Positions 1 through 64,000 are shown, numbered from the stretch's first letter. The stretch is DNA of 64,000 nucleotides from Bacteroidota bacterium (GCA_018267825.1 JAFDXR010000021.1:62001-126000), one strand, 5' to 3'. Numbers and translations are program-made. Notes: a model not told the origin generated them from the sequence alone.

Positions 1-37
1 TGATTTGTTTTTTTATTTTTATCGAAAACAAAAATCT

Positions 38-622
38 ATGAAAAAACAATTACTCCTTCTTTTTGCTTTATGCGCTTTCTCCTTTGGGCTGCGGGCCCAA
101 TGCAATGCTTCGTTTACCTACACCGTAACCAATGCTGATGTTTCGGTAAATGCCTTAGGTACACCCACCGGTTCATTTGTAGCCTATGCCTGGCAGTGGG
201 GCGATGGTGGATTCAGTCAGGGACAAACCACCGCACATACCTACACCGCCTCCGGAACCTACAGCGTATGCCTGACCTATGTAGCCGTTACATTTCCGCC
301 ATGTACAACAACCGTATGCCAGAATATAAATGTGGTGGTTGCTGCCGTTCACGAATATGAAAACAGCATCCGTAACATTAACATATCACCAAATCCGGCC
401 AATGCATTTGTGAATTTTACCTATACCCTGCCCGTAGCATCTTCCGTTTCTGTAGACCTGATTGATGTGACCGGCAAATTGGCTGGCACCCTGGAAAGCC
501 AGGAACACGAGGCCGGAGAACACACCATACACTATAATACGGAGTCGCTGCCCAAGGGAGTTTACTTCGTAAGATTCAAAAGCCGGCATGCTACCGAATT
601 CAGAAAATTGATTCTGCAATAA
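38..622 (+). CDS. Secreted PKD-domain protein with T9SS type A sorting domain
   Basis: This is a small (194-residue) exported protein. Residues 1-21 are a signal peptide (MKKQLLLLFALCAFSFGLRA, then Q). They are followed by one PKD/Ig-like domain with the typical WGDGG and HTYTASGTYSVCL motifs (about 22-105). The last 75 residues form a type A T9SS sorting domain, with NISPNPANAFVNF at its start and LPKGVYFVRFKS near the end. Export by Sec and then T9SS to the cell surface is the family expectation; any binding function is unknown. The frame is open upstream to a TTG at 5, but the ATG at 38 begins a clean signal peptide and is preferred. A hairpin terminator follows directly. Confidence 0.85.
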   Translation: MKKQLLLLFALCAFSFGLRAQCNASFTYTVTNADVSVNALGTPTGSFVAYAWQWGDGGFSQGQTTAHTYTASGTYSVCLTYVAVTFPPCTTTVCQNINVVVAAVHEYENSIRNINISPNPANAFVNFTYTLPVASSVSVDLIDVTGKLAGTLESQEHEAGEHTIHYNTESLPKGVYFVRFKSRHATEFRKLILQ

Positions 623-633
623 TTAAACAAAGC

Positions 634-656
634 CCTCCTAACACGGAGGTTTTTTT
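634..656 (+). terminator. Rho-independent terminator after the PKD protein gene
   Basis: A CCTCC arm at 634-638 and a GGAGG arm at 645-649 enclose a 6-base loop and are followed by seven T. The stem is short (5 bp), so strength is uncertain, but the position 12 bases past the stop codon fits. Confidence 0.6.
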
Positions 657-661
657 ATTTA

Positions 662-669
662 TACTTTTG
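662..669 (+). promoter_or_regulatory. Bacteroidota -7 promoter box for bshB1
   Basis: TACTTTTG matches the Bacteroidota -7 consensus TAnnTTTG exactly. It lies 17 bases before the bshB1 ATG, predicting a leader of only about a dozen bases. No clear -33 TTTG is seen at the right spacing. Confidence 0.55.
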
Positions 670-686
670 TAGTTCAATTAACGACT

Positions 687-1403
687 ATGAAACTCGATAT
701 ACTGGCCATTGGTGTTCATCCCGACGATGTGGAACTCTCTTGTTCGGGCACTTTACTGAAACACATTGCTGCCGGCAAAAAAGCCGGAATTCTGGATCTG
801 ACCCGCGGTGAACTCGGTACACGGGGCAGCGCCGAATTACGAACCAAAGAAGCCATGGCTTCAGCAGCAATACTGGGCGTTCATGTCAGGGAACAACTCA
901 ATATGCCTGATGGTTTTTTTGAAAACAATGAAACATACCAACGACAGATCATTGAAGTGATTCGTCGCTACAGGCCTGAAATTGTGCTATGCAACGCGGT
1001 TTCAGACAGGCACCCGGATCATGGGCGTGCCGCCAAACTTACAGCCGATGCCTGCTTTTATAGCGGCCTTGTAAAAATAGAAACCCTCGAACATGGCCAG
1101 AAACAGAGTGCCTGGCGCCCCAAAGCCGTTTATCATTATATTCAGGACAACTACATTAATCCTGATTTTGTAGTTGACATCAGTGCCTACATGGATAAAA
1201 AGATGGAATCGATTATGGCGTTTTCTTCCCAGTTCTATGACCCCAATTCCAAAGAACCGGAAACACCTATATCCAGCAAAAACTTTGTGGAATACGTGAA
1301 ATCAAAACATGCACTCATGGGGCGTTCCATTAATGCCATGTATGCCGAAGGGTATACGGTAACGCGTATTCCCGGTGTAGACAACCTTTTTGACCTGAAA
1401 TAA
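687..1403 (+). CDS. bshB1: Bacillithiol biosynthesis deacetylase BshB1 (PIG-L/LmbE family)
   Basis: Zinc-dependent deacetylase expected to remove the acetyl group from N-acetylglucosaminyl-malate, the second step of bacillithiol synthesis in the cytoplasm. The 238-residue length is typical. Zinc-ligand motifs are visible: HPDD at residues 11-14 and HPDH at 109-112, with H11, D14 and H112 as probable ligands. RGELGTRGSAELR and FYDPNSKEPETPISSKNF are characteristic of the BshB1 branch rather than of generic LmbE proteins. The gene is monocistronic and convergent with the M23 peptidase gene 4 bases downstream. A bacilliredoxin gene at 56290 belongs to the same thiol system. Other PIG-L deacetylases (mycothiol MshB, LPS) are less likely. 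Confidence 0.9.
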   Translation: MKLDILAIGVHPDDVELSCSGTLLKHIAAGKKAGILDLTRGELGTRGSAELRTKEAMASAAILGVHVREQLNMPDGFFENNETYQRQIIEVIRRYRPEIVLCNAVSDRHPDHGRAAKLTADACFYSGLVKIETLEHGQKQSAWRPKAVYHYIQDNYINPDFVVDISAYMDKKMESIMAFSSQFYDPNSKEPETPISSKNFVEYVKSKHALMGRSINAMYAEGYTVTRIPGVDNLFDLK

Positions 1404-1407
1404 AAAA

Positions 1408-2373
1408 TTAATTCACACGAAGCTTCTGCCCTACTTTCAGATAGTAGCGGCGATCGGTGCCATTGAGTACACAAAGTTCTTTCATGCTTAAGCCATAGCG
1501 TTTGGCAATTTCATACCAACTGTCGCCACGCTCTACAGTATGCAGGGTTGCATTGCTTGGATAGGCACAGACACCATATCTGGAGCGTTTAATGTTGATC
1601 GTATCTCCCAGCAGTTTATTTTCGGTAAAAGATACCAGGTTGGATGGATTGAGTGCATGCCCTTTGAAACGCATTTCGAAATGCAGGTGCGGCCCGCTGC
1701 TGCGCCCGGTGCTGCCACCAAGCCCTATCAATTGGCCGGAGGTCACGACCTGGCCCTGTTTCACTTTTATTTTGGAAAGATGCGCATACACGGTTTCCAG
1801 TCCGTTGTAATGCCTGATAATAACCACATTGCCGAAAGCGCCTTTATTTTTAGCGATACGTACCATGCCATCGAATGCCGCCACTACAGGATCGCCCTTG
1901 TGCAGGTTAATATCAATACCCTTGTGCATACGTCCATCGCGCCAGCCGAATTTCGAATTCACCGGGCCAATTCGCGGATGATTATATACTCCCAGAGAAT
2001 CACCGGTCAGGCAAAGCACCTGGTTTTCGGGTAATTCCAATTCAGGTGTAATCTGGAAAACGGTTGTTTCGTCGAAATCTTCGTAAAAATTTGTTGCCGG
2101 CAGGCTGTGGTCGCGTGCTATTTCAAACTTATCGGCACCACTCGATAAAAGGCTGTTGTAATAATTCACCAGCTCAATCAGTTGCTCATCTACGCTTGGC
2201 AGATCCAGCAGAGAATCAACAAGGTGGACTAATTGCTGCTTGGTAACCAGTGTTTTCTGAGGGACATCCGGTGGATCCGATTTTAATTTCAACGTATCAT
2301 TAGGCCCCGGGGCACCAAAGAAACGCCCTGAAAACAACAGGATCATGAACACGATATGAGCAGTGGACTTCAT
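1408..2373 (-). CDS. M23 family metallopeptidase with C-terminal LysM domain
   Basis: Probable periplasmic peptidoglycan endopeptidase of the LytM/lysostaphin type. Residues 1-20 form a signal peptide, followed by a linker with a helical segment (40-90). The M23 domain (about 130-245) has all expected metal and catalytic residues: H150 and D154 in MHKGIDIN, H198 in VYAHLS, and H229xH231 in GPHLHFEM. A LysM domain at about 277-321 (HTVERGDSWYEIAKRYGLS) should bind glycan strands. Unlike many M23 proteins of the phylum, LysM is at the C-terminus. Since the catalytic set is intact, it should be an active hydrolase rather than a NlpD-like activator. Confidence 0.9.
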   Translation of the reverse strand: MKSTAHIVFMILLFSGRFFGAPGPNDTLKLKSDPPDVPQKTLVTKQQLVHLVDSLLDLPSVDEQLIELVNYYNSLLSSGADKFEIARDHSLPATNFYEDFDETTVFQITPELELPENQVLCLTGDSLGVYNHPRIGPVNSKFGWRDGRMHKGIDINLHKGDPVVAAFDGMVRIAKNKGAFGNVVIIRHYNGLETVYAHLSKIKVKQGQVVTSGQLIGLGGSTGRSSGPHLHFEMRFKGHALNPSNLVSFTENKLLGDTINIKRSRYGVCAYPSNATLHTVERGDSWYEIAKRYGLSMKELCVLNGTDRRYYLKVGQKLRVN

Positions 2374-2498
2374 AGTGTTGATAAAATGTTTGCTAAAATA
2401 ATAAAAAACTAATAATCAATTGGTTTTAATGAAATATTTCAAGTGAAAATTTAAGCCGGAAAGCACCCACCATTCCGGCCAAATAATCGACGAAAATG

Positions 2499-2529
2499 TT
2501 TGACAGAACAAAAATAATGTGCTAATTTG
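2499..2529 (+). promoter_or_regulatory. Putative ilvE promoter (TTTG ... TAATTTG)
   Basis: TTTG at 2499-2502 and TAATTTG at 2523-2529 are separated by 20 bases. This resembles the Bacteroidota -33/-7 architecture, although the -7 box is one base shorter than TAnnTTTG. The ATG follows 19 bases later. Confidence 0.45.
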
Positions 2530-2548
2530 CTATATATAACAAGTCATT

Positions 2549-3616
2549 ATGATCGCAAGCGCTGATATAGCCATTAAAAAAACCACTCATAGCAGGGTTT
2601 CGGAGCAGGATGTCAATAACGTCCCTTTCGGTAAATGTTTTTCTGATCACATGTTTGTGGCAGAATACGCCAATGGAAAATGGGAAAAATGCTACATTAC
2701 TCCGTATGCCGATGTGCCTATGAGTTATGCAATTTCTGCCCTTCACTATGGCCAGGCCATTTTTGAAGGCATGAAAGCCTATAAAATGGAAAATGGTGAA
2801 ACAGCCCTTTTCCGTCCACTCGAAAACATGAATCGCCTCAATAAATCTGCGGTGCGTATGGCTATGCCGGAGGTACCTGAAGATATTTTTATGGGTGGCT
2901 TACTGGAGTTACTGCGACTCGACGAGAAATGGATCCCTACATCTGAAACAGGATCTTTATACATCCGTCCGTTTTTAATTGCTACCGACGAAGCCATTGG
3001 CGTAAAAGCCAGTGATACTTATAAATTCATTATCATTACCTGTCCTGCCGGTAAATACTACACAGAGCCTATCAAGGTACTTGTAGAAACCAATTATATC
3101 CGCGCGGTTGAAGGCGGTATTGGTTTTGTGAAAGCTGCCGGCAACTATGGCCGTAGTCTTTACCCTACCAAACTGGCACAGCAAAAAGGTTACCAGCAGG
3201 TTATCTGGACCGATGCCAAAACGCATTCTTATGTAGAAGAATCCGGCACCATGAACCTCATGTTTGTGATCGACAATACGGTTATCACCCCATCTACCAG
3301 CGACACCATTTTATCGGGCATTACCCGCGACAGCGTGCTGAAACTGGCCCGCGACTGGGGCATGAAGGTTGAAGAGCGTAAAGTATCTCTCAAGGAAATT
3401 GTAGAGGCTCACGAAAAAGGTACCCTTCAGGAAGCCTTTGGAGTAGGAACTGCGGCTACCATTGCTCACATTGTGGGTATCGGTTTCGAAGGCAAGGATT
3501 ATGCACTGCCTCCGGTTGAAGACCGCAAGTTCTCTACGAAAATAGACGAAACACTCCGCAACATCCGTAAAGGAAAAGTTGAAGATAAATTCAACTGGAT
3601 GTACAAGGTACACTAA
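2549..3616 (+). CDS. ilvE: Branched-chain amino acid aminotransferase
   Basis: PLP-dependent fold-type IV transaminase that interconverts leucine, isoleucine or valine with their 2-oxo acids, using glutamate/2-oxoglutarate. At 355 residues it matches the long (BCAT beta) subgroup. Visible motifs are ALHYGQAIFEGMKAY near residues 64-78, the PLP lysine K195 in GFVKAAGNYGRSL, and VEESGTMNLMFV followed by LSGITRDSVL, which shape the substrate and cofactor sites. The gene stands alone between its own promoter and a strong terminator, away from any ilv/leu operon. D-amino acid transaminase or aminodeoxychorismate lyase, which share the fold, are shorter and lack the BCAT motifs. Confidence 0.93.
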   Translation: MIASADIAIKKTTHSRVSEQDVNNVPFGKCFSDHMFVAEYANGKWEKCYITPYADVPMSYAISALHYGQAIFEGMKAYKMENGETALFRPLENMNRLNKSAVRMAMPEVPEDIFMGGLLELLRLDEKWIPTSETGSLYIRPFLIATDEAIGVKASDTYKFIIITCPAGKYYTEPIKVLVETNYIRAVEGGIGFVKAAGNYGRSLYPTKLAQQKGYQQVIWTDAKTHSYVEESGTMNLMFVIDNTVITPSTSDTILSGITRDSVLKLARDWGMKVEERKVSLKEIVEAHEKGTLQEAFGVGTAATIAHIVGIGFEGKDYALPPVEDRKFSTKIDETLRNIRKGKVEDKFNWMYKVH

Positions 3617-3650
3617 GCGTTTCTCAACACTGATTTTATAAATAAAGAAA

Positions 3651-3678
3651 GGCCCATACATTGTATGGGCCTCTTTTG
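3651..3678 (+). terminator. Rho-independent terminator of ilvE
   Basis: A perfect 9-bp stem, GGCCCATAC (3651-3659) with GTATGGGCC (3663-3671), closes a 3-base loop and is followed by TCTTTTGTT. Confidence 0.85.
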
Positions 3679-3832
3679 TTATAGCCCAAAAAGACGTTAG
3701 TATAAAATTACTACAGTTGTATGGCGCATTACCCCTATTCTCCGAAATGCTGCCAATAAGGTATTTTGAGGTTCGTACAATATTTATGTATTTTTAGAAC
3801 ACATTTTTCTTTTTATTCTCGGGGGCAGGCAA

Positions 3833-5857
3833 ATGAAATCACTATTTGTTTTTATACTGTTATGCATTCGCTGTATCTGTATATCGCAGAGCAGTGATTC
3901 GGTAATAACCCGAATTCTGAAAAGTCATGACAATAAGCCCGAAAAATTACATCAACTTAATAAAGTTTCTGAAGACCTCTGGTTGATGGGCAACTATAAA
4001 GAATCAAAATACCTGGCCGATACCCTGCTGGCCATGGAAGAAGCCGAAATAAAAAAAACGCCCTCAGATAAATCGCTTCTGAAAGAACAGGCCTATACGT
4101 ATAACAACCTGGCCATTATTTACCGCTATAAAGGCGACTATTCTGCGTCCATCGAATACCACCTGAAAGCCCTCAAAATACGCGAGGCTATTCACGACAC
4201 CTGGGGCATTGCCCGCTCCAATTTAGGGCTTGGCACCATCAACGAGTTTCTCGACAAAAAAGACATTGCACTCGGCTATAAATTCAAAGCCCTGAAGCTG
4301 TTTGAACAGGCTAACGACAGCATGTTTATAGCCATCACCTGCAATCATATTGCCTCCCTGTATTTTAGCCTGGGGAAAATCGATGAGGCCGAAAAATACA
4401 ATACGACCTCGATCCTGATTTTTGTCAAAAAATTCAACATGAGCGGAATGGCAGATGCTTACAGCCTGGCCGGGCAAATTTATGAAACACGTCAAAATTA
4501 TACCGACGCCATCAATAATTACAAAACCAGCCTTACGTTCAAAAATTTTCTCGGATTCAAAGATGGTATCATTGATGGTAATCTCAGGTTAGGGACGGTT
4601 TACACCAAATTGAATCAGCTGGGCAAAGCAAGGAAGCACCTCGACACGGCACTCGTACTCTCCAACGAAGTGGGGTCTAAAATTAATCAAAGCTCTATTT
4701 ACAGGGCGCTGGCAACAATCGACAGCATCTCGCACGACAATGCCGGTGCCTTAAAAAACTACAAACTCTATATAGCCTACAGAGACAGCCTGATTAATCA
4801 GCAATCGGCCGAAAAAATATCAAAACTGCAAGCCGAGTTCGAGAACCAGAAGCGATTGGAGCTTCAGAAGATTGAAGAGGAAAAAGAACGATTGAAACGT
4901 GAAGAACATGAACAACACCAACAGATGATTATATACCTCATTTGCGGCGGACTTTTTCTGCTGTCAATTGGAATGGTTATTATTTACAGGAGTTACAGGA
5001 TCAAGCAAAAATCCAATCAGCTGCTCTCTGAGAAAAACAAAATCATCGAAACACAGAAACACCTGGTCGAGGAAAAACAAACCGAAATTATTGACAGTAT
5101 CAATTATGCACGCCGAATCCAATATTCGTTGCTGGCAAGCGACAAACTATTACAGGAAAACCTGCCTGATTACTTTCTCTACTTCCAGCCAAAAGATGTG
5201 GTAAGCGGTGATTTTTACTGGGCCAGCCGGCTCAACAACGGGCAGTTTATACTTGTTATTGCCGATAGTACCGGCCATGGCGTGCCGGGTGCTATTATGA
5301 GCATGCTCAATATGAATTGCCTGAATGAGGCCGTTCACAGCGATAAACTCTACGAACCAGCAGAAATACTAAATGCCACGCGCCGTAAAATTATATCTTA
5401 CCTGGCCAACGACGGAAGTGAAAGCGGCGGCAAAGATGGGATGGACTGCAGTCTGGTACGATTGGATTTTAAAACAAACAGATTTATGTATGCTGCTGCA
5501 AACAACCCGATATGGATCGTGCGGCAGAAAGCCGGAGAAAGCCTGGAAATACTGGAGTTGGAAGCAGACAGAATGCCGGTAAGTAAACATGAAAAAGATC
5601 ATATTCCTTTTACACAAAAAACAGTAGAAGTACTTTCCGGCGACATGATCTATATGTTTACAGATGGTTTTGCCGACCAGTTTGGCGGCCCGAAAGGAAA
5701 AAAATACAAATACAAGCCTTTACAACAATTGTTTTTTGCCGTAAGTCAAAGACCACCCGCAGAACAAAAAGAACTCATTCAGGCGGCCTTTCAAAGCTGG
5801 AAAGGAGACCTGGAACAGGTTGACGACATCTGTGTAATCGGCATCCGGATCAATTAA
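3833..5857 (+). CDS. TPR-repeat membrane protein with C-terminal SpoIIE (PP2C-like) phosphatase domain
   Basis: Probable signalling Ser/Thr phosphatase with a periplasmic sensor. It has a signal peptide at residues 1-19 and tetratricopeptide repeats over about 45-315 (for example NNLAIIYRYKGDYSASIEYH). A charged coiled coil (about 325-362) precedes a single membrane helix at 365-385, then a second helix/linker (390-430). The cytoplasmic SpoIIE domain (about 440-674) retains the acidic metal-binding motifs VVSGDFYW, ADSTGHGVPGAIMSM, DGMDCSLV and FTDGFADQFGG. This TPR-TM-SpoIIE architecture is common in Bacteroidota. The partner is presumably an anti-sigma antagonist or a phosphorylated adaptor; none is encoded beside it. 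Its 3' end overlaps the convergent lon gene by 8 bases. Confidence 0.88.
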   Translation: MKSLFVFILLCIRCICISQSSDSVITRILKSHDNKPEKLHQLNKVSEDLWLMGNYKESKYLADTLLAMEEAEIKKTPSDKSLLKEQAYTYNNLAIIYRYKGDYSASIEYHLKALKIREAIHDTWGIARSNLGLGTINEFLDKKDIALGYKFKALKLFEQANDSMFIAITCNHIASLYFSLGKIDEAEKYNTTSILIFVKKFNMSGMADAYSLAGQIYETRQNYTDAINNYKTSLTFKNFLGFKDGIIDGNLRLGTVYTKLNQLGKARKHLDTALVLSNEVGSKINQSSIYRALATIDSISHDNAGALKNYKLYIAYRDSLINQQSAEKISKLQAEFENQKRLELQKIEEEKERLKREEHEQHQQMIIYLICGGLFLLSIGMVIIYRSYRIKQKSNQLLSEKNKIIETQKHLVEEKQTEIIDSINYARRIQYSLLASDKLLQENLPDYFLYFQPKDVVSGDFYWASRLNNGQFILVIADSTGHGVPGAIMSMLNMNCLNEAVHSDKLYEPAEILNATRRKIISYLANDGSESGGKDGMDCSLVRLDFKTNRFMYAAANNPIWIVRQKAGESLEILELEADRMPVSKHEKDHIPFTQKTVEVLSGDMIYMFTDGFADQFGGPKGKKYKYKPLQQLFFAVSQRPPAEQKELIQAAFQSWKGDLEQVDDICVIGIRIN

Positions 5858-8297
5858 AATGTATCGGATCCTTCACTTTTTCTTTCAATAGAGCAAGCTG
5901 CAATACCTCTGCCATCTGGGTCACATAATGAAACTGAAGGCCCTTGAGGTAGCCCGGATTAATATCGTCGATATCTTTTTTATTGTCGGCACAGAGAATA
6001 ATCTCTTTAATACCGGCACGTTTTGCGGCCAGGATTTTCTCCTTGATCCCTCCTACCGGCAATACTTTCCCGCGCAGGGTGATCTCGCCGGTCATGGCCA
6101 GGTTCTTTTTCACCTTACGCTGTGTTAATGCAGAGGCCAGCGATGTAAGCATGGCTATGCCTGCACTCGGACCGTCTTTAGGCGTTGCCCCTTCCGGCAC
6201 GTGCAGATGCACATTCCAGTTATCGAACACTTCATAATTCAGATCGATAATGTGCGGATGTGCTTTCAAAAATTCCAGTGCCAGGGAAGCACTCTCTTTC
6301 ATTACATCACCGAGGTTGCCGGTTAACGTAAGTTTGGAACCCTTGCCTTTTGATAAACTTGTTTCAATGAACAGGATATCTCCACCTACCTGAGTCCAGG
6401 CCAGTCCGGTTACAACACCGGCCACATCATTGCCCTGGTACTTGCTCTTTTCATGCGATGGCCCGAGTATTTTGGTAATTACCTCTTCATTTAGTTTAGG
6501 CACATCCTGGTCTTTGGCCACATGCACTGCAATGTAACGGGCTATTTTCGATAAACGTTTTTCGAGCCCGCGCACACCGCTTTCAGCCGTATAATTTTCA
6601 ATGACGAACTCAATCAGTTTATCCGATAATTTGAACTGATTCTTTTTAAGACCATTTTCTTCGGTTTGCTTGGGAACAAGGTGGCGTTTGGCAATTTCGA
6701 GCTTCTCCTCTACCGTATAGCCATTGATTTCAATGATCTCCATACGGTCGCGGAGGGCCGGCTGAATGGTCGACAGATTATTGCAGGTGGCAATGAACAT
6801 CACTTTGCTAAGATCGTAGTCCAGCTCCAGGAAATTGTCGTAAAAGGTTGAGTTCTGTTCAGGGTCCAGTACTTCGAGCAATGCCGACGATGGATCTCCA
6901 TGAAAATCGGAACCCACTTTATCGATTTCATCGAGGATATAAACCGGGTTGGACGACTGAACTTTTTTAAGGTTTTGAAGAATACGGCCGGGCATGGCGC
7001 CAATATAGGTTTTACGATGCCCGCGAATCTCACTTTCATCTTTGAGTCCGCCGAGGCTCATACGTACATACTTACGGTTCAGGGCACGTGCAATACTCTT
7101 GCCCAACGATGTTTTACCAACGCCCGGAGGACCGTATAAACACAGTATAGGTGATTTCAGGTTGCCTTTGAGTTTCAATACAGCCAGATGTTCCAGGATT
7201 CTTTCCTTCACTTTATCCAGTCCGAAGTGGTCTTCATTCAGCACATCTTCGGCATTCTGAAGGTCGAAATTATCGGTGGTATATTCATCCCATGGCAGAT
7301 CCAGCATCAGCTCCAGGTAATTGGTTTGTACCGAGTATTCAGCGGCATTGGGATTCATACGTTGCAGCTTGCCCAGTTGTTTTTCAAACACCTCACGGAT
7401 CTCTTTATTCCATTTCTTGGTTTTGGCCTTCTCCTTGAACTCATTTATTTCCTGTTCAAAATTATTGCCTCCCAATTCTTCCTGGATAGTTTTAATCTGC
7501 TGGTGCAGGAAATATTCACGTTGCTGCTTGTCTATGTCGGTTTTTACTTTATCCTGGATCTGATTTTTCAGTTCGAGCATTTGCAGCTCTTTCGAGAGAT
7601 GTGTCAGAATCTGTGTGGCGCGGTCTTTCAGGTCAGGAATTTCGAGTACACGTTGTTTTTCGGCTGTACTCGCGTTCATATTGGATGAAATGAAATTCAC
7701 CACAAAATTCGGGCTCTCGATATTATTCAGTGCAAAGCCGGCTTCTGTAGGAATCTGCGGCGACTTCTGGATAATCTGTATAGCCGTGTCCTTCATCGAA
7801 GATACAATGGCCTCGAATTCCTTATCGTTTTTTTTAGGCCTTGTTTCTTCAAACAGGGAGGTTGTAGCTTTGTAATAAGGCTCCGACTGCACGAACTCCT
7901 TAATCCGGAAACGTTTCTTGCCCTGGATAATAACCGTGGTATTACCATCGGGCATTCGCAGCATTTTAATAATCTGGGCCACAGTACCTACCTGGTATAA
8001 ATCCTCGGGTTTCGGATCTTCAATACCGTCATTCTTCTGAGTTACAACACCAATGGTTTTGTCACCTTTATTGGATTCTTTGATCAGTTGGATAGACTTA
8101 TCACGACCAACGGTAATCGGAATAACAACACCGGGGAATAAAACAGTATTTCGAAGCGGCAATATTGGCAGTATTTCGGGCAGCTTTTCAGCATGCATAT
8201 TGTCTTCATCCTCAGAAGACAAAAGGGGAATAAAGTCTGTATCCTCGTCTATCAGTGGCGAAAACGGGATTTTATCACTCTCATTAAAGAAATTCAT
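5850..8297 (-). CDS. lon: ATP-dependent protease La (Lon)
   Basis: Cytoplasmic AAA+ serine protease that degrades damaged and regulatory proteins. In the 815-residue product the LonA substrate-binding domain covers about 40-250 and a coiled-coil region follows to about 320. The Walker A motif GPPGVGKT is at 389-396 and Walker B VYILDEID at 452-459. The proteolytic domain starts near 615 and carries the Ser-Lys dyad S711 (DGPSAG) and K752 (GGIKEK). I chose the ATG at 8297; the frame extends four codons to a TTG at 8309 with no supporting features. The acidic N-terminal extension is usual for Bacteroidota Lon. Confidence 0.95.
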
Positions 8298-8374
8298 ACG
8301 CACAATCAATTTATTCGTACATACAAGATACGATTATTATGCCAATGTCAGATTCAGACGGATTGTCAGCCACA

Positions 8375-8400
8375 TAAAAAAAGCCCCGTAAAACGGGGCT
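8375..8400 (-). terminator. Terminator of the 17-residue-repeat protein gene
   Basis: Read on the minus strand, AGCCCCG / CGGGGCT (8382-8400) forms a 7-bp stem around a 5-base loop, followed by a run of seven T. It lies just past the stop codon at 8426 and isolates this gene from lon. Confidence 0.8.
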
Positions 8401-8425
8401 CCTGAAGTACAAAAATGGCCTGTAC

Positions 8426-8833
8426 TTAAAGCTTAAAAAAGAAGAAAGTCACTGCTGCCCACTCTTTTTTAATTCCATTGGCATGGCCAATCGTAGAGTG
8501 ACTGCTGTTTTCTACAGTTCCATCGGATTTAATATACCCGATTGTAGAGTGGCTGCTGTTTTCAACGGTTCCATCGGACTTCACATAACCAATGGTTGAA
8601 TGGCTGCTGTTTTCAATGGTTCCACCCGATTTGATATAGCCAATGGTAGAGTGACTGCTGTTTTCAATAGTCCCATCCGATTTGATATAACCAACGGTGG
8701 AGTGACTACTGCTTTCAATGGTTCCATCCGACTTGATATACCCTGCCGTTGAATGGCTGCTGGTTTCAAGGGTTTGAGCAGTAGCAAAATGAACACTTAA
8801 AAATGTTCCTGCGATAAAAAATAGTTTTTTCAT
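8426..8833 (-). CDS. Small secreted tandem-repeat protein (beta-flower-like)
   Basis: The 135-residue product has a signal peptide (1-20, ending ATAQ) and then six tandem 17-residue units of the form TIENSSHSTIGYIKSDG. The last unit is divergent and runs into a C-terminal cap, IGHANGIKKEWAAVTFFFFKL minus its last residue being almost all hydrophobic. From memory, this repeat style and the aromatic C-terminus resemble the Bacteroidota secreted '5-fold beta-flower' proteins, where each unit forms one petal of a closed ring. Function is unknown. The gene has its own promoter-like box and terminator. The 51-bp DNA periodicity makes unit number prone to slippage. Confidence 0.75.
   Translation of the reverse strand: MKKLFFIAGTFLSVHFATAQTLETSSHSTAGYIKSDGTIESSSHSTVGYIKSDGTIENSSHSTIGYIKSGGTIENSSHSTIGYVKSDGTVENSSHSTIGYIKSDGTVENSSHSTIGHANGIKKEWAAVTFFFFKL
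8463..8770 (-). repeat. 51-bp coding tandem repeat, six units
   Basis: Near-identical 51-bp units (17 codons) tile the body of the small secreted protein. Units differ mostly at synonymous or conservative positions (I/V, D/G), suggesting expansion by duplication with some selection on the protein. Confidence 0.8.
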
Positions 8834-8852
8834 AGTTAAACGTTTTATACAC

Positions 8853-8860
8853 TAAATATA
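8853..8860 (-). promoter_or_regulatory. -7-like box upstream of the repeat protein
   Basis: On the minus strand the sequence TATATTTA lies 19 bases before the start codon. It differs from TAnnTTTG only at the last base. Confidence 0.35.
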
Positions 8861-8913
8861 GAAAAAAGCCCGGGAGAAAAAAATGCTGGCCACATCATCA
8901 TTACATTAAATGA

Positions 8914-10662
8914 TCAATGATCGTTTTTTTTGGAGCCGGGCATCCGTATGTAAAACACATAGCCGTTTTTGCGATAGAGCTTTGTGAGCTGTGTATAGCC
9001 CTCGTCTATTTCTTTTTCGTAATTCACTTTGGTAGCGAAGCAGGCCGGTTTATCAATGTTTTCGCTGAGCATCCACTCCATCATGATCTTACTGAAAGAA
9101 CGGGTAACCGACTCCCCTATTTCCTCGATCTGCCTGGCCCGGCGGGCATGGAACGCGGCAAAATCAGCATTCTTTTTATAGTCGTTGTTTACCTGGCCAT
9201 AAAACAGGTAGGCATAACTTTTATAACCAATGGTTTCAATATAGAACCCCTGGCGGGCGCAGGCTTTATGAAACTCTATCGCCGCATGCTGTGAATACTG
9301 TTCGATTTTAGGTGTAATGAAACATATCAATAGGTAAACCGTAACGAGTGAGGTAATAAAAATACCATACACAAATTGCATTTTTTGTTTCAATACCTGC
9401 CGCAGACTGAAAAGAATCCCGGCTATGAAAAGCACGCCAATTAACCATTCCCAGCCTCCCCAATGAACATCTGCCTTAAGATTCTCAACGGCAAACACAT
9501 CATCGATAACACCCGGTTTCAATAAAATCGGTTTCAGATAATTGATGCAGCCCACCAACACAAAAGCAAGCCCCATAAGTACCGTCAATGTAATCATGCC
9601 TGCTTTGAGCCAGAGTTTCCACGCAAACTCACGGTTGTATAATTTTATGACAGCATAGGCTGCCAGGTAGGTCAGCGGGAAATAGCAAAGCGAAGAGTAA
9701 TGAACGATTTTTGTTTTTACAATGGAAAAAAGCAATAGCACAACCCAGAATAAACAAAGCATCCAGCGCTTGGTATGTTTCTGAAAAGGTGTATCCGTGG
9801 CCGAACGTTTATGAGCCAGGATCAGGAAAAGTGAAGATGGAAAACAACCTACCAGCAGGACAACAAAATGATACAGGAACGGGCCACCATGATCGCTGTC
9901 CTCGGTTTTGAAAAGCCGCACCTGGTAATCGATAAACTCACGGATAATGTGAGTATTTCCTTTCAGAGCCTCTGTCATAAACCAGCTGAAACCCACCACC
10001 AGGAAAGTCAGGGCAAATACCGCGACGAATTTAAGCGATGTCATTTTCCGGAAACGCGACAACAGAAAGAAAATGCCGACCGTAAGTCCCGTAATAAGAA
10101 CAGCCGCCGGACCTTTGGTAAGCAAAGCAAGCCCCAGGAAAACACCGGCCAGTGCAGCCGTGCGATACCCATGCGTTCCTGCCGGATTATTGGTGTGCCG
10201 GATCAGCTCATAAATGGAGAGAAAAATAAACAGGTTGAACCATGGATCAATAATGCCGCTTTTGAAATACAGGTGTGGCAACAACGTGCAGGCATACACA
10301 AAAGCCCAGATGAGACCGAAACGACGATCATTTAATTTTTTGCCGCAATGGTATAAAGCCAGCAGGGTTACAACCCCGCATAATGCATCGGGAAGACGGG
10401 CCGAAAACTCGCTGATACCAAACAGGTTCATGCATATAGCCTGCAACCATATAAAGAGCGGCGGTTTCTCCCAGAAAGGCTGGAAATACAGCTGAACCTC
10501 TGAATAATTATCGGTAACAACCATTTCGCGGGCACATTCCGCAAAATTGATTTCGTCCCAGTCAAATAAAGGAATGTTACCAATAAACGGAATAAATAAT
10601 AAAGCCGCAACAAGAGCAATGAATGTGTAAACTTTCGCGTCTGTATTTAACCACTTTACCAT
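8914..10662 (-). CDS. GT39/ArnT-like polytopic glycosyltransferase
   Basis: A 582-residue inner-membrane protein of the GT-C (PMT/ArnT) class, which transfers sugars from polyprenyl-phosphate donors. The N-terminal hydrophobic helix is followed by the acidic catalytic motif DWDEINFAECAREM in the first periplasmic loop and by FWEKPPLFIWLQA, both hallmarks of the ArnT group. About ten further hydrophobic segments run to residue 460, followed by a soluble C-terminal domain. The acceptor (lipid A, glycoprotein or cell-wall polymer) cannot be told from sequence. It is the last gene of a mazG-PAP2-GT39 unit, 5 bases after the PAP2 gene. A PAP2 phosphatase acting on polyprenyl pyrophosphate would suit the same pathway. 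Confidence 0.85.
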   Translation of the reverse strand: MVKWLNTDAKVYTFIALVAALLFIPFIGNIPLFDWDEINFAECAREMVVTDNYSEVQLYFQPFWEKPPLFIWLQAICMNLFGISEFSARLPDALCGVVTLLALYHCGKKLNDRRFGLIWAFVYACTLLPHLYFKSGIIDPWFNLFIFLSIYELIRHTNNPAGTHGYRTAALAGVFLGLALLTKGPAAVLITGLTVGIFFLLSRFRKMTSLKFVAVFALTFLVVGFSWFMTEALKGNTHIIREFIDYQVRLFKTEDSDHGGPFLYHFVVLLVGCFPSSLFLILAHKRSATDTPFQKHTKRWMLCLFWVVLLLFSIVKTKIVHYSSLCYFPLTYLAAYAVIKLYNREFAWKLWLKAGMITLTVLMGLAFVLVGCINYLKPILLKPGVIDDVFAVENLKADVHWGGWEWLIGVLFIAGILFSLRQVLKQKMQFVYGIFITSLVTVYLLICFITPKIEQYSQHAAIEFHKACARQGFYIETIGYKSYAYLFYGQVNNDYKKNADFAAFHARRARQIEEIGESVTRSFSKIMMEWMLSENIDKPACFATKVNYEKEIDEGYTQLTKLYRKNGYVFYIRMPGSKKNDH

Positions 10663-10667
10663 GGCAC

Positions 10668-11333
10668 TTACTTTATAAAATATGAAATCAGGGGCTTCTC
10701 CAGCTTAATCATGTGCGGCCTGTTGTACACCAGCAGGTACATGCAGGTTGCAAATCCGGCACCGATCATCGACCCTGCAAAAATATCGATCAGCCAGTGC
10801 TGGGAAAGATAGGTCCGGCTGAATGCCGCCAGGAATGCCGCTACAAAATAGAGGATCTTCAGGCCCTGGCGTTCGGTCATATACATCAGTGAAAAGAACA
10901 TGGCGAAAGCCGCTGTGGAGTGACCACTCGGAAAACTGTTGTGAATAAGCCTTTCTACCCCATCCACCAGCTTCAACTGTTCGTGCCGGAAATAGGTAAA
11001 CACGTAAAAAGGACGGTTTACATCATCGTAGAAACACCTTTTTAAAATAGTGGTGCATAACGATGCCGAGGCATAAGAATAAAATACCAGGAGACCTTTC
11101 CGGATATTAAACAGGAGGATCAATACCAAGGCCAGGGCGATCACAAATACACCATCGCCTACATAGGTCATGTATTTAAAAAATGTATCCACATAACGAT
11201 TCCCTACCAGGGAGTTTATGCGGATATGCAACTCGCTGCGATCGTTATTCAACAGGATATAAGCCACCACCACACATACAAGCAGGTATATAATCAGATA
11301 CGGGAGATTATGTCTGAGGAAAGTTCTGAGCAT
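10668..11333 (-). CDS. PAP2 family membrane phosphatase
   Basis: A 221-residue membrane phosphatase with about six transmembrane helices and the three-part PAP2 signature: KRCFYDDVNRP (KX6RP-like), FPSGHSTAAF (PSGH) and SRTYLSQHWLIDIFAG (SRX5HX3D). The catalytic histidines are all present. Likely substrates are undecaprenyl pyrophosphate, phosphatidylglycerol phosphate or lipid A phosphate. Its ATG overlaps the mazG stop (TAATG), implying translational coupling, and the GT39 gene follows after 5 bases. Co-transcription with a polyprenyl-phosphate-dependent glycosyltransferase favours a lipid carrier or LPS role, but that is inference. Confidence 0.88.
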   Translation of the reverse strand: MLRTFLRHNLPYLIIYLLVCVVVAYILLNNDRSELHIRINSLVGNRYVDTFFKYMTYVGDGVFVIALALVLILLFNIRKGLLVFYSYASASLCTTILKRCFYDDVNRPFYVFTYFRHEQLKLVDGVERLIHNSFPSGHSTAAFAMFFSLMYMTERQGLKILYFVAAFLAAFSRTYLSQHWLIDIFAGSMIGAGFATCMYLLVYNRPHMIKLEKPLISYFIK

Positions 11334-12097
11334 TAATGCGATTTGGCTTCGTTCCAGTATTTATCCATTTCTTCCAGAGAACAGTCGGCCAGCTGCTTGT
11401 TCTGCTCTTTTATTTTCTGCTCCATGTAATTGAAGCGGTATATAAATTTACGATTCGTTTTTTCAAGGGCATCTTCCGGATTTATGTTCAGGAAACGGGC
11501 GTAATTTATCAATGAAAACAATACATCACCAAATTCCTCTTCCAGTTTCTGCTGATCCTGTTTTTTCACTTCTGCATGGAACTCCTGCAGTTCTTCATTT
11601 ACTTTTTCCCAGACCTGCTCCGGTTTTTCCCAGTCAAATCCAACGGCCTGGGCTTTCTCCTGGATACGGTAAGCTTTTACAAGCGAAGGCATGGATGAAG
11701 GAACGCCCGATAAAGCTCCCTTATTCCCTTCCTTCTGCTTGATTTTCTCCCAGTTCCTGGTAACCTGCTCCGCATTTTCCACCTTTACATCGCCATATAT
11801 ATGGGGATGTCTGAAGATGAGCTTGTCACACAGGCTATTGATGACATCAGCAATATCAAAACGATTGGTTTCAGAGGCAATACGGGCATAAAAAACAATA
11901 TGCAGCAAAATATCGCCCAGTTCCTTTTTAAGTTCCGTGGTGTCATTTTTAATAATGGCATCCGACAATTCGTAGGTTTCTTCGATGGTGAGGTGACGCA
12001 AGCTCTCGATGGTTTGCTTTTTGTCCCATGGACATTGCTCCCGCAATTCATCCATAATTTTTAACAGACGGCCAAAGGCCTGGAGCTTATCTTGCAT
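11333..12097 (-). CDS. mazG: Nucleoside triphosphate pyrophosphohydrolase MazG
   Basis: Hydrolyses NTPs to NMP and pyrophosphate, a housecleaning activity. The 254-residue protein has the duplicated all-alpha MazG fold. The first domain carries CPWDKKQTIESLRHLTIEETYEL and the metal-binding ELGDILLHIVFYA pattern. The second carries EEFGDVLFSLINYAR. Both contain the EXXE...EXXD acidic sets, so both sites look intact. It is the first gene of a three-gene operon, with a TAnnTTTG box just upstream. A second, single-domain MazG-like protein is encoded at 55889. Confidence 0.92.
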   Translation of the reverse strand: MQDKLQAFGRLLKIMDELREQCPWDKKQTIESLRHLTIEETYELSDAIIKNDTTELKKELGDILLHIVFYARIASETNRFDIADVINSLCDKLIFRHPHIYGDVKVENAEQVTRNWEKIKQKEGNKGALSGVPSSMPSLVKAYRIQEKAQAVGFDWEKPEQVWEKVNEELQEFHAEVKKQDQQKLEEEFGDVLFSLINYARFLNINPEDALEKTNRKFIYRFNYMEQKIKEQNKQLADCSLEEMDKYWNEAKSH

Positions 12098-12112
12098 TCA
12101 AAAAAATTTGAA

Positions 12113-12120
12113 CAAATGTA
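12113..12120 (-). promoter_or_regulatory. -7 box for the mazG operon
   Basis: The minus strand reads TACATTTG, an exact TAnnTTTG match, 15 bases before the mazG ATG. The intergenic region is only about 44-60 bases and divergent. Confidence 0.5.
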
Positions 12121-12159
12121 CTAATTCTGTAGGGATAATATTTGTATTTTTACCGCTCG

Positions 12160-13290
12160 TTGAGAGCAAAATTACATATCTTTTTTCTCTGTTTTTCGGT
12201 TTTGGCGCTGGGTCAGAATAAGCTCACACGTTCGAAAAATTTCTACCTGAAGGTGAACCCCAATTATGGGTTTATTATGGAGCACCATTCCTATATGGCC
12301 CACCTGGTTACAGGTTATGTGCCGGGCGTTTCGGTCGATTTCATAAAGCCAACCTATGGCAACAAACTCTGGCAGCGCGAAAACAACATGCCCGATATAG
12401 GACTTACCTTTAATTTTATCAATTTCGGTAATCCGCGGCAACTCGGCTATTGTTATGCCCTGGCGCCTTTCATGGATATTCCGCTCAATAAAAAAATAAA
12501 AGCCAGCCGCGTTATCATGCGCCTGTGCTGGGGAGTATCTTACCTGAACAGGGATTTCAATATCGAAACCGACCCTAAGAATATAGCCATCGGAAGCCAC
12601 TGGAACACCTTTGTGCATTTCAAATGGTTCTGGGCACTGAATGTTTCCAAGCGACTGCGCCTGGAACCCGGCCTTTCTTTTTCGCATGCATCCAATGGCC
12701 GCGCACAGGTGCCAAACCTGGGACTGAATGTGATCTCTGCCAACCTTGGCATTACCTACAAATTTCTGCAGGAAGAAGAGAAAATGAAACCCCTGGACGA
12801 TTCGGCTTCTGTTTGGCCCTCAAAACATGAAATTCTTGTATGGGCAGCCGGCGGATTCAATGAAACCGGGTTCCCGGGAGGGCCAAAATATGCGGCTTAC
12901 ACGTTTGGCATAAACTACTATTACAACAAACGTAACACCCATAAATTCGGGGGCGGCGTAGATATATGTTACGAAACCCAGAATTATGTTCACCTCGAAA
13001 ACGCCGGTCATCCGGCCAAAAGCTGGATGGATATTGTAACCATCGGACCTAAGTTCTGCTATTCTTACAATGTAGGCCGAATCAGTTTTCCGGTAGAAAT
13101 GGGCGTATACGCCGTTTCCAAGCCCAAAGAAGATGGCCTGTTCTTTCACCGGATCGGGGTTCGTCATTATTGCAAAAATGGTCTTGTTATCAACTTCAGT
13201 TTAAAATCACATTGGGCCGTGGCCAGCCACTTCGAATATGGTTTAGGCTATCGCTTTTCTGTTAAAAAAAGAAAAATAAATGAGCAGTAG
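12160..13290 (+). CDS. PagL-like acyloxyacyl hydrolase (lipid A 3-O-deacylase family)
   Basis: Predicted outer-membrane beta-barrel lipid A deacylase. Following the signal peptide, alternating amphipathic strands fill the sequence. The family's catalytic His-x-Ser appears as HASNGR (H176, S178, N179), within a strand pattern like that of PagL. At 376 residues it is about twice the length of Pseudomonas PagL; the extra C-terminal 170 residues also look like barrel strands. No ATG occurs before residue 40. I use the TTG at 12160 because it gives a compact signal peptide (RAKLHIFFLCFSVLALG) and because an AATATTTG -7-like box sits at 12137-12144; a TTG at 12142 is the alternative. It overlaps the next gene by 11 bases. 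Confidence 0.75.
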   Translation: MRAKLHIFFLCFSVLALGQNKLTRSKNFYLKVNPNYGFIMEHHSYMAHLVTGYVPGVSVDFIKPTYGNKLWQRENNMPDIGLTFNFINFGNPRQLGYCYALAPFMDIPLNKKIKASRVIMRLCWGVSYLNRDFNIETDPKNIAIGSHWNTFVHFKWFWALNVSKRLRLEPGLSFSHASNGRAQVPNLGLNVISANLGITYKFLQEEEKMKPLDDSASVWPSKHEILVWAAGGFNETGFPGGPKYAAYTFGINYYYNKRNTHKFGGGVDICYETQNYVHLENAGHPAKSWMDIVTIGPKFCYSYNVGRISFPVEMGVYAVSKPKEDGLFFHRIGVRHYCKNGLVINFSLKSHWAVASHFEYGLGYRFSVKKRKINEQ

Positions 13291-14023
13291 AATACGCATA
13301 TTCAGCCTGTTTACGTTATTGGTTTTTACCTGGTCGTGCAAGAAGGAAAACTGGTGCGACTGTGTGAAATCAACCGGTAAAGACGAAACCACCACGCGCG
13401 ACGTGCAGGGCTTTACCTGTATTAATCTGGAAGATAAGATTGATATGTACATAAAACAGGGCCCGAATTTTGAAGTAAAGGTCCAGGCCGGCGAACACCT
13501 GCAAAAGCTGATTAAGACCGAACTGGATGGCGAAACCCTGAAAGTGGTGAATAACAACAAATGCAATTTTGTACGTGGCTATAAACATAAAATTACAGTG
13601 TACGTGACTGCACCCCGTTTTAAATTCATCGATCACAATGGTGTTGGTACCATCTGGACCGACGGCACAATTGTTCAGGACACTATTGGTTGTAAAACAC
13701 ACAGCTCCGGCGACATCCACCTCAATGTGAACAGTAAGGTTATGCTCTGCAGTACACACGGCAATGGTGATATATACCTGGCAGGGGTTACCGACAATTT
13801 ACAAAACGACTACACAGGCACTAATTTCCTGTATGCCAAAGACCTGAAGGTGAACAGCTTTATATACCTGCACAGTGTTTCATTAGGGCATGCCTATGTC
13901 AATGCACCACCAAGCGGAAACATGGATATACGCATCGAGCAATCCGGCAATGTATATTACACCGGCAGTCCGTCTGCTATCCAATTAACCCGCACCGGTA
14001 AAGGCCAACTCATTAAAGACTAA
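13280..14023 (+). CDS. GIN domain (DUF2807) lipoprotein
   Basis: A 247-residue lipoprotein: the hydrophobic N-terminus ends in the lipobox FTWSC (C20). The rest is a single head GIN domain (DUF2807), recognisable from repeated short beta-turn units such as HSSGDIHLNV, STHGNGDIYLAG and EQSGNVYYTG that build a right-handed beta solenoid. The family is widespread in Bacteroidota; its function is unknown, with adhesion suggested. It is translated from within the end of the PagL-like gene and is followed 2 bases later by the T9SS plug gene, so the three are probably co-expressed. CXC motifs (CDC at about 26-28) near the N-terminus could form disulfides. Confidence 0.8.
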   Translation: MSSRIRIFSLFTLLVFTWSCKKENWCDCVKSTGKDETTTRDVQGFTCINLEDKIDMYIKQGPNFEVKVQAGEHLQKLIKTELDGETLKVVNNNKCNFVRGYKHKITVYVTAPRFKFIDHNGVGTIWTDGTIVQDTIGCKTHSSGDIHLNVNSKVMLCSTHGNGDIYLAGVTDNLQNDYTGTNFLYAKDLKVNSFIYLHSVSLGHAYVNAPPSGNMDIRIEQSGNVYYTGSPSAIQLTRTGKGQLIKD

Positions 14024-14025
14024 AC

Positions 14026-15330
14026 ATGCGCAACCTGCCGAAAATTATTTCCGGGCTTATTTTCCTGTGTCTGCTTGCCTTCCGGGGAACAGCACAAGAT
14101 GATTATGCCAACGATAACCAGATGCGCTATGAAGACTGGAATTACAAGGCAAATATAAAAACGGTTCAGCTTCACGAAACATCCTGGGAGTTTGCACCCG
14201 CCACCATTGCCTTTGGCAGCGGCGAACAACTTGAACTAAGTTTCGATGACCTGGATGCCGACAAAAAATTCTACACCGTAAGTTTTGTGCATTGCGATGC
14301 CGAATGGCAACCTTCAAACCTGGTTCAGGCTGAATACATGAACGGTTTTTACGAAGCCAATTTTCAGAATTTCGATTTCTCTATTAATACGCTGCAACGT
14401 TATACGCATTACTCCATCCTGTTTCCGACGCAGAACATGCAATTCTCCAAATCGGGGAATTACATTGCCTATGTATACCAGGATAATGATAAGGACAAAC
14501 TCATTCTCACCAAGCGCTTCATGATTTACGACAATAAGATTACGGTGGTTGCCAGCGTGAGACAAGCTATAGGGAATGACGAACAATTTGCCAAACAACA
14601 CATCGATTTCAATCTACTGAACAGCGCGTATGAATTAACCAATCCTTTTACAGATCTCAAGGTTGTTATCACCCAAAACAACCGCTGGGATAATGCCGTA
14701 CGTAATATCAAACCGACCTTTGTAGAGCCAAGGCAACTCACCTACTCACTCGACGACAAATCGACCTTTAACGGGGGCAATGAATTCCGCTATTTTGATT
14801 GTCGCTCTGTAAGAACCTATACGGAACGAATCGGTAATATCTGGCGCGACAGTACACGCCAATATCACATCGACCTGAAAACAGACGATTCGCGCGCATT
14901 TAAAAACTATTTATTTTACAACGATCTCAATGGTGGTTACCTGATCAAGAACCAGGATATCAGCGGGAACCAGGATTTGGAGGCAGATTACGTATACGTC
15001 AATTTTTTTGTGCCCTTCGACAACCCTGTCAGTGAAGGTAATTTTTACATCCTGGGTAAGTTCACCGACTGGCGCACCAGTAAAGGGAATATGATGACTT
15101 ACAACTACAAACGCTTTGGCTATGAATGTACCCTATACATCAAACAGGGTTACTACAATTACACCTACGTGTATGTAAAAGACGGACAATCTGCCGGTGA
15201 TGAAACGCTCACCGAAGGCAACCATTGGGAAACAGAAAATGACTATGCCATTTATGTGTATCACCGCCAAAGGGGCACCTACTATGACCAGTTGGTGGCT
15301 ATTAAGCGCATGAATTCGTTGAAGAAGTAA
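14026..15330 (+). CDS. Type IX secretion system plug protein (DUF5103)
   Basis: A 434-residue periplasmic protein with a signal peptide (1-23). It matches from memory the DUF5103 family, renamed T9SS plug after the Flavobacterium johnsoniae protein that closes the periplasmic face of the SprA translocon. N-terminal beta-sandwich strands (VQLHETSWEFAPATIAFGSG...LELSFDDLDAD) and the motif FVHCDAEWQPSNL are typical. A C-terminal domain has FYILGKFTDWRTSKGNMMTYN and GYYNYTYVYV, an early-set/CBM48-like fold. It ends the operon with the PagL-like enzyme and GIN lipoprotein. The translocon gene itself is not in this window. Confidence 0.82.
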   Translation: MRNLPKIISGLIFLCLLAFRGTAQDDYANDNQMRYEDWNYKANIKTVQLHETSWEFAPATIAFGSGEQLELSFDDLDADKKFYTVSFVHCDAEWQPSNLVQAEYMNGFYEANFQNFDFSINTLQRYTHYSILFPTQNMQFSKSGNYIAYVYQDNDKDKLILTKRFMIYDNKITVVASVRQAIGNDEQFAKQHIDFNLLNSAYELTNPFTDLKVVITQNNRWDNAVRNIKPTFVEPRQLTYSLDDKSTFNGGNEFRYFDCRSVRTYTERIGNIWRDSTRQYHIDLKTDDSRAFKNYLFYNDLNGGYLIKNQDISGNQDLEADYVYVNFFVPFDNPVSEGNFYILGKFTDWRTSKGNMMTYNYKRFGYECTLYIKQGYYNYTYVYVKDGQSAGDETLTEGNHWETENDYAIYVYHRQRGTYYDQLVAIKRMNSLKK

Positions 15331-15336
15331 AAGGTT

Positions 15337-16686
15337 TTACTCTTCCTCTCCTCTCACTGCTTTTTCATAATCCGGCGCTTTCAATAAACTGCGGTCGCAG
15401 TCGGCTTTACTTGTTTTTCCAAACGCATTGAAATAGGCACGCATGGTCATACTGTCGTAATGAATGATATTGTAATGGAATTGAATGGTCTGAAACATGT
15501 TCAGTGCGATGAACACTGCGATAAGCCCTTTGAGTAATCCGGCCCGGAGATTGCGCTGAAAAACGTTTGAAGAAAGAAATGCTGCCAATGGGAACGCCAG
15601 CATCGGGTAAAGATCTATCATGGCACGCTGCCCAAAAGAACCGCCGTACCACCAGCACCACCAGCTGCTGATTACCAGAATATAAACAACAAGAATTGTA
15701 ACAACGGCCGGAAAGATAGCCCGCTGCTGTTTGTATAGAGCCCTCATGCCAAGCAAAGCAAACAGCATAACCGGAGTATAAATAAGCCAGCCCTTACGGA
15801 AACCCAGCATACTTTCGAGGATATGCGGATGCGCAAAATAAAAACGTTCATTAATGTATGAATTAAACAAATAATGTCCGGTGATCATTTTCCAGTACAG
15901 AAATTGCGGAATCCATATCGCTATTGTAATGCAGGCTATCAACAGCAGCTGTTTCCATTGTTTTGCCAACAATCCTATCCTACTGACCAAAGCCTTCCGG
16001 GAATCAACGCCATATAATAACGGAAATAAAACAAACAACAGGTTCACTGGCCGGATAAGAGTTAGAAGACCCAATACCAACCCAATCACAAAACTATATT
16101 TCCAATGAACCCGATTGTGCCAGCGCAGGGATGCATAGATGAATATACTGAACAGGGCAACATCATACTCATGGCTCATGGCTGCTTCTCTGGTAGAATA
16201 ACAAAGCAGATTGGTGGCAAAATATATAACTACCAGCGTGAGTGCTGTCACGCGTTCCGAATAAAACATCAGCAGCGACTTACGCAGGTACCACAGCCCG
16301 ATAAGCAGGTATACCAGGCCTGAAACGAGGATCCAGAAATGATATATCTCGGAGTAGCCGTTGGCCTCGTAGCCCATTGGACCAGCCAGTGCATTAGCCA
16401 CAAAGAAAAATGGCGCATATAAAATAGCCATTCCCATGCTTGTTTTGATCACCCATTTACCATCGGGGGTCTTAATGGGTTGGTAGGAATAATACCCGGG
16501 AGAATTCTCGTCTTTGATAAAAGACATCCCCACATCATGCTTAATGAATGTGGCAGGCAGATAACTGTAATAACAGACCACATCCCACTTAATGATATTT
16601 TGCGAACGCCAGCGCCCCAGGTTATTTTGCACACCCGTTACAAACAGTGCAATGGCAATAATGACCAACAGTGACGGATATGTCAA
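15337..16686 (-). CDS. Polytopic membrane protein, GT-C glycosyltransferase-like
   Basis: A 449-residue protein with about ten hydrophobic helices. A periplasmic loop contains TREAAMSHEYDVALFSIFIY, a pattern I associate with uncharacterised GT-C (mannosyltransferase-like) proteins of Bacteroidota. A canonical acidic D-E motif in loop 1 is not obvious, so catalytic activity is uncertain. The start is a TTG at 16686, 21 bases after the uvrA stop; no ATG is available near the first helix. It probably reads through from uvrA. Another GT-C protein is at 8914. Confidence 0.6.
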   Translation of the reverse strand: MTYPSLLVIIAIALFVTGVQNNLGRWRSQNIIKWDVVCYYSYLPATFIKHDVGMSFIKDENSPGYYSYQPIKTPDGKWVIKTSMGMAILYAPFFFVANALAGPMGYEANGYSEIYHFWILVSGLVYLLIGLWYLRKSLLMFYSERVTALTLVVIYFATNLLCYSTREAAMSHEYDVALFSIFIYASLRWHNRVHWKYSFVIGLVLGLLTLIRPVNLLFVLFPLLYGVDSRKALVSRIGLLAKQWKQLLLIACITIAIWIPQFLYWKMITGHYLFNSYINERFYFAHPHILESMLGFRKGWLIYTPVMLFALLGMRALYKQQRAIFPAVVTILVVYILVISSWWCWWYGGSFGQRAMIDLYPMLAFPLAAFLSSNVFQRNLRAGLLKGLIAVFIALNMFQTIQFHYNIIHYDSMTMRAYFNAFGKTSKADCDRSLLKAPDYEKAVRGEEE

Positions 16687-16707
16687 TAAGCGCTTGATGC
16701 GTTTCGG

Positions 16708-19521
16708 CTACAGTTTATCTTTCAGGTATTTGCCGGTATAACTACGTTTGTTGGTTACAAGCTCTTCCGGACGGCCTTCAAACACAACTTCTCCGCCATG
16801 CTCACCACCTTCCGGTCCCATATCTATGATCCAGTCGGCACACTTAATGACGTCAAGATTATGTTCGATCACAATAAGTGAATGTCCTTTTTTCAACAAG
16901 GCTTCAAACGATTTAAGCAGTTTGGCCACATCATGAAAATGTAAACCCGTTGTAGGCTCATCAAAAATAAAAAGAGTTGCCGAGTCACTGTTGCCACCAA
17001 TCAGGAATGTAGCCAGCTTAATGCGCTGGGCTTCGCCTCCACTGAGCGTGCTGGATGATTGGCCGAGGTGTACATAACCAAGACCCACGTCCTGCAGAGG
17101 TTTCAGCTTCTCAATGATTTTCCGGCAGGTTTTATTATCCGGATCTTTTTCAAAGAAATCAACGGCATCATCTACGGTCATTTCCAGTACATCCGAAATG
17201 GTTTTTCCTTTATAGTTTATTTCAAGCGTTTCTGCTTTAAAGCGTTTCCCCTGGCAGGCTTCGCATACCAGTTCAATATCAGCCATAAACTGCATGGCCA
17301 CCGTAATCATTCCTTCGCCTTCGCATACTTCGCAGCGACCGCCATCGACATTAAATGAAAAGTGCGATGGCTTATACCCGCGAACCTTTGCCAGTTGCTG
17401 ATCTGCAAAGAGGTTCCTGATTTCATCGTAGGCCTTTGTATAAGTTACCGGGTTACTGCGCGACGATTTCCCGATCGGGTTCTGATCCACATATTCAACC
17501 TGCTTCACCTGTTTCAGGCTTCCACTAATCACATCACTCTTTACGGTATCAAAATACCCCTCAATATGCTTACGAAGATTTGGCCAGAGTACTTTCTTTA
17601 CAAGGGTTGATTTACCGGAGCCGCTGACACCGGTTACGCAACACAACACGTTTAACGGAAATTTCACCGTTACATCTTTCAGGTTATTATCGGTAGCATG
17701 TTTTACTTCCACAAACTCTTTCCATTTGCGGCGGTTAAAAGGTACTTCTATCTCCAGTTTCCCGGTCAGGTATTTGGCGGTGTAGCTTTTTGTATCCTTC
17801 AGCAAATCCTTATGATTTCCCTGGAATACAAGGTTTCCGCCTCCACTACCGGCCTCCGGGCCAATGTCAATAAGTTCATCGGCAGAGCGCATAATTTCTT
17901 CGTCGTGTTCCACCACAATAACGGTGTTGCCCTGTTGCTGCAGGCTGCGAAGCACCTGTATGAGCCGCTCCGTATCGCGCGGATGAAGTCCAATGCTTGG
18001 TTCATCGAGAATATACATACTTCCCACGAGGCTGCTTCCGAGGGAGGTGGCCAGGTTGATACGCTGGCTCTCGCCACCGCTCAGGGTATTGGCCACACGA
18101 TTCAAGGTGAGGTAACTCAAACCCACATCGCACAGAAAGCGGATGCGGTTCGATATTTCAACAAGCAGACGTTTGCCAATGGATAAATCATGCTCATCGA
18201 GATTCAAATTCTTGAAAAATGCCTGCAACTCATCAATTGGCATCAGTACCAGGTCTGAAATGCCTTTACCGGCTATTTTCACATACCCTGCGTCTTTGCG
18301 GAGGCGTGTGCCATGGCAATCAGGACAGGTTGTTTTGCCGCGGTAGCGCGCCAGCATCACACGGTATTGAATTTTATAGCTTTCTTTTTCAAGCATTCTG
18401 AAAAACGCCGTAATGCCTTCAAAATGATCATTGCCGTTCCAGAGCAAATCGTACTGTGCTTTGGTGAGTTGTGAAATGGGTTTATGAACCGGGAAATTGA
18501 ACTTATGAGCATGCTTCAGTAACTGGTCTTTATACCAGCTCATGGTCGCACCATTCCAGCAGGCCACAGCATTGTCGTATACCGAAACGCTTTTGTTAGG
18601 AATAACCAGGTCGGGATCAATGCCAATAATGCTTCCAAATCCTTCGCAGGTTTTACAGGCTCCGATCGGATTATTGAAACTGAAAAAATTGAGATCAGGC
18701 TCTTCAAAGCTGATGCCGTCGGCTTCAAACAAATTGGAAAAGTGATGCTCTTTATATTTTTTATTATCCTGGTCAATAAATATATAACACTCGCCATTGC
18801 CCTCGTAGAAGGCAGTTTGAGCACTATCGGCCACGCGGTTCGGGAGATCTTCATCCGCAGGATCAACCACAATACGGTCAACAAGCAGAAAAATACCGTC
18901 GGCATTTTTCAGTTTTTTGGCATCGAAATCTGTGATGCGTACAACTTCTTTATCTACAAGAATCCTTGTAAATCCTTGCTGATTGAGCAGTTCCAGGTGT
19001 TTAGCCACATTTCGGTCTTTGGGCACAATGAGTTTGGCAAGCACCAGTATTTTACTTTCTGCCGGAAGGCCCTTCACAAAATCAACCACATCCGTAATCG
19101 TATGGCGTTTCACCTGCTTGCCGCTGATAGGGCTGTATGTCTTACCGATACGGGCATACAGGAGTTTCAGGTAATCGTATATTTCGGTGATCGTGCCTAC
19201 TGTGGAACGCGGGTTACGCGAAATAACTTTTTGTTCGATGGCAATAGCCGGAGAAATTCCCTTGATGTAATCGACCTGCGGCTTTTCGAGCCGGCCGAGA
19301 AACTGACGGGCATAAGCCGAAAGGCTTTCCACATAACGCCTCTGCCCTTCGGCATAAAGCGTATCGAAGGCCAGCGATGATTTGCCGGAGCCCGAAAGCC
19401 CGGTGATCACCACCAGTTTATTGCGCGGAATGGCCACATCCACACCTTTCAGGTTGTGTGTGCGGGCACCTTTTATAATAATGTTGTGTTTGGTATCGAG
19501 GTTATCTATTGACTTGTTCAA
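16708..19521 (-). CDS. uvrA: Excinuclease ABC subunit A
   Basis: DNA damage-recognition ATPase of nucleotide excision repair that acts with UvrB. It is 937 residues with two ABC modules. The first Walker A, GLSGSGKS, is at 41-48 and the signature is LSGGESQR; the second module has [10 protein letters not shown] and LSGGEAQR. Zinc-finger cysteines appear as [17 protein letters not shown] and CEVCEGEG...CEACQG. The start is a TTG at 19521, giving the usual short N-terminal extension before [14 protein letters not shown]; no ATG is available upstream. A TACATTTA box at 19541-19548 (minus strand) could be its -7 element. Confidence 0.96.
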
Positions 19522-19638
19522 GGCGATCAGAAATTAGATTTAAATGTAACAATTTGTTTGCTGGAAAATGCCTTCTGAAGAAAACGTAACAAAGTCTTGC
19601 TCAGATCATTTCATTATTTAACAACATCTGCTGTTTAA

Positions 19639-20205
19639 CTACGAAAGCCGTTTGGCAACGATCTTGGACACATTTCCAAAGACCTGGCCGGGTGAAAATT
19701 TACGCCAGTGAAAATCATCGAGTTCACCACCCGCTATAAAATAATAATCGAGGTTGGCATGCTTAAACTCTTTCATCACATGTTCCTGGAAATTCAGAAA
19801 TACAATCCACCCCTCTTCCACATCCTGGAACCATTCCTCATAATACGAATCATCAGATGGATGAAAATTGAGGATATTCTCCCCGATGATAATGTATTTA
19901 TTGATGCCCATATAGCCCAGTTCATCAATAATATCACGCTTCAGCAACATGATATCATTAGTGATGCAATCGTTCCACTCACCGATCATTTCAATAATCG
20001 CATACTTTTCATCGTAATCGGCAAACAGGATTTTGATATAGAGTGTTTCACTTCCGATATCATCCCACTGCGGGTGAATCAGGTAATTGTATACGCGGTT
20101 GCTGTATTCGAATTCACTGTACTCCCTTCCATAAAAAGGCGAACTCTCATCTTCTGATGAGATATAAAGATGACGCCAGTTATAAAAGGGTTCAATATTA
20201 TGCAT
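19639..20205 (-). CDS. Hypothetical protein, co-translated with a GT4 gene
   Basis: I do not recognise a family with certainty. The 188-residue product has no signal peptide or membrane helix and is acidic and aromatic-rich (FHPSDDSYYEEWFQDVEEGW). It looks like a soluble alpha/beta protein typical of Bacteroidota-only conserved hypotheticals. Its ATG lies inside the end of the GT4 glycosyltransferase gene (8-base overlap), so translation is probably coupled and a role near that enzyme is possible. Confidence 0.6.
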   Translation of the reverse strand: MHNIEPFYNWRHLYISSEDESSPFYGREYSEFEYSNRVYNYLIHPQWDDIGSETLYIKILFADYDEKYAIIEMIGEWNDCITNDIMLLKRDIIDELGYMGINKYIIIGENILNFHPSDDSYYEEWFQDVEEGWIVFLNFQEHVMKEFKHANLDYYFIAGGELDDFHWRKFSPGQVFGNVSKIVAKRLS

Positions 20206-21244
20206 GTTTTTCTAATATATGGAGAACATTACCGACCCAGGTCTGCGGTGTGATCTGCTGTGCTTTTTTGTGCGATTTTTCCGCCATCAAAAGTAAGGCA
20301 TCGTCTGTTAAGTTCATGATACGTTTCATAGCATCTTTTAATGAATTTACCTGCCCCGAATCAAACCTGTATCCATTCTCTCCGTCTGTCAAAAACTGTT
20401 CCGCCGCCCCAACACTGTCACTTAGTACCAATGGGAATCCGGAGGCCGCAAACTCATGCGCCACAACACCCCAGGGTTCAAAGCGGCTGGGCAGAATAAA
20501 CACTCCTGTCTGAGCTGTTATCTCATGCAGGTCGCCTGGCTGAACAAAGCCAAAATGGCGTATTTTTTCATGCTTCACAGGTTCAATATCTCCCACCCCA
20601 AGACACCATAATTCCCAGTTATTGGGCGTTTCCTGCTGCAGTTCGATAAATGCCTGCCACAATTCCTTCACACCCTTGAACTCATAATAGCGGCCCACAA
20701 ATACAAAACGTCTCGGAAAAGCCTGCTTCTTGGCCGGAAATTGCTGCCGGTATACCGATTCGAAATAATCGAGATCGCAGCTGTAAAAACCGGTTTCTAT
20801 ACGATCCGGTTTAAATCCAAGACGTAATACATATTCCCGCTGAATCTGCCCGGGAACCCAGGCGTGTGAGAAGATGCGCGTCAGGTAAATCCGCCCCAGG
20901 AACGTCGCCAACTGTTGCTTCAAATCACCGCGCCAGTGCGTATCGCAGGTCATCACGGTGGGTATTTTTCCGGAGTAAGTACGTGTAATCCTGAGATAAT
21001 CCTTGTCGATCCAGCCACTGCAGACAATAAGGTTGGGGTTAATACTATCGACGAGGTTCTTTAAGGTATCGGGGGTGTAGTCGTTTTTATTGTACACCTT
21101 CAGATTCGAATCGAATGTAAACCGGAAGGGCGCTTCTTTATTTACCGGCCATCGCACAATGTGCACCTCGCCATGTGCCGCCAGTTTATTGCAGCAGGCC
21201 AGGAAATATTCAGCGATTTCGGTATAGAGGAAAAGAATTTTCAT
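20198..21244 (-). CDS. Family 4 (GT-B) glycosyltransferase
   Basis: Cytoplasmic glycosyltransferase of the GT4 type, with an N-terminal Rossmann-like domain (MKILFLYTEIAEYF) and a C-terminal donor-binding domain. The retaining GT-B signature EX7E-like motif is in PSRFEPWGVVAHEFAASGFP, preceded by FVGRYYEFKGVKELWQAF. Donor and acceptor are unknown; related proteins act in exopolysaccharide or glycan synthesis. The ATG at 21244 is preferred over a TTG three codons upstream. It overlaps the downstream hypothetical gene by 8 bases. It is an isolated transferase, not part of a recognisable polysaccharide cluster. Confidence 0.85.
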   Translation of the reverse strand: MKILFLYTEIAEYFLACCNKLAAHGEVHIVRWPVNKEAPFRFTFDSNLKVYNKNDYTPDTLKNLVDSINPNLIVCSGWIDKDYLRITRTYSGKIPTVMTCDTHWRGDLKQQLATFLGRIYLTRIFSHAWVPGQIQREYVLRLGFKPDRIETGFYSCDLDYFESVYRQQFPAKKQAFPRRFVFVGRYYEFKGVKELWQAFIELQQETPNNWELWCLGVGDIEPVKHEKIRHFGFVQPGDLHEITAQTGVFILPSRFEPWGVVAHEFAASGFPLVLSDSVGAAEQFLTDGENGYRFDSGQVNSLKDAMKRIMNLTDDALLLMAEKSHKKAQQITPQTWVGNVLHILEKHA

Positions 21245-21267
21245 AAAAAGCACAACAAAGATACCCT

Positions 21268-21303
21268 AAAAAATAAAAAACCCCGGTGAAGACCACCGGG
21301 GTT
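21268..21303 (-). terminator. Terminator of rpmE2
   Basis: A perfect 10-bp stem (AACCCCGGTG at 21279-21288 with CACCGGGGTT at 21294-21303) encloses a 5-base loop and is followed, on the minus strand, by TTTTTTATTTTTT. It separates rpmE2 from the GT4 gene. Confidence 0.88.
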
Positions 21304-21325
21304 AAAAATAAAAAACCTAAAAAAA

Positions 21326-21574
21326 TTATTTTTTAGTGTAACGGTTACGGAACTTATCGATACGTCCTGCAGTATCTACCAGCATTTGTTTACCGGTATA
21401 GAACGGATGCGAAGTCATAGAAATATCCAGTTTTACCAGTGGATACTCATTTCCATCTTCCCATTTAACAGTATCTTTGGTATCAGCGCATGATTTGGTT
21501 AAAAAAGAATAACCATTGGTCATGTCTTTGAACACACATAATCTGTAGTTTTCAGGATGAGTTTCTGCTTTCAT
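21326..21574 (-). CDS. rpmE2: 50S ribosomal protein L31 type B
   Basis: Ribosomal large-subunit protein at the inter-subunit bridge. The 82-residue length, [13 protein letters not shown] start, [24 protein letters not shown] core and DTAGRIDKF end identify type B L31. The zinc-ribbon CXXC pair of type A is absent, although single cysteines occur at C13 and C29. The gene is monocistronic with a clear -7 box and a strong terminator. In some bacteria type B L31 replaces the zinc form under zinc limitation; in Bacteroidota it is normally the only copy. Confidence 0.95.
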
Positions 21575-21611
21575 TGTATATAAAATTTACGTTTCTTAAA
21601 AATTAGGACTG

Positions 21612-21619
21612 CAAAGATA
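21612..21619 (-). promoter_or_regulatory. -7 promoter box for rpmE2
   Basis: The minus strand reads TATCTTTG, an exact TAnnTTTG match and a very common form in this phylum. It lies 37 bases before the start codon, allowing a leader of about 30 bases. Confidence 0.6.
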
Positions 21620-21693
21620 ATAAAAAATCATTACATGCAAGTATTTTTCGCGATATTAATAATAATTTTCTGTTCATAACGTTGTTTAAATGA

Positions 21694-21701
21694 TAAATTT
21701 G
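21694..21701 (+). promoter_or_regulatory. -7 promoter box almost touching a start codon
   Basis: TAAATTTG matches TAnnTTTG exactly and ends 5 bases before the ATG at 21707. With normal -7 spacing, transcription would begin at or within a base or two of the ATG, so the message may be leaderless. Confidence 0.5.
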
Positions 21702-21706
21702 CAAGC

Positions 21707-23191
21707 ATGCTCAGATACATTGCCCTGATATTCATAACGATCTGTATTTCAATTCATTTCAGTTCCTGTAAAAAAGACAAACTGCTTACGGATTCTTCTG
21801 CCAAAGTGGTTTTCTCGCAGGACTCTGTTTTGTTTGATACCGTGTTTACCACTATTGGCTCTACAACCCGCAACATCCGCATCATAAACAAGAACAAACA
21901 AAAGATAAAAGTGTCATCAGTGTATCTTGAACAGGGACAGAGTTCCCCGTTTACACTGAATGTGGATGGCTCACCCGGCAAGAGTTTTTCGGACATCGAA
22001 ATCCCGGCCAACGACAGTATTTTTGTATTCATCCAGGTCAATGTAAACCCAACGAATCAGAATAGTCCGCTGGTGATTACCGATCGCATTATGGTGAATG
22101 TAAACGGTAACGAGGAGCATGTAAAGCTTGAAGCCTGGGGCCAGGATGCCTATTACCACATGCCTAATAAGGCCATACAGTACCAGAATGGATTTTTGCC
22201 CTACTCTACCGTTTCGACCCAAACCAATGTAACCGTAACCTGGAACAACGATAAACCACATGTGGTATACGGTTGGCTGGTGGTAGACTCTACCCAGAAA
22301 CTGGTTATTAACCAGGGCGTGCGTGTGTATTTCCATCAGAATGCCGGGTTGTGGGTATTCCGCTATGGCACCCTGCAGGTAAATGGTTTGCAGGGACAGG
22401 AAGTGACGTTCCAGGGCGACAGGCGCGAAAGCGATTATGCCGATCTGCCCGGACAATGGGACCGGATCTGGATCAATGAAGGCAGCAATAATAATTATAT
22501 TAATTACGCCAAAATAAAAAACAGCTACATCGGTATACAGGCCGAATCGATATACGGAAATCCCGCTGATCCGGGGCGTTTAAAGGTAACCAATACAGTG
22601 GTTCAAAACTGTTCGAAATGGGGCTTATATGCTGTTGGATACAAAATGTTTCTGGGCAACAGCATCATCATGAACTGCAAAGAATATTGCGCCGCATTTA
22701 CAGTGGGAGGAACCTACACAGCCATCAACACGACCTTTGCCAATTACTGGAACCAGGATGGCGGACGTGGCGGACAACCCTGCGTGCATATCGACAATTA
22801 TTACGTTTCGGGAGGCGTGAATCATGTGGTTGCCATGGATAGTGCTTATTTTGGAAACTGTATCATTACCGGTTCACAAAGCAATGAACTGGAAATAGAT
22901 GTAAAAACCAGCGCGCTGCCGCTTTCCTACACATTTTCTTACTCCATGCTCACTACTACCAACGGGACAGCAAATAGCCATTACGACAACTGCAGGATTA
23001 CTCCGAATGCCAATTTTGAAGACCCGGCTAACTATTACATGAAACCAAAATCAACCTCCGCAGCCATTGATATGGGCACTGGTGCTTACCAGAATGATGC
23101 TCCATATTCATTTTTAAGTACTGATATAACGGGATCTGGCGTAAGGAATATAGGCACAAATGTTGACGCAGGTGCCTACGAGGTTCAATAG
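21707..23191 (+). CDS. Lipoprotein with parallel beta-helix repeats
   Basis: A 494-residue lipoprotein with the lipobox IHFSSC (C21). Residues about 30-150 form an Ig/DUF1573-like beta-sandwich (FDTVFTTIGSTTRNIRIINKNKQ). From about 160 a right-handed beta-helix follows (VVDSTQKLVINQGVRVYFH, NYINYAKIKNSYIGIQAES). It ends with VDAGAYEVQ, the DxGAYE closing motif of choice-of-anchor/pectate-lyase-like proteins. It is probably displayed at the outer membrane; no catalytic residues can be assigned. Its 3' end overlaps the convergent ABC gene by 7 bases. Confidence 0.8.
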   Translation: MLRYIALIFITICISIHFSSCKKDKLLTDSSAKVVFSQDSVLFDTVFTTIGSTTRNIRIINKNKQKIKVSSVYLEQGQSSPFTLNVDGSPGKSFSDIEIPANDSIFVFIQVNVNPTNQNSPLVITDRIMVNVNGNEEHVKLEAWGQDAYYHMPNKAIQYQNGFLPYSTVSTQTNVTVTWNNDKPHVVYGWLVVDSTQKLVINQGVRVYFHQNAGLWVFRYGTLQVNGLQGQEVTFQGDRRESDYADLPGQWDRIWINEGSNNNYINYAKIKNSYIGIQAESIYGNPADPGRLKVTNTVVQNCSKWGLYAVGYKMFLGNSIIMNCKEYCAAFTVGGTYTAINTTFANYWNQDGGRGGQPCVHIDNYYVSGGVNHVVAMDSAYFGNCIITGSQSNELEIDVKTSALPLSYTFSYSMLTTTNGTANSHYDNCRITPNANFEDPANYYMKPKSTSAAIDMGTGAYQNDAPYSFLSTDITGSGVRNIGTNVDAGAYEVQ

Positions 23192-24099
23192 AAATTGACT
23201 TTCAGGAAAACATTTTCCCCGATGCCGATGGCATTGTCTTTTGAATAGAAATAAAGATCATTCCCTGTTTTGGTTTCACACAGGTATTCGAAACCATAGC
23301 CATTAAAAAACACATTATTCACCAGAACTTCGATATGGGCTTTTGCCTTTGTTTCGACCATCTGGAGCTGATTTGGCCTGATATACTGATGTTTTGCCGG
23401 TAACTTAACCTTTGACGAAACAACATCGTCCTGGGTCAGCATCACGTAACGTCCCATCAGGGCGGCAATGTTTTTATTCTTGGGTTCGTAATACACCACA
23501 AACGTGGTATCGGCCTGGGTAATTTTCCCATGCTCCATCACGGCGGTATCATCGGCATAACGCAGCGCTTCTTCGGGCTGGTGTGTTACCAGAATAACCG
23601 ACGATTTTTCTTTGGCAATCTGTTTGCGGATCCAGGTAAATATTTTGTCGCGCAACGGGAGGTCCAGGTTACTGAAGGGCTCATCGAGCAGCAGTAGCTT
23701 CGGAAACTCAGCCAGAGCGCGGGCTATAGCCACACGTTGTTTTTGACCAGATGACAAGCTAATAGCCTTCAGATCTTTAAATGGCATTAATTCGAGCAGG
23801 CGAAGCAATTGATTGCTGCGTTTCTGCTTATAGGCATCGGTATATCCGCTGAGCTTATCCTTGATATTTTCTTCGACCGTGTGATTGTCGAGCACATAAA
23901 AATCCTGGCTCACAAATCGCATGGCTTCATGCCCCGGAATCAGGTTATGTGCAGGCCCGAGTACCTGTTCATCGCTCATGATAATAGAACCTGATTGCAG
24001 ATCTTCAAGTCCGTAAATGCACTTCAGAAGCGTGGTTTTACCGCTGCCGCTTTTGCCGACAATGGCCAGTATTTTACCGGGCTGCAAGGATAGCGACAC
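23185..24099 (-). CDS. ABC transporter ATP-binding protein (start codon unclear)
   Basis: ATPase subunit of an import-type ABC transporter. It has Walker A GKSGSGKTTL, signature LSSGQKQR, Walker B LLLLDEPFSNLD and the switch histidine in VTHQPEE. A C-terminal region from about 215 resembles the TOBE-like regulatory domain of CUT1/molybdate-type ATPases. The coordinates use the first standard start, GTG 24099. That clips the first beta strand: the same frame continues upstream as ILFVNNISFNYPAPSQFKGI, clearly ABC sequence, to an ATA at 24174 that overlaps the preceding stop as ATAA. The true start is therefore probably ATA 24174 or ATT 24165. No permease gene is adjacent. Confidence 0.8.
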   Translation of the reverse strand: MSLSLQPGKILAIVGKSGSGKTTLLKCIYGLEDLQSGSIIMSDEQVLGPAHNLIPGHEAMRFVSQDFYVLDNHTVEENIKDKLSGYTDAYKQKRSNQLLRLLELMPFKDLKAISLSSGQKQRVAIARALAEFPKLLLLDEPFSNLDLPLRDKIFTWIRKQIAKEKSSVILVTHQPEEALRYADDTAVMEHGKITQADTTFVVYYEPKNKNIAALMGRYVMLTQDDVVSSKVKLPAKHQYIRPNQLQMVETKAKAHIEVLVNNVFFNGYGFEYLCETKTGNDLYFYSKDNAIGIGENVFLKVNFY

Positions 24100-24170
24100 A
24101 TGTTGTATGCCCTTAAACTGCGATGGTGCAGGGTAATTGAATGATATGTTATTGACGAAAAGAATGGGAT

Positions 24171-24575
24171 TTATTTATAATAGTCGCCATTAGTCATAAG
24201 CTGGAAAGCCATACGCTCCTTATACTTTTTACCATCAATTCCGGTAGCAGTAAGTACACAAAAATAGGTGCCATCGGTGCAAGGCTCGCCACTGGTTGTA
24301 TGTCCATCCCAGAAACCTCTCACCCTGTCAAACTCATAGATCAGGTTTCCCCAGCGATTGTATATGGAAGCATGAAGCTCTGTAATTTCATCGATGAAGG
24401 GTTTATATACATCATTGATGCTATCGCCATTTGGAGTAAATACATTAGGCAGCACTATATTGGAAATGCTGTCGTTTGTATTGAACGAAATAACAGTCTG
24501 TGCCTTCATTTCTGTGGTACAGAGCATACCGGACAGACAAACAAGGGAAGCGAACTGAAGTACTGTTTTAATCAT
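24171..24575 (-). CDS. Minimal secreted protein made of a T9SS type B sorting domain
   Basis: The 134-residue product has a signal peptide (MIKTVLQFASLVCLSGMLCT...KAQ) and then almost nothing but the gliding-motility-associated C-terminal domain (type B CTD). This domain shows NVFTPNGDSINDVYKP, YNRWGNLIYEFD and FWDGHTTSGEPCTDGTYFCVL. Only about 17 residues separate the cleavage site from the CTD, so there is no recognisable cargo domain. An in-frame ATG at 24596 would add seven residues and overlap the acyl-CoA reductase stop. The ABC ATPase frame follows with a 4-base overlap. It might be a free-standing CTD module, a competitor for T9SS, or the relic of a longer protein. Confidence 0.8.
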   Translation of the reverse strand: MIKTVLQFASLVCLSGMLCTTEMKAQTVISFNTNDSISNIVLPNVFTPNGDSINDVYKPFIDEITELHASIYNRWGNLIYEFDRVRGFWDGHTTSGEPCTDGTYFCVLTATGIDGKKYKERMAFQLMTNGDYYK

Positions 24576-24585
24576 AAGTGGCAAT

Positions 24586-25632
24586 TTATAAACCATTCAG
24601 AAAATCGATCGTATTCACATTGTCTGCAAAATCAAAAATTCCAGGTTCCTGAGTGCAGCCCAACGCTATGCGCGGGATTGTTCCAAGGCTAAAATTACAC
24701 GCCACACACTGTAATTCGTCTCCCAGTTCCGTGATCTTATTAACAAGTTCATCTTGATTACTGTAATATTCGTAATGAATGGTTGATGCCGGTGGGTTCA
24801 ACCCGGCATGTTCGCGGATCATCAGAAAGTTATTATCCAGGAATTTCACTCCGTCGAGCAGATAAATGGCCCGGTTATAATCGTAGTTATTTCCGTATTT
24901 CTTATTGTTTACAACCTCCTTAAAGTCATAAATGGCCTCGAAAAACCGGTTGAAAGTATAGCCTTCCGGCACATAAAGCTTGGTAACATTGCGACAGCCC
25001 AGACCAAAATACCTGAAAACATCCGAGCCAAGGGCTTTCAGTTCCGCGTCACTTTCGTTTCCATGGAGAACAGCCACCGATGTGCGATTCCGGCGGATAA
25101 TATGTGGGTATTTACCGAAATAGTATTCGAAATAACGCGAGGAGTTATTGCTGCCTGTGGCAATCACGGCGTCAAAATTTTCGAGTTTGGCTCCCGAAAA
25201 GGCAATACGTGGGGCAAAACCGGGTTCAAAGTATATAAGCATGCCTGCCAGGAAAGGAATAATGGCATGATCATCGGACGACACCTTAATCAATATCGAA
25301 TGGCCGCTCAGCAGCACACAGAGCATATCGTGAAAACCAACCGCAGGAATATTACCAGCCATAATTACAGCCACATTCCTTGGGTTTTGTGGTTCTTTTA
25401 CCTGTTTGCTGAATGCTTCCACATCACCGGCTTCCAACATGCGGGCGATCCCCCGGAGAGCCAGGATAACATTTTCATGGGTAAACCAGCCATTATAAAG
25501 AAAAGCCGTTTCAATAATTTTATCGAGATCCTGATGGAAACGGGCTTCCTTCTCGCGCTGTTTTCCTTCCAAATGCCGGTTTATGAACAAACCCAACTGG
25601 ACAAAAGCTTCACTTCGCTGTTTTAAAGTCAT
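24586..25632 (-). CDS. LuxC-like acyl-CoA reductase
   Basis: Aldehyde-dehydrogenase-fold enzyme that reduces acyl-CoA or acyl-protein to an aldehyde, using NAD(P)H. The catalytic cysteine is C213 in FGLGCRNV. A nucleotide-binding region includes VAVIMAGNIPAVGF and DAVIATGSNNSSRYF. The 348-residue length is shorter than Vibrio LuxC (about 480) but usual for the Bacteroidota family. No luciferase genes are present. It is divergent from the ferredoxin gene; to my knowledge that pairing recurs in Bacteroidota, suggesting a shared but unproven redox step in lipid metabolism. Confidence 0.85.
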   Translation of the reverse strand: MTLKQRSEAFVQLGLFINRHLEGKQREKEARFHQDLDKIIETAFLYNGWFTHENVILALRGIARMLEAGDVEAFSKQVKEPQNPRNVAVIMAGNIPAVGFHDMLCVLLSGHSILIKVSSDDHAIIPFLAGMLIYFEPGFAPRIAFSGAKLENFDAVIATGSNNSSRYFEYYFGKYPHIIRRNRTSVAVLHGNESDAELKALGSDVFRYFGLGCRNVTKLYVPEGYTFNRFFEAIYDFKEVVNNKKYGNNYDYNRAIYLLDGVKFLDNNFLMIREHAGLNPPASTIHYEYYSNQDELVNKITELGDELQCVACNFSLGTIPRIALGCTQEPGIFDFADNVNTIDFLNGL

Positions 25633-25644
25633 GAAATAATGAGT

Positions 25645-25652
25645 TATATTTG
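25645..25652 (+). promoter_or_regulatory. -7 promoter box for the ferredoxin
   Basis: TATATTTG is an exact TAnnTTTG match, 37 bases before the ferredoxin ATG at 25690. Confidence 0.6.
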
Positions 25653-25689
25653 TGGTCTTAATTTTTTTAAAGACTACAAAACTAAGAAA

Positions 25690-26040
25690 ATGGCTATTAA
25701 AATCACTGACGAATGTATCAATTGCGGGGCCTGTGAACCAGAATGCCCGAATAACGCCATTTATGAAGGCGGCGCAGAATGGCGCTTTTCTGATGGAACG
25801 TCATTAAAAGGTCCTTTTACAGGAAAAAATACAGGTATTGCCACAGATGCTGATGCTCCGCAAAAGCCGTACAGCATGGATGTATATTATATCTCTACAG
25901 ACAAATGTACGGAGTGTGCAGGGTTTCATGATGAGCCGCAATGTGCAGCCGTTTGCCCGGTTGACTGCTGCATTAAAGATGACGACCATGTTGAAACAAC
26001 TGATGAATTACTGGCCAAAAAAGCCAGCCTTCACCTGTAA
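25690..26040 (+). CDS. Dicluster 4Fe-4S ferredoxin
   Basis: A 116-residue cytoplasmic electron carrier of the bacterial/Chromatium-type ferredoxin family. The first cluster ligands are C9, C12, C15 and C19 (CINCGACEPEC). The second set is C73, C76, C85 and C89, with C93 or C94 available to close a cluster. The 50-residue insertion between the motifs and the CX8C spacing in the second set are typical of Alvin-type ferredoxins. The ATG at 25690 follows a -7 box at 25645-25652, so an upstream in-frame start (25639) is excluded. Probable partner: an oxidoreductase, possibly the divergent acyl-CoA reductase. Confidence 0.93.
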   Translation: MAIKITDECINCGACEPECPNNAIYEGGAEWRFSDGTSLKGPFTGKNTGIATDADAPQKPYSMDVYYISTDKCTECAGFHDEPQCAAVCPVDCCIKDDDHVETTDELLAKKASLHL

Positions 26041-26061
26041 CATGTTTCACAAAAAAACAGA

Positions 26062-26092
26062 AAAGCCATCCTTCGAACAGGTGGCTTTTTTT
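26062..26092 (+). terminator. Terminator of the ferredoxin gene
   Basis: AAAGCCA..CC pairs with GG.TGGCTTT with one bulged T in the 5' arm, followed by a run of seven T. It lies about 22 bases after the stop. Confidence 0.75.
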
Positions 26093-26152
26093 ATTTGTAA
26101 TTTTTAAAATTTAACTTCGTTATACACTTATATAAGCTTTGAGCCTGCCTGT

Positions 26153-27085
26153 ATGAAATTTCGTTTTCTGATTATATTTTGCTTTGTTTTCGCCCTGAAA
26201 AGCCTGGCCCAGCTATCCGATACGGAACTATCCTATTTTTCGAAACTCGAGGACTCTCTGAAAATACTTCAGAAAAAAGTGTTCTACAGCAAAAAAGAAT
26301 CCGATCGCTTTGAAGCCAACAAACAATTTCTGGCCATCTGGAATGAAATTATCCCCAACGAAAAATCCTTTCAATACCCTTTCGACAGCCTTACGGAAAT
26401 ATCGCGCCTCACGGCACCCGACAAATCCTTCAGGATCGTAACCTGGAATGTATTTAAAAATGATGGCACACAGGCCTATTTCGGTTTCATCCAAAGCAAC
26501 CAGGCCACGGTCAAAAAAAGCGGACTCTTCAAAAAAACCACCCTTCACGAATACCATTATTTTCTGTTGTCTGATAAATCATCGTCTGTTAAAACCCCTG
26601 AAAACTATGTAAGCGACCATACCAAATGGTTTGGTATGCTCTACTACGATATTATCAAAAGCGATGATTACTACATCCTGCTGGGATGGGACGGAAACGA
26701 TAAAATCACACAACGGAAGTTTATCGATGTTCTGACCTTCAAAGACGATGGTACACCCACATTTGGTAAAGACGTGTTCAAATACCCCGGGAAATTTGCC
26801 AAGCGGGTCATGTTCGAATATGCCTCTGAAGTATCTATGTCGCTCAAGTATCATCCGAACCGTAAGCAAATCGTGTTTAATCACCTCGCCCCCAAAGACC
26901 CCGATGCTGCGCTGGAAGGTCAATACCAGTATTACGGACCCGATGGCAGTTTTGATGCCCTGACCGAAAAAAAAGGGCGATGGGTTTATGAAGGCGATAT
27001 TGATATCCGTAAGGCAAAAGACAAAACAGACAATGTCAATAAACCGGATCCCGACAAACAAAAACCCGTCTACAAGCCCAATTGA
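26153..27085 (+). CDS. Conserved secreted protein of unknown function
   Basis: I do not recognise a named family. The 310-residue product has a clear signal peptide (MKFRFLIIFCFVFALKSLAQ). A helical stretch (23-65) is followed by a beta-rich domain with paired motifs such as RIVTWNVFKNDGTQAYFGFIQ and DDYYILLGWDGNDKITQRKFID. The strand-rich core with GWDG and regularly spaced aromatic residues suggests a soluble periplasmic or surface protein. The C-terminal 25 residues are lysine- and proline-rich. There is no lipobox, T9SS domain or membrane helix. It is monocistronic. Confidence 0.65.
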   Translation: MKFRFLIIFCFVFALKSLAQLSDTELSYFSKLEDSLKILQKKVFYSKKESDRFEANKQFLAIWNEIIPNEKSFQYPFDSLTEISRLTAPDKSFRIVTWNVFKNDGTQAYFGFIQSNQATVKKSGLFKKTTLHEYHYFLLSDKSSSVKTPENYVSDHTKWFGMLYYDIIKSDDYYILLGWDGNDKITQRKFIDVLTFKDDGTPTFGKDVFKYPGKFAKRVMFEYASEVSMSLKYHPNRKQIVFNHLAPKDPDAALEGQYQYYGPDGSFDALTEKKGRWVYEGDIDIRKAKDKTDNVNKPDPDKQKPVYKPN

Positions 27086-27202
27086 TAGGCTTCGTAGGAA
27101 TTCTGTCAGCGGTTAATATTTCAGGTGATTTTATTTACAAAAGCGCCTGCCTGTTTTGGATTTTATAGCTAAATTCACGGTCATAATTTAACTCATTTCA
27201 TT

Positions 27203-28276
27203 ATGACAAAAGTCCACAATTTTAGCGCAGGTCCCGGAATACTACCGCAGGAAGTTTTAAAACAGGCTTCAGAAGCATGTATCAACTTTGACAATATGAA
27301 TCTGTCGTTGCTCGAAATCTCTCACCGCAGCAAGAACTATGTAAAAGTGATGGATGAGGCCCGCCAGCTGGTAAAAGATCTGTTTGAAGTGGGCGACGAA
27401 TACGACGTGTTTTACCTCGGTGGTGGCGCAAGCCTCCAGTTTGGCATGGTTCCTATGAACCTGCTTACCGAAACCGGTTATGCAGCTTATGTAAACACAG
27501 GCGTATGGGCCAGCAAAGCCATTAAAGAAGCTAAAATTGTAGGCAATACCAAAGTTATCGCTTCCTCAGAAGATAAAAAATTCAACTATATCCCGAAAGG
27601 CTATGAAATTCCGGCCGATGCCGATTATTTTCACATCACTTCCAACAATACCATTTACGGAACGCAAATGAAGCAGTTCCCGAAAAGCCCGGTACCAATG
27701 GTTTGCGACATGAGCTCTGATTTATTCAGCCGCCGTGTAAATGCCAAAGACTTTGCCCTTATTTATGCCGGAGCTCAAAAAAATATGGGACCTGCCGGTA
27801 GCACCATGGTTATGATCCGCAAAGATATGCTCGGCAAATCGGGCCGGAAAATGTTATCCATGCTCGATTACCAGGTACACGTAAAAGGTGAAAGTATGTA
27901 CAACACACCTCCTGTATTCCCGGTATATGTAAGTATGCTCACCCTTCGCTGGTTAAAAGAACATGGCGGTGTTGCCTGGATCGAAAAGATCAATCAGCAG
28001 AAAGCCGACCTGCTCTATGCAGAGATTGATCGTAACACCTGCTTTACAGGAACGGTGGTGCAGGAAGACCGCAGCAACATGAATGTATGTTTCCTGCCAA
28101 CCAAACCAGAGTATGAAGCAGAGTTTGATAAAATGGCAAAGGCCAATAACATCGACGGGATCAAAGGACACCGTGATGTTGGCGGTTATCGTGCCTCTAT
28201 TTACAATGCCATGCCTATAGAAAGTGTACAGGTACTGGTAGATGTGATGAAAGAATTCGAAAGCAAATTTGCCTGA
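27203..28276 (+). CDS. serC: 3-phosphoserine/phosphohydroxythreonine aminotransferase
   Basis: PLP-dependent transaminase converting 3-phosphohydroxypyruvate to phosphoserine in serine synthesis (and acting in PLP synthesis in some species). The 357-residue protein starts with KVHNFSAGPGILP, a SerC hallmark. The PLP lysine is K193 in YAGAQKNMGPAG, and GHRDVGGYRASIYNAM near the C-terminus binds the substrate phosphate. It heads a unit containing serA, DUF1015 and yggS, interrupted by a nuclease-like gene. Confidence 0.96.
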   Translation: MTKVHNFSAGPGILPQEVLKQASEACINFDNMNLSLLEISHRSKNYVKVMDEARQLVKDLFEVGDEYDVFYLGGGASLQFGMVPMNLLTETGYAAYVNTGVWASKAIKEAKIVGNTKVIASSEDKKFNYIPKGYEIPADADYFHITSNNTIYGTQMKQFPKSPVPMVCDMSSDLFSRRVNAKDFALIYAGAQKNMGPAGSTMVMIRKDMLGKSGRKMLSMLDYQVHVKGESMYNTPPVFPVYVSMLTLRWLKEHGGVAWIEKINQQKADLLYAEIDRNTCFTGTVVQEDRSNMNVCFLPTKPEYEAEFDKMAKANNIDGIKGHRDVGGYRASIYNAMPIESVQVLVDVMKEFESKFA

Positions 28277-28294
28277 TTTTAACTTCGTCTTTGC

Positions 28295-29428
28295 ATGTCT
28301 AAAAGTCGCGATAAATCCTACCTGAAATTCATCAGTGAGTTGAAGGATCAGATTTCCGGGAGCCGATACCAAGCTGCGCGGCTTGTAAACAGAGAAGTTT
28401 TAATGCTATACCATACGCTTGGAGAAATGATCCATAAAAAATTATCCGAAGCGAAATGGGGCGATAAAATCCTGGAAAATATTTCTGAAGATCTCCAGAA
28501 CCACTTTGAAGGGATGCGTGGTTTTTCGGTTCAAAACCTGAAAAACATGCGGCTTTTTTTTGAAACATACCCGCAAGCAAGAAGCCCTGAATCACCTGTA
28601 AAAAAAGGTCATTCGGCAAAAAACGTAATTGGACAGACAGTGTCTAGCCAATTGGCAAAAACAAAAAAAAATGCAATTGGACAGACAGTGTCTAGCCAAT
28701 TAGACAAACATCTGCAGGAGGTATTTTACATGCTTGGATTCTCGCATCACATCCTCCTGATAAGGCAATGCAAAAGCACTGAAGAACGTTTTTTTTACAT
28801 GCAGAAAGCCTCAGAAAATAACTGGGCATACCGTGTGCTTGAATACCAGATCGCTTCTAATCTATACAAAAAACAAGGGAAGCTCACACACAATTTCAAT
28901 CAGACATTACCAAAACAAATTCAGCAACAAGCCATCAATGCCTTTAAAGATGAGTATCTTCTCAATTTCCTGAATATTCATGAAGATGACAATGAACAGG
29001 TACTGGAAGATGCTATCATTACCAACATTCAAAAATTTCTGATGTCGCTTGGTGTTGATTTTTCCTTTATCGGAAGACAATACCGTCTGCAGGTCGGGAA
29101 AAAAGAGTTTTTTATAGATTTACTCTTTTACAACAGACGCCTGCAGGCTATGGTAGCTATTGACCTGAAAACAACGGATTTTGATCCAAGGCATGCCGGG
29201 CAGATGGATTTTTACCTGACTGCTCTTGACAAGCAATTAAAGCTTGAACATGAAAATGCGTCGATCGGTATTATTCTCTGCAAGGATAAAGACAAAACCG
29301 TAGTTGAATATTCTCTGCACAGTAAACAAAATCCGATAGGCGTTGCAAAATATTCTTACGCCCAGTTACCAAAGAAATACAGGGAAGTATTACCAAACCC
29401 AAAAGAACTCTCAAAATTTTTAAACTGA
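28295..29428 (+). CDS. YhcG-like PDDEXK nuclease domain protein (DUF1016)
   Basis: A 377-residue protein of the DUF1016/YhcG family. The N-terminal helical domain (about 8-190) includes RGFSVQNLKNMRLFFETYP and a remnant of the LSWSH motif (MLGFSHHILLI). The C-terminal nuclease-like domain (about 195-375) has FFIDLLFYNRRLQAMVAIDLKT, with the acidic residues and lysine of a PD-(D/E)XK site, and GQMDFYLTALD. Between the domains two identical IGQTVSSQL segments (112-120, 128-136) derive from a duplicated palindrome. Function is unproven; the family is scattered, often on mobile DNA, and has been linked to restriction or defence. The gene sits 18 bases after serC and 1 base before serA, an odd place for it. 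Confidence 0.85.
   Translation: MSKSRDKSYLKFISELKDQISGSRYQAARLVNREVLMLYHTLGEMIHKKLSEAKWGDKILENISEDLQNHFEGMRGFSVQNLKNMRLFFETYPQARSPESPVKKGHSAKNVIGQTVSSQLAKTKKNAIGQTVSSQLDKHLQEVFYMLGFSHHILLIRQCKSTEERFFYMQKASENNWAYRVLEYQIASNLYKKQGKLTHNFNQTLPKQIQQQAINAFKDEYLLNFLNIHEDDNEQVLEDAIITNIQKFLMSLGVDFSFIGRQYRLQVGKKEFFIDLLFYNRRLQAMVAIDLKTTDFDPRHAGQMDFYLTALDKQLKLEHENASIGIILCKDKDKTVVEYSLHSKQNPIGVAKYSYAQLPKKYREVLPNPKELSKFLN
28627..28701 (+). repeat. Two identical 27-bp palindromic repeats inside the DUF1016 gene
   Basis: Identical 27-bp copies occur at 28627-28653 and 28675-28701. Each is itself a near-perfect inverted repeat (AATTGG ... CCAATT outside, AGACA-G-TGTCT inside, two mismatched pairs). They are in frame and encode IGQTVSSQL. 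The spacing of 48 bp keeps frame. Confidence 0.85.
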
Positions 29429-29429
29429 T

Positions 29430-30380
29430 ATGTCAAAAAAAATTCTCGCCAATGATGGCATCGATGCAGTAGGAAAACAAATGCTTGAAAAAGCCGGTTT
29501 CACTGTAATTACAGACAAAGTAGCACAGGAAAACCTGGCTACCGAAATCAACGACAAAGGTTATATAGGCCTTACCGTTCGCAGCGCCACCAAGGTGCGC
29601 AAAGATGTAATCGATGCCTGCCCAAACCTTAAAGTTATTGCCCGTGGCGGTGTGGGTATGGATAATATCGATGTGGATTATGCCCGTTCAAAATCCATTA
29701 ACGTAATCAATACACCGGCTGCTTCATCAAACTCTGTAGCAGAACTGGTGTTTTCGCACCTGTTCAATGCTGTAAGGTTTTTGTACGACAGCAACCGTAA
29801 AATGCCGGTGAGCGGTGCCGAAAAATTCGAAGAACTTAAGAAAGCCTATGCCAAAGGTGTAGAGCTTCGTGGCAAAACCATGGGCATTATTGGTTTCGGT
29901 CGTATCGGCCAGTATGTCGCTAAAATAGCCCTGGGCTGTGGCATGAAAGTACTTGCCTACGACCCATTTGTGAAAGATGCCGTGCTTCATATTGATATTG
30001 CCGGTACAAACGGTGTGGATGTGAACCTGGCTACGGTGAGCATGGACGAACTGATCAGTCAGTCCGATTTTATTTCTTTGCATGTTCCGGGTGGTAAAGT
30101 CATTACCGCAAAAGAAATTGAAAAAATGAAAACAGGCGTTATCCTGGTGAATGCTGCCCGTGGCGGTGTGATTGATGAAGCCGATCTGATTGCCGGGCTG
30201 AACTCCGGAAAAATTGCACATGCCGGCCTCGACGTGTTCGACAATGAGCCGAAACCAAGTGAAGCGATTCTCAGTCACCCGAAAATTTCATTGACACCGC
30301 ATATCGGTGCTGCAACGAATGAAGCCCAGGAACGCATCGGCGTTGAACTGGCAGAAAAAATCATTTCAGCACTTAACTAA
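29430..30380 (+). CDS. serA: D-3-phosphoglycerate dehydrogenase (short form)
   Basis: NAD-dependent oxidation of 3-phosphoglycerate, the first step of serine synthesis. At 316 residues it has the catalytic and Rossmann domains only; no C-terminal ACT domain, so serine feedback through ACT is not expected. The dinucleotide motif GFGRIG is at 155-160, with VNAARGGVIDEADL and catalytic histidine in TPHIGAATNEAQ. Its ATG lies one base after the DUF1016 stop, implying co-transcription with serC and that gene. A generic D-2-hydroxyacid dehydrogenase is possible on motifs alone, but serC and DUF1015 neighbours support SerA. Confidence 0.93.
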   Translation: MSKKILANDGIDAVGKQMLEKAGFTVITDKVAQENLATEINDKGYIGLTVRSATKVRKDVIDACPNLKVIARGGVGMDNIDVDYARSKSINVINTPAASSNSVAELVFSHLFNAVRFLYDSNRKMPVSGAEKFEELKKAYAKGVELRGKTMGIIGFGRIGQYVAKIALGCGMKVLAYDPFVKDAVLHIDIAGTNGVDVNLATVSMDELISQSDFISLHVPGGKVITAKEIEKMKTGVILVNAARGGVIDEADLIAGLNSGKIAHAGLDVFDNEPKPSEAILSHPKISLTPHIGAATNEAQERIGVELAEKIISALN

Positions 30381-30395
30381 TACGCTCCATCATTT

Positions 30396-31643
30396 ATGGC
30401 AAAAGTTATTCCTTTCAGAGCAATCCGCCCGGAGAACGACAAAGTTCACCTGGTAGCCTCCCGTTCTGTTGACGGGTATAACCTGGCCGAACTCCGGGAT
30501 AAACTGGCCGGAAACCCCTATACATTCCTGCATGTTATCAATCCCGATTTTGATGATGGCGTGAAAACAAAACCCGGCTCACGTGAACGTTTACAGAAAG
30601 TAAAAAGCAGCTTTAAACGTTTTGTGAGAGAAAAAGTATTCAAACGCGATGAAAAGCCATCGTATTATGTTTATCGCCAGGTGAAAGGTGAAAACACCTA
30701 TACAGGCATCATTGCCTGCACCAGTATAGATGATTACCTGAGTGGTGTGATTAAAATTCATGAACAGACACTCACCCAGCGAGAAGAGAAGCTAAAGGAC
30801 TATCTGGAAGTATGCGAATTTAATGCAGAGCCGGTATTGTTCAGTTATCCTAACGATGCCCAGATCGACGAAACCACGCATCGTGTGCTGGAAGAAAGAC
30901 CCGATTACGATTTCACCACCACCGATCGTGTACGCCATACCCTGTGGGTTGTAAATGACAAAAAAACCGTACAACTCATTGCCCAGCGTTTTGCCACCAT
31001 TCCGAACATTTATATTGCCGATGGCCATCATCGTTCGGCATCCTCGGCCCTGCTTGGTAAACTGAAACGCAGCTCACGTAAATCCTATACCGGCGAAGAA
31101 GCCTTTAATTTCTACCTCGGGGTTTTCTTCCCCGAAGATCAGTTGCGGATTTATGAATACAACCGGGTGGTAAAAGACCTGAATGGTTTGTCGGTCGCAG
31201 CCTTCCTGAAAAAACTGGAAGACAAATTCACTGTTAAAAAAGTAAATGATAGTGATTTCAGCTCGGGGCAGAAACATGAAATAGCGATGTATCTCGATAA
31301 CAGCTGGTATTCATTAAAAGCAAAAACCAATACTTACAACTCCAACGATCCTGTTGGCAGCCTGGATGCAGCTATTCTTACAGAACATATCCTTTCGCCC
31401 CTGCTCGATATCCATGATCTGAAAACCGATAAGCGCATCGGCTTTATTCCCGGAATCAAAGGAAGCAAAGAGTTGAAAAAACAGGTTGATGAAGGTAAAG
31501 CTGCTGTTGCCTTTGGTTTATATCCGGTAACCATGCAGCACCTGAAGTGGATTGCTGACACCAACAATATTATGCCACCAAAATCAACCTGGGTAGAACC
31601 GAAAATGCGGAGCGGCCTGGTGATCTATAGCTTCGAAGATTAA
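30396..31643 (+). CDS. DUF1015 family protein
   Basis: A 415-residue cytoplasmic protein of the DUF1015 family. It begins with AKVIPFRAIRP and contains IYIADGHHRSASSALLGKL, a conserved histidine-rich motif, and VGSLDAAILTEHILSPLLD. The family commonly sits with serA/serC in Bacteroidota, so a role in serine or phosphoserine metabolism is plausible but unproved here. It follows serA by 15 bases and precedes yggS by 8. Confidence 0.88.
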   Translation: MAKVIPFRAIRPENDKVHLVASRSVDGYNLAELRDKLAGNPYTFLHVINPDFDDGVKTKPGSRERLQKVKSSFKRFVREKVFKRDEKPSYYVYRQVKGENTYTGIIACTSIDDYLSGVIKIHEQTLTQREEKLKDYLEVCEFNAEPVLFSYPNDAQIDETTHRVLEERPDYDFTTTDRVRHTLWVVNDKKTVQLIAQRFATIPNIYIADGHHRSASSALLGKLKRSSRKSYTGEEAFNFYLGVFFPEDQLRIYEYNRVVKDLNGLSVAAFLKKLEDKFTVKKVNDSDFSSGQKHEIAMYLDNSWYSLKAKTNTYNSNDPVGSLDAAILTEHILSPLLDIHDLKTDKRIGFIPGIKGSKELKKQVDEGKAAVAFGLYPVTMQHLKWIADTNNIMPPKSTWVEPKMRSGLVIYSFED

Positions 31644-31651
31644 AAAAAGGC

Positions 31652-32320
31652 ATGTCAATCCGCGACAATATAAAGCAGATTTCCGCGTCACTGCCTTCGC
31701 ATGTGACTCTGGTAGCAGTTTCCAAAACCAAACCGAATGAGGCCATCATGGAGGCATATGATGCCGGACAACGTGATTTCGGCGAGAACTACGTGCAGGA
31801 ATTGTCAGATAAAGCTGAGCAATTACCAAAAGATATCCGCTGGCATTTTATCGGGCACTTGCAAAGTAATAAAGTAAAATACATAGCACCTTTTGTTCAC
31901 CTGATTCACGGTGTCGACAGCTTTAAACTGCTTGCCGAAATTGACAAACAGGCACAGAAAAACAAACGGGTTATTTCGTGTCTGCTGCAGATTTATATTG
32001 CACGCGAAGAAAGTAAATTCGGATTCGATATGGCAGAATGCGAAGCCTTGCTTGCATCGCCGGAGTTCCTGTCATTTAAAAACATCCGGATTGCAGGCAT
32101 GATGGGGATGGCCTCCAACACCGACAATCAAACGATAGTTCGTGCTGAGTTTCATGCCTTGCATGAATTCTATAAACGCATGCAACCGATACATGACTTA
32201 TCTGTTCTCAGTATGGGGATGAGCAGCGATTATAAACTCGCTATTGCCGAAGGCAGTAACATGGTCCGGATCGGTAGCAGTATTTTCGGAGAAAGGCGAT
32301 ACGCTCCAAAAACAGTTTAA
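31652..32320 (+). CDS. YggS family PLP homeostasis protein
   Basis: A 222-residue PLP-binding TIM-barrel protein (PLPBP/YggS), without known catalytic activity, that controls vitamin B6 and amino-acid pools. The PLP lysine is in LVAVSKTKPNEAI. FGENYVQELSDKAEQL, WHFIGHLQSNKVK and LSMGMSSDYKLAIAEGSNMVRIGSSIFG are family signatures. It is the last gene of the serine unit, consistent with the PLP dependence of SerC. Confidence 0.94.
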   Translation: MSIRDNIKQISASLPSHVTLVAVSKTKPNEAIMEAYDAGQRDFGENYVQELSDKAEQLPKDIRWHFIGHLQSNKVKYIAPFVHLIHGVDSFKLLAEIDKQAQKNKRVISCLLQIYIAREESKFGFDMAECEALLASPEFLSFKNIRIAGMMGMASNTDNQTIVRAEFHALHEFYKRMQPIHDLSVLSMGMSSDYKLAIAEGSNMVRIGSSIFGERRYAPKTV

Positions 32321-32625
32321 ACGACCGAAAATCCATATAGAGACTTTTCAATTCTGAATTCGTCGAGATTCGCCTTTTTCGATAAAAAATTTTCACCAAA
32401 ATAACTGTTTTCGGGGATGTTCTTTCTTTTGCGCTGAACTGTAATCCTAATGATTATTCATTTCTCATAACAGTTTGTTTTACAACTACTTAATATTAAA
32501 TTGTGAATGAGTTTGTGCAAAATAATACTTAGGTAATCAAACTATTTAGGGCTATCTTTGTAAAAATCTATTAACTGAATAACTCTACAATTTAACCTTT
32601 TGTTAAACAACAAAACAAAGCCCGC
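32321..32625. other. 305-base intergenic region before the large T9SS protein
   Basis: AT-rich and without a credible reading frame or RNA gene. It contains no convincing terminator for the serine unit. Near its right end is an exact -7 box (32553-32560). The 65 bases between that box and the ATG at 32626 form an unstructured A-rich leader, longer than elsewhere in the window. Confidence 0.6.
32553..32560 (+). promoter_or_regulatory. -7 promoter box for the 1249-residue surface protein
   Basis: TATCTTTG matches TAnnTTTG exactly, 65 bases upstream of the start codon. Confidence 0.6.
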
Positions 32626-35600
32626 ATGAAAAAAAATTACTTTCGACTTAAACATTTTCTCCTAGCTTCATTTTTCTGCCTCGCCTATGGCGCATTTTCG
32701 CAGGTAGATGTATCGACCGGGGGACCTGTTACAACGTATACCACGCTTAGTGATGCTTTTACGGCCATTAATGCAGGTACGCACACCGGAATGATTAACA
32801 TTAGTATTACCGGGAATACAACGGAGCCCAGTACACCGGTTGTTCTGGCAGCCAGCGGTGTTGGTGCGTCATTCTACTCTTCAATCCGCATTCGTCCGGC
32901 GGTAACAGCAACTATTTCAGGTGCTCCAATCAGCGGACATGCTGTTATTGAAACCCGTGGTGCAGATAGTTTGATCATTGATGGTGACATTCCGGGTGGC
33001 AGTGTAGGCCAGGATTTGTCTATTGTTAACACCAGTGGATCTTCGGTGACAGTTTCTGCTGTAATCCGTTTAATCGGTATTACAACAACACCAGCACTCG
33101 GGTGTCGCGACAATATCATCAGGAACTGTATTATTAGCGGGAACGTAGATCCTACTACTTCAGGTGCAGGTACAAACGTTGTTGGTATCCTTGCCGGTGG
33201 TGGTACTGTAGCTGCATTTACCAGCGCTACTACCGTCGTTAATAATATTGACCGTCTCCTGATCGAAAATAATGTCGTTAAGAAAGCATATTATGGTATC
33301 GTCGTTACAGGTAATACAACCGCTGCAACATGTACAGATTCCCTGATTATCCGTAAAAACAGCATCGGATCGAATGTTGCATCAGAGTACAACGTATACC
33401 GCGGTATATACCTGGCCAACTGCCTTGGCGCTAAAATACACGACAACCGTGTTTTCAATCAGATTGCTGCGGTTAATACAAATATTGCCGCGATCGAGGT
33501 AAACGGTACGGCAGCTGTTTCAGCAAACGATTCTATTCAGCGCAACATTATTTACGGCATTCGCATGCCAAGCACAGGTGGTTGGGGAGCTTATGGTATT
33601 AACATCAATTCGGGAAACAACCACTCGATTGTGAATAACGTGATCTATGATGTAACCACGACAAACTACAGCAGTTCTTCAACAACTTACAATGCTTTTG
33701 GCATCCGTTTAACATCCGGTACTGGTCACAAAATTTATTACAATAGCGTTAACATGTTTGGAACTTATACATACGCTGGTAATACCAGCTGTGCATCTGC
33801 GGCTTTCCTGATTACATCAACGGCTGTTACGGGTCTCGACATCAAGAACAATATCTTCAACAACAAGATGAGTTCAAATGCTGCGACTCAGCGTTTTGTT
33901 TCTATCTGGTTCCCTTCGGGTTATAGTTTTGCTACAACCAACATGGATTACAATGCCTATACTGCCCTGGGTAGTGCTGCCAACAACTATGTAGCCCTGC
34001 TTGGTTCGGGTGCATACAGCACACTTTCACTGTGGCAGGCGGCTTCGCAAATAGGTAATGCCACAAACGATGTGAACTCAATTCCTCCGGCTAACGGTGG
34101 AGCTCCGTTTATAGCAGATACAAATCTTCGCATTGCAAACAATATGTATACCCTGATCGAGTCGGGCGGAGTTATTATTCCGGGTCTCGGAACACCAAAC
34201 ATCGATATTCTTTATAACAACCGTCCAAAAGCAGGTGTTAATCCTAATACCAGCCCTGATATGGGAGCTTATGAGTTCGATGGCATTCATGCTTATATTG
34301 ACCTGGGTGTTACGGCTATTCTGAAACCGGTAAACAGCCCTTCAAAATGTTTCAATGGAGTTGATACCATTCAGGTGCGTGTTAAGAACTTCTCTTTCCT
34401 GCCACATGATATGACATCGAAACCAATTCCGGTAAAAGTTATTGTGAGCGGTGCTAATCCTGCAACATATAGCCTTTCTCTCAGCACAGGAACACTTGCC
34501 GCAGGCGCAACACTCGATACAACATTGACCCTGACTTACGATATGTCTTACACAGGAACATACGTATTTAAAGGCTTTACTGCTTTTGCAGGTGATGCTG
34601 CCGGATCGAATGATACGACTACTCTCACGATTACCAAACAACCTGTATTTGGTGTAACGGCAACCCCGAACGATTCAGTATGTAAAGGCACACCGGTTCA
34701 ACTGAATGTAGTTGTAAATAATGCGCCAACAGTAGGTTCTGGCACTTTCAGCAATAGTTCTACATCCTACCCTTCTCCTTATGGTCAGTTCTACAACGGT
34801 GCCAAACACCAGTTCCTGTTCCTGGCATCAGAACTTTCTGCAGCAGGTCTTACAGCTGGTAATATTACCAGTGCAGCCTTTAATGCTACGAACCTTAACA
34901 GTGTTAACCCGCTGATCAATTATAATATGTCGATCGGAAGCACAACACTGACCAGTATCTCTGCATTCCAGACAGGTTTAACCCAAATATTCAGTACCGC
35001 ATCCTATACCCCGGTATTAGGTGTAAATACTCATACTTTTTCAACTCCATTTGTATGGAACGGAACAGACAACATCATTATTGAAGCCTGTTTCAATAAC
35101 TATCCAAATGGTTATTCAAGTAACGTATCCGTTCTGCAAAGCAATACACCTTTCGTTTCGACCGTATACTACCGTTCGGATACTGACCCTAACCTGTGTA
35201 CAAGCACAACAACAAGCGGTACATTTTCACAACGCCCTAACATTAGCTTTGGCCAGCCATTAGCGCTTACCTATAGCTGGAGCCCGGCGGGTAACTTATC
35301 CGCTACAAGCGTTCCGAACCCAAGTATTACTGCATTAAATGCTTCTGCACTTTATACGGTTACTGTAACCAATACCAACTCCGGTTGTATTTCCCGCAGT
35401 AATGTGAACCTGGTTGTAAAACCAACACCTACACTAAACCTTGGCCATGATACGACAGTTTGTTTATCAAGCTATGGCCTCAATGGTGGTTTAAATGCAA
35501 CTAACTTCCAATGGAGCACCGGCGCAACTACCAATAGTATTTCTGTGGCCAATACAGGAACTTACACAGCCATTGCGACCAATACAACTTCGGGTTGTGT

Positions 35601-36375
35601 AAAATACGACACCGTTTCTGTAACATTCTCTACATTACCTATCCTGACTCTTGGTCCTGATACCGGTGTTTGCCAGGGTTCGCACATCGTACTGAACTCA
35701 GGTAACCCAACCGCATCTCATCAGTGGGGCAAAGTTGGTGGTGGTTTCAGTGCCACAACCCAGACTGTAAACATTACACAACCTGGTACATACTATGCAG
35801 TTATTACATCTTCATTAAGTACAACCTGTGTAGTAAGAGATACTGTTGTTGTGAGCTCCAAAGCTACACCTGCCGTATCGCTCGTGTTTAACAGCCCGGT
35901 ATTGTTATGTCACTTTGATGTTCCGCGTACTTTAAATGAAGGCACACCAAGTGGTGGTACATATTTCGGCGCAGGTGTTTCCGGAAACACATTTAACCCT
36001 GCAACAACCGGCCCCGGTTCTTATGTAATCACATATAACTATACTGCTTCAAACCATTGTTCTAACCAGGCTTCGGATACCATTAAAGTGAAAAACTGTA
36101 CCGGTGTTGAGGAGTTAAGTGAATCTGCAACGCTGAACGCTTACCCGAATCCAAATAATGGTGAGTTCAGCGTAGTGGTAAATGCTCAACAGGAAATTAA
36201 AGCCACATTGAAATTAATGACTATCGACGGGCGTGTTGTATATACAGATGCCATCGAAACATCGGGTGGTTTGTATGAAAAACACATCAGTATCAAAGCA
36301 CTGGCTGATGGTATTTATTATTTACGTATGGAATCCAGCAACAGCATCCGTACATTTAAAATTTTGAAACAATAA
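32626..36375 (+). CDS. Large secreted beta-helix/Ig-like protein with T9SS type A sorting domain
   Basis: A 1249-residue surface protein. A signal peptide (1-25) precedes a right-handed parallel beta-helix (about 50-555) with recurring N-rich turns such as IRNCIISGNV, DRLLIENNVVKKAYYGIVV and SIVNNVIYDV, closing with SPDMGAYEFDG. Residues about 560-660 form a CARDB-like beta-sandwich. Several Ig/PKD-like modules follow, with LGHDTTVCLSSYGLNGG and LGPDTGVCQGSHIVLNSG pairs. The last 75 residues are a type A CTD (LNAYPNPNNGEFSVVV ... LADGIYYLRMESSN). It is probably a cell-surface adhesin or glycan-binding protein; no catalytic residues are identifiable. Serine/threonine content is high. Confidence 0.88.
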   Translation: MKKNYFRLKHFLLASFFCLAYGAFSQVDVSTGGPVTTYTTLSDAFTAINAGTHTGMINISITGNTTEPSTPVVLAASGVGASFYSSIRIRPAVTATISGAPISGHAVIETRGADSLIIDGDIPGGSVGQDLSIVNTSGSSVTVSAVIRLIGITTTPALGCRDNIIRNCIISGNVDPTTSGAGTNVVGILAGGGTVAAFTSATTVVNNIDRLLIENNVVKKAYYGIVVTGNTTAATCTDSLIIRKNSIGSNVASEYNVYRGIYLANCLGAKIHDNRVFNQIAAVNTNIAAIEVNGTAAVSANDSIQRNIIYGIRMPSTGGWGAYGININSGNNHSIVNNVIYDVTTTNYSSSSTTYNAFGIRLTSGTGHKIYYNSVNMFGTYTYAGNTSCASAAFLITSTAVTGLDIKNNIFNNKMSSNAATQRFVSIWFPSGYSFATTNMDYNAYTALGSAANNYVALLGSGAYSTLSLWQAASQIGNATNDVNSIPPANGGAPFIADTNLRIANNMYTLIESGGVIIPGLGTPNIDILYNNRPKAGVNPNTSPDMGAYEFDGIHAYIDLGVTAILKPVNSPSKCFNGVDTIQVRVKNFSFLPHDMTSKPIPVKVIVSGANPATYSLSLSTGTLAAGATLDTTLTLTYDMSYTGTYVFKGFTAFAGDAAGSNDTTTLTITKQPVFGVTATPNDSVCKGTPVQLNVVVNNAPTVGSGTFSNSSTSYPSPYGQFYNGAKHQFLFLASELSAAGLTAGNITSAAFNATNLNSVNPLINYNMSIGSTTLTSISAFQTGLTQIFSTASYTPVLGVNTHTFSTPFVWNGTDNIIIEACFNNYPNGYSSNVSVLQSNTPFVSTVYYRSDTDPNLCTSTTTSGTFSQRPNISFGQPLALTYSWSPAGNLSATSVPNPSITALNASALYTVTVTNTNSGCISRSNVNLVVKPTPTLNLGHDTTVCLSSYGLNGGLNATNFQWSTGATTNSISVANTGTYTAIATNTTSGCVKYDTVSVTFSTLPILTLGPDTGVCQGSHIVLNSGNPTASHQWGKVGGGFSATTQTVNITQPGTYYAVITSSLSTTCVVRDTVVVSSKATPAVSLVFNSPVLLCHFDVPRTLNEGTPSGGTYFGAGVSGNTFNPATTGPGSYVITYNYTASNHCSNQASDTIKVKNCTGVEELSESATLNAYPNPNNGEFSVVVNAQQEIKATLKLMTIDGRVVYTDAIETSGGLYEKHISIKALADGIYYLRMESSNSIRTFKILKQ

Positions 36376-36395
36376 ATTATTTTCTTGCTAACTTA

Positions 36396-36425
36396 AAGCC
36401 GTCCTAAAACAGGGCGGCTTTTTTT
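36396..36425 (+). terminator. Terminator of the T9SS protein, abutting the next start codon
   Basis: AAGCCGTCC (36396-36404) pairs with GGGCGGCTT (36412-36420) with one G-T pair; the T run ends at 36425, immediately before the ATG at 36426. Confidence 0.85.
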
Positions 36426-36965
36426 ATGGAGTTACAGGAAATTCTTTCGACAAAAATCAGCGAAGCAGATGTCCGGATCATTGCCCGAAAAGCCTTGAAG
36501 GACAAAGGCCTGCTCGATACTGTTTTCAATCTTGTATTTCATCCCGATGAAAAAATAAACAACAGGGCTTCCTGGATCCTGGGCCATATCTGTGATCTGG
36601 ATTTATCGGTGATGAAAAACCGTGACCGTAAAATCCTGGGATTATTAAAATCGGAAGAGGGCCTGAAAGGCGGACGAACGCGCAATATACTGCGCATTTA
36701 TAATACGCGGACTGTTCCGGAATCGTGTAGTTCGGATGTACTCGACACCTGTTACCGTTTCCTTAAAGACCCTTCCTATGCAATTGCTATCCGTGCATTT
36801 TCTATTACGGTTATTTACAATATTTCGAAGCCCTACCCCGAATTGCTCGAAGAATTAAAGCTGGTGCTGAATGATCTTTTAAAACATGATGAAGCCCCGG
36901 CTATTATAAACCGGGGCTACCATACACTTGAGAAAATAGAAAAAATGAACAGGAAAAAATCCTGA
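36426..36965 (+). CDS. HEAT-like repeat protein of unknown function
   Basis: The 179-residue product is almost entirely helical, with paired helices resembling HEAT/ARM repeats (INNRASWILGHICDLD, LKDPSYAIAIRAFSITVIYNI). It has no signal peptide or catalytic motif, and is probably a cytoplasmic protein-binding scaffold. The start codon directly follows the T-run of a terminator hairpin, leaving no room for a promoter. Either read-through supplies its mRNA or a later start is used (the next in-frame methionine is far downstream, at VMKNRDRK). It converges on dnaJ with a 2-base gap. Confidence 0.7.
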   Translation: MELQEILSTKISEADVRIIARKALKDKGLLDTVFNLVFHPDEKINNRASWILGHICDLDLSVMKNRDRKILGLLKSEEGLKGGRTRNILRIYNTRTVPESCSSDVLDTCYRFLKDPSYAIAIRAFSITVIYNISKPYPELLEELKLVLNDLLKHDEAPAIINRGYHTLEKIEKMNRKKS

Positions 36966-36967
36966 GT

Positions 36968-38116
36968 TTATTCAAAATACTGTTTCATACGATCGAAAAA
37001 GCTTTTATCCTTTTTGCTTGGATTGGGCTGGAAATTCTTGGAATCTCTGAATTTTTCCAATGTCTTTTTCTCTTCTGGTGTCAACGATTGTGGTGTCCAT
37101 ACATTGATATTGACCAGTAAATCGCCGTGGCCATATGAGTTTACATCGGGCAGGCCTTTGCCTTTGAGGCGAAGAACTTTACCACCCTGTGTGCCGGGCT
37201 CAATTTTAATTTTTGCTTTAGCATCCACCGTAGGCACTTCGATTGAAGTTCCAAGCGCAGCATCTACAAAGCTTATATAGCATTCGTAAAACAGGTTGTT
37301 GCCATCGCGTTTCAAATCCGGATGTTCTTCTTCTTCGATTACAACGAGCAGGTCGCCATTAATGCCTCCTCTTGGTGCGGCGTTACCTTTGCCGGTAACC
37401 GAAAGCTGCATGCCCTCGCCTACACCGGCGGGAATATTGATCGAAATAACTTCTTCGGCTCTGACCACACCATCGCCATGACAGGTGTGACATTTATCCT
37501 TGATGATTTTTCCTTCCCCGTTACATCCACTGCAGGTTGTCTGGGTTTGCATAGCTCCGAGGAATGTCTGGGTCGTGCGCACCTGAACCCCGCTGCCATT
37601 ACATAAGCGGCAGGTTTCATATTCGCCGTTGCGGGCGCCGGAGCCTTTACAGGTATTGCAGGAAACAAATTTATTGACTTTCAGTTTTTTCTCTACACCT
37701 TTGGCTACTTCCTGCAGGTTCAGTTTCACTTTTACCCGGAGGTTTGATCCACGGTTTACGCGACGTCCGCCACGGCTTCCGCCGCCGCCGAACCCACCGA
37801 AACCACCACCAAAAATATCTCCGAACTGGCTGAAGATATCATCCATGTTCATACCGCCACCACCATAAGAACCGCCACCACCGGCAGCTCCGCTCATACC
37901 CGCATGGCCAAACTGGTTGTAACGCTGGCGTTTTTCAGCATTGCTGAGTACCTCATAAGCTTCGGCGGCTTCCTTAAATTTTTCTTCGGCTGATTTATCA
38001 TCCGGGTTCTTATCAGGATGGTATTTAATAGCCAGCTTGCGGTACGCTTTCTTTATTTCTTCGTCAGTAGCGCTTTTGGATACTCCTAATATTTCGTAAT
38101 AATCTCTTTTAGACAT
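36968..38116 (-). CDS. dnaJ: Chaperone protein DnaJ
   Basis: Hsp40 co-chaperone that stimulates DnaK ATPase and binds unfolded proteins. The 382-residue protein is a complete type I DnaJ: J-domain (1-70) with HPD in [11 protein letters not shown], Gly-rich linker (75-120), a zinc domain with four CXXCXGXG motifs ([32 protein letters not shown]), and C-terminal substrate-binding domains. It follows grpE by 24 bases on the same strand; dnaK is not in the window. Confidence 0.97.
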
Positions 38117-38140
38117 GGCTTTAAAACTCTAAATGTGTGC

Positions 38141-38698
38141 TTAGTTTCCTACTACAACTTTGGCAAAACGAATGACTTTATCGCCCAGTTTATAGCCTCT
38201 TTCAACATCATCGATAACTTTTCCTTTCATGTCCTCGCTTGGGGCGGGAATATGGGTAATGGCCTCCATAAGGTCCGAATCAAAGCTTTTTCCGATACTT
38301 TCCATAGGTTCAAGTCCTTTGGAGGTACAGGCCGATTTCATTTTATTATAAATGAGGTGTATTCCCTGTTTAATGGCTTCGGCATCCGTAATTGTTTCAT
38401 TGGCTTTAATGGCTCGTTCAAAATCGTCGATAACCGGTAAAAGGGCTTTAAAAACGTCTTCGCCGGCCGAGCGGATAATGTCAGACTTCTCTTTGATGGT
38501 ACGTTTACGGTAATTATCAAACTCCGAATATAAGCGGAGGTATTTATCGTTCAGTTCCTTGATTTTGGCCTCCACATCAGCTTCGGACAGGGGTTGTTGC
38601 GACGTATTTTCAGTGTTTTCGTCCTTATTGTCAGTATGTTCGTTCCCGGTTTCAGGGGAATTCTCATTCAAAATTGTGTCGTTATCGTTGTTTTCCAT
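38141..38698 (-). CDS. grpE: Nucleotide exchange factor GrpE
   Basis: Homodimeric exchange factor that releases ADP from DnaK. The 185-residue product has an acidic disordered N-terminus (1-55), a long coiled-coil helix (60-115; NDKYLRLYSEFDNYRKRTIKE) and the C-terminal beta wing (EAITHIPAPSEDMKGKVIDDVERGYKLGDKVIRFAKVVVG, split over about 40 residues). The ATG at 38698 is chosen over a TTG three codons upstream. It forms a two-gene operon with dnaJ. Confidence 0.95.
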   Translation of the reverse strand: MENNDNDTILNENSPETGNEHTDNKDENTENTSQQPLSEADVEAKIKELNDKYLRLYSEFDNYRKRTIKEKSDIIRSAGEDVFKALLPVIDDFERAIKANETITDAEAIKQGIHLIYNKMKSACTSKGLEPMESIGKSFDSDLMEAITHIPAPSEDMKGKVIDDVERGYKLGDKVIRFAKVVVGN

Positions 38699-38824
38699 GA
38701 TACACAAGGGTTTTCGTGAATTTGTACAAATTCTAGGTCAATAATTTTGCCAACAAAAATAGGTAGAAATATTGTCAGTATACCGGCCTGAAAGACCGGA
38801 AACATGGGCTATTTACTAACAATT

Positions 38825-40018
38825 TTAGTTCTTTATAAAGCGGAATTCGGTCCGGCGGTTGTATTCGTGTTCCTTATCGGAGCATTCTACGCCGTTGGTG
38901 CAGCGGTTCCTGATCTCGGTCTCCCCCTTCCCAACGCCTTTCAGGATTTTTTTATTGACCCCTTTGCTGATAAAATACTCAATAACGGCATTGGAACGGC
39001 TTTCGGATAGTTTCATATTGGCTTCGTCGTCGCCCTGCGAATCGGTATGAGATATAACCACCAGGTTATATTTATGGTTGCGTTTCAGAACAATGATCAG
39101 CTTATCGAGCAATTCCTTGGATCCGGGAAGGAGATCACTTTTGCCGAGTTCATAGAAAAGATTTTCGGTAATGGTAAAGTCTTTATCATCCTGTTTCTTC
39201 AGTTGGGTAAATTTGATGTCCACATCTTCTTCAGGGGCCAGGTCGGGCAATTTGGCCATTTCCACTTTGAGGAGGCGGTATTCAAAGCCATCCTCGGTAC
39301 GATTGAATTTACCGATTTCCCTGCCCTGCTGGGTAGCCAATATTACAAAATCTGCATCTTCAACATTATCCGGGATTTTGAGAACATAATCCTGATTCTC
39401 GTCAAGCACCTTATAATCAAAATCGCCATAGGTGTTGGTAAAAACAATGGAGAGGGTTGTGGTTTTTGTACCATTAAGTATATAAACCTTTTTATTGGCA
39501 TAGGGTGTTTTTTTCGCATCCTTATCTTCTGTGAGTACTTTGAGGCGAAGGAAACGCCCATCATTATCGGCATTCAGACATGGTATCTGTGGCAGACTAT
39601 CGGCATGCTGCGCTATACCACACAATTCATTGTTTCCTTTATAGGCCACCAATACAGGAAAATCGGTTTCCTTGAATCTGAAAACATTGTAATTGCTTTG
39701 ATCCAGATTTCGCAGCATGGGCACTGTAACGGCATTTTCAAAGCGAATGGATGATTTCTGATTGGTAACCGAGTTTACAAACACGGGAACGAAAATAACA
39801 TTGTTTTTACCGGCAAGGAAGTTGGTGCCAGTGTACATGGCTTCGGCCATAGCTTCGGCTTGTACATTATAAAATATAAAAACTTTCTTGAGGCTCGTGC
39901 TGGCCAATTGGGGATTTGCTTTGATCAGGGAGGCCGGGAGTTGTTTGGGGGCGGATAACTGGGCGGATAATAAAGAGGAAATAAAAAAAAGGGCTATAAA
40001 AATTCTATATGCACGCAT
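38825..40018 (-). CDS. OmpA-family protein with thioredoxin-like N-terminal region
   Basis: A 397-residue periplasmic/outer-membrane protein. A signal peptide (MRAYRIFIALFFISSLLSAQ) is followed by a region (about 30-150) that reads like a degenerate thioredoxin fold: KKVFIFYNVQAEA in place of a CXXC strand-helix, and DFPVLVAYKGNNELCG resembling the cis-Pro strand. Residues about 160-235 form a CnaB-like beta-sandwich (NTYGDFDYKVLDENQDYVLKI, about 20 residues). The OmpA peptidoglycan-binding domain (about 285-397) has SHTDSQGDDEANMKLSESRS and YNRRTEFRFI, including the Asp and Arg that bind diaminopimelate. It is paralogous to the next gene upstream, 4 bases away. Confidence 0.8.
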   Translation of the reverse strand: MRAYRIFIALFFISSLLSAQLSAPKQLPASLIKANPQLASTSLKKVFIFYNVQAEAMAEAMYTGTNFLAGKNNVIFVPVFVNSVTNQKSSIRFENAVTVPMLRNLDQSNYNVFRFKETDFPVLVAYKGNNELCGIAQHADSLPQIPCLNADNDGRFLRLKVLTEDKDAKKTPYANKKVYILNGTKTTTLSIVFTNTYGDFDYKVLDENQDYVLKIPDNVEDADFVILATQQGREIGKFNRTEDGFEYRLLKVEMAKLPDLAPEEDVDIKFTQLKKQDDKDFTITENLFYELGKSDLLPGSKELLDKLIIVLKRNHKYNLVVISHTDSQGDDEANMKLSESRSNAVIEYFISKGVNKKILKGVGKGETEIRNRCTNGVECSDKEHEYNRRTEFRFIKN

Positions 40019-40022
40019 AACA

Positions 40023-41342
40023 TCAGCTCTTAATAAATTTAAATTCCGTTCGCCGGTTATATGCATGCTCCTTATCGGAACAGGATATGCCATTGGCACA
40101 ACGGTTTCGTATCTCAGATTCTCCTTTACCGACGGCTTTCAGACGTGCTTTATCAATGCCCTTGCTCACCAGGTAATCAATAACAGCATTGGAACGGTTC
40201 TGCGAGAGTTTCAGGTTACTGGCATCATCACCCTGCGAGTCGGTGTGCGATACAACTTCCAGCCTCACCTTGGGGTTAGCATTCAGAATAACAATGACTT
40301 TATCAAGTACAATTTCAGACTCAGGGACAATATCAAATTTTCCAAGCTCGTAGTAGATATTTTCCGTAATGGAAATGTCTTTCATATTGGCCTTGTCCAT
40401 TTTACGGTATTTCATTGTAATGTCCTCTTCATCATCCTCGTCTTCTATTTGCGATAAGCGTACCACATCTGTTTCCAGGAGCTTATACTCAAAGCCACCC
40501 TGTGTTTTTTTGAACTCCGCCACTATAGCGCCGGATTGTTTGGCGAGGTATATTTTAGGGATGGCCTTTACCTTTTCGGTCTGCGAGATCCGTATACTCA
40601 GATCCTGGGTTGTATCAACCTGTTTGAAAACGAAATCGCCATAACCATCGGTCGACGTTCTTTTCAGAGTGTCTTTTTCACTTTTCACGAGGTACACCTC
40701 CAGGTTAGCGATAGGTGTTTTTGCTTTTTCGCCGGAAAGAATTTTACCGGAAATATCGGCTGTAGAATAAGAAGCATTGATGCGGCAGATGTTCTGAAAA
40801 GTTTTTTCCAGCACCTGGAAACTGTCTGTTTCAAGGTAGAGACGCCCTTTGGGATTAACCAGGTAAAGGGTCGGTGTTTTGGTTACCTTAAAGGCCTGCG
40901 CAGCCCTGTCCTGCATGCCTCCCGAGGCCATGTAATTTGTTTTTTTACCGCTGAATTTATTTTTGTTGATATTGGTCTGGTTGAGAATCGATTGCCAGGT
41001 GTCATAATTCTTCTCCAGGCAAATAGTAGCGTATTCTATTTCGCTGGCGCCCTTACAGGCATTATTCTGATACTTATTCAGAACACGTTCGATCTCGCTA
41101 TTGAATGTAATTAATTCCTTTACGGGTGTGTTGGCTGCAAAAAAGTAAACCAGTACAAAACGATCAGATGTCGATTTACCATTCGGAAAGTCAAGATTGG
41201 TGGGCTTTTTATCCTTATCGATTACTTCGACACGGGCAAACGGAATTTTTTCTCCGACCCGGAGTTTCTCGCCTTTTTGTGCCAGGACAGATGATACAAA
41301 TGCCAGGACAAAACAAAGAAAACCTATTTTTCTGATATTCAT
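40023..41342 (-). CDS. OmpA-family protein with degenerate thioredoxin-like domain
   Basis: A 439-residue paralogue of the adjacent protein. After the signal peptide (1-21), residues about 25-185 look like a TlpA/AhpC-type thioredoxin domain. FVLVYFFAANTPVKELITF occupies the active-site position but lacks both cysteines, and TKTPTLYLVNPKGRLYLE matches the cis-Pro strand. A CnaB-like carboxypeptidase-regulatory module (about 195-270; ISGKILSGEKAKTPIANLEV) follows, then TITENIYYELGKFDI, and an OmpA domain with SHTDSQGDDASNLKLSQNRS and YNRRTEFKFI. It lies 42 bases after a real TlpA-type gene. The fold assignment of the N-terminus is by motif only. Confidence 0.82.
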   Translation of the reverse strand: MNIRKIGFLCFVLAFVSSVLAQKGEKLRVGEKIPFARVEVIDKDKKPTNLDFPNGKSTSDRFVLVYFFAANTPVKELITFNSEIERVLNKYQNNACKGASEIEYATICLEKNYDTWQSILNQTNINKNKFSGKKTNYMASGGMQDRAAQAFKVTKTPTLYLVNPKGRLYLETDSFQVLEKTFQNICRINASYSTADISGKILSGEKAKTPIANLEVYLVKSEKDTLKRTSTDGYGDFVFKQVDTTQDLSIRISQTEKVKAIPKIYLAKQSGAIVAEFKKTQGGFEYKLLETDVVRLSQIEDEDDEEDITMKYRKMDKANMKDISITENIYYELGKFDIVPESEIVLDKVIVILNANPKVRLEVVSHTDSQGDDASNLKLSQNRSNAVIDYLVSKGIDKARLKAVGKGESEIRNRCANGISCSDKEHAYNRRTEFKFIKS

Positions 41343-41384
41343 AACCGGTATTATTTCCTCAGCCGGACAATCATGTCATTGCCG

Positions 41385-41993
41385 CTATTTGATGTATTTT
41401 TCGAGTGCGTTTGTGAGTTCCTCTCCCCGCAGGCCTTTGCCAATAATAATGCCATCGCCATTGATAAGTACATTGGTCGGTATGGCAGAAACATTGTACT
41501 TAATTGCAGCCGCATTATTCCAGAGTGCCAGGTCGCTTACATGCGAAGGCCAGAATAATCCATCATCCTGAATAGCCCGTGTCCACGAATCTTTTCCTTT
41601 GTCGAGCGAAACACTATAAACGGTAAAACCTGTACCATTTTTGAAAACGCTGTCTTTATATTTTTTAGCGGCGGCAACAACCGCAGGATTTTCACGGCGG
41701 CATGGCCCGCACCAGCTGGCCCAGAAATCGATCAATACCACTTTACCTCTTAACGACGATAGTTTAATTACATTACCATTTGGATCCGGCAAGCTGATTT
41801 CAGGTGCTGTGTTTCCCAGATTCAGCCCCTCAACAACATCATAGGTAATTTTTGGCGTATTGTCAGTATTACCCACTGCCGGTTTTGTTTCGGTCGTTTG
41901 TGCAGTGGTATCAGTCGTAGTTTTTTTCGGTGTATGGCAAGCCATCATCACAGAAAAAACAAGAGACAGGTAGTATGCGGATTTCAATTTCAT
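41385..41993 (-). CDS. TlpA-family thiol-disulfide oxidoreductase lipoprotein
   Basis: A 202-residue lipoprotein (lipobox SVMMAC, C19) with a short Thr-rich linker and a thioredoxin-fold domain from about 58. The active site is WCGPC (C95, C98) in VVLIDFWASWCGPCRREN, and the cis-proline region is VSAIPTNVLINGDG. The VVLIDFWASWC start and the insertion after the first helix mark it as TlpA/ResA-like, acting as a periplasmic reductant for cytochrome c maturation or other thiols. The gene lies 2 bases after murA and upstream of the two OmpA fusions. Confidence 0.92.
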   Translation of the reverse strand: MKLKSAYYLSLVFSVMMACHTPKKTTTDTTAQTTETKPAVGNTDNTPKITYDVVEGLNLGNTAPEISLPDPNGNVIKLSSLRGKVVLIDFWASWCGPCRRENPAVVAAAKKYKDSVFKNGTGFTVYSVSLDKGKDSWTRAIQDDGLFWPSHVSDLALWNNAAAIKYNVSAIPTNVLINGDGIIIGKGLRGEELTNALEKYIK

Positions 41994-41995
41994 GT

Positions 41996-43303
41996 TTAGC
42001 TTTTCCTGATTATTTCGGCACCAATGGCATTCAGACGTGTGTCGATATGCTGGTAGCCGCGATCAATCTGGTTGATATTAAAAATGGTACTCTTGCCTTT
42101 GGCGCTCATGGCTGCAATCAGCAAGGATACACCGGCACGAATGTCGGGCGATGCCATCTGAATAGCTTTAAGTTGCACTTTGCGGTCAAGCCCGATAACA
42201 GTAGCGCGATGCGGATCACATAAAATAATCTGTGCCCCCATATCGATGAGTTTATCGACAAAGAACAGGCGGCTTTCAAACATTTTCTGATGAATAAGAA
42301 TATTTCCCCTGGCCTGTGTGGCTGTGACCAGTACAATACTGAGCAGATCGGGCGTAAAGCCCGGCCATATAGCATCGGCCACAGTGAGTATAGATCCGTC
42401 AATGAATGTATCGATCTCGTAATTTTCCTGCGACGGAATGTAGATATCATCGCCACGGCGTTCCATCTGAATTCCCAGACGTGAGAATACGCGGGGGATA
42501 CAGCCCAGGTTATCATAAGAAACATCTTTGATGGTGATCTCCGATTGTGTCATGGCGGCCAATCCGATGAATGAGCCGATTTCGATCATATCGGGCAACA
42601 GGCGGTGTGTGGTTCCGCCAAGAGATGTCACACCTTCGATGGTGAGGAGGTTAGAACCGATGCCACTTATTTTGGCGCCCATACGATTCAGCATTTTACA
42701 AAGCTGCTGAATATAGGGTTCGCAGGCTGCATTGTAAATGGTGGTGGTACCTTCGGCCAATACAGCGGCCATAATGATGTTGGCTGTACCGGTTACCGAT
42801 GCTTCATCGAGGAGCATATAAGCCCCCTTGAGTTTATCGGCATATACTTTAAAATTTTCGTTATCGCTGTCGTATTCGAATTTAGCACCCAGGTTTTCGA
42901 AACCAATGAAGTGGGTATCCATACGACGACGACCGATTTTATCACCACCCGGTTTCGGCATGTATGCACGTCCGAAACGAGCCAGCATAGGACCGATGAT
43001 CATCACTGATCCGCGAAGCCCGCCACCTTTCTTTTTAAATTCAGGGGAAATCAGGTAATCTACTTTTACTTCATCAGCCTGGAATGTATATTCTTCGTGG
43101 CCTGTTTTTTCAACCTTCACTCCGAGATCACGAAGGAGATCGATCAGTTTAATAATATCAACAATGTCGGGAATGTTGCTGATGGTAACTTTTTCGGGGG
43201 TCAGGAGTACAGCACATACAATCTGCAGTGCCTCATTTTTTGCGCCCTGTGGCACCAATTCTCCTTTTAAACGTTTGCCTCCGGTTACTTCAAAAATGGC
43301 CAT
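41996..43303 (-). CDS. murA: UDP-N-acetylglucosamine 1-carboxyvinyltransferase (Asp-type active site)
   Basis: Catalyses enolpyruvyl transfer from PEP to UDP-GlcNAc, the first committed step of peptidoglycan synthesis. The 435-residue protein has the duplicated inside-out barrel; GAKNEALQIV near residues 21-30 supplies the UDP-GlcNAc-binding K22/N23. In the active-site loop the usual catalytic Cys (E. coli C115, PGGCTIG) is replaced: the sequence is PKPGGDKIGRR with D121. Natural Asp variants are active but do not form the covalent fosfomycin adduct, so intrinsic fosfomycin resistance is predicted. It lies 24 bases after the DUF4290 gene and 2 before tlpA. Confidence 0.96.
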   Translation of the reverse strand: MAIFEVTGGKRLKGELVPQGAKNEALQIVCAVLLTPEKVTISNIPDIVDIIKLIDLLRDLGVKVEKTGHEEYTFQADEVKVDYLISPEFKKKGGGLRGSVMIIGPMLARFGRAYMPKPGGDKIGRRRMDTHFIGFENLGAKFEYDSDNENFKVYADKLKGAYMLLDEASVTGTANIIMAAVLAEGTTTIYNAACEPYIQQLCKMLNRMGAKISGIGSNLLTIEGVTSLGGTTHRLLPDMIEIGSFIGLAAMTQSEITIKDVSYDNLGCIPRVFSRLGIQMERRGDDIYIPSQENYEIDTFIDGSILTVADAIWPGFTPDLLSIVLVTATQARGNILIHQKMFESRLFFVDKLIDMGAQIILCDPHRATVIGLDRKVQLKAIQMASPDIRAGVSLLIAAMSAKGKSTIFNINQIDRGYQHIDTRLNAIGAEIIRKS

Positions 43304-43327
43304 ATAGTTTTGAAACGGTTATATGAT

Positions 43328-43996
43328 TTATGAATGTTTACGATTGTTGTGGTGTTTGTTTTTATGCTTGTGCTTGTTGTTATGCTGATGGCGGTGCTTG
43401 TTGTTATTATTGTTGTTGCCATTGTTAGTCTGGCTTGTTTTCGGCACACGCAGGTCATTGGCAGAAGCAAGCACTGCAGTTTCATCGAGCACAAGGTCGC
43501 CTTTCGACATTTCCTTAAGCTGGGTAATAATGATATCGTCTGTTACGGAATCCTTGTTCCAGTTGACATACGATTTTTTCATATGATTTGCGATCAGCCG
43601 GGTCAGCTCTTTCTTTTCATCACCGTCTTTATAGCCTTTGGCAATGGCGATAATCCGTTCAATTGTGCGACCATAGTGTCTGTATCGGATCGGACCTGTA
43701 GGGTAAGGCACACGGTCAGGTTTTGTGGCAAATGTTTCGGCACTGGGGCGCGGATACGGAGAATCTACATCCAATCTGAATTTCGAAATAATAAAGAGGT
43801 GATCCCAGAGTTTATGAGTAAAGTCAGCTACATCGCGCAGGTGCGGGTTCAACTGACCCATGATCTGAATAATGGCTTTGGCGCATCGGTTGCGTTCGTC
43901 CCGGTCCTGAATGGTACAGCAGTGGTCAATCATAATCTGAATGTTTCTGCCGTATTCCGGTATCTCTAACCGGGGTAATTGGGTGTTATATTCCAT
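43328..43996 (-). CDS. DUF4290 family protein with Asn/His/Lys-rich tail
   Basis: A 222-residue cytoplasmic protein. Residues 1-180 match the Bacteroidota-specific DUF4290 family (MEYNTQLPRLEIPEYGRNIQ; RNRCAKAIIQIMGQLNPHLRD), a helical protein of unknown function commonly encoded just before murA. The last 35 residues are a low-complexity run of Asn, His and Lys (for example NNNNNKHRHQHNNKHKHKN) that may bind metal or nucleic acid. A TATATTTA box at 44013-44020 (minus strand) is a candidate promoter for the whole DUF4290-murA-tlpA-OmpA unit. Confidence 0.88.
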   Translation of the reverse strand: MEYNTQLPRLEIPEYGRNIQIMIDHCCTIQDRDERNRCAKAIIQIMGQLNPHLRDVADFTHKLWDHLFIISKFRLDVDSPYPRPSAETFATKPDRVPYPTGPIRYRHYGRTIERIIAIAKGYKDGDEKKELTRLIANHMKKSYVNWNKDSVTDDIIITQLKEMSKGDLVLDETAVLASANDLRVPKTSQTNNGNNNNNNKHRHQHNNKHKHKNKHHNNRKHS

Positions 43997-44012
43997 AGTA
44001 CTTAATAAACCT

Positions 44013-44020
44013 TAAATATA
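44013..44020 (-). promoter_or_regulatory. -7-like box for the DUF4290-murA operon
   Basis: The minus strand reads TATATTTA 16 bases before the DUF4290 start, one base from the TAnnTTTG consensus. Confidence 0.35.
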
Positions 44021-44069
44021 GCAAAAAATAGCTTTGCTGTAACGGTCGTATGACTTTTATAAACAACCA

Positions 44070-44099
44070 TTTGTAGATAACGAAAAACACTTATTTTTA
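44070..44099 (+). promoter_or_regulatory. Putative promoter of the 145-residue protein gene
   Basis: TTTG at 44070-44073 and TATTTTTA at 44092-44099 are 18 bases apart and 20 bases before the ATG at 44120, resembling a -33/-7 pair with one mismatch in the -7 box. Confidence 0.35.
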
Positions 44100-44119
44100 C
44101 TTTAAAAATCAATAAAATC

Positions 44120-44557
44120 ATGGATTTAAAAATTGTATTATCGAATATTGCTGCACGCTGGAATTATAAGCTGGATGAGCTTTCGCCGGGTGTATTCAGA
44201 ATGGATGTAGCCCTCAAAATGAAAGACGGCTCTTTCCGCTACCAGTTTGTATATATCTGGATTATTCCGGGTCGTTACATGGGCAAAGATGTGGTGTACA
44301 TGAACAGCCGTTGCGGTGAGTTCAGCCCGAACCTGAACCTTTATAAATTACTGAAGGAAAGCGGTTGCGGAACATACTGCTCTATTACCGTTACAACCGA
44401 CAAACGTGCCGATGGCAGCCCTTGCGAAACAGTGATTGCACAAGCCGTTCAGCCGATCCAATACACCAACGAGGAAATACTCAATGAAGTTATTTACGAT
44501 GTGGCTTACAATGCTGATATCGTGGAGGAAGTATACTTCGGCGGCGATAACAACTAA
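44120..44557 (+). CDS. Hypothetical protein, possible CesT/YbjN-like fold
   Basis: I cannot name a family. The 145-residue cytoplasmic product has an alpha-beta-beta-beta-alpha pattern (DLKIVLSNIAARW ... FRYQFVYIWIIPGRYMGKDVVYMNSRCGE) like small chaperone-type or YbjN-type proteins. It contains several cysteines (CGEFS, SGCGTYC, PCETV), which may be incidental. The frame has typical codon usage, a candidate promoter and a terminator, so it is very likely a real gene. Confidence 0.65.
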   Translation: MDLKIVLSNIAARWNYKLDELSPGVFRMDVALKMKDGSFRYQFVYIWIIPGRYMGKDVVYMNSRCGEFSPNLNLYKLLKESGCGTYCSITVTTDKRADGSPCETVIAQAVQPIQYTNEEILNEVIYDVAYNADIVEEVYFGGDNN

Positions 44558-44582
44558 CCAGGTTATTTCAATACTCCAAGAG

Positions 44583-44611
44583 AAAGATGGGCTGCTCAGT
44601 CCGTCTTTTTT
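44583..44611 (+). terminator. Terminator of the 145-residue protein gene
   Basis: AAAGATGG pairs with CCGTCTTT (one G-T pair) around a 10-base loop, continuing into a T run. The hairpin overlaps the last codons of the convergent gene at 44596. Confidence 0.6.
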
Positions 44612-45108
44612 GCTTTATTGGCGCGCATCATTTCAGCATAGCCCATTTTATTCTGAAAGGCATTCAGTGCCATCGCAATGCGTTTTGCCTTTGTTTCCGG
44701 GGTTTTGGCGCTCTGAATCCATTTCGAAAAATAATTCCGGTGCGAGCCCGGTAAAGACTCAAAAAAGGCCCCGGCTTTTTTATCGTCCTCCAGGCAGGCC
44801 AGCAGATCAGCATCCAGAAGCACCGGTGCCTTATCTTCAACCATTTCTACCAGCACCGTATCGTTTTTCTGTTTTTTTATTTTACGCCGAAGATCGGCAT
44901 TAATGGGCATAATGAAATCGCCCTCTCCCATTGGTAATAAGCTTACCGCTTTGAATGCGCAATTGTCGATTTTGCCTTTTACCCGAAACGATTTTTTCTG
45001 ATCCGGTTTTATTTGCGCGGCAATTCCGGCATCAATCAGAATATAGGTCCAGCCTGTCTTCTCGCCTTGTTTGTCAAACTTCTGAAGTACACACTTAAAT
45101 TGAGCCAT
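44596..45108 (-). CDS. DUF1905 / YdeI-OmdA family protein
   Basis: A 170-residue cytoplasmic protein. Residues 1-95 match DUF1905 (WTYILIDAGIAAQIKPD, FRVKGKIDNCAFKAVSLLPMGEGDFIMPI in part). Residues about 105-165 match the OmdA/YdeI (bacteriocin-protection) helical domain (FFESLPGSHRNYFSKWIQSAKTPETKAKRI, split). Function is not established; related proteins were reported in connection with antimicrobial resistance. Both domains are complete. Confidence 0.85.
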   Translation of the reverse strand: MAQFKCVLQKFDKQGEKTGWTYILIDAGIAAQIKPDQKKSFRVKGKIDNCAFKAVSLLPMGEGDFIMPINADLRRKIKKQKNDTVLVEMVEDKAPVLLDADLLACLEDDKKAGAFFESLPGSHRNYFSKWIQSAKTPETKAKRIAMALNAFQNKMGYAEMMRANKAKKTD

Positions 45109-45182
45109 GATTTGCTATTTAGATAATGTATCAAAAATACAGTGTTTTCTCTTATCGTCGGAGCAGCAGAAAAACGCATGTG

Positions 45183-46892
45183 TTACTGCGCCGGGCGAAT
45201 ATCCTCGATCATAAGCTGCACGCTGACGTGGCCGCGGTATTCATTTTCTTTGATTTTATACACAATATCCATCGGGATCTGTTTCTGAAAAAAGTGCGCG
45301 AAATCGCCCTTATCGTAGGCAATAGCCTGCATTTTCTGAAGCTGCGTACCTGGCTGATAGAGCTCCAGTTTCAGGTGATTGTTTCCGACAATGCGTACAA
45401 AGCCCGTGTCGAGCACCCCGCGGCTGCAAAACAAGGGAGTCATGTTGTGCGGACCGTGCGGGGCAAATTGTTTCAGAATTCGTACCAGTTTATCGGATAT
45501 TTCATCCAGGCTGATCTCCAGGTCGATTTCAATCTCGGGCTGAAGCATATCGTCTGTAATGCTGGCGGATACTATATCTTCGAAGCGATTCCTGAATGCC
45601 GTTACATTTTCTTTTTTCAGTGTAAGGCCTGCCGCAAATTTATGTCCACCGAATTGCTCCAGCAGATCGCTGCATTTTTCGATGGCAGAATACACATCAA
45701 AGTCTTTCACACTTCGGGCAGATCCTGTGGCTTTGCCTCCGGATTCGGTAAGCACAATAGTGGGTCTGTAATATTTTTCGATGAGGCGAGAAGCTACAAT
45801 CCCGATCACTCCTTTATGCCAGGTTTCACTGAAAAGCACCGTCGACTTCCGGAACGGTGTCATAGGGTCCTGTTCCAGCAATTGCAGGGCTTCATCGGTT
45901 GTTCCAAAATCCAGATCACGACGCTGGCTGTTTGTATTATTAACTGCCTGCGCTATTTCCATAGCATCCACCTCGTTTTGCGAAACGAGCAGGTCCACGG
46001 CTTTTGAGCCATGTTCCAAACGGCCGGCTGCATTGATCCTTGGCCCTATGACAAATACAAGTGTGGAAATATCGAGCTCGCGATCAATCTTGTTAATAGT
46101 AAGCAGAGCCTTGATTCCGGGACGGGGCTCCTTGTTTAATTGTTTGAGACCGTAAAACGCGAGCACACGGTTTTCGCCGGTAATAGGCACAATATCAGCG
46201 GCAATACTTGTTACCACAAGATCGAGATACTGGTACACACTTTCCGGGTTCATGTGGTGGCGGATGGTATAGGCCTGGGCCAGCTTAAACCCGATGCCGC
46301 AACCCGCCAGTTCTTTGTATGGGTAAGGGCAATCAATCTGTTTAGGATCAAGTACAGCAAGAGCTGCAGGGATTTCGTCGCCCGGAAGGTGGTGATCACA
46401 GATAATAAAATCGACCTGTTTTTCGTTGGCATAAGCCACTTTATCCACGGCCTTGATACCGCAATCGAGGGCAATGATTAATGAGTAGCCATGCTCTTTG
46501 GCGTAATCAATTCCTTTGAAAGAGATGCCATAGCCTTCGGCATAACGATCCGGAATGTAATAGCCGACGTTGGCATAAAACTGTTTGAAGAAACTATATA
46601 CAAGTGCTACAGATGTTGTACCGTCGACATCATAATCGCCGTACACCATAATTTTCTCATTGTTCTGGATGGCTTTCGTAATGCGGTCTATCGCTTTATC
46701 CATTCCTTTCATCAGGAAGGGATCATGCAGCATATCGTAAGTTGGTCTGAAAAAAGCCTTTGAATCGTCGTAATTCAGGATTCCACGTTGTACGAGCAAA
46801 TTGGCCACTACCCGATCAACGCCAAGCAGTTCCTGCAGGAGGGCCACTGCCTCGGGTTTTTCGTGTGATAAAATTTTCCAGCGTTTCGCCAT
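45183..46892 (-). CDS. recJ: Single-stranded-DNA-specific exonuclease RecJ
   Basis: 5'-3' ssDNA exonuclease for recombination and mismatch repair. The 569-residue protein contains the DHH-family motifs VYGDYDVDGTTS (I), FIICDHHLPGDEIP (III, DHH) and the DHHA1 region SGGKATGSARSVKDFDVY. An OB-fold domain is at the C-terminus. All metal-binding aspartates and histidines seem present. The length matches standard RecJ. Confidence 0.95.
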   Translation of the reverse strand: MAKRWKILSHEKPEAVALLQELLGVDRVVANLLVQRGILNYDDSKAFFRPTYDMLHDPFLMKGMDKAIDRITKAIQNNEKIMVYGDYDVDGTTSVALVYSFFKQFYANVGYYIPDRYAEGYGISFKGIDYAKEHGYSLIIALDCGIKAVDKVAYANEKQVDFIICDHHLPGDEIPAALAVLDPKQIDCPYPYKELAGCGIGFKLAQAYTIRHHMNPESVYQYLDLVVTSIAADIVPITGENRVLAFYGLKQLNKEPRPGIKALLTINKIDRELDISTLVFVIGPRINAAGRLEHGSKAVDLLVSQNEVDAMEIAQAVNNTNSQRRDLDFGTTDEALQLLEQDPMTPFRKSTVLFSETWHKGVIGIVASRLIEKYYRPTIVLTESGGKATGSARSVKDFDVYSAIEKCSDLLEQFGGHKFAAGLTLKKENVTAFRNRFEDIVSASITDDMLQPEIEIDLEISLDEISDKLVRILKQFAPHGPHNMTPLFCSRGVLDTGFVRIVGNNHLKLELYQPGTQLQKMQAIAYDKGDFAHFFQKQIPMDIVYKIKENEYRGHVSVQLMIEDIRPAQ

Positions 46893-46922
46893 GGCAGTAT
46901 ATTAATATATAAGAAATAACAG

Positions 46923-46945
46923 GATCAGGATACATTATCCTGATC
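46923..46945 (-). terminator. Hairpin between yebC and recJ
   Basis: A perfect 10-bp inverted repeat (GATCAGGATA at 46923-46932, TATCCTGATC at 46936-46945) with a 3-base loop. No strong T run follows on the minus strand, so it may be an attenuator or mRNA-stability element rather than a full terminator for yebC. Confidence 0.5.
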
Positions 46946-46972
46946 TGCCTGAACGTGGTATATTTTCAGGGC

Positions 46973-47686
46973 TTACTGGAGGTTGTGGTAAACCGCCATG
47001 ATATCATCATCGTCTTCCATTTTCTCGATCATGGCCATAAATTCAACTTCCTGTTCTTCGGTGAGTTCCTTGGTAGTAGTGGGAACAAAGATCTTGGACG
47101 ACTCTTTTACATTGTATTTTTTCTCTTCCAGTCCGGCCTGCATGGTACCAAAATCGGTAAATGCCGTCTGAATGATCAGTTCATGGTTTTCATCGTCCCA
47201 GTTGAGTTCTTCTGCACCATAATCGATCAGTTCCAGTTCTACATCATCCTTATTGAGTCCGGTAGAATCTACTTTGAAAAGGGCTTTACGTTCAAACATA
47301 AAGCTCACGGAACCGGATGTTCCAAGGGCTCCGTTGGCACGGTTAAAATACATACGTACACTGGCTACGGTACGTGTCGGGTTATCGGTAGCGCACTCCA
47401 CAAGCACAGGCACCCCGTAAGGTCCGTATCCTTCATAGATAACTTCCTCATAATTCGACGAATCTTTTTCAGAGGCCCGTTTAATGGCACCTTCCACATT
47501 TGCTTTCGGCATGTTTACAGCCTTGGCATTCTGCATGATCATGCGGAGACGCGGGTTACTTTCAGGGTGCGGCCCGCCCAGTTTCACAGCAATAACAATT
47601 TCACGGCCTATTTTGGTAAACGCTTTCGCCATTTTAGCGTAGCGTTTGAACATCGTTGCTTTTCGTTTTTCAAAAATCCTTCCCAT
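46973..47686 (-). CDS. YebC/PmpR family protein
   Basis: A 237-residue cytoplasmic protein with the three-domain YebC/TACO1 fold. It starts with MGRIFEKRKATMFKRYAKMAKAFTKIG in part, and contains NAKAVNMPKANVEGAIKRA and YEGYGPYGVPVLVECATDNPTRT in part. The family has been called a transcription regulator and more recently linked to translation of polyproline stretches. It has a clear -7 box; recJ follows after a hairpin. Confidence 0.94.
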   Translation of the reverse strand: MGRIFEKRKATMFKRYAKMAKAFTKIGREIVIAVKLGGPHPESNPRLRMIMQNAKAVNMPKANVEGAIKRASEKDSSNYEEVIYEGYGPYGVPVLVECATDNPTRTVASVRMYFNRANGALGTSGSVSFMFERKALFKVDSTGLNKDDVELELIDYGAEELNWDDENHELIIQTAFTDFGTMQAGLEEKKYNVKESSKIFVPTTTKELTEEQEVEFMAMIEKMEDDDDIMAVYHNLQ

Positions 47687-47718
47687 ATCTCAAAAGTCTT
47701 AAAAAAGGTAAATTTCGA

Positions 47719-47726
47719 CAAATTTA
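47719..47726 (-). promoter_or_regulatory. -7 promoter box for yebC
   Basis: The minus strand reads TAAATTTG, an exact consensus match, 32 bases before the yebC start. Together with the plus-strand box at 47750-47757 it forms an inverted repeat. Confidence 0.55.
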
Positions 47727-47749
47727 GCTGATTTTAGTGCTCACTTCAC

Positions 47750-47757
47750 TAAATTTG
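47750..47757 (+). promoter_or_regulatory. -7 promoter box for the 104-residue protein gene
   Basis: TAAATTTG matches TAnnTTTG exactly and lies 22 bases before the ATG at 47780. Confidence 0.55.
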
Positions 47758-47779
47758 TTTAAGAAAATTACGAGACACT

Positions 47780-48094
47780 ATGCAAGCCACAGACTCTTTA
47801 GAAGTATTTCATATCCATATAACACTCCCTGATATTTTTACCCAGCAGTTTGCCGCCCTGATCCCTTTACAGCGTCAGCGCGTTAACAAGTTGCTGGAAG
47901 ATCACGTTATTTTGAACTACTGCCTGGATATGGGGCGCAATAATGTATGGATGACGATGCAGGCCAAAAATCAAAAAGAGGCCATGGATATTCTGAGCAC
48001 TTTTCCGATTATAAAATACGTGAAAGTAGACATTCATGAACTGGCTTTTTACGATAGTGCCCCTACCGGCCTGCCCGAGCTCATTATGAATTAA
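47780..48094 (+). CDS. Small dimeric alpha-beta barrel protein (muconolactone isomerase-like)
   Basis: A 104-residue cytoplasmic protein with a ferredoxin-like beta-alpha-beta pattern. FHIHITLPDIFTQQFAALIPLQ, then VWMTMQAKNQKEAMDILSTFP and KYVKVDIHELAFYD resemble muconolactone delta-isomerase/YciI-type dimeric barrels. No pathway for aromatic degradation is nearby, so the isomerase activity itself is doubtful. It overlaps the convergent FtsX-like gene by 4 bases. Confidence 0.7.
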   Translation: MQATDSLEVFHIHITLPDIFTQQFAALIPLQRQRVNKLLEDHVILNYCLDMGRNNVWMTMQAKNQKEAMDILSTFPIIKYVKVDIHELAFYDSAPTGLPELIMN

Positions 48095-49305
48095 TCGTGC
48101 ACCAGGTCGTGCTTGGTAAATACCCTTACCGGGTATAATGCCGCCAGGAAGCCTATTCCCATAACGACACCCAGAATCCACAGAAAATCCTTTAACTGGA
48201 GTTCTATAGGATAATATGGGATCACATACTGATCGTCGAATTTGACGAGGTGGAATTTAATTTGCAGGAAGCAAACCAATAAGCCTAATAACAATCCGCT
48301 CCCCGCCCCCACCAGGGTAATCAGGAAACCTTCATTCATAAAAATCCGTCGCATAAACGTTGTATCGGCACCAAGATGATAAAATGTTTTGATGTCATTT
48401 TTTTTCTCGATAATAAGCATGGTCAGGGCACCGATAATATTAAAGGTGGCAATAACGAGTATGAATGCCAGGATAATAAACGTCCAGAGTTTCTCCGTTT
48501 CCAGGGTCTTGAATAACACATCATTGATCTGGTAACGGTTCCTGACTTCATAACCTGCACCCAGCATGGTTTTCAGTCTGGCCTGCACCCTGTCGATGTC
48601 GTCGCGGCTGTTGCAGGCAATCTCAAAGGAGGTTATTTCTCCGGGACATTCAAATAAATTCTGGGCCACACCCAGATCAACCAGCACATACTTAAAATCA
48701 AAATCATCGTTGAGCGAAAATACGCCACCGGGTAAAAGTGATACACTGGTAAAGGGGTCGGTTTCCATACCCTCCTGCCGGCCTCTTTTAGGTGCGTAGA
48801 TGGTGGCGGGCGATAAAAAATCGTTGATGTTAATCCCCAGCCTGCCTGCTACACCCCGGCCGTAAACAGCATAATTGAGACCTTTGTATTTCAAACGGTA
48901 GGAGCCTTCGGTAACAACCGTATCGAAATGATTGATATTCTTAAAATTCTCATCAACCCCTTTCACAACAATCACTGCCTGCCTGTCGTCGAGCTTGATC
49001 AGGGCATTTTCCTGGAGGCTGTGTGCAATAAGCCTTACGCCTTCCACTGATTTTATTTTTGCCTCGATCGGGCCGTAATCCGAAAAATATTTAGACTGAG
49101 CGGGTGAAATTTTAATATCAGCTTCGGGCGCGTGATATAATTCGGCAACCGTAGCTGTAAGACCATTCATGGCCGAAAGCACAATAACAAGCGCTGCTGT
49201 AGAAAGCCCTATAACCACAATGCTGATCCATGAAATAATATTGATGGCATTATTCGATTTTTTCGAAATGAGGTAACGCCGGGCTATGAAAAAAGAGAGG
49301 TTCAA
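48091..49305 (-). CDS. LolE/FtsX-like ABC transporter permease
   Basis: Inner-membrane permease of the lipoprotein-releasing (LolCDE) or MacB type, moving lipoproteins from the inner membrane toward the outer membrane. The 404-residue protein has an N-terminal membrane helix (about 20-45), a MacB-like periplasmic domain (45-270; SFEIACNSRDDIDRVQARL), and three C-terminal helices with FIILAFILVIATFNIIGAL. The TTG start at 49305 gives NLSFFIARRYLISKKSNNAI, the conserved N-terminus of this family. rbfA precedes it by 19 bases. The partner ATPase (LolD) is not adjacent. Confidence 0.88.
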   Translation of the reverse strand: MNLSFFIARRYLISKKSNNAINIISWISIVVIGLSTAALVIVLSAMNGLTATVAELYHAPEADIKISPAQSKYFSDYGPIEAKIKSVEGVRLIAHSLQENALIKLDDRQAVIVVKGVDENFKNINHFDTVVTEGSYRLKYKGLNYAVYGRGVAGRLGININDFLSPATIYAPKRGRQEGMETDPFTSVSLLPGGVFSLNDDFDFKYVLVDLGVAQNLFECPGEITSFEIACNSRDDIDRVQARLKTMLGAGYEVRNRYQINDVLFKTLETEKLWTFIILAFILVIATFNIIGALTMLIIEKKNDIKTFYHLGADTTFMRRIFMNEGFLITLVGAGSGLLLGLLVCFLQIKFHLVKFDDQYVIPYYPIELQLKDFLWILGVVMGIGFLAALYPVRVFTKHDLVHD

Positions 49306-49324
49306 TTGTCTCCTGGGATATTTT

Positions 49325-49672
49325 TCAGATGGGTTTATTCAAAAGGTCATTGATCCGCTGGGCATAATCGTAGGAGTCATCTACATAAAAATGCAATTCG
49401 GGAATAATGCGTACCTGCTTGCCAATAATGGTTCCCAGTTTTTTACGAATGAGGAAATTATGATCTGTAATGATTTTAAAAATCTCTTTTTCGTCTTTGC
49501 CGGGAGCCATGATACTCACATAGACCTTGGCGCTCGATAAATCGGGACTTACCCGGACCACGGTCACGGAAATAAATGCCCCGAAAAACATATTTTTTGC
49601 TTCTGCTCTGAATAACTCGGCCAGTTCCTTCTGAATCAACTTGGCGACCTTGCTTTGCCTTACACTTTCCAT
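49325..49672 (-). CDS. rbfA: 30S ribosome-binding factor A
   Basis: Small KH-like protein needed for late 30S subunit maturation. The 115-residue protein contains VRQSKVAKLIQKELAELF, the AKVYVSIM strand after LSSAKV, and IIPELHFYVDDSYDYAQRI. Length and motifs are typical. It is co-directional with the LolE-like permease gene that follows after 19 bases, an arrangement common in Bacteroidota. Confidence 0.94.
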   Translation of the reverse strand: MESVRQSKVAKLIQKELAELFRAEAKNMFFGAFISVTVVRVSPDLSSAKVYVSIMAPGKDEKEIFKIITDHNFLIRKKLGTIIGKQVRIIPELHFYVDDSYDYAQRINDLLNKPI

Positions 49673-49747
49673 AGCACGAAGATAAGCAATTTAAGCATGT
49701 AAGGCACATGCCCATCTCCCGATAAATTAGTAATTTAGCTGATCTTT

Positions 49748-51619
49748 ATGCTGAAATTATTCTCTGTTTTCAAATACGTAAAAGGGTACTGGGGTTATGC
49801 AGTCCAGAATATCTTTTTTAATATTCTGTTTGCCATTTTCTCTGTGTTCTCCATTACGCTGGTTATTCCTTTCCTGGATCTCTTATTTACCAAAGGTTAC
49901 AGCGAATACATGGGGTATATAAATGCTTACACCGGCAATGGATTCGATCTTTTCAAGATGAAAGACTGGTTTTACCATGTGATGTCAAAAATGATTGTGC
50001 AGCACGGAACAACCACCGAAGCCCTGCTGAAAGGCAAAACCGAAGCGCTGATCCTGATCTGTGTCGCTATTTTTGCACTGACTTTATTGAAAAACCTGTG
50101 CCGATACCTGGCCATGTATTGCCTGGCTCCTATCCGCAACGGCGTGGTTCGCGATCTCCGCAATAAAATGCTCGAAAAAACACTGGAGCTTCCCTTGTCG
50201 TATTACAGCGACGAACGCAAAGGCGATATGATGAGCCGCATGACCACCGATGTCATTGAAATTGAATGGAGCATCATGCAAACCCTCGAAATGGTTTTCC
50301 GCGAACCGCTTATCATTGTTATTTCCCTTGGCTGGCTTATTGCCCTGAGCCCCTACCTCACGCTTTATGTTTTCCTGCTACTGCCCGTTGCCGGACTGAT
50401 AGTGGCCCTGATTAACCGGACCCTTAAACGCAATGCAGCCGAAGGGAAAATGATGCTGGGCCATCTGTTCAATATTATGGAAGAAACCCTCGGCGGTTTG
50501 AAAATTATAAAAGCCTTTACGGCAGAGAAATACCTTCGCCGGAAATTCGAAAAGGTAAACCAGGACTATTATAAACTTTCGGTAAAAACCTATCGCCGGG
50601 CCGATCTCGGCTCACCGGTAAGCGAAACCATTGTGGTGGGCATACTCATGTTTATTTTATTTATCGGTGGGGTTATGACTCTTAACAACAACGGGCTCAC
50701 GGCGGCGGCCTTTATGGGGTATTTCGGTATTGCCTCCCAGATTCTCCCGCCCATTAAGCAGATTACACAGGCCTATAACAACATTCAGAAAGGCCTGGCC
50801 TCTGAAGACCGTATTGAAAAAATACTGCATGCCGAAAACACCATACGCAATGCGGCAAATGCCTACACCATTCACGATTTCAATAGGGCTATTGAATTCA
50901 AAAACGTATCTTTTGCCTATACCAAAGGCGATGAAGGCTATGTACTCAAAGATATTAACCTGAGTATTCCGAAAGGAAAAACGATTGCCCTTGTAGGCCA
51001 GAGCGGCAGCGGAAAAACCACCATGGCCGATATGATTCCACGCTTTTATGATACCGACCTTGGGGAGCTTCTGATCGATGGCACACCGGTGAAACAAATT
51101 GATATCGAAAGCCTGAGGAAACAGATAGGTATTGTATCCCAGGAAAGTATACTATTCAATGATACCATTTTCAATAACATCGCTTTTGGTATTGATAACG
51201 TGGATGAGAAAAAAGTGATGGAAGCCGCAAAAGTGGCCAATGCCCATGAGTTTATCCTGCAACAGCCAAATGGCTACCAGACCAATATCGGTGATCGTGG
51301 CGGCAAGCTGAGTGGCGGTCAGCGCCAGCGCGTGAGCATTGCCCGTGCCATTCTTAAAAATCCGCCGATCCTTATCCTGGATGAAGCTACCAGTGCGCTC
51401 GATACGGAAAGTGAACGCCTCGTTCAGGATGCCCTCAATAACCTCATGAAAAACCGCACCAGCATTGTGATTGCGCACCGGCTATCAACCATCGTCAATG
51501 CCGATGAAATAATCGTATTAAGCAAGGGCGAAATTGTAGAACGCGGAAACCATACCGAATTAATCGCACAGAACGGCATTTACAAAAAACTTTGCGACAT
51601 GCAGAGTTTTAAAAGCTAA
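49748..51619 (+). CDS. MsbA-like ABC exporter (fused permease-ATPase)
   Basis: A 623-residue homodimeric ABC exporter, probably a lipid flippase or multidrug exporter. The transmembrane domain (about 15-345) has six helices with ETLGGLKIIKAFTAEKY, the coupling-helix region. The ATPase domain has Walker A GQSGSGKTT, signature LSGGQRQR, Walker B ILILDEATSALD and H-loop IAHRLSTI. Lipid A (MsbA) transport is plausible but not provable. A 69-base loop insertion between helices 1 and 2 is seen. It is followed 5 bases later by dtd. Confidence 0.92.
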   Translation: MLKLFSVFKYVKGYWGYAVQNIFFNILFAIFSVFSITLVIPFLDLLFTKGYSEYMGYINAYTGNGFDLFKMKDWFYHVMSKMIVQHGTTTEALLKGKTEALILICVAIFALTLLKNLCRYLAMYCLAPIRNGVVRDLRNKMLEKTLELPLSYYSDERKGDMMSRMTTDVIEIEWSIMQTLEMVFREPLIIVISLGWLIALSPYLTLYVFLLLPVAGLIVALINRTLKRNAAEGKMMLGHLFNIMEETLGGLKIIKAFTAEKYLRRKFEKVNQDYYKLSVKTYRRADLGSPVSETIVVGILMFILFIGGVMTLNNNGLTAAAFMGYFGIASQILPPIKQITQAYNNIQKGLASEDRIEKILHAENTIRNAANAYTIHDFNRAIEFKNVSFAYTKGDEGYVLKDINLSIPKGKTIALVGQSGSGKTTMADMIPRFYDTDLGELLIDGTPVKQIDIESLRKQIGIVSQESILFNDTIFNNIAFGIDNVDEKKVMEAAKVANAHEFILQQPNGYQTNIGDRGGKLSGGQRQRVSIARAILKNPPILILDEATSALDTESERLVQDALNNLMKNRTSIVIAHRLSTIVNADEIIVLSKGEIVERGNHTELIAQNGIYKKLCDMQSFKS

Positions 51620-51624
51620 GCATT

Positions 51625-52077
51625 ATGAGACTGGTTATTCAGCGCGTATCAGAAGCATCTGTTACTATCGAAGGAAATGTAAAAGGCAAAATCGGGGCCG
51701 GATTATTGATCCTGCTTGGCATTGAAGAAGCCGACACAACAGATGATATTGACTGGCTCGCCCAGAAAGCCGTAAACATGCGTATTTTCCCGGATGCTGA
51801 AGGCAAAATGAATCTGTGTGTAAAAGAGATACAGGGCAGCATTCTGCTCATCAGCCAGTTCACCCTGCACGCCTCTACCAAAAAAGGCAACAGGCCTTCG
51901 TTTATCAAAGCAGCCCGTCCCGAACAGGCCATTCCGCTGTATGAAGCGGCTATCCGTAAATTTTCTGCCGAACTTGGCATGCCTTTACAAACCGGTGAAT
52001 TCGGGGCAGACATGAAAGTAGCACTCATCAATGATGGTCCTGTAACCATCACGATCGACTCCCGAAATAGAGAATAA
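51625..52077 (+). CDS. dtd: D-aminoacyl-tRNA deacylase
   Basis: Removes D-amino acids mischarged on tRNA (and Gly from tRNA-Ala). The 150-residue protein has the two active-site motifs SQFTLHASTKKGNRPSF and the GP motif NDGPVTITID, which gives L-chiral rejection through cross-subunit cis-proline. The start MRLVIQRVSEASVTIEG is canonical. The downstream neighbour in many Bacteroidota is a MazG-like pyrophosphohydrolase; here three other genes lie between. Confidence 0.96.
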   Translation: MRLVIQRVSEASVTIEGNVKGKIGAGLLILLGIEEADTTDDIDWLAQKAVNMRIFPDAEGKMNLCVKEIQGSILLISQFTLHASTKKGNRPSFIKAARPEQAIPLYEAAIRKFSAELGMPLQTGEFGADMKVALINDGPVTITIDSRNRE

Positions 52078-52322
52078 TCTTCCCTATTCGTCTTTATCGG
52101 TTTGTATCTCTTTGCATAGAAGCCCGGGCGATTCTTCCTGTCCACGTTCCACATACACAATATAATCGCCTGACAACAAACCTTTTACAGGTTTTTATTT
52201 TTACGTGTTACCATTCTGTGTTTTATACTATAAAGGGATTCATTGTTTTTCGCACGCGTAGAAAAGCAGCAGATCCCGGGTAAACCGGATACCCGAAAAA
52301 TAAACCAAATTAAACCAGCCTT

Positions 52323-53672
52323 ATGAAAACAAAATATATAGCCATTATCACCGGTGCGGTTTTCGTGATTACCGTAACAATGGTGTGTATGATGCAAAAA
52401 GCATCGGCAGACGAAACATCCAAACAACCCAGAACAAAACAAAAACAAATCATTGCAGCAAAGCATTCATCAGGATCAGAGCCGGTATCGGAGCCGGCAG
52501 CAAAAAAAGCAAACAGCCATAAGACGATTGCCATCAAAAAGAAAATAAAACCAACATTACAAAAAGTCCCGCAGATTATTCAGCAACCGGCTGTAACAGT
52601 GGCAAAACCACAAAGCACCTTATTCAGTACCAACTACCTCGAAGCGCAGGAGTTCAATCTGCCTTTCAATACCGACACGGAAATCGTAGCCAAAGAGGGT
52701 ATGAAAGTTTCCATCCCGGCGAATGCCTTTGTTACGAAAAGCGGCAAACCTGTAAACGGACGCATTAAATTCGAAGTGAAAGAAGCGTTTACACCACAGG
52801 ATATTGTTATGGCAAACCTTGTCACCAAAAAAGGAAAAGACCTGCTCGAAAGCGGCGGTATGTTTTACCTGAATGCCACCAGTAATAATGAAGAACTTGT
52901 GGTGGCAGAGGGAAAAAAACTGGGGATTGAGGTGCCCACACCTACCAAAGAAAAAGGAATGGAACTATACAAAGGCTTGCAGACCGAATCCGGACTCGAC
53001 TGGACAGAGCCTCTGGCCATGAACGACGACGAATTGGTATTGAAAGAAAAACCACTGTTGGCAGAAGCCAAAATAGCAACCCGTACTATTTACAATGACG
53101 ATGTGATCGTAACAGGTTCTGAAAACACCGTTAATTCCGGTAAAAAAATCGGCAGGATCAAGGAAAAAGCCATTGATAAAATTGCCGTGAAACGCGACAG
53201 TCTTGGCTGGATAGCCGGGATCACAAAAACAGACGGCATGATGGGTGGCAACAATAATCATTTTTCGGAAGACCATGCTCTGAGCTACCTGATGCAGACC
53301 AACCGTATGGGCTGGGCTAATATAGACCGCTTATGCAGCGATCCCCGGTCGCGCCGGGTTAATTTTGTAACCATGGTAGAAAATAACACAAGCTACCAAA
53401 ACGTTTATATCAGTATGTTATTCAAATCGAAACGAATCTATCTACCGGGTTATCAGAAAGCAGACGGTACTTATTCATTCACGCATGGCGATTATGAAGC
53501 GCCGGTATTACCGGTTGGAGAAACAGCATTTATTATGGTGAGTGCCTATAAAAACAATGAACATTTTTTCTCCATGCAGCAAATCGAAATTTCCGATAAT
53601 ACAGCTGTAACCCTGTCGCCGGTGAAAGCCACGGAAGATGAAATTAAAGCAGAAGTCAATAAATCTCTGTAA
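52323..53672 (+). CDS. Membrane-anchored or secreted ZU5-like beta-sandwich protein
   Basis: A 449-residue protein with one N-terminal hydrophobic segment (residues 5-25), possibly an uncleaved anchor, and a Lys/Gln/Pro-rich linker (30-95). Then comes a domain (about 105-215) with EGMKVSIPANAFVTKSGKPV and IKFEVKEAFTPQDIVMANLVT, the motif I recall from ZU5-like extracellular domains in Bacteroidota. The C-terminal half (320-445) is a second beta-rich domain of unknown type. It leads a tight cassette with an ECF sigma gene 15 bases later. A role as sensor or output of that sigma factor is inference. Confidence 0.7.
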   Translation: MKTKYIAIITGAVFVITVTMVCMMQKASADETSKQPRTKQKQIIAAKHSSGSEPVSEPAAKKANSHKTIAIKKKIKPTLQKVPQIIQQPAVTVAKPQSTLFSTNYLEAQEFNLPFNTDTEIVAKEGMKVSIPANAFVTKSGKPVNGRIKFEVKEAFTPQDIVMANLVTKKGKDLLESGGMFYLNATSNNEELVVAEGKKLGIEVPTPTKEKGMELYKGLQTESGLDWTEPLAMNDDELVLKEKPLLAEAKIATRTIYNDDVIVTGSENTVNSGKKIGRIKEKAIDKIAVKRDSLGWIAGITKTDGMMGGNNNHFSEDHALSYLMQTNRMGWANIDRLCSDPRSRRVNFVTMVENNTSYQNVYISMLFKSKRIYLPGYQKADGTYSFTHGDYEAPVLPVGETAFIMVSAYKNNEHFFSMQQIEISDNTAVTLSPVKATEDEIKAEVNKSL

Positions 53673-53687
53673 CTTGGTCTGAGCGTC

Positions 53688-54284
53688 GTGCAAAGCATCA
53701 AAGACATATTAGCTGATAAAAACCGGGGAGCCGAGTGGCTATACCAACAATTTGGCCGCAAGCTTCTCGGTTATTCCATCCATACCTACCACATCAACGA
53801 AGATGCCGGCTGGGACCTGGTGTATAAGTCTATATACAAAGTCATTGATGTCAGTCATAACTATACCTTCGAAGATGAGAAAAGAGTCGGCTCTTTTATT
53901 TTCAAGGTTTTTATCAATTACCTGAAAAATCATATCCGCGACGAACGCACCAGAACCAATAGTGCCGTATTTATTTCGCTCGACGAGACCCGAAAAGACT
54001 TTGTTCAGAAACCTGAAAGCCGTAGCCAAAACCCGAAGATGCAGATTCTGAATGAGGAACTCAGCAAATTTGAAGACTGGCAACGCATGCTCCTGCTTAT
54101 GAGAAGCCAGGATATGTCCTATGCCGAAATTGCAGCATTTATAAATAAACCCGAAGACCAACTGAAAGTATATTACCAACGTTTGAAAAATAAACTGGCT
54201 GAGGCTGTTCAAAAACGCGTGCAGCAGGCCAATACATCATTAGAACCGAATACAGATACAAACCCAAGCTTTAAACCTATGTAA
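53688..54284 (+). CDS. ECF-family RNA polymerase sigma factor
   Basis: The 198-residue product is a group 4 (ECF) sigma factor. Region 2 covers about 10-85 (GWDLVYKSIYKVIDVSHNYTFEDEKRVGSFIFKVFINYLKNHIRD, quoted only in part). Region 4 covers about 125-180, with a helix-turn-helix in MSYAEIAAFINKPEDQLKVYYQRLK (in part). The start is GTG 53688. The C-terminal 20 residues are polar. It lies 15 bases after the ZU5-like gene and 11 before a membrane protein that could be its anti-sigma factor. Its target promoters are unknown. Confidence 0.85.
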   Translation: MQSIKDILADKNRGAEWLYQQFGRKLLGYSIHTYHINEDAGWDLVYKSIYKVIDVSHNYTFEDEKRVGSFIFKVFINYLKNHIRDERTRTNSAVFISLDETRKDFVQKPESRSQNPKMQILNEELSKFEDWQRMLLLMRSQDMSYAEIAAFINKPEDQLKVYYQRLKNKLAEAVQKRVQQANTSLEPNTDTNPSFKPM

Positions 54285-54295
54285 CACGTTTATCC

Positions 54296-55879
54296 ATGCA
54301 AACGAATGAACATATTAATCCGGACAATTTAGACGACTTGCTCAAAGACGCCTTTCTTGATCTGAATCCCGACGATGCCACAGACAGCCGCCTGATGGAT
54401 GAAGTTGCGTCGAGCATTTACAGCCGCGAATGGCCGGGCGGACAAGCCCCTGCCGGTACCGGCAAAACTCCCGGAAAAATCAGCACGATCAAACCGTGGA
54501 TCTGGTATTTATCATCGGTTCTGTTACTGGCAATACTCGGCTATGCGGCATGGGCATGGCTTGGTAATACAAGTCATGAAACAGAAGAAATTGCTGACAA
54601 TACCCCACCTATAAATTCAGCTGTTAACCAGACAAACACACTTTCCTCTTCCGGCGAAGCTGTATCCGCTACCACCGTAGCCCTGGCCTCTCTGAACCAG
54701 GAGCAGGAACAGGTTTCCAAAGTCACTGAAAAATCCGCATCAAACGTTCCGTATACCAAAGAAAAAAACATATCAAAAAATAATGATACGGAAAACACGT
54801 ATAATGGCACCGGATATACAACACGAACGATCATTCAAAGCGTATCTTCAAAAGACGATAAACAACAGGTATCAAATTCAAATAACACAGTAGTAACGGC
54901 TTCTGTAACTGAAACCCACCCGACAACAGAATCCGATTTGCAGAACCAGGCGCAGAAAACCGACAGTATGACTGTTGTTACACAAACTGTCTCTTTACTG
55001 AGCCCCGAAGAACTCAAAGCGCATGAAATAAAACTGTCTACCATGATGGGCACTATGGCCGGTCTTAAATTCGACGATTACAGCTTTATTCATGTAGATG
55101 ACCCGGCTGCCAATATTAAAACCGAGTTTTACCTGAAAAAATATGAGGTTACAATTAAGGAATATAAATTATTCCTCGACGATCTTCTGGCTCATGGTAA
55201 ATCCAAAGAATACGAGGTAGCCCGGCCGAAGCCCGAATTGGTGTGGAATGACCCGAAAGACAAAAGCAGCAAAAAATTCCTGTTGCAGTATTTACAGAAA
55301 AACACCTTCGAAAATTATCCGATTATCTGCATCTCCAAAGAAGGCATGGAAATGTATTGCTCATGGATCAAACAGCAGATAGAATCCTATTACAAAAGGA
55401 ATAAAAACACCATTTCCCTCGATGTGCGCCTCCCTTACCTCACAGAGTGGAAATACGCTGCTTCCGCTGGTAAGCGGAGTCACAAATATGGCACAGCCAA
55501 TGGACGCCTGAAAATGCTCGGCTGGAGAACGCATTATATTGCCAACTTCGCCGAATCGCAACGGAAATTCGTAGCGCTCGACGACACCAATGCCACAAAA
55601 CCAAGCGATGCACAATCGGTGAGAACGGTAAACCGCTATGTGTTTACAACAGCCAGCAGCGAGAATTCGGCAGTGTTTCACCTCAATAACATGAGTGGTA
55701 ATGTGTCGGAAGTAGTCATTACACCGGGTGAAAACAACGTTAAAATATACAGAACCATCGGCGGTAACTGGAACAGCAACAAAAAATTCCTGAAGATCAA
55801 TGCCGAAGATGAGTTCAATGGTAATATCAGTCCATCACCTTTTATCGGTTTCAGACCGGTGATTATGATAAATAAGTAA
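54296..55879 (+). CDS. Transmembrane protein with SUMF1/formylglycine-generating-enzyme-like domain, possible anti-sigma
   Basis: A 527-residue protein with an N-terminal cytoplasmic part (1-65) that includes a conserved-looking segment (NLDDLLKDAFLDLNPDDATD). One membrane helix is at about 66-90 (IWYLSSVLLLAILGYAAWAW), then a Ser/Thr-rich linker (95-235). A C-terminal domain (about 250-527) resembles the SUMF1 (FGE/GldJ/GldK) fold: LKKYEVTIKEYKLFLDDL, LPYLTEWKYAA, NMSGNVSEVV, GGNWNSNKKF and PSPFIGFRPVIM. Active-site cysteines of FGE are not evident, as in GldK/GldJ. The single-TM topology directly after an ECF sigma gene suggests an anti-sigma or receptor, which is inference. Confidence 0.75.
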   Translation: MQTNEHINPDNLDDLLKDAFLDLNPDDATDSRLMDEVASSIYSREWPGGQAPAGTGKTPGKISTIKPWIWYLSSVLLLAILGYAAWAWLGNTSHETEEIADNTPPINSAVNQTNTLSSSGEAVSATTVALASLNQEQEQVSKVTEKSASNVPYTKEKNISKNNDTENTYNGTGYTTRTIIQSVSSKDDKQQVSNSNNTVVTASVTETHPTTESDLQNQAQKTDSMTVVTQTVSLLSPEELKAHEIKLSTMMGTMAGLKFDDYSFIHVDDPAANIKTEFYLKKYEVTIKEYKLFLDDLLAHGKSKEYEVARPKPELVWNDPKDKSSKKFLLQYLQKNTFENYPIICISKEGMEMYCSWIKQQIESYYKRNKNTISLDVRLPYLTEWKYAASAGKRSHKYGTANGRLKMLGWRTHYIANFAESQRKFVALDDTNATKPSDAQSVRTVNRYVFTTASSENSAVFHLNNMSGNVSEVVITPGENNVKIYRTIGGNWNSNKKFLKINAEDEFNGNISPSPFIGFRPVIMINK

Positions 55880-55888
55880 ATTTGTTTC

Positions 55889-56215
55889 ATGACAATTCAT
55901 GAAGCACAGCAAAAGGTTGATACCTGGATTAAACAATACGGCGTTCGCTATTTCAACGAATTAACCAACACGGCCATCCTGATGGAAGAAGTGGGCGAAG
56001 TTGCCAGGATTATGGCGCGCCGCTATGGCGAACAATCTGAAAAAGAAAGCGATAAAGGAAAGAACCTGGCCGACGAACTGGCGGATGTTATGTTCGTACT
56101 GATCTGCCTGGCTAATCAAACCGGCATTAACCTCGAGGAAGCCCTGGTAAAGAACCTCGATAAAAAGACCAACCGCGATACCGACCGGCATCACAATAAT
56201 GAAAAATTAAAGTAA
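55889..56215 (+). CDS. MazG-like nucleotide pyrophosphohydrolase
   Basis: A 108-residue single-domain all-alpha NTP-PPase of the MazG superfamily (dUTPase/iMazG type). The metal motif EEVGEVARIMARRYGEQ and DELADVMFVLICLANQTGI provide the EXXE...EXXD acidic residues. It is probably a housecleaning enzyme. It lies 9 bases after the SUMF1-like gene, likely in the same transcript. Confidence 0.9.
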   Translation: MTIHEAQQKVDTWIKQYGVRYFNELTNTAILMEEVGEVARIMARRYGEQSEKESDKGKNLADELADVMFVLICLANQTGINLEEALVKNLDKKTNRDTDRHHNNEKLK

Positions 56216-56289
56216 TTTAACGGCGATTTTGGGTGAAAAAACCCGATATTTGTATGTACAATTATTAACCAACACTAACCTAAAAAGAT

Positions 56290-56700
56290 ATGTATCCTGA
56301 AGCGATAGTAAAACCGATGAAAGCCGAATTAACGGACGCAGGTTTCGAAGATCTTTCAACGCCTGAAAAAGTAAAAGAAGCGATCAACTCATCTGAAACT
56401 GTATTAATGGTCGTTAACTCTGTATGCGGATGCGCCGCAGGCGCCTGCCGTCCCGGAGTGAAACTCAGCCTGAGCAATGCTAAAAAACCGGTTAAACTAA
56501 CCACTGTTTTCGCCGGTTTCGACACCGACGCTGTAGCTGAAGCCCGTAAACACTTTGCGCCTTACCCGCCATCGTCGCCAAGTATTGCCTTATTTAAAAA
56601 TGGCGAACTGGTGCACTTTGTAGAGCGACACAACATCGAAGGCCGAAGCGCCGCCATGATCGGGGAACACCTCAAAATGGTTTACGACGAATTTTGTTAA
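56290..56700 (+). CDS. BrxA/BrxB-family bacilliredoxin
   Basis: A 136-residue thioredoxin-fold protein of the YphP/YqiW (DUF1094) family, which removes bacillithiol from mixed disulfides on proteins. The active site is the family's unusual CGC motif (C46-G47-C48 in VVNSVCGCAAGACRP), with an additional cysteine at about C53 and a C-terminal Cys. FAPYPPSSPSIALFKNGELV is typical. BshB1 at 687 shows that the organism has bacillithiol biosynthesis. A strong terminator follows. Confidence 0.93.
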   Translation: MYPEAIVKPMKAELTDAGFEDLSTPEKVKEAINSSETVLMVVNSVCGCAAGACRPGVKLSLSNAKKPVKLTTVFAGFDTDAVAEARKHFAPYPPSSPSIALFKNGELVHFVERHNIEGRSAAMIGEHLKMVYDEFC

Positions 56701-56706
56701 TAAAAA

Positions 56707-56735
56707 AACCCGGGCCGCATCGCCCGGGTTTTTTG
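56707..56735 (+). terminator. Terminator of the bacilliredoxin gene
   Basis: AACCCGGGC (56707-56715) pairs with GCCCGGGTT (56722-56730) around a 6-base loop and is followed by a T run. It begins about 7 bases after the stop codon. Confidence 0.88.
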
Positions 56736-56765
56736 TTTTACTTACTTGCATTATATTTTTATGCC

Positions 56766-57782
56766 ATGACCGTTACAAGCAACGTATCGCTTCAGCCATT
56801 CAATACTTTTGGAATACAGGCATCCTGCAGGTATTTCACAGAAATAAACTCCATAAACGATTTACAGGAACTTCAGAAAGAACCTGCATTTATGCAGCCC
56901 CTGAAACTCATTTTGGGTGGCGGCAGTAATCTTCTGCTGACGAAGGATGTTGACGGCATTGTGATTAAAAACAACCTGAAAGGCATCAGCATTGTTTCAC
57001 AAACGGAAGACTATGTCCTGGTGAAATGTGCAGCCGGCGAGGTATGGCACAATTTTGTGATGTGGACCATCGGGCAGAATCTCGGCGGGCTTGAAAACCT
57101 TTCCCTGATTCCGGGATGCACCGGCGCCAGCCCGATGCAAAATATTGGCGCCTACGGCGTGGAAATAAAAGACACCTTTCACGAACTGGAAGCCATTGAT
57201 ATGAAAACAGGAGAGCTGGTTCGTTTTGATAATAACGCATGCAAGTTCGGCTACCGCGAAAGCGTGTTTAAACGCGACTATAAAGACCGGTACTTTATTG
57301 CTTCCGTTACATTTAAGCTCAGCAAAAAACCTGTGTACCACATTGAGTACGGCGCTATTAAACAGCAACTGGATGCCATGGGGATAACAGAACTTTCGCT
57401 GCGCGCCATATCTGACGCTGTGATTCATATCCGCCGCAGCAAATTACCCGACCCGGCTGTGATAGGCAATGCCGGTAGTTTTTTTAAAAATCCCGAAGTA
57501 TCTGCCGAAAAATACAATAGCTTAAAGGAATCGTTTCCTAACCTCGTGGCTTATCCACTTGAAAATGGTTCCTATAAACTGGCTGCAGGCTGGCTTATTG
57601 AACAAAGCGGCCTGAAAGGCTACAGGGCCGGAGATGCCGGCGTGCATACATTGCAGGCACTCGTACTTGTAAATTATGGCAAGGCCAGCGGAAAAGACAT
57701 CTACAACCTTTCCACGCATGTACTGCAAACCGTTAGTCAGAAATTTGGTGTGGAACTCGAACGCGAGGTCAATATCATCTGA
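56766..57782 (+). CDS. murB: UDP-N-acetylmuramate dehydrogenase
   Basis: FAD- and NADPH-dependent reduction of UDP-GlcNAc-enolpyruvate, the second step after MurA. The 338-residue protein has the FAD-binding pattern LGGGSNLLL, PGCTGASPMQNIGAYGVEI and the catalytic serine in GNAGSFFKNPEV. The length and the C-terminal domain (AAGWLIEQSGLKGYRAGDAGVH in part) mark the type I (E. coli-like) form. The ATG at 56766 begins TVTSNVSLQPFNTFGIQA; the frame is open to 56694 but that covers a terminator. It converges on the GlmU-like gene. Confidence 0.95.
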   Translation: MTVTSNVSLQPFNTFGIQASCRYFTEINSINDLQELQKEPAFMQPLKLILGGGSNLLLTKDVDGIVIKNNLKGISIVSQTEDYVLVKCAAGEVWHNFVMWTIGQNLGGLENLSLIPGCTGASPMQNIGAYGVEIKDTFHELEAIDMKTGELVRFDNNACKFGYRESVFKRDYKDRYFIASVTFKLSKKPVYHIEYGAIKQQLDAMGITELSLRAISDAVIHIRRSKLPDPAVIGNAGSFFKNPEVSAEKYNSLKESFPNLVAYPLENGSYKLAAGWLIEQSGLKGYRAGDAGVHTLQALVLVNYGKASGKDIYNLSTHVLQTVSQKFGVELEREVNII

Positions 57783-57794
57783 TACTGCCCCACT

Positions 57795-58976
57795 CTATTT
57801 CTTCTGGCGTTGCGCCGCCGTTTGCCTGAATACCTCTGTCAGAATTGCTTTTTCAACATCGCTCAGTTCCATACCCCTGCGGGCATATACACGCTCTGCC
57901 GTTTCAAAGAATTTCTCTGGTTTATAGATTTCAAAGCCCTGCGCACCACCCCATGAAAATGAAGGCACATGCGTTGGTGGAAAATCACCGCCATAGATAT
58001 TGGCAGCCACGCCCACAACCGTTCCTGTATTGAACATGGTATTGATTCCGCATTTGCTGTGATCACCCATCATGAGTCCACAAAACTGTAAACCGGTATC
58101 TTCCGCTTTTTGACTTGTGTAATTAAATAGTTTGACGTTTGCGTAATTATTCTTCAGGTTACTGTTATTGGTATCAGCCCCCAGGTTACACCATTCACCG
58201 ATCACGCTATTGCCCAGGAAACCGTCGTGAGCCTTATTGGAAAACCCAAAAATCACCGAGTTATTTATTTCGCCACCCACTTTACTGTGCGGACCAATCG
58301 TTGTAGGGCCATATACTTTTGTGGAAAGTTTTAATGCACTGTGTTCGCCAAGCGCAAAAGGGCCGCGCACAACCGAATTTTCCATCACTTCCGCCTCTTT
58401 ACCTATATAAATAGGCCCACCCTTTGTATTCAGGGTACTGGCTTCTACAACAGCTCCTTCCTCCAGAAATACCAGCGAAGCATCACCGATCACCGTATTC
58501 GTATCACTCAGTTTCTGCGATCTACGGCCTTTGGTGAGTAATTCAAAATCCTGTTTGATCGCCTCTCCGTTCTTCGAAAAAATATCCCACACATGATTTA
58601 CCATGGTAACATCGATCGTTAAGTCGGTAGCATTTTCGCGCAGCCTGGCTTCATCAAAAGCAGCTTCGCCCAGTTTAAACGCAATGATGTCATTGCCCTT
58701 GGTAAGCACATTGCCTACTTCCATTTTCATGATCATGTTGGCCAGTTCTTTCGACGGGCAGACCTTTCCATTAATAAAAACAGAATCGCGATCTCTTTTC
58801 AGAGGGTATTTACCCTGGAGCCACGGAGCCGTAAGATAAGACAACGGTGCCTGCAGGTAATGCGCCCATTTCTCCTCTATGGTCAGAATACCCATGCGTA
58901 TGGCACAAACCGGTCGTGTAAACGTAAATGGTAAAAGTTCGGTTCTTGATGGATCGTCAAACAGAATATAGTTCAT
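57795..58976 (-). CDS. GlmU-like sugar nucleotidyltransferase-family protein with left-handed beta-helix
   Basis: A 393-residue cytoplasmic protein. The N-terminal half (1-170) begins MNYILFDDPSRTELLPFTFTRP, typical of a Bacteroidota group of putative sugar nucleotidyltransferases lacking the standard GXGTRMXXXXPK loop. The C-terminal half (180-370) has hexapeptide repeats of a left-handed beta-helix (TVIGDASLVFLEEGAVVEAS, HSKVGGEINNSVIFG, NLGADTNNSNLKNNYANVK). Acyl- or nucleotidyl-transfer to a sugar phosphate is likely; the substrate is unknown. It lies directly downstream of the large repeat protein gene (11-base gap). Confidence 0.83.
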   Translation of the reverse strand: MNYILFDDPSRTELLPFTFTRPVCAIRMGILTIEEKWAHYLQAPLSYLTAPWLQGKYPLKRDRDSVFINGKVCPSKELANMIMKMEVGNVLTKGNDIIAFKLGEAAFDEARLRENATDLTIDVTMVNHVWDIFSKNGEAIKQDFELLTKGRRSQKLSDTNTVIGDASLVFLEEGAVVEASTLNTKGGPIYIGKEAEVMENSVVRGPFALGEHSALKLSTKVYGPTTIGPHSKVGGEINNSVIFGFSNKAHDGFLGNSVIGEWCNLGADTNNSNLKNNYANVKLFNYTSQKAEDTGLQFCGLMMGDHSKCGINTMFNTGTVVGVAANIYGGDFPPTHVPSFSWGGAQGFEIYKPEKFFETAERVYARRGMELSDVEKAILTEVFRQTAAQRQKK

Positions 58977-58987
58977 ATAAAATTTTA

Positions 58988-61900
58988 TTAAGGGCGTTTT
59001 GGTTTAACCGGCGATTGTACTCCATTTCCATTACCTCCGGGGTTTACAACAGGGTTACTATCTGTGGCAGGGTAAGTTACAGTAGCAGCCTTATCTGCAC
59101 TACCACCGGCATTGGTAGCTTTTATATCCAGAATATTGGCACCATTACTCAGCGGCGTCGTAAATGAAACCAGGTTGGTAGCAGGATCGAATGTAAAATT
59201 GGTAACCACAACCGAATTAAACTTCACTTCGAGCTGGCTGGCACTTGTAATGTTGTATACTACTGCTGTATAGGTAAACGTCTGATCATTGGTTGAGAAA
59301 TTGTCTCCGGCCGGATTGGTAAACATAAGCCCCGGAGGTTTTTCATTGTTATGTGTCACCACTTTAATGCCGCCTTCACCCGGATTTGAGTTGGTACGGG
59401 TGGCAAAGGTTACAGTTGCCTGTTTCGTATCAGTACCATCATTATTGGTTGCAGTCACCATGATCACGTTAGCACCATTTTGAAGATTGTCGGTAAAGCT
59501 ACCGTTTCCGCTTGCAGCATCAAAAGCAAACGCACTTACGACATTGCCATTCAGTTTAACTATTACCTGGTTTTGCTGCACATTGCTCACATTAAAATTG
59601 AATGTATAAGCAGGATTACTTACAGTAGGGTTTCCTGAGGGTTGGCTAATGCTCACAACCGGCGGATGTAATACGGTGCGTTGCTGCTTTGTAACTGTTG
59701 CCGATTTTGTATCAGAGCCATCGTTGTTATTTGCCTGGATCTGCAGTGTATTGGGGCCATTACCAAGGGCACCCGTAAATTCAAAATAACCATTGTTAAA
59801 TGTAAAATTGGTAACATTTACATTATTGTAAGTAACTGCCAGTTGCGAGGCAGATGAGATATTCTGGATGGTTGCTTTATAGGTATAGGATGGTGAATAC
59901 GTAGAACCATTGCCACCGGCCGGAGCATTAAATGTGATCTGTGGCGGGAGTTTAATATCCTCGTGGGTTCTGTAAACCACCGTAACAGATTTTGAATCGT
60001 TACCCGATGCGTTTGTCGCAGTAATAGTCAATACGTTATTTCCAACGGTGAGAGCCACACCGTTCAGAATGACTTCTTTGGTAGCCGGATTATAAATGAA
60101 ATAAACTGCATTACCGTTCAGTGTTACAGTTATATCGGGTTTCCCTGTTACACCGGTCACCGAAGCTTTGAAATTATAGGTAGCGTTATCGGTGGCGTTT
60201 GCCTCTGTTTCAGGCACGATGAAGGTTACAACAGGTGGTGGAAGTTGGATTTGTTCGTGCGGACGATAAACCACGTAAACAGATTTGCTGTCGGTTCCAA
60301 AGCTGTTTTTGCCGGAAACAGTAAACATGTTATTTCCAACAATAAGAGCTACATTATTTAATGTTACTTCTTTGGTGGCGGTGTTGAAATTAAAGGCCAC
60401 CGGAGAACCGTTTAATGTCACTGTAATATCTCCCTGTGAGGCAACATTCATCACGGTTGCATTGATATTGTAAACCGCGTTATCGGTTGAGTTTGCTTCG
60501 GAAGCCGGATTCACAAAGGTTACCAGTGGCGGTTTTCCCTGTTTTACCTGTCCGTTGTAGATAATGGCGGTAGATTTTGAATCTGATCCGAAATTATTAT
60601 TGGCAGTAATGTTAATGCTGTTGCTGCCTATCATAAGAGATACAGGAATTTCCACCCGTTTCAGGTTATTATCGAAAGTGAAATACACACCAGTTGTGCC
60701 ATTCAGACTTACCTGGATCTGGCTTTGGCTGCTTACATTCAACACCTGTGCTTTTACAGTATGGCTTGCCGACAAAGAAGTATACGGATTTTGTACCGGG
60801 TCAATATATGTAATAACAGGTGGTGGCGATTGCTGCTGTTGCTGCAATACCTGGTATATGATTGTAGCCGTTTTGGAATCGACCCCAAAAGCATTACTTG
60901 CTTTTACAACAATGGTATTGTTGCCCTGCATAAGTGTTAATGGTAGACTTAACTGATAATTTGTAGTGTTGTACGAGAAATTTGATGTCTGAACACCATT
61001 TACGGTCACAGCTATATCAGCGGCACCATTCACACCGGTTACAATAGCCAGAAGCGAATACTGCGGCTGATTGGTGGTATAAGGGTTTACCGATGGATTT
61101 ACAATAGTAACCTGCGGTGGATTACCCTGTGGCGTTTCGGCAGGTTTCCTGTATTCAATGTATACCGTTTTTGAATCTGTACCCGACACATTGGTTGCTT
61201 TGATTTTCACAAAATTAGTTCCCTCGTTCAGTGTAGCCATATACTCCAGTATATGTGTAGTCGGGTTGAATGTGAAATTACTTTGATTAAAGGCATTTAA
61301 CTTAAGCTGAATCTGAGAAGCACTCTCAACATTTAAAACCTGTGCACGAACCAGGTACTGTGCAACGCTCACAGTGCTCGATGTTGTAGCCGGATTAATA
61401 AAATCAACAATTGGTTTTGGAACCACATAAGGCGGATTCGTGCTGGCAGCTATCGTACTTGTAGGAACTACTGAATTGGTTGGCACCACGGTATTAGTAG
61501 TGGTTACCGTATTGGAATAAACCGGCACATAGGCGCGTGTCGTATCTACAGTATTTTTATGGCCTTTGCCTCTGAGCGTAAACAACAGGTTAATGCCCGT
61601 GTAGTGATAATAGTCTTTGCTTCCTGCAATCCAGTCATTGTTATGCCCCAGTTTGCCGTCCAGTAAATCCGCATTTACACCTTGCGGAAATGTCAGTTTA
61701 TATTCCCATAGCATAGAGAAGCCGGGCGAAAACTGGTATCCCAGGCCAATACCACAGGATGGTGAAAATGTGATCAGGTTCCCCCCCTTGCTGCCGTATG
61801 CATTGGATTCATAACTCTTGTCGTACATCGAGCGCAGTGAGCTCAGGGTTTGTGTAGAATTTCCACTGGAGTCAATTTTACTGAAATTGTAAAGCTTATT

Positions 61901-62413
61901 GTCTGCATCTTTGAGGTTGGTATATGTTCTGAAGCTTGTCATACCAACGCCTCCCCATAAGTTGAGCAACACATGGGTTTGTTCACGCAGGCGATTGAAT
62001 GAAATCTGGAGTTCCAGGGAGCCTTCCCCTAATTTCATTTTGTAGTTGTCGTATACATAACGACGGTAAGCGGGCATGCTGTCTACAAAGTTTACAGACG
62101 GATCGTATTTTCCATTCAATGCGTCGTTATGCTGAATATCATAATTCCGGGAGGTTCCAATCCCGTATGTATTGGCCGCCAGATAACGGCCGCGGATCGC
62201 AAAAGAGAAAAAGTTTGTTTTATTTTCCCCCAGGCCTTTCTCCAGTGTGAAACCACCGCCTACACCGGCTTTGCTCCGGATATCGGATGTTTGCCAGGCC
62301 GCACCTATATTCAAACCAAGGCGCCAGGAGTTATAGTAACGGGAGTAGTCAGATGTTTGTGAGAACAACCAAACCGGAATTAATAAAAAAAGCAGGAAGT
62401 AATGTTTTTTCAT
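58988..62413 (-). CDS. Secreted protein with N-terminal barrel-like domain and eight Ig-like repeats
   Basis: The 1141-residue product has a signal peptide (1-19) and an N-terminal domain (20-275) rich in alternating strands (WRLGLNIGAAWQTSDI, FSFAIRGRYLAANTYGI), resembling an OmpA-like eight-stranded outer-membrane barrel. A Thr/Pro/Val linker follows (about 290-335). Eight tandem modules of about 85-100 residues make up the rest, each with the core VTFVNPASEANST..YNINATVMNV, a VTLNGSPV turn, GNNxFTVxGKNSFGTDSKSV and a Pro-rich joint. The C-terminus is PVKPKRP with no T9SS domain. It is likely an outer-membrane protein extending Ig-like arms; partners are unknown. The OmpA-domain gene lies upstream. 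Confidence 0.78.
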   Translation of the reverse strand: MKKHYFLLFLLIPVWLFSQTSDYSRYYNSWRLGLNIGAAWQTSDIRSKAGVGGGFTLEKGLGENKTNFFSFAIRGRYLAANTYGIGTSRNYDIQHNDALNGKYDPSVNFVDSMPAYRRYVYDNYKMKLGEGSLELQISFNRLREQTHVLLNLWGGVGMTSFRTYTNLKDADNKLYNFSKIDSSGNSTQTLSSLRSMYDKSYESNAYGSKGGNLITFSPSCGIGLGYQFSPGFSMLWEYKLTFPQGVNADLLDGKLGHNNDWIAGSKDYYHYTGINLLFTLRGKGHKNTVDTTRAYVPVYSNTVTTTNTVVPTNSVVPTSTIAASTNPPYVVPKPIVDFINPATTSSTVSVAQYLVRAQVLNVESASQIQLKLNAFNQSNFTFNPTTHILEYMATLNEGTNFVKIKATNVSGTDSKTVYIEYRKPAETPQGNPPQVTIVNPSVNPYTTNQPQYSLLAIVTGVNGAADIAVTVNGVQTSNFSYNTTNYQLSLPLTLMQGNNTIVVKASNAFGVDSKTATIIYQVLQQQQQSPPPVITYIDPVQNPYTSLSASHTVKAQVLNVSSQSQIQVSLNGTTGVYFTFDNNLKRVEIPVSLMIGSNSINITANNNFGSDSKSTAIIYNGQVKQGKPPLVTFVNPASEANSTDNAVYNINATVMNVASQGDITVTLNGSPVAFNFNTATKEVTLNNVALIVGNNMFTVSGKNSFGTDSKSVYVVYRPHEQIQLPPPVVTFIVPETEANATDNATYNFKASVTGVTGKPDITVTLNGNAVYFIYNPATKEVILNGVALTVGNNVLTITATNASGNDSKSVTVVYRTHEDIKLPPQITFNAPAGGNGSTYSPSYTYKATIQNISSASQLAVTYNNVNVTNFTFNNGYFEFTGALGNGPNTLQIQANNNDGSDTKSATVTKQQRTVLHPPVVSISQPSGNPTVSNPAYTFNFNVSNVQQNQVIVKLNGNVVSAFAFDAASGNGSFTDNLQNGANVIMVTATNNDGTDTKQATVTFATRTNSNPGEGGIKVVTHNNEKPPGLMFTNPAGDNFSTNDQTFTYTAVVYNITSASQLEVKFNSVVVTNFTFDPATNLVSFTTPLSNGANILDIKATNAGGSADKAATVTYPATDSNPVVNPGGNGNGVQSPVKPKRP
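59015..61420 (-). repeat. Eight coding repeats of Ig-like modules
   Basis: At the protein level eight diverged modules recur at about 255-300 bases each, joined by Pro-rich linkers. DNA identity is modest, so the duplications are old or the repeats are evolving quickly. Modules 4 and 5 are the most alike. Confidence 0.65.
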
Positions 62414-62573
62414 AGGTCGATGTTTAATTTTTTCACACTTTATTTCAGTAATCGTTTTATTTTATTTTTCGCAACAGGCTTTGCCATTCTACCTGTTACA
62501 AAAACAACTTGTAAATACCCGGGGCTATCAAACAGACTAAGCAACTGAGGCGTATGCAAAGTAAAGTTTTAAA

Positions 62574-62602
62574 AACAAAAAAACACAGACCCGGGTCTAT
62601 GT
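62574..62602 (-). terminator. Terminator after the OmpA-family gene
   Basis: Read on the minus strand, ACATAGACCC pairs with GGGTCTGTGT (one G-T pair) and is followed by seven T. A T run also exists on the other strand, so it could work in both directions. It lies 30-60 bases past the stop at 62635. Confidence 0.75.
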
Positions 62603-62634
62603 TTTTTTAAATAATTAAAAACTATGCCAAATTT

Positions 62635-64000
62635 CTATCCTTTTGGAAGCTCCACAATCTTAAACTCCGTACGGCGGTTCCTGGCGTGCTCTTCTTCGCT
62701 GCATTCCACACCATTTTTACAATTGTTTAACAATTTGCTTTCACCATAGCCTATGGCCTTCAGCCTGTTTTTATCGATGCCACGCGAGATCATATAATCT
62801 ACAGCAGCTTTGGCTCTCTTTTGTGATAGTTGCAGATTGTACTGGTCTGAACTGCGTGAATCCGTATGGGAGCTGAGTTCTATGGTCAGGTTTGGATTCG
62901 AGTTCAGTACGGTAATCACCTTGTCAAGGATTTTTGTACCACTGGCGTCAATATGCCAATCGCCATAAGCATAATAGAGGTTCTCTATAATGGTGAGGCT
63001 TTCCTGGCGCTGTTTGTTTTTCATTTCGAGCACCTGCAGCCATGGATCATCTACAGTATAATCGCCCAGGGCATCTTTATCGATGGCGAGTAAGTTAAAC
63101 TGGAACCTGCCTTCTCCTCCCCGCTTTATTTCTTTATAAATCCGACCCCGTGCATCAGCCACAAAAATCTTTGTAACATTGGTAAATTTATTTTCAGGAT
63201 CCTCAATAATAAACATGTAATTTTTTGTTGCCACAAGATTTTTAAACTGGAACTTACCGGTAACATCCGTCATGATATTCTGCACTGCAGTCTGCCCGTC
63301 GAGGATCACCACTTTGGCATTGGCCAGCGCTTTGCGGTCCTGATCGTAGATATAGCCATTCAGGGTCATCACCAGGTCATCGTCAACTACCGACAGATCT
63401 TTCAGAGCCTCCTTATCTACACTCAGTAAATTAAACTGAAATTGCCCGCGGGAATCCGAATCTGCTACTTTCACTTCTTTACCGGTTTTATTGGTTAGAA
63501 TAATTTTGGCATCAGCAGGCACTTCACTGTCATCTATATATAGTGTGTAGTTCTGATCGGTTGGTAAGTTTCGGAAAGCAAAGGCACCGAACTCATTGGT
63601 AGTTGTTTCTTCTACCACATCACCATACGCATTTTTAATCATCACTTTTTTATTGGCCAGGGGTTTGCTGGGATTTTCACCAACCAGGAGGTTACCGGCC
63701 AGGCTCAGGTCTTCCTCATCATACAAATCCGGCATACTATTGGGGTCGATAGGCAGGTTTTTGAAAACAAATTTTTGTTTGGTATCCGTGGTGTGCGTTA
63801 CCCGGGCCACTTTATTATTTTTATCGGCCATATAAAAGCGGGCTTTGTTTTTCAACTGTGCATCCGAATCATCAACCTGGGCCATATACGTTTTATCAGC
63901 CTCGAGGTTTTTGAATTCAAAATAACCGGCATCATTTGTTTTGGTAGAATCGATCTTCTGAGAGTTACTATCAAGCAGGTATACCTTCACGTCCTTCGCC
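62635..64000 (-). CDS. OmpA-family protein with repeated CnaB-like modules (5' end outside window)
   Basis: The gene enters from beyond the right edge; at least 454 residues are visible and the frame is open to base 64000, so the signal peptide is missing. Three or more CnaB/carboxypeptidase-regulatory-like beta-sandwich modules recur with the pattern TTNEFGAFAFRNLPTDQNYT and DVTGKFQFKNLVATKNY. They are followed by TIIENLYYAYGDWHID and a complete OmpA peptidoglycan-binding domain (SSHTDSRSSDQYNLQLSQKR, NRRTEFKIV). It is a distant paralogue of the proteins at 38825 and 40023, without thioredoxin-like sequence in the visible part. The next gene downstream, past a terminator, encodes the Ig-repeat protein. 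Confidence 0.82.
   Translation of the reverse strand, partial: AKDVKVYLLDSNSQKIDSTKTNDAGYFEFKNLEADKTYMAQVDDSDAQLKNKARFYMADKNNKVARVTHTTDTKQKFVFKNLPIDPNSMPDLYDEEDLSLAGNLLVGENPSKPLANKKVMIKNAYGDVVEETTTNEFGAFAFRNLPTDQNYTLYIDDSEVPADAKIILTNKTGKEVKVADSDSRGQFQFNLLSVDKEALKDLSVVDDDLVMTLNGYIYDQDRKALANAKVVILDGQTAVQNIMTDVTGKFQFKNLVATKNYMFIIEDPENKFTNVTKIFVADARGRIYKEIKRGGEGRFQFNLLAIDKDALGDYTVDDPWLQVLEMKNKQRQESLTIIENLYYAYGDWHIDASGTKILDKVITVLNSNPNLTIELSSHTDSRSSDQYNLQLSQKRAKAAVDYMISRGIDKNRLKAIGYGESKLLNNCKNGVECSEEEHARNRRTEFKIVELPKG

Follow-up and report, generated by a model that had tools for sequence, protein, structure and literature searches.

The three co-directional genes at 52,323–55,879 of the window, the analysed 64,000-nt stretch of DNA from an uncultured Bacteroidota bacterium (GCA_018267825.1, JAFDXR010000021.1:62001–126000), are read here with fair confidence as an autoregulated ECF sigma factor operon with a GldK-like membrane receptor, that is, as a cell-envelope sensing sigma/anti-sigma system with a T9SS/outer-envelope regulon. 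Computed support for this reading comes from the conservation of the tandem, the constant N-terminus and transmembrane (TM) helix of the receptor, its variable ectodomains, the GldK-type fold, the shared promoter element and the positions of motif sites. ORF calling in the window placed all three genes on the plus strand with intergenic gaps of 15 and 11 bp, just as a preliminary description of the sequence had placed them. The features of the locus are as follows:

51625–52077, plus strand: dtd (D-aminoacyl-tRNA deacylase), the 5′ flank (PF02580/TIGR00256)
52206–52240, plus strand: bipartite promoter-like element TGTTACC-ATTCT-GTGTTTTATACTATAAAG, core 52206–52224, 117 bp before gene 1; sole exact match in the window, conserved across cassettes
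52323–53672, plus strand: gene 1, exported protein of 449 aa with an N-terminal signal/TM segment; no Pfam match
53688–54284, plus strand: gene 2, ECF sigma factor of 198 aa with a GTG start (TIGR02937 above cut-off; alignment A3)
54296–55879, plus strand: gene 3, single-TM receptor and proposed anti-sigma factor of 527 aa (Pfam and topology)
55889–56215, plus strand: MazG-like nucleotide pyrophosphohydrolase, the 3′ flank (PF03819)

The flanking genes dtd and mazG have no gene between them in genome G004 and in some 18 genomes from other families. In the window genome (G000) and in G012, their junction holds the cassette; in G006, a cassette at the same junction lacks gene 1 and carries a TonB-type protein. 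Because G004 and G012 are congeners, the cassette has the look of an insertion into a dtd–mazG junction that is intact otherwise, which agrees with the earlier impression that it separates the two genes. The full triple of gene 1, ECF and TM-SUMF1 occurs in two genomes, the window genome and G012, where the gene 1 homologue is 46% identical. The genes do co-occur elsewhere: besides the triple in G012, the ECF/TM-SUMF1 pair is found in dozens of loci and a triple with swapped roles in about 20 genomes. The restriction of the full triple to two genomes is what could be expected if three functionally unrelated genes were neighbours by chance; however, the retention of the pair in dozens of loci, the placement of the promoter element and the dtd–mazG position in several genera make such a chance neighbourhood highly improbable. 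Further downstream in the window, 58988–62413 on the minus strand encodes an exported protein of 1141 aa with repeated Ig-like units and a weak Glucodextran_B match.

ECF genes often precede genes for single-TM anti-sigma factors, in which a short N-terminus lies in the cytosol and a sensor in the periplasm, and such pairs are autoregulated. Gene 2 was identified as an ECF sigma factor by NCBIfam TIGR02937 (49.8 bits against a cut-off of 42.9), while Pfam region 4 alone scored 21, below its cut-off of 25.7. The profile built for this ECF (alignment A3) hit 74 named genome loci and matched in 22 of 120 relatives, which belong to 12 of 57 genera. There are 72 distinct tandem loci, relatives' loci included, in which the ECF gene is joined to a single-TM partner with a median overlap of 11 bp, and the TM helix starts at residue 39–77 in 62 of these partners. 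The partner ectodomains vary, comprising one or two SUMF1/GldK-like domains, DUF4097 or A2M. A profile of the partner N-terminus, trained on SUMF1-type partners only, also picks up those whose ectodomain is DUF4097 or A2M, so the N-terminus and TM helix are constant and the periplasmic part is interchangeable. Among 1277 ORFs this profile hit nothing but ECF partners at E < 0.1; the matches without a partner label, namely the window protein, L082, L122 and L147, all come from ECF loci and have the same N-terminus. The ECF/partner tandem is thus built as a sigma/anti-sigma pair should be, which supports this assignment without amounting to proof.

Several loci extend the range of this pair. At L079, L086, L087, L104 and L117 and at L092, L111 and L148, the ECF and the N-terminal domain are kept and the ectodomains are of the DUF4097 (toastrack) or A2M/MG2 type, as seen with Pfam at L079, L087, L117 and L111. 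Distant ECF relatives in Sphingobacteriaceae-type genomes (L138–L145) are followed by a partner of about 197 aa that has no TM helix and a similar N-terminal motif, and a gene of about 335 aa often comes next.

Gene 3 is adjacent to the ECF gene and, from hydropathy and the structural model, has a single TM helix with the N-terminus inside. The following parts were distinguished:

54296–54490, plus strand: cytosolic N-terminal domain, residues 1–65, predicted helices 9–21 and 28–43 (model); proposed anti-sigma domain, constant among partners with unrelated ectodomains
54494–54565, plus strand: single TM helix, residues 67–90 (hydropathy and model)
54566–55003, plus strand: Ser/Thr/Asn-rich low-complexity stalk, residues ~91–236 (sequence; pLDDT < 50)
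55058–55876, plus strand: GldK/PorK-like FGE-fold ectodomain, residues ~255–527, without the catalytic cysteines (PF03781; PorK is the best sequence and fold match)

Residues 1–65 match no Pfam or NCBIfam family and no known anti-sigma family (ZAS, FecR N-terminus or RseA-like), and they contain no Cys for a zinc motif. It is proposed from the sequence comparisons that gene 3 defines a new anti-sigma-like N-terminal domain, one that is combined with sensor domains of several unrelated types; this N-terminus is likely to sequester the ECF. The idea that the SUMF1-like protein is a membrane anti-sigma factor or receptor, already put forward in the preliminary description, is thereby strengthened by the conserved tandem, the constant N-terminus and TM helix and the exchangeable ectodomains.

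It has been reported that PorK is an FGE fold repurposed for docking, a catalytically dead hub (PMC12421860), and that the SprF and PorG tails form their disulfide with GldK at Cys343 (PMC12635249). The gene 3 protein matches Pfam FGE-sulfatase (PF03781) with 59.1 bits (cut-off 23.3) over residues 268–521, and the NVSEVV and GGNWNS motifs read earlier from the sequence are present. A profile of the ectodomain from 14 homologues hits PorK at 3e-26, its best match to an FGE enzyme being at 4e-5; similarly, PorK is the best fold match of the predicted ectodomain (Z 19.3, 219 residues, rmsd 2.9), with PvdO and FGE structures at Z of about 14–15, in a model whose mean pLDDT is 63.7 and in which the stalk and residues 394–458 are poorly predicted. 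The protein scores 62.8 on the GldK equivalog TIGR03525 against a cut-off of 350, and the window genome has its own GldK, which scores 565.9. By sequence and predicted fold, the closest match of the receptor is therefore GldK/PorK rather than a generic SUMF1 protein. Residues 489–527 contain no Cys after GGNWNS, where FGE has its catalytic pair after the GGSW motif; FGE chemistry is thus not expected, and enzyme activity of this type was rejected for gene 3. The position of the invariant GldK Cys343 was placed by the motif GC.LANF, which we take to mark it in GldK; at this position gene 3 reads GWRTHYIANF and has no Cys, the equivalence being assigned by motif, and a GC.LANF-like motif with Cys is present in 12 of 27 aligned gene 3 homologues. 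Disulfide capture of a partner through this position was accordingly discarded for the window protein, on the same motif-based placement.

A shared promoter motif upstream of 52,323, the search for which had been suggested beforehand, was found in the form TGTTACC-N5-KTGTT and is conserved across cassettes. TGTTACC is present in 48 of 70 upstream regions against a shuffle maximum of 23, in none of 91 downstream antisense controls and in none of 28 sister cassettes (described below), and in cassette upstream regions it is often followed by N5-KTGTT. It usually lies about 30–105 bp before the ECF start where no partner gene precedes the ECF, and before the partner gene where one does, as in the window and G012. 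The strict pattern has one zero-mismatch site in the window. Since the element precedes gene 1 in the window, all three genes probably form one operon under a putative shared promoter, and this operon is probably autoregulated.

The strict pattern was also counted at genome scale. In 15 genomes with this ECF, 48 sites were found against 10 for the reversed-pattern control, and in 15 genomes without it, 16 against 17. When the 13 cassette sites are removed, the difference in site counts between the two groups is weak (Mann–Whitney p = 0.075). The positions of the sites, however, differ strongly. Where the ECF is present, 26 hand-selected sites outside the cassettes were inspected, and 20 of them are intergenic and less than 150 bp ahead of an ORF in the same orientation; where it is absent, none of 13 sites is so placed. 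In the window genome, where the ECF paralogs C11 and C13 could each account for the sites, these precede the two cassettes, a PorP/SprF protein whose tail reads YRPVSCPSF, a member of the OmpA family, a barrel of the outer membrane that weakly matches PorT/SprT, and a small protein with no function assigned; in other genomes, they precede PorE (three copies), PorP, OmpA-family proteins and T9SS CTD proteins. The candidate regulon is rich in T9SS and envelope genes, which is a description and not a tested enrichment, T9SS genes being abundant in these genomes; by NCBIfam, the window genome has gldK, gldL, gldM, gldN and a gldJ-type gene. Small Cys-containing proteins, apparently of one family, stand behind the motif in two genera (L278:3656–4090, with no Pfam match, and L287:246–704).

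The presence of T9SS genes in the candidate regulon, together with the GldK-like ectodomain and the lack of a known anti-sigma domain in gene 3, could also be read to mean that gene 3 is no anti-sigma factor but an activating partner, or else a structural accessory of the T9SS, co-transcribed with the ECF as a regulon member. Such an accessory would be predicted to keep its GldK-like part; the opposite is observed, since it is the N-terminus and TM helix that stay constant and the GldK-like domain that is replaceable, and we consider this reading unlikely.

The preliminary description had labelled gene 1 ZU5-like, a label that gained no support: PF00791 matches neither the protein nor, above cut-off, anything in the whole genome, and ZU5 homology was set aside for want of support from Pfam, PDB sequences and fold search, the last giving no clear PDB match with a weak two-sequence model of mean pLDDT 43. 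The gene 1 protein has only two cysteines, at residue 338 and close to the signal region, and its C-terminus is NKSL. The protein does carry a domain that recurs elsewhere:

52620–53036, plus strand: ESGGMF-type domain of gene 1, found again in the anti-sigma-like TM proteins at G000:C4 and C8 (alignment A7; C4 protein matched by phmmer at 1.2e-7)

This central domain recurs in a sister cassette with the order ECF, TM-ZU5-like protein and free GldK-like SUMF1 protein, in which the ECF is upstream in 28 of 28 loci reaching far enough and the SUMF1 gene is directly downstream in about 20 of 30. The sister cassette has the same three component types as the window locus, with the ECF followed by a single-TM protein, but the ZU5-like and SUMF1 proteins exchange membrane-bound and free roles and the upstream motif is TGTAACT instead of TGTTACC. 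This swap suggests that the gene 1 domain and the GldK-like SUMF1 domain act together, with binding between them putative. Sister cassettes are common across the family; the window genome has them at C4 (L056:6066–9352), with a free GldK-like SUMF1 gene downstream, and at C8 (L059:6422–8637), and it also encodes, at C27 (L057:7003–9381), a 792-aa TM protein with a ZU5-like domain and a cytochrome c domain.

As the earlier reading had it, gene 1 is tied to the cassette, being an exported protein in the same predicted transcription unit with the shared promoter element. It might nevertheless be a mere regulon member or effector, with the receptor sensing T9SS/gliding components or envelope stress; we give this alternative a substantial chance, somewhat short of even. 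Gene 1 occurs as a free exported protein in only two known ECF/TM-SUMF1 loci and is hence optional, exported proteins with its domain stand alone behind the same motif (G012:C22 and G016:C643), and unrelated proteins of the DUF4139, VWA or PorP type fill its slot at other loci. On the other hand, the pairing of its domain with GldK-like SUMF1, roles swapped, in the sister cassette suggests a direct relation.

In a clade whose receptor ends in PFW, the product of the gene just upstream of the ECF (DUF4139, VWA or PorP type) ends in a YRTxSCPxF-like tail at 9 of 12 loci, and at none of 45 loci outside the clade; the counts are not corrected for phylogeny, and as the loci are related, a p-value is overstated. 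The place of the tail-bearing gene of the PFW clade is taken in the clade of the window by another exported partner, and with gene 1 ending in NKSL the tail was rejected as ligand of the window receptor. A PorP upstream of the gldJ-type gene of the window genome (GldJ-like by NCBIfam) also ends with the tail, and a DNA pattern matching it is present in 105 of 150 relatives. The distribution of the tail fits a GldK-like receptor that reads a GldK-type partner, the window locus itself being without this tail. A bolder version, in which GldK was copied into an anti-sigma receptor and the mimic binds the partner type of the real track, so that the cell would read the state of its secretion/gliding machinery, is conceivable, though we rather doubt it. 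The window genome has a second ECF/TM-SUMF1 pair at C11 (L048:7266–11877), preceded by a DUF4139 protein ending in KRKYRTISCPAF and by another exported protein with no family assigned; the C11 promoter sequence is repeated upstream of a tail-bearing PorP at C32.

In the favoured sigma/anti-sigma reading, gene 3 would be an inner-membrane protein whose short cytosolic N-terminus holds the ECF and whose periplasmic part, a catalytically dead GldK/PorK-type FGE fold, would be used for docking. An event at this part of the protein, in the periplasm, would free the ECF, the direction of the signal being presumed, and the trigger would most likely be the gain or loss of a partner, either the co-transcribed gene 1 protein as putative ligand or T9SS/outer-membrane components. 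From TGTTACC-N5-KTGTT, the freed ECF would then transcribe both the operon that encodes it and a regulon made up of genes for the T9SS and outer envelope.

The cassette resembles the ECF/membrane anti-sigma pairs of Bacteroidota (FecR-type and others) in that the gene after the ECF encodes a protein which crosses the membrane once, between a short N-terminus in the cytosol and a sensor in the periplasm. Unlike FecR-type pairs, the gene 3 N-terminus falls outside the known anti-sigma Pfam families, a GldK/PorK-type FGE fold takes the sensor position of the FecR domain, and no neighbouring TonB receptor gene is needed. GldK/PorK, the T9SS ring or gliding track lipoprotein, is the nearest sequence and fold relative of the ectodomain, whereas gene 3 is membrane-anchored with a cytosolic domain, is not a lipoprotein and, by motif, has lost the SprF/PorG-binding Cys. 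ECF control of T9SS component genes has been reported for PorXY-SigP of Porphyromonas gingivalis and for the SM6 promoter class of Flavobacterium psychrophilum (PMC7712824, PMC9723704), and the same type of control is proposed here; however, SigP is controlled through PorX, while the proposed regulator of the cassette is a GldK-like TM protein, and SM6 has a CGT −10 box in place of TGTTACC-N5-KTGTT. A keyword search of the open-access literature, a scope outside which the main ECF reclassification falls, returned no description of an ECF system with a GldK/SUMF1 anti-sigma factor.

The cassette is a testable candidate for the means by which Bacteroidota beyond P. gingivalis could adjust the expression of their T9SS and surface genes, at the level of transcription, to envelope state, and TGTTACC-N5-KTGTT can be used for listing regulons. 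It also suggests that the PorK/GldK FGE docking fold has been reused for signalling.
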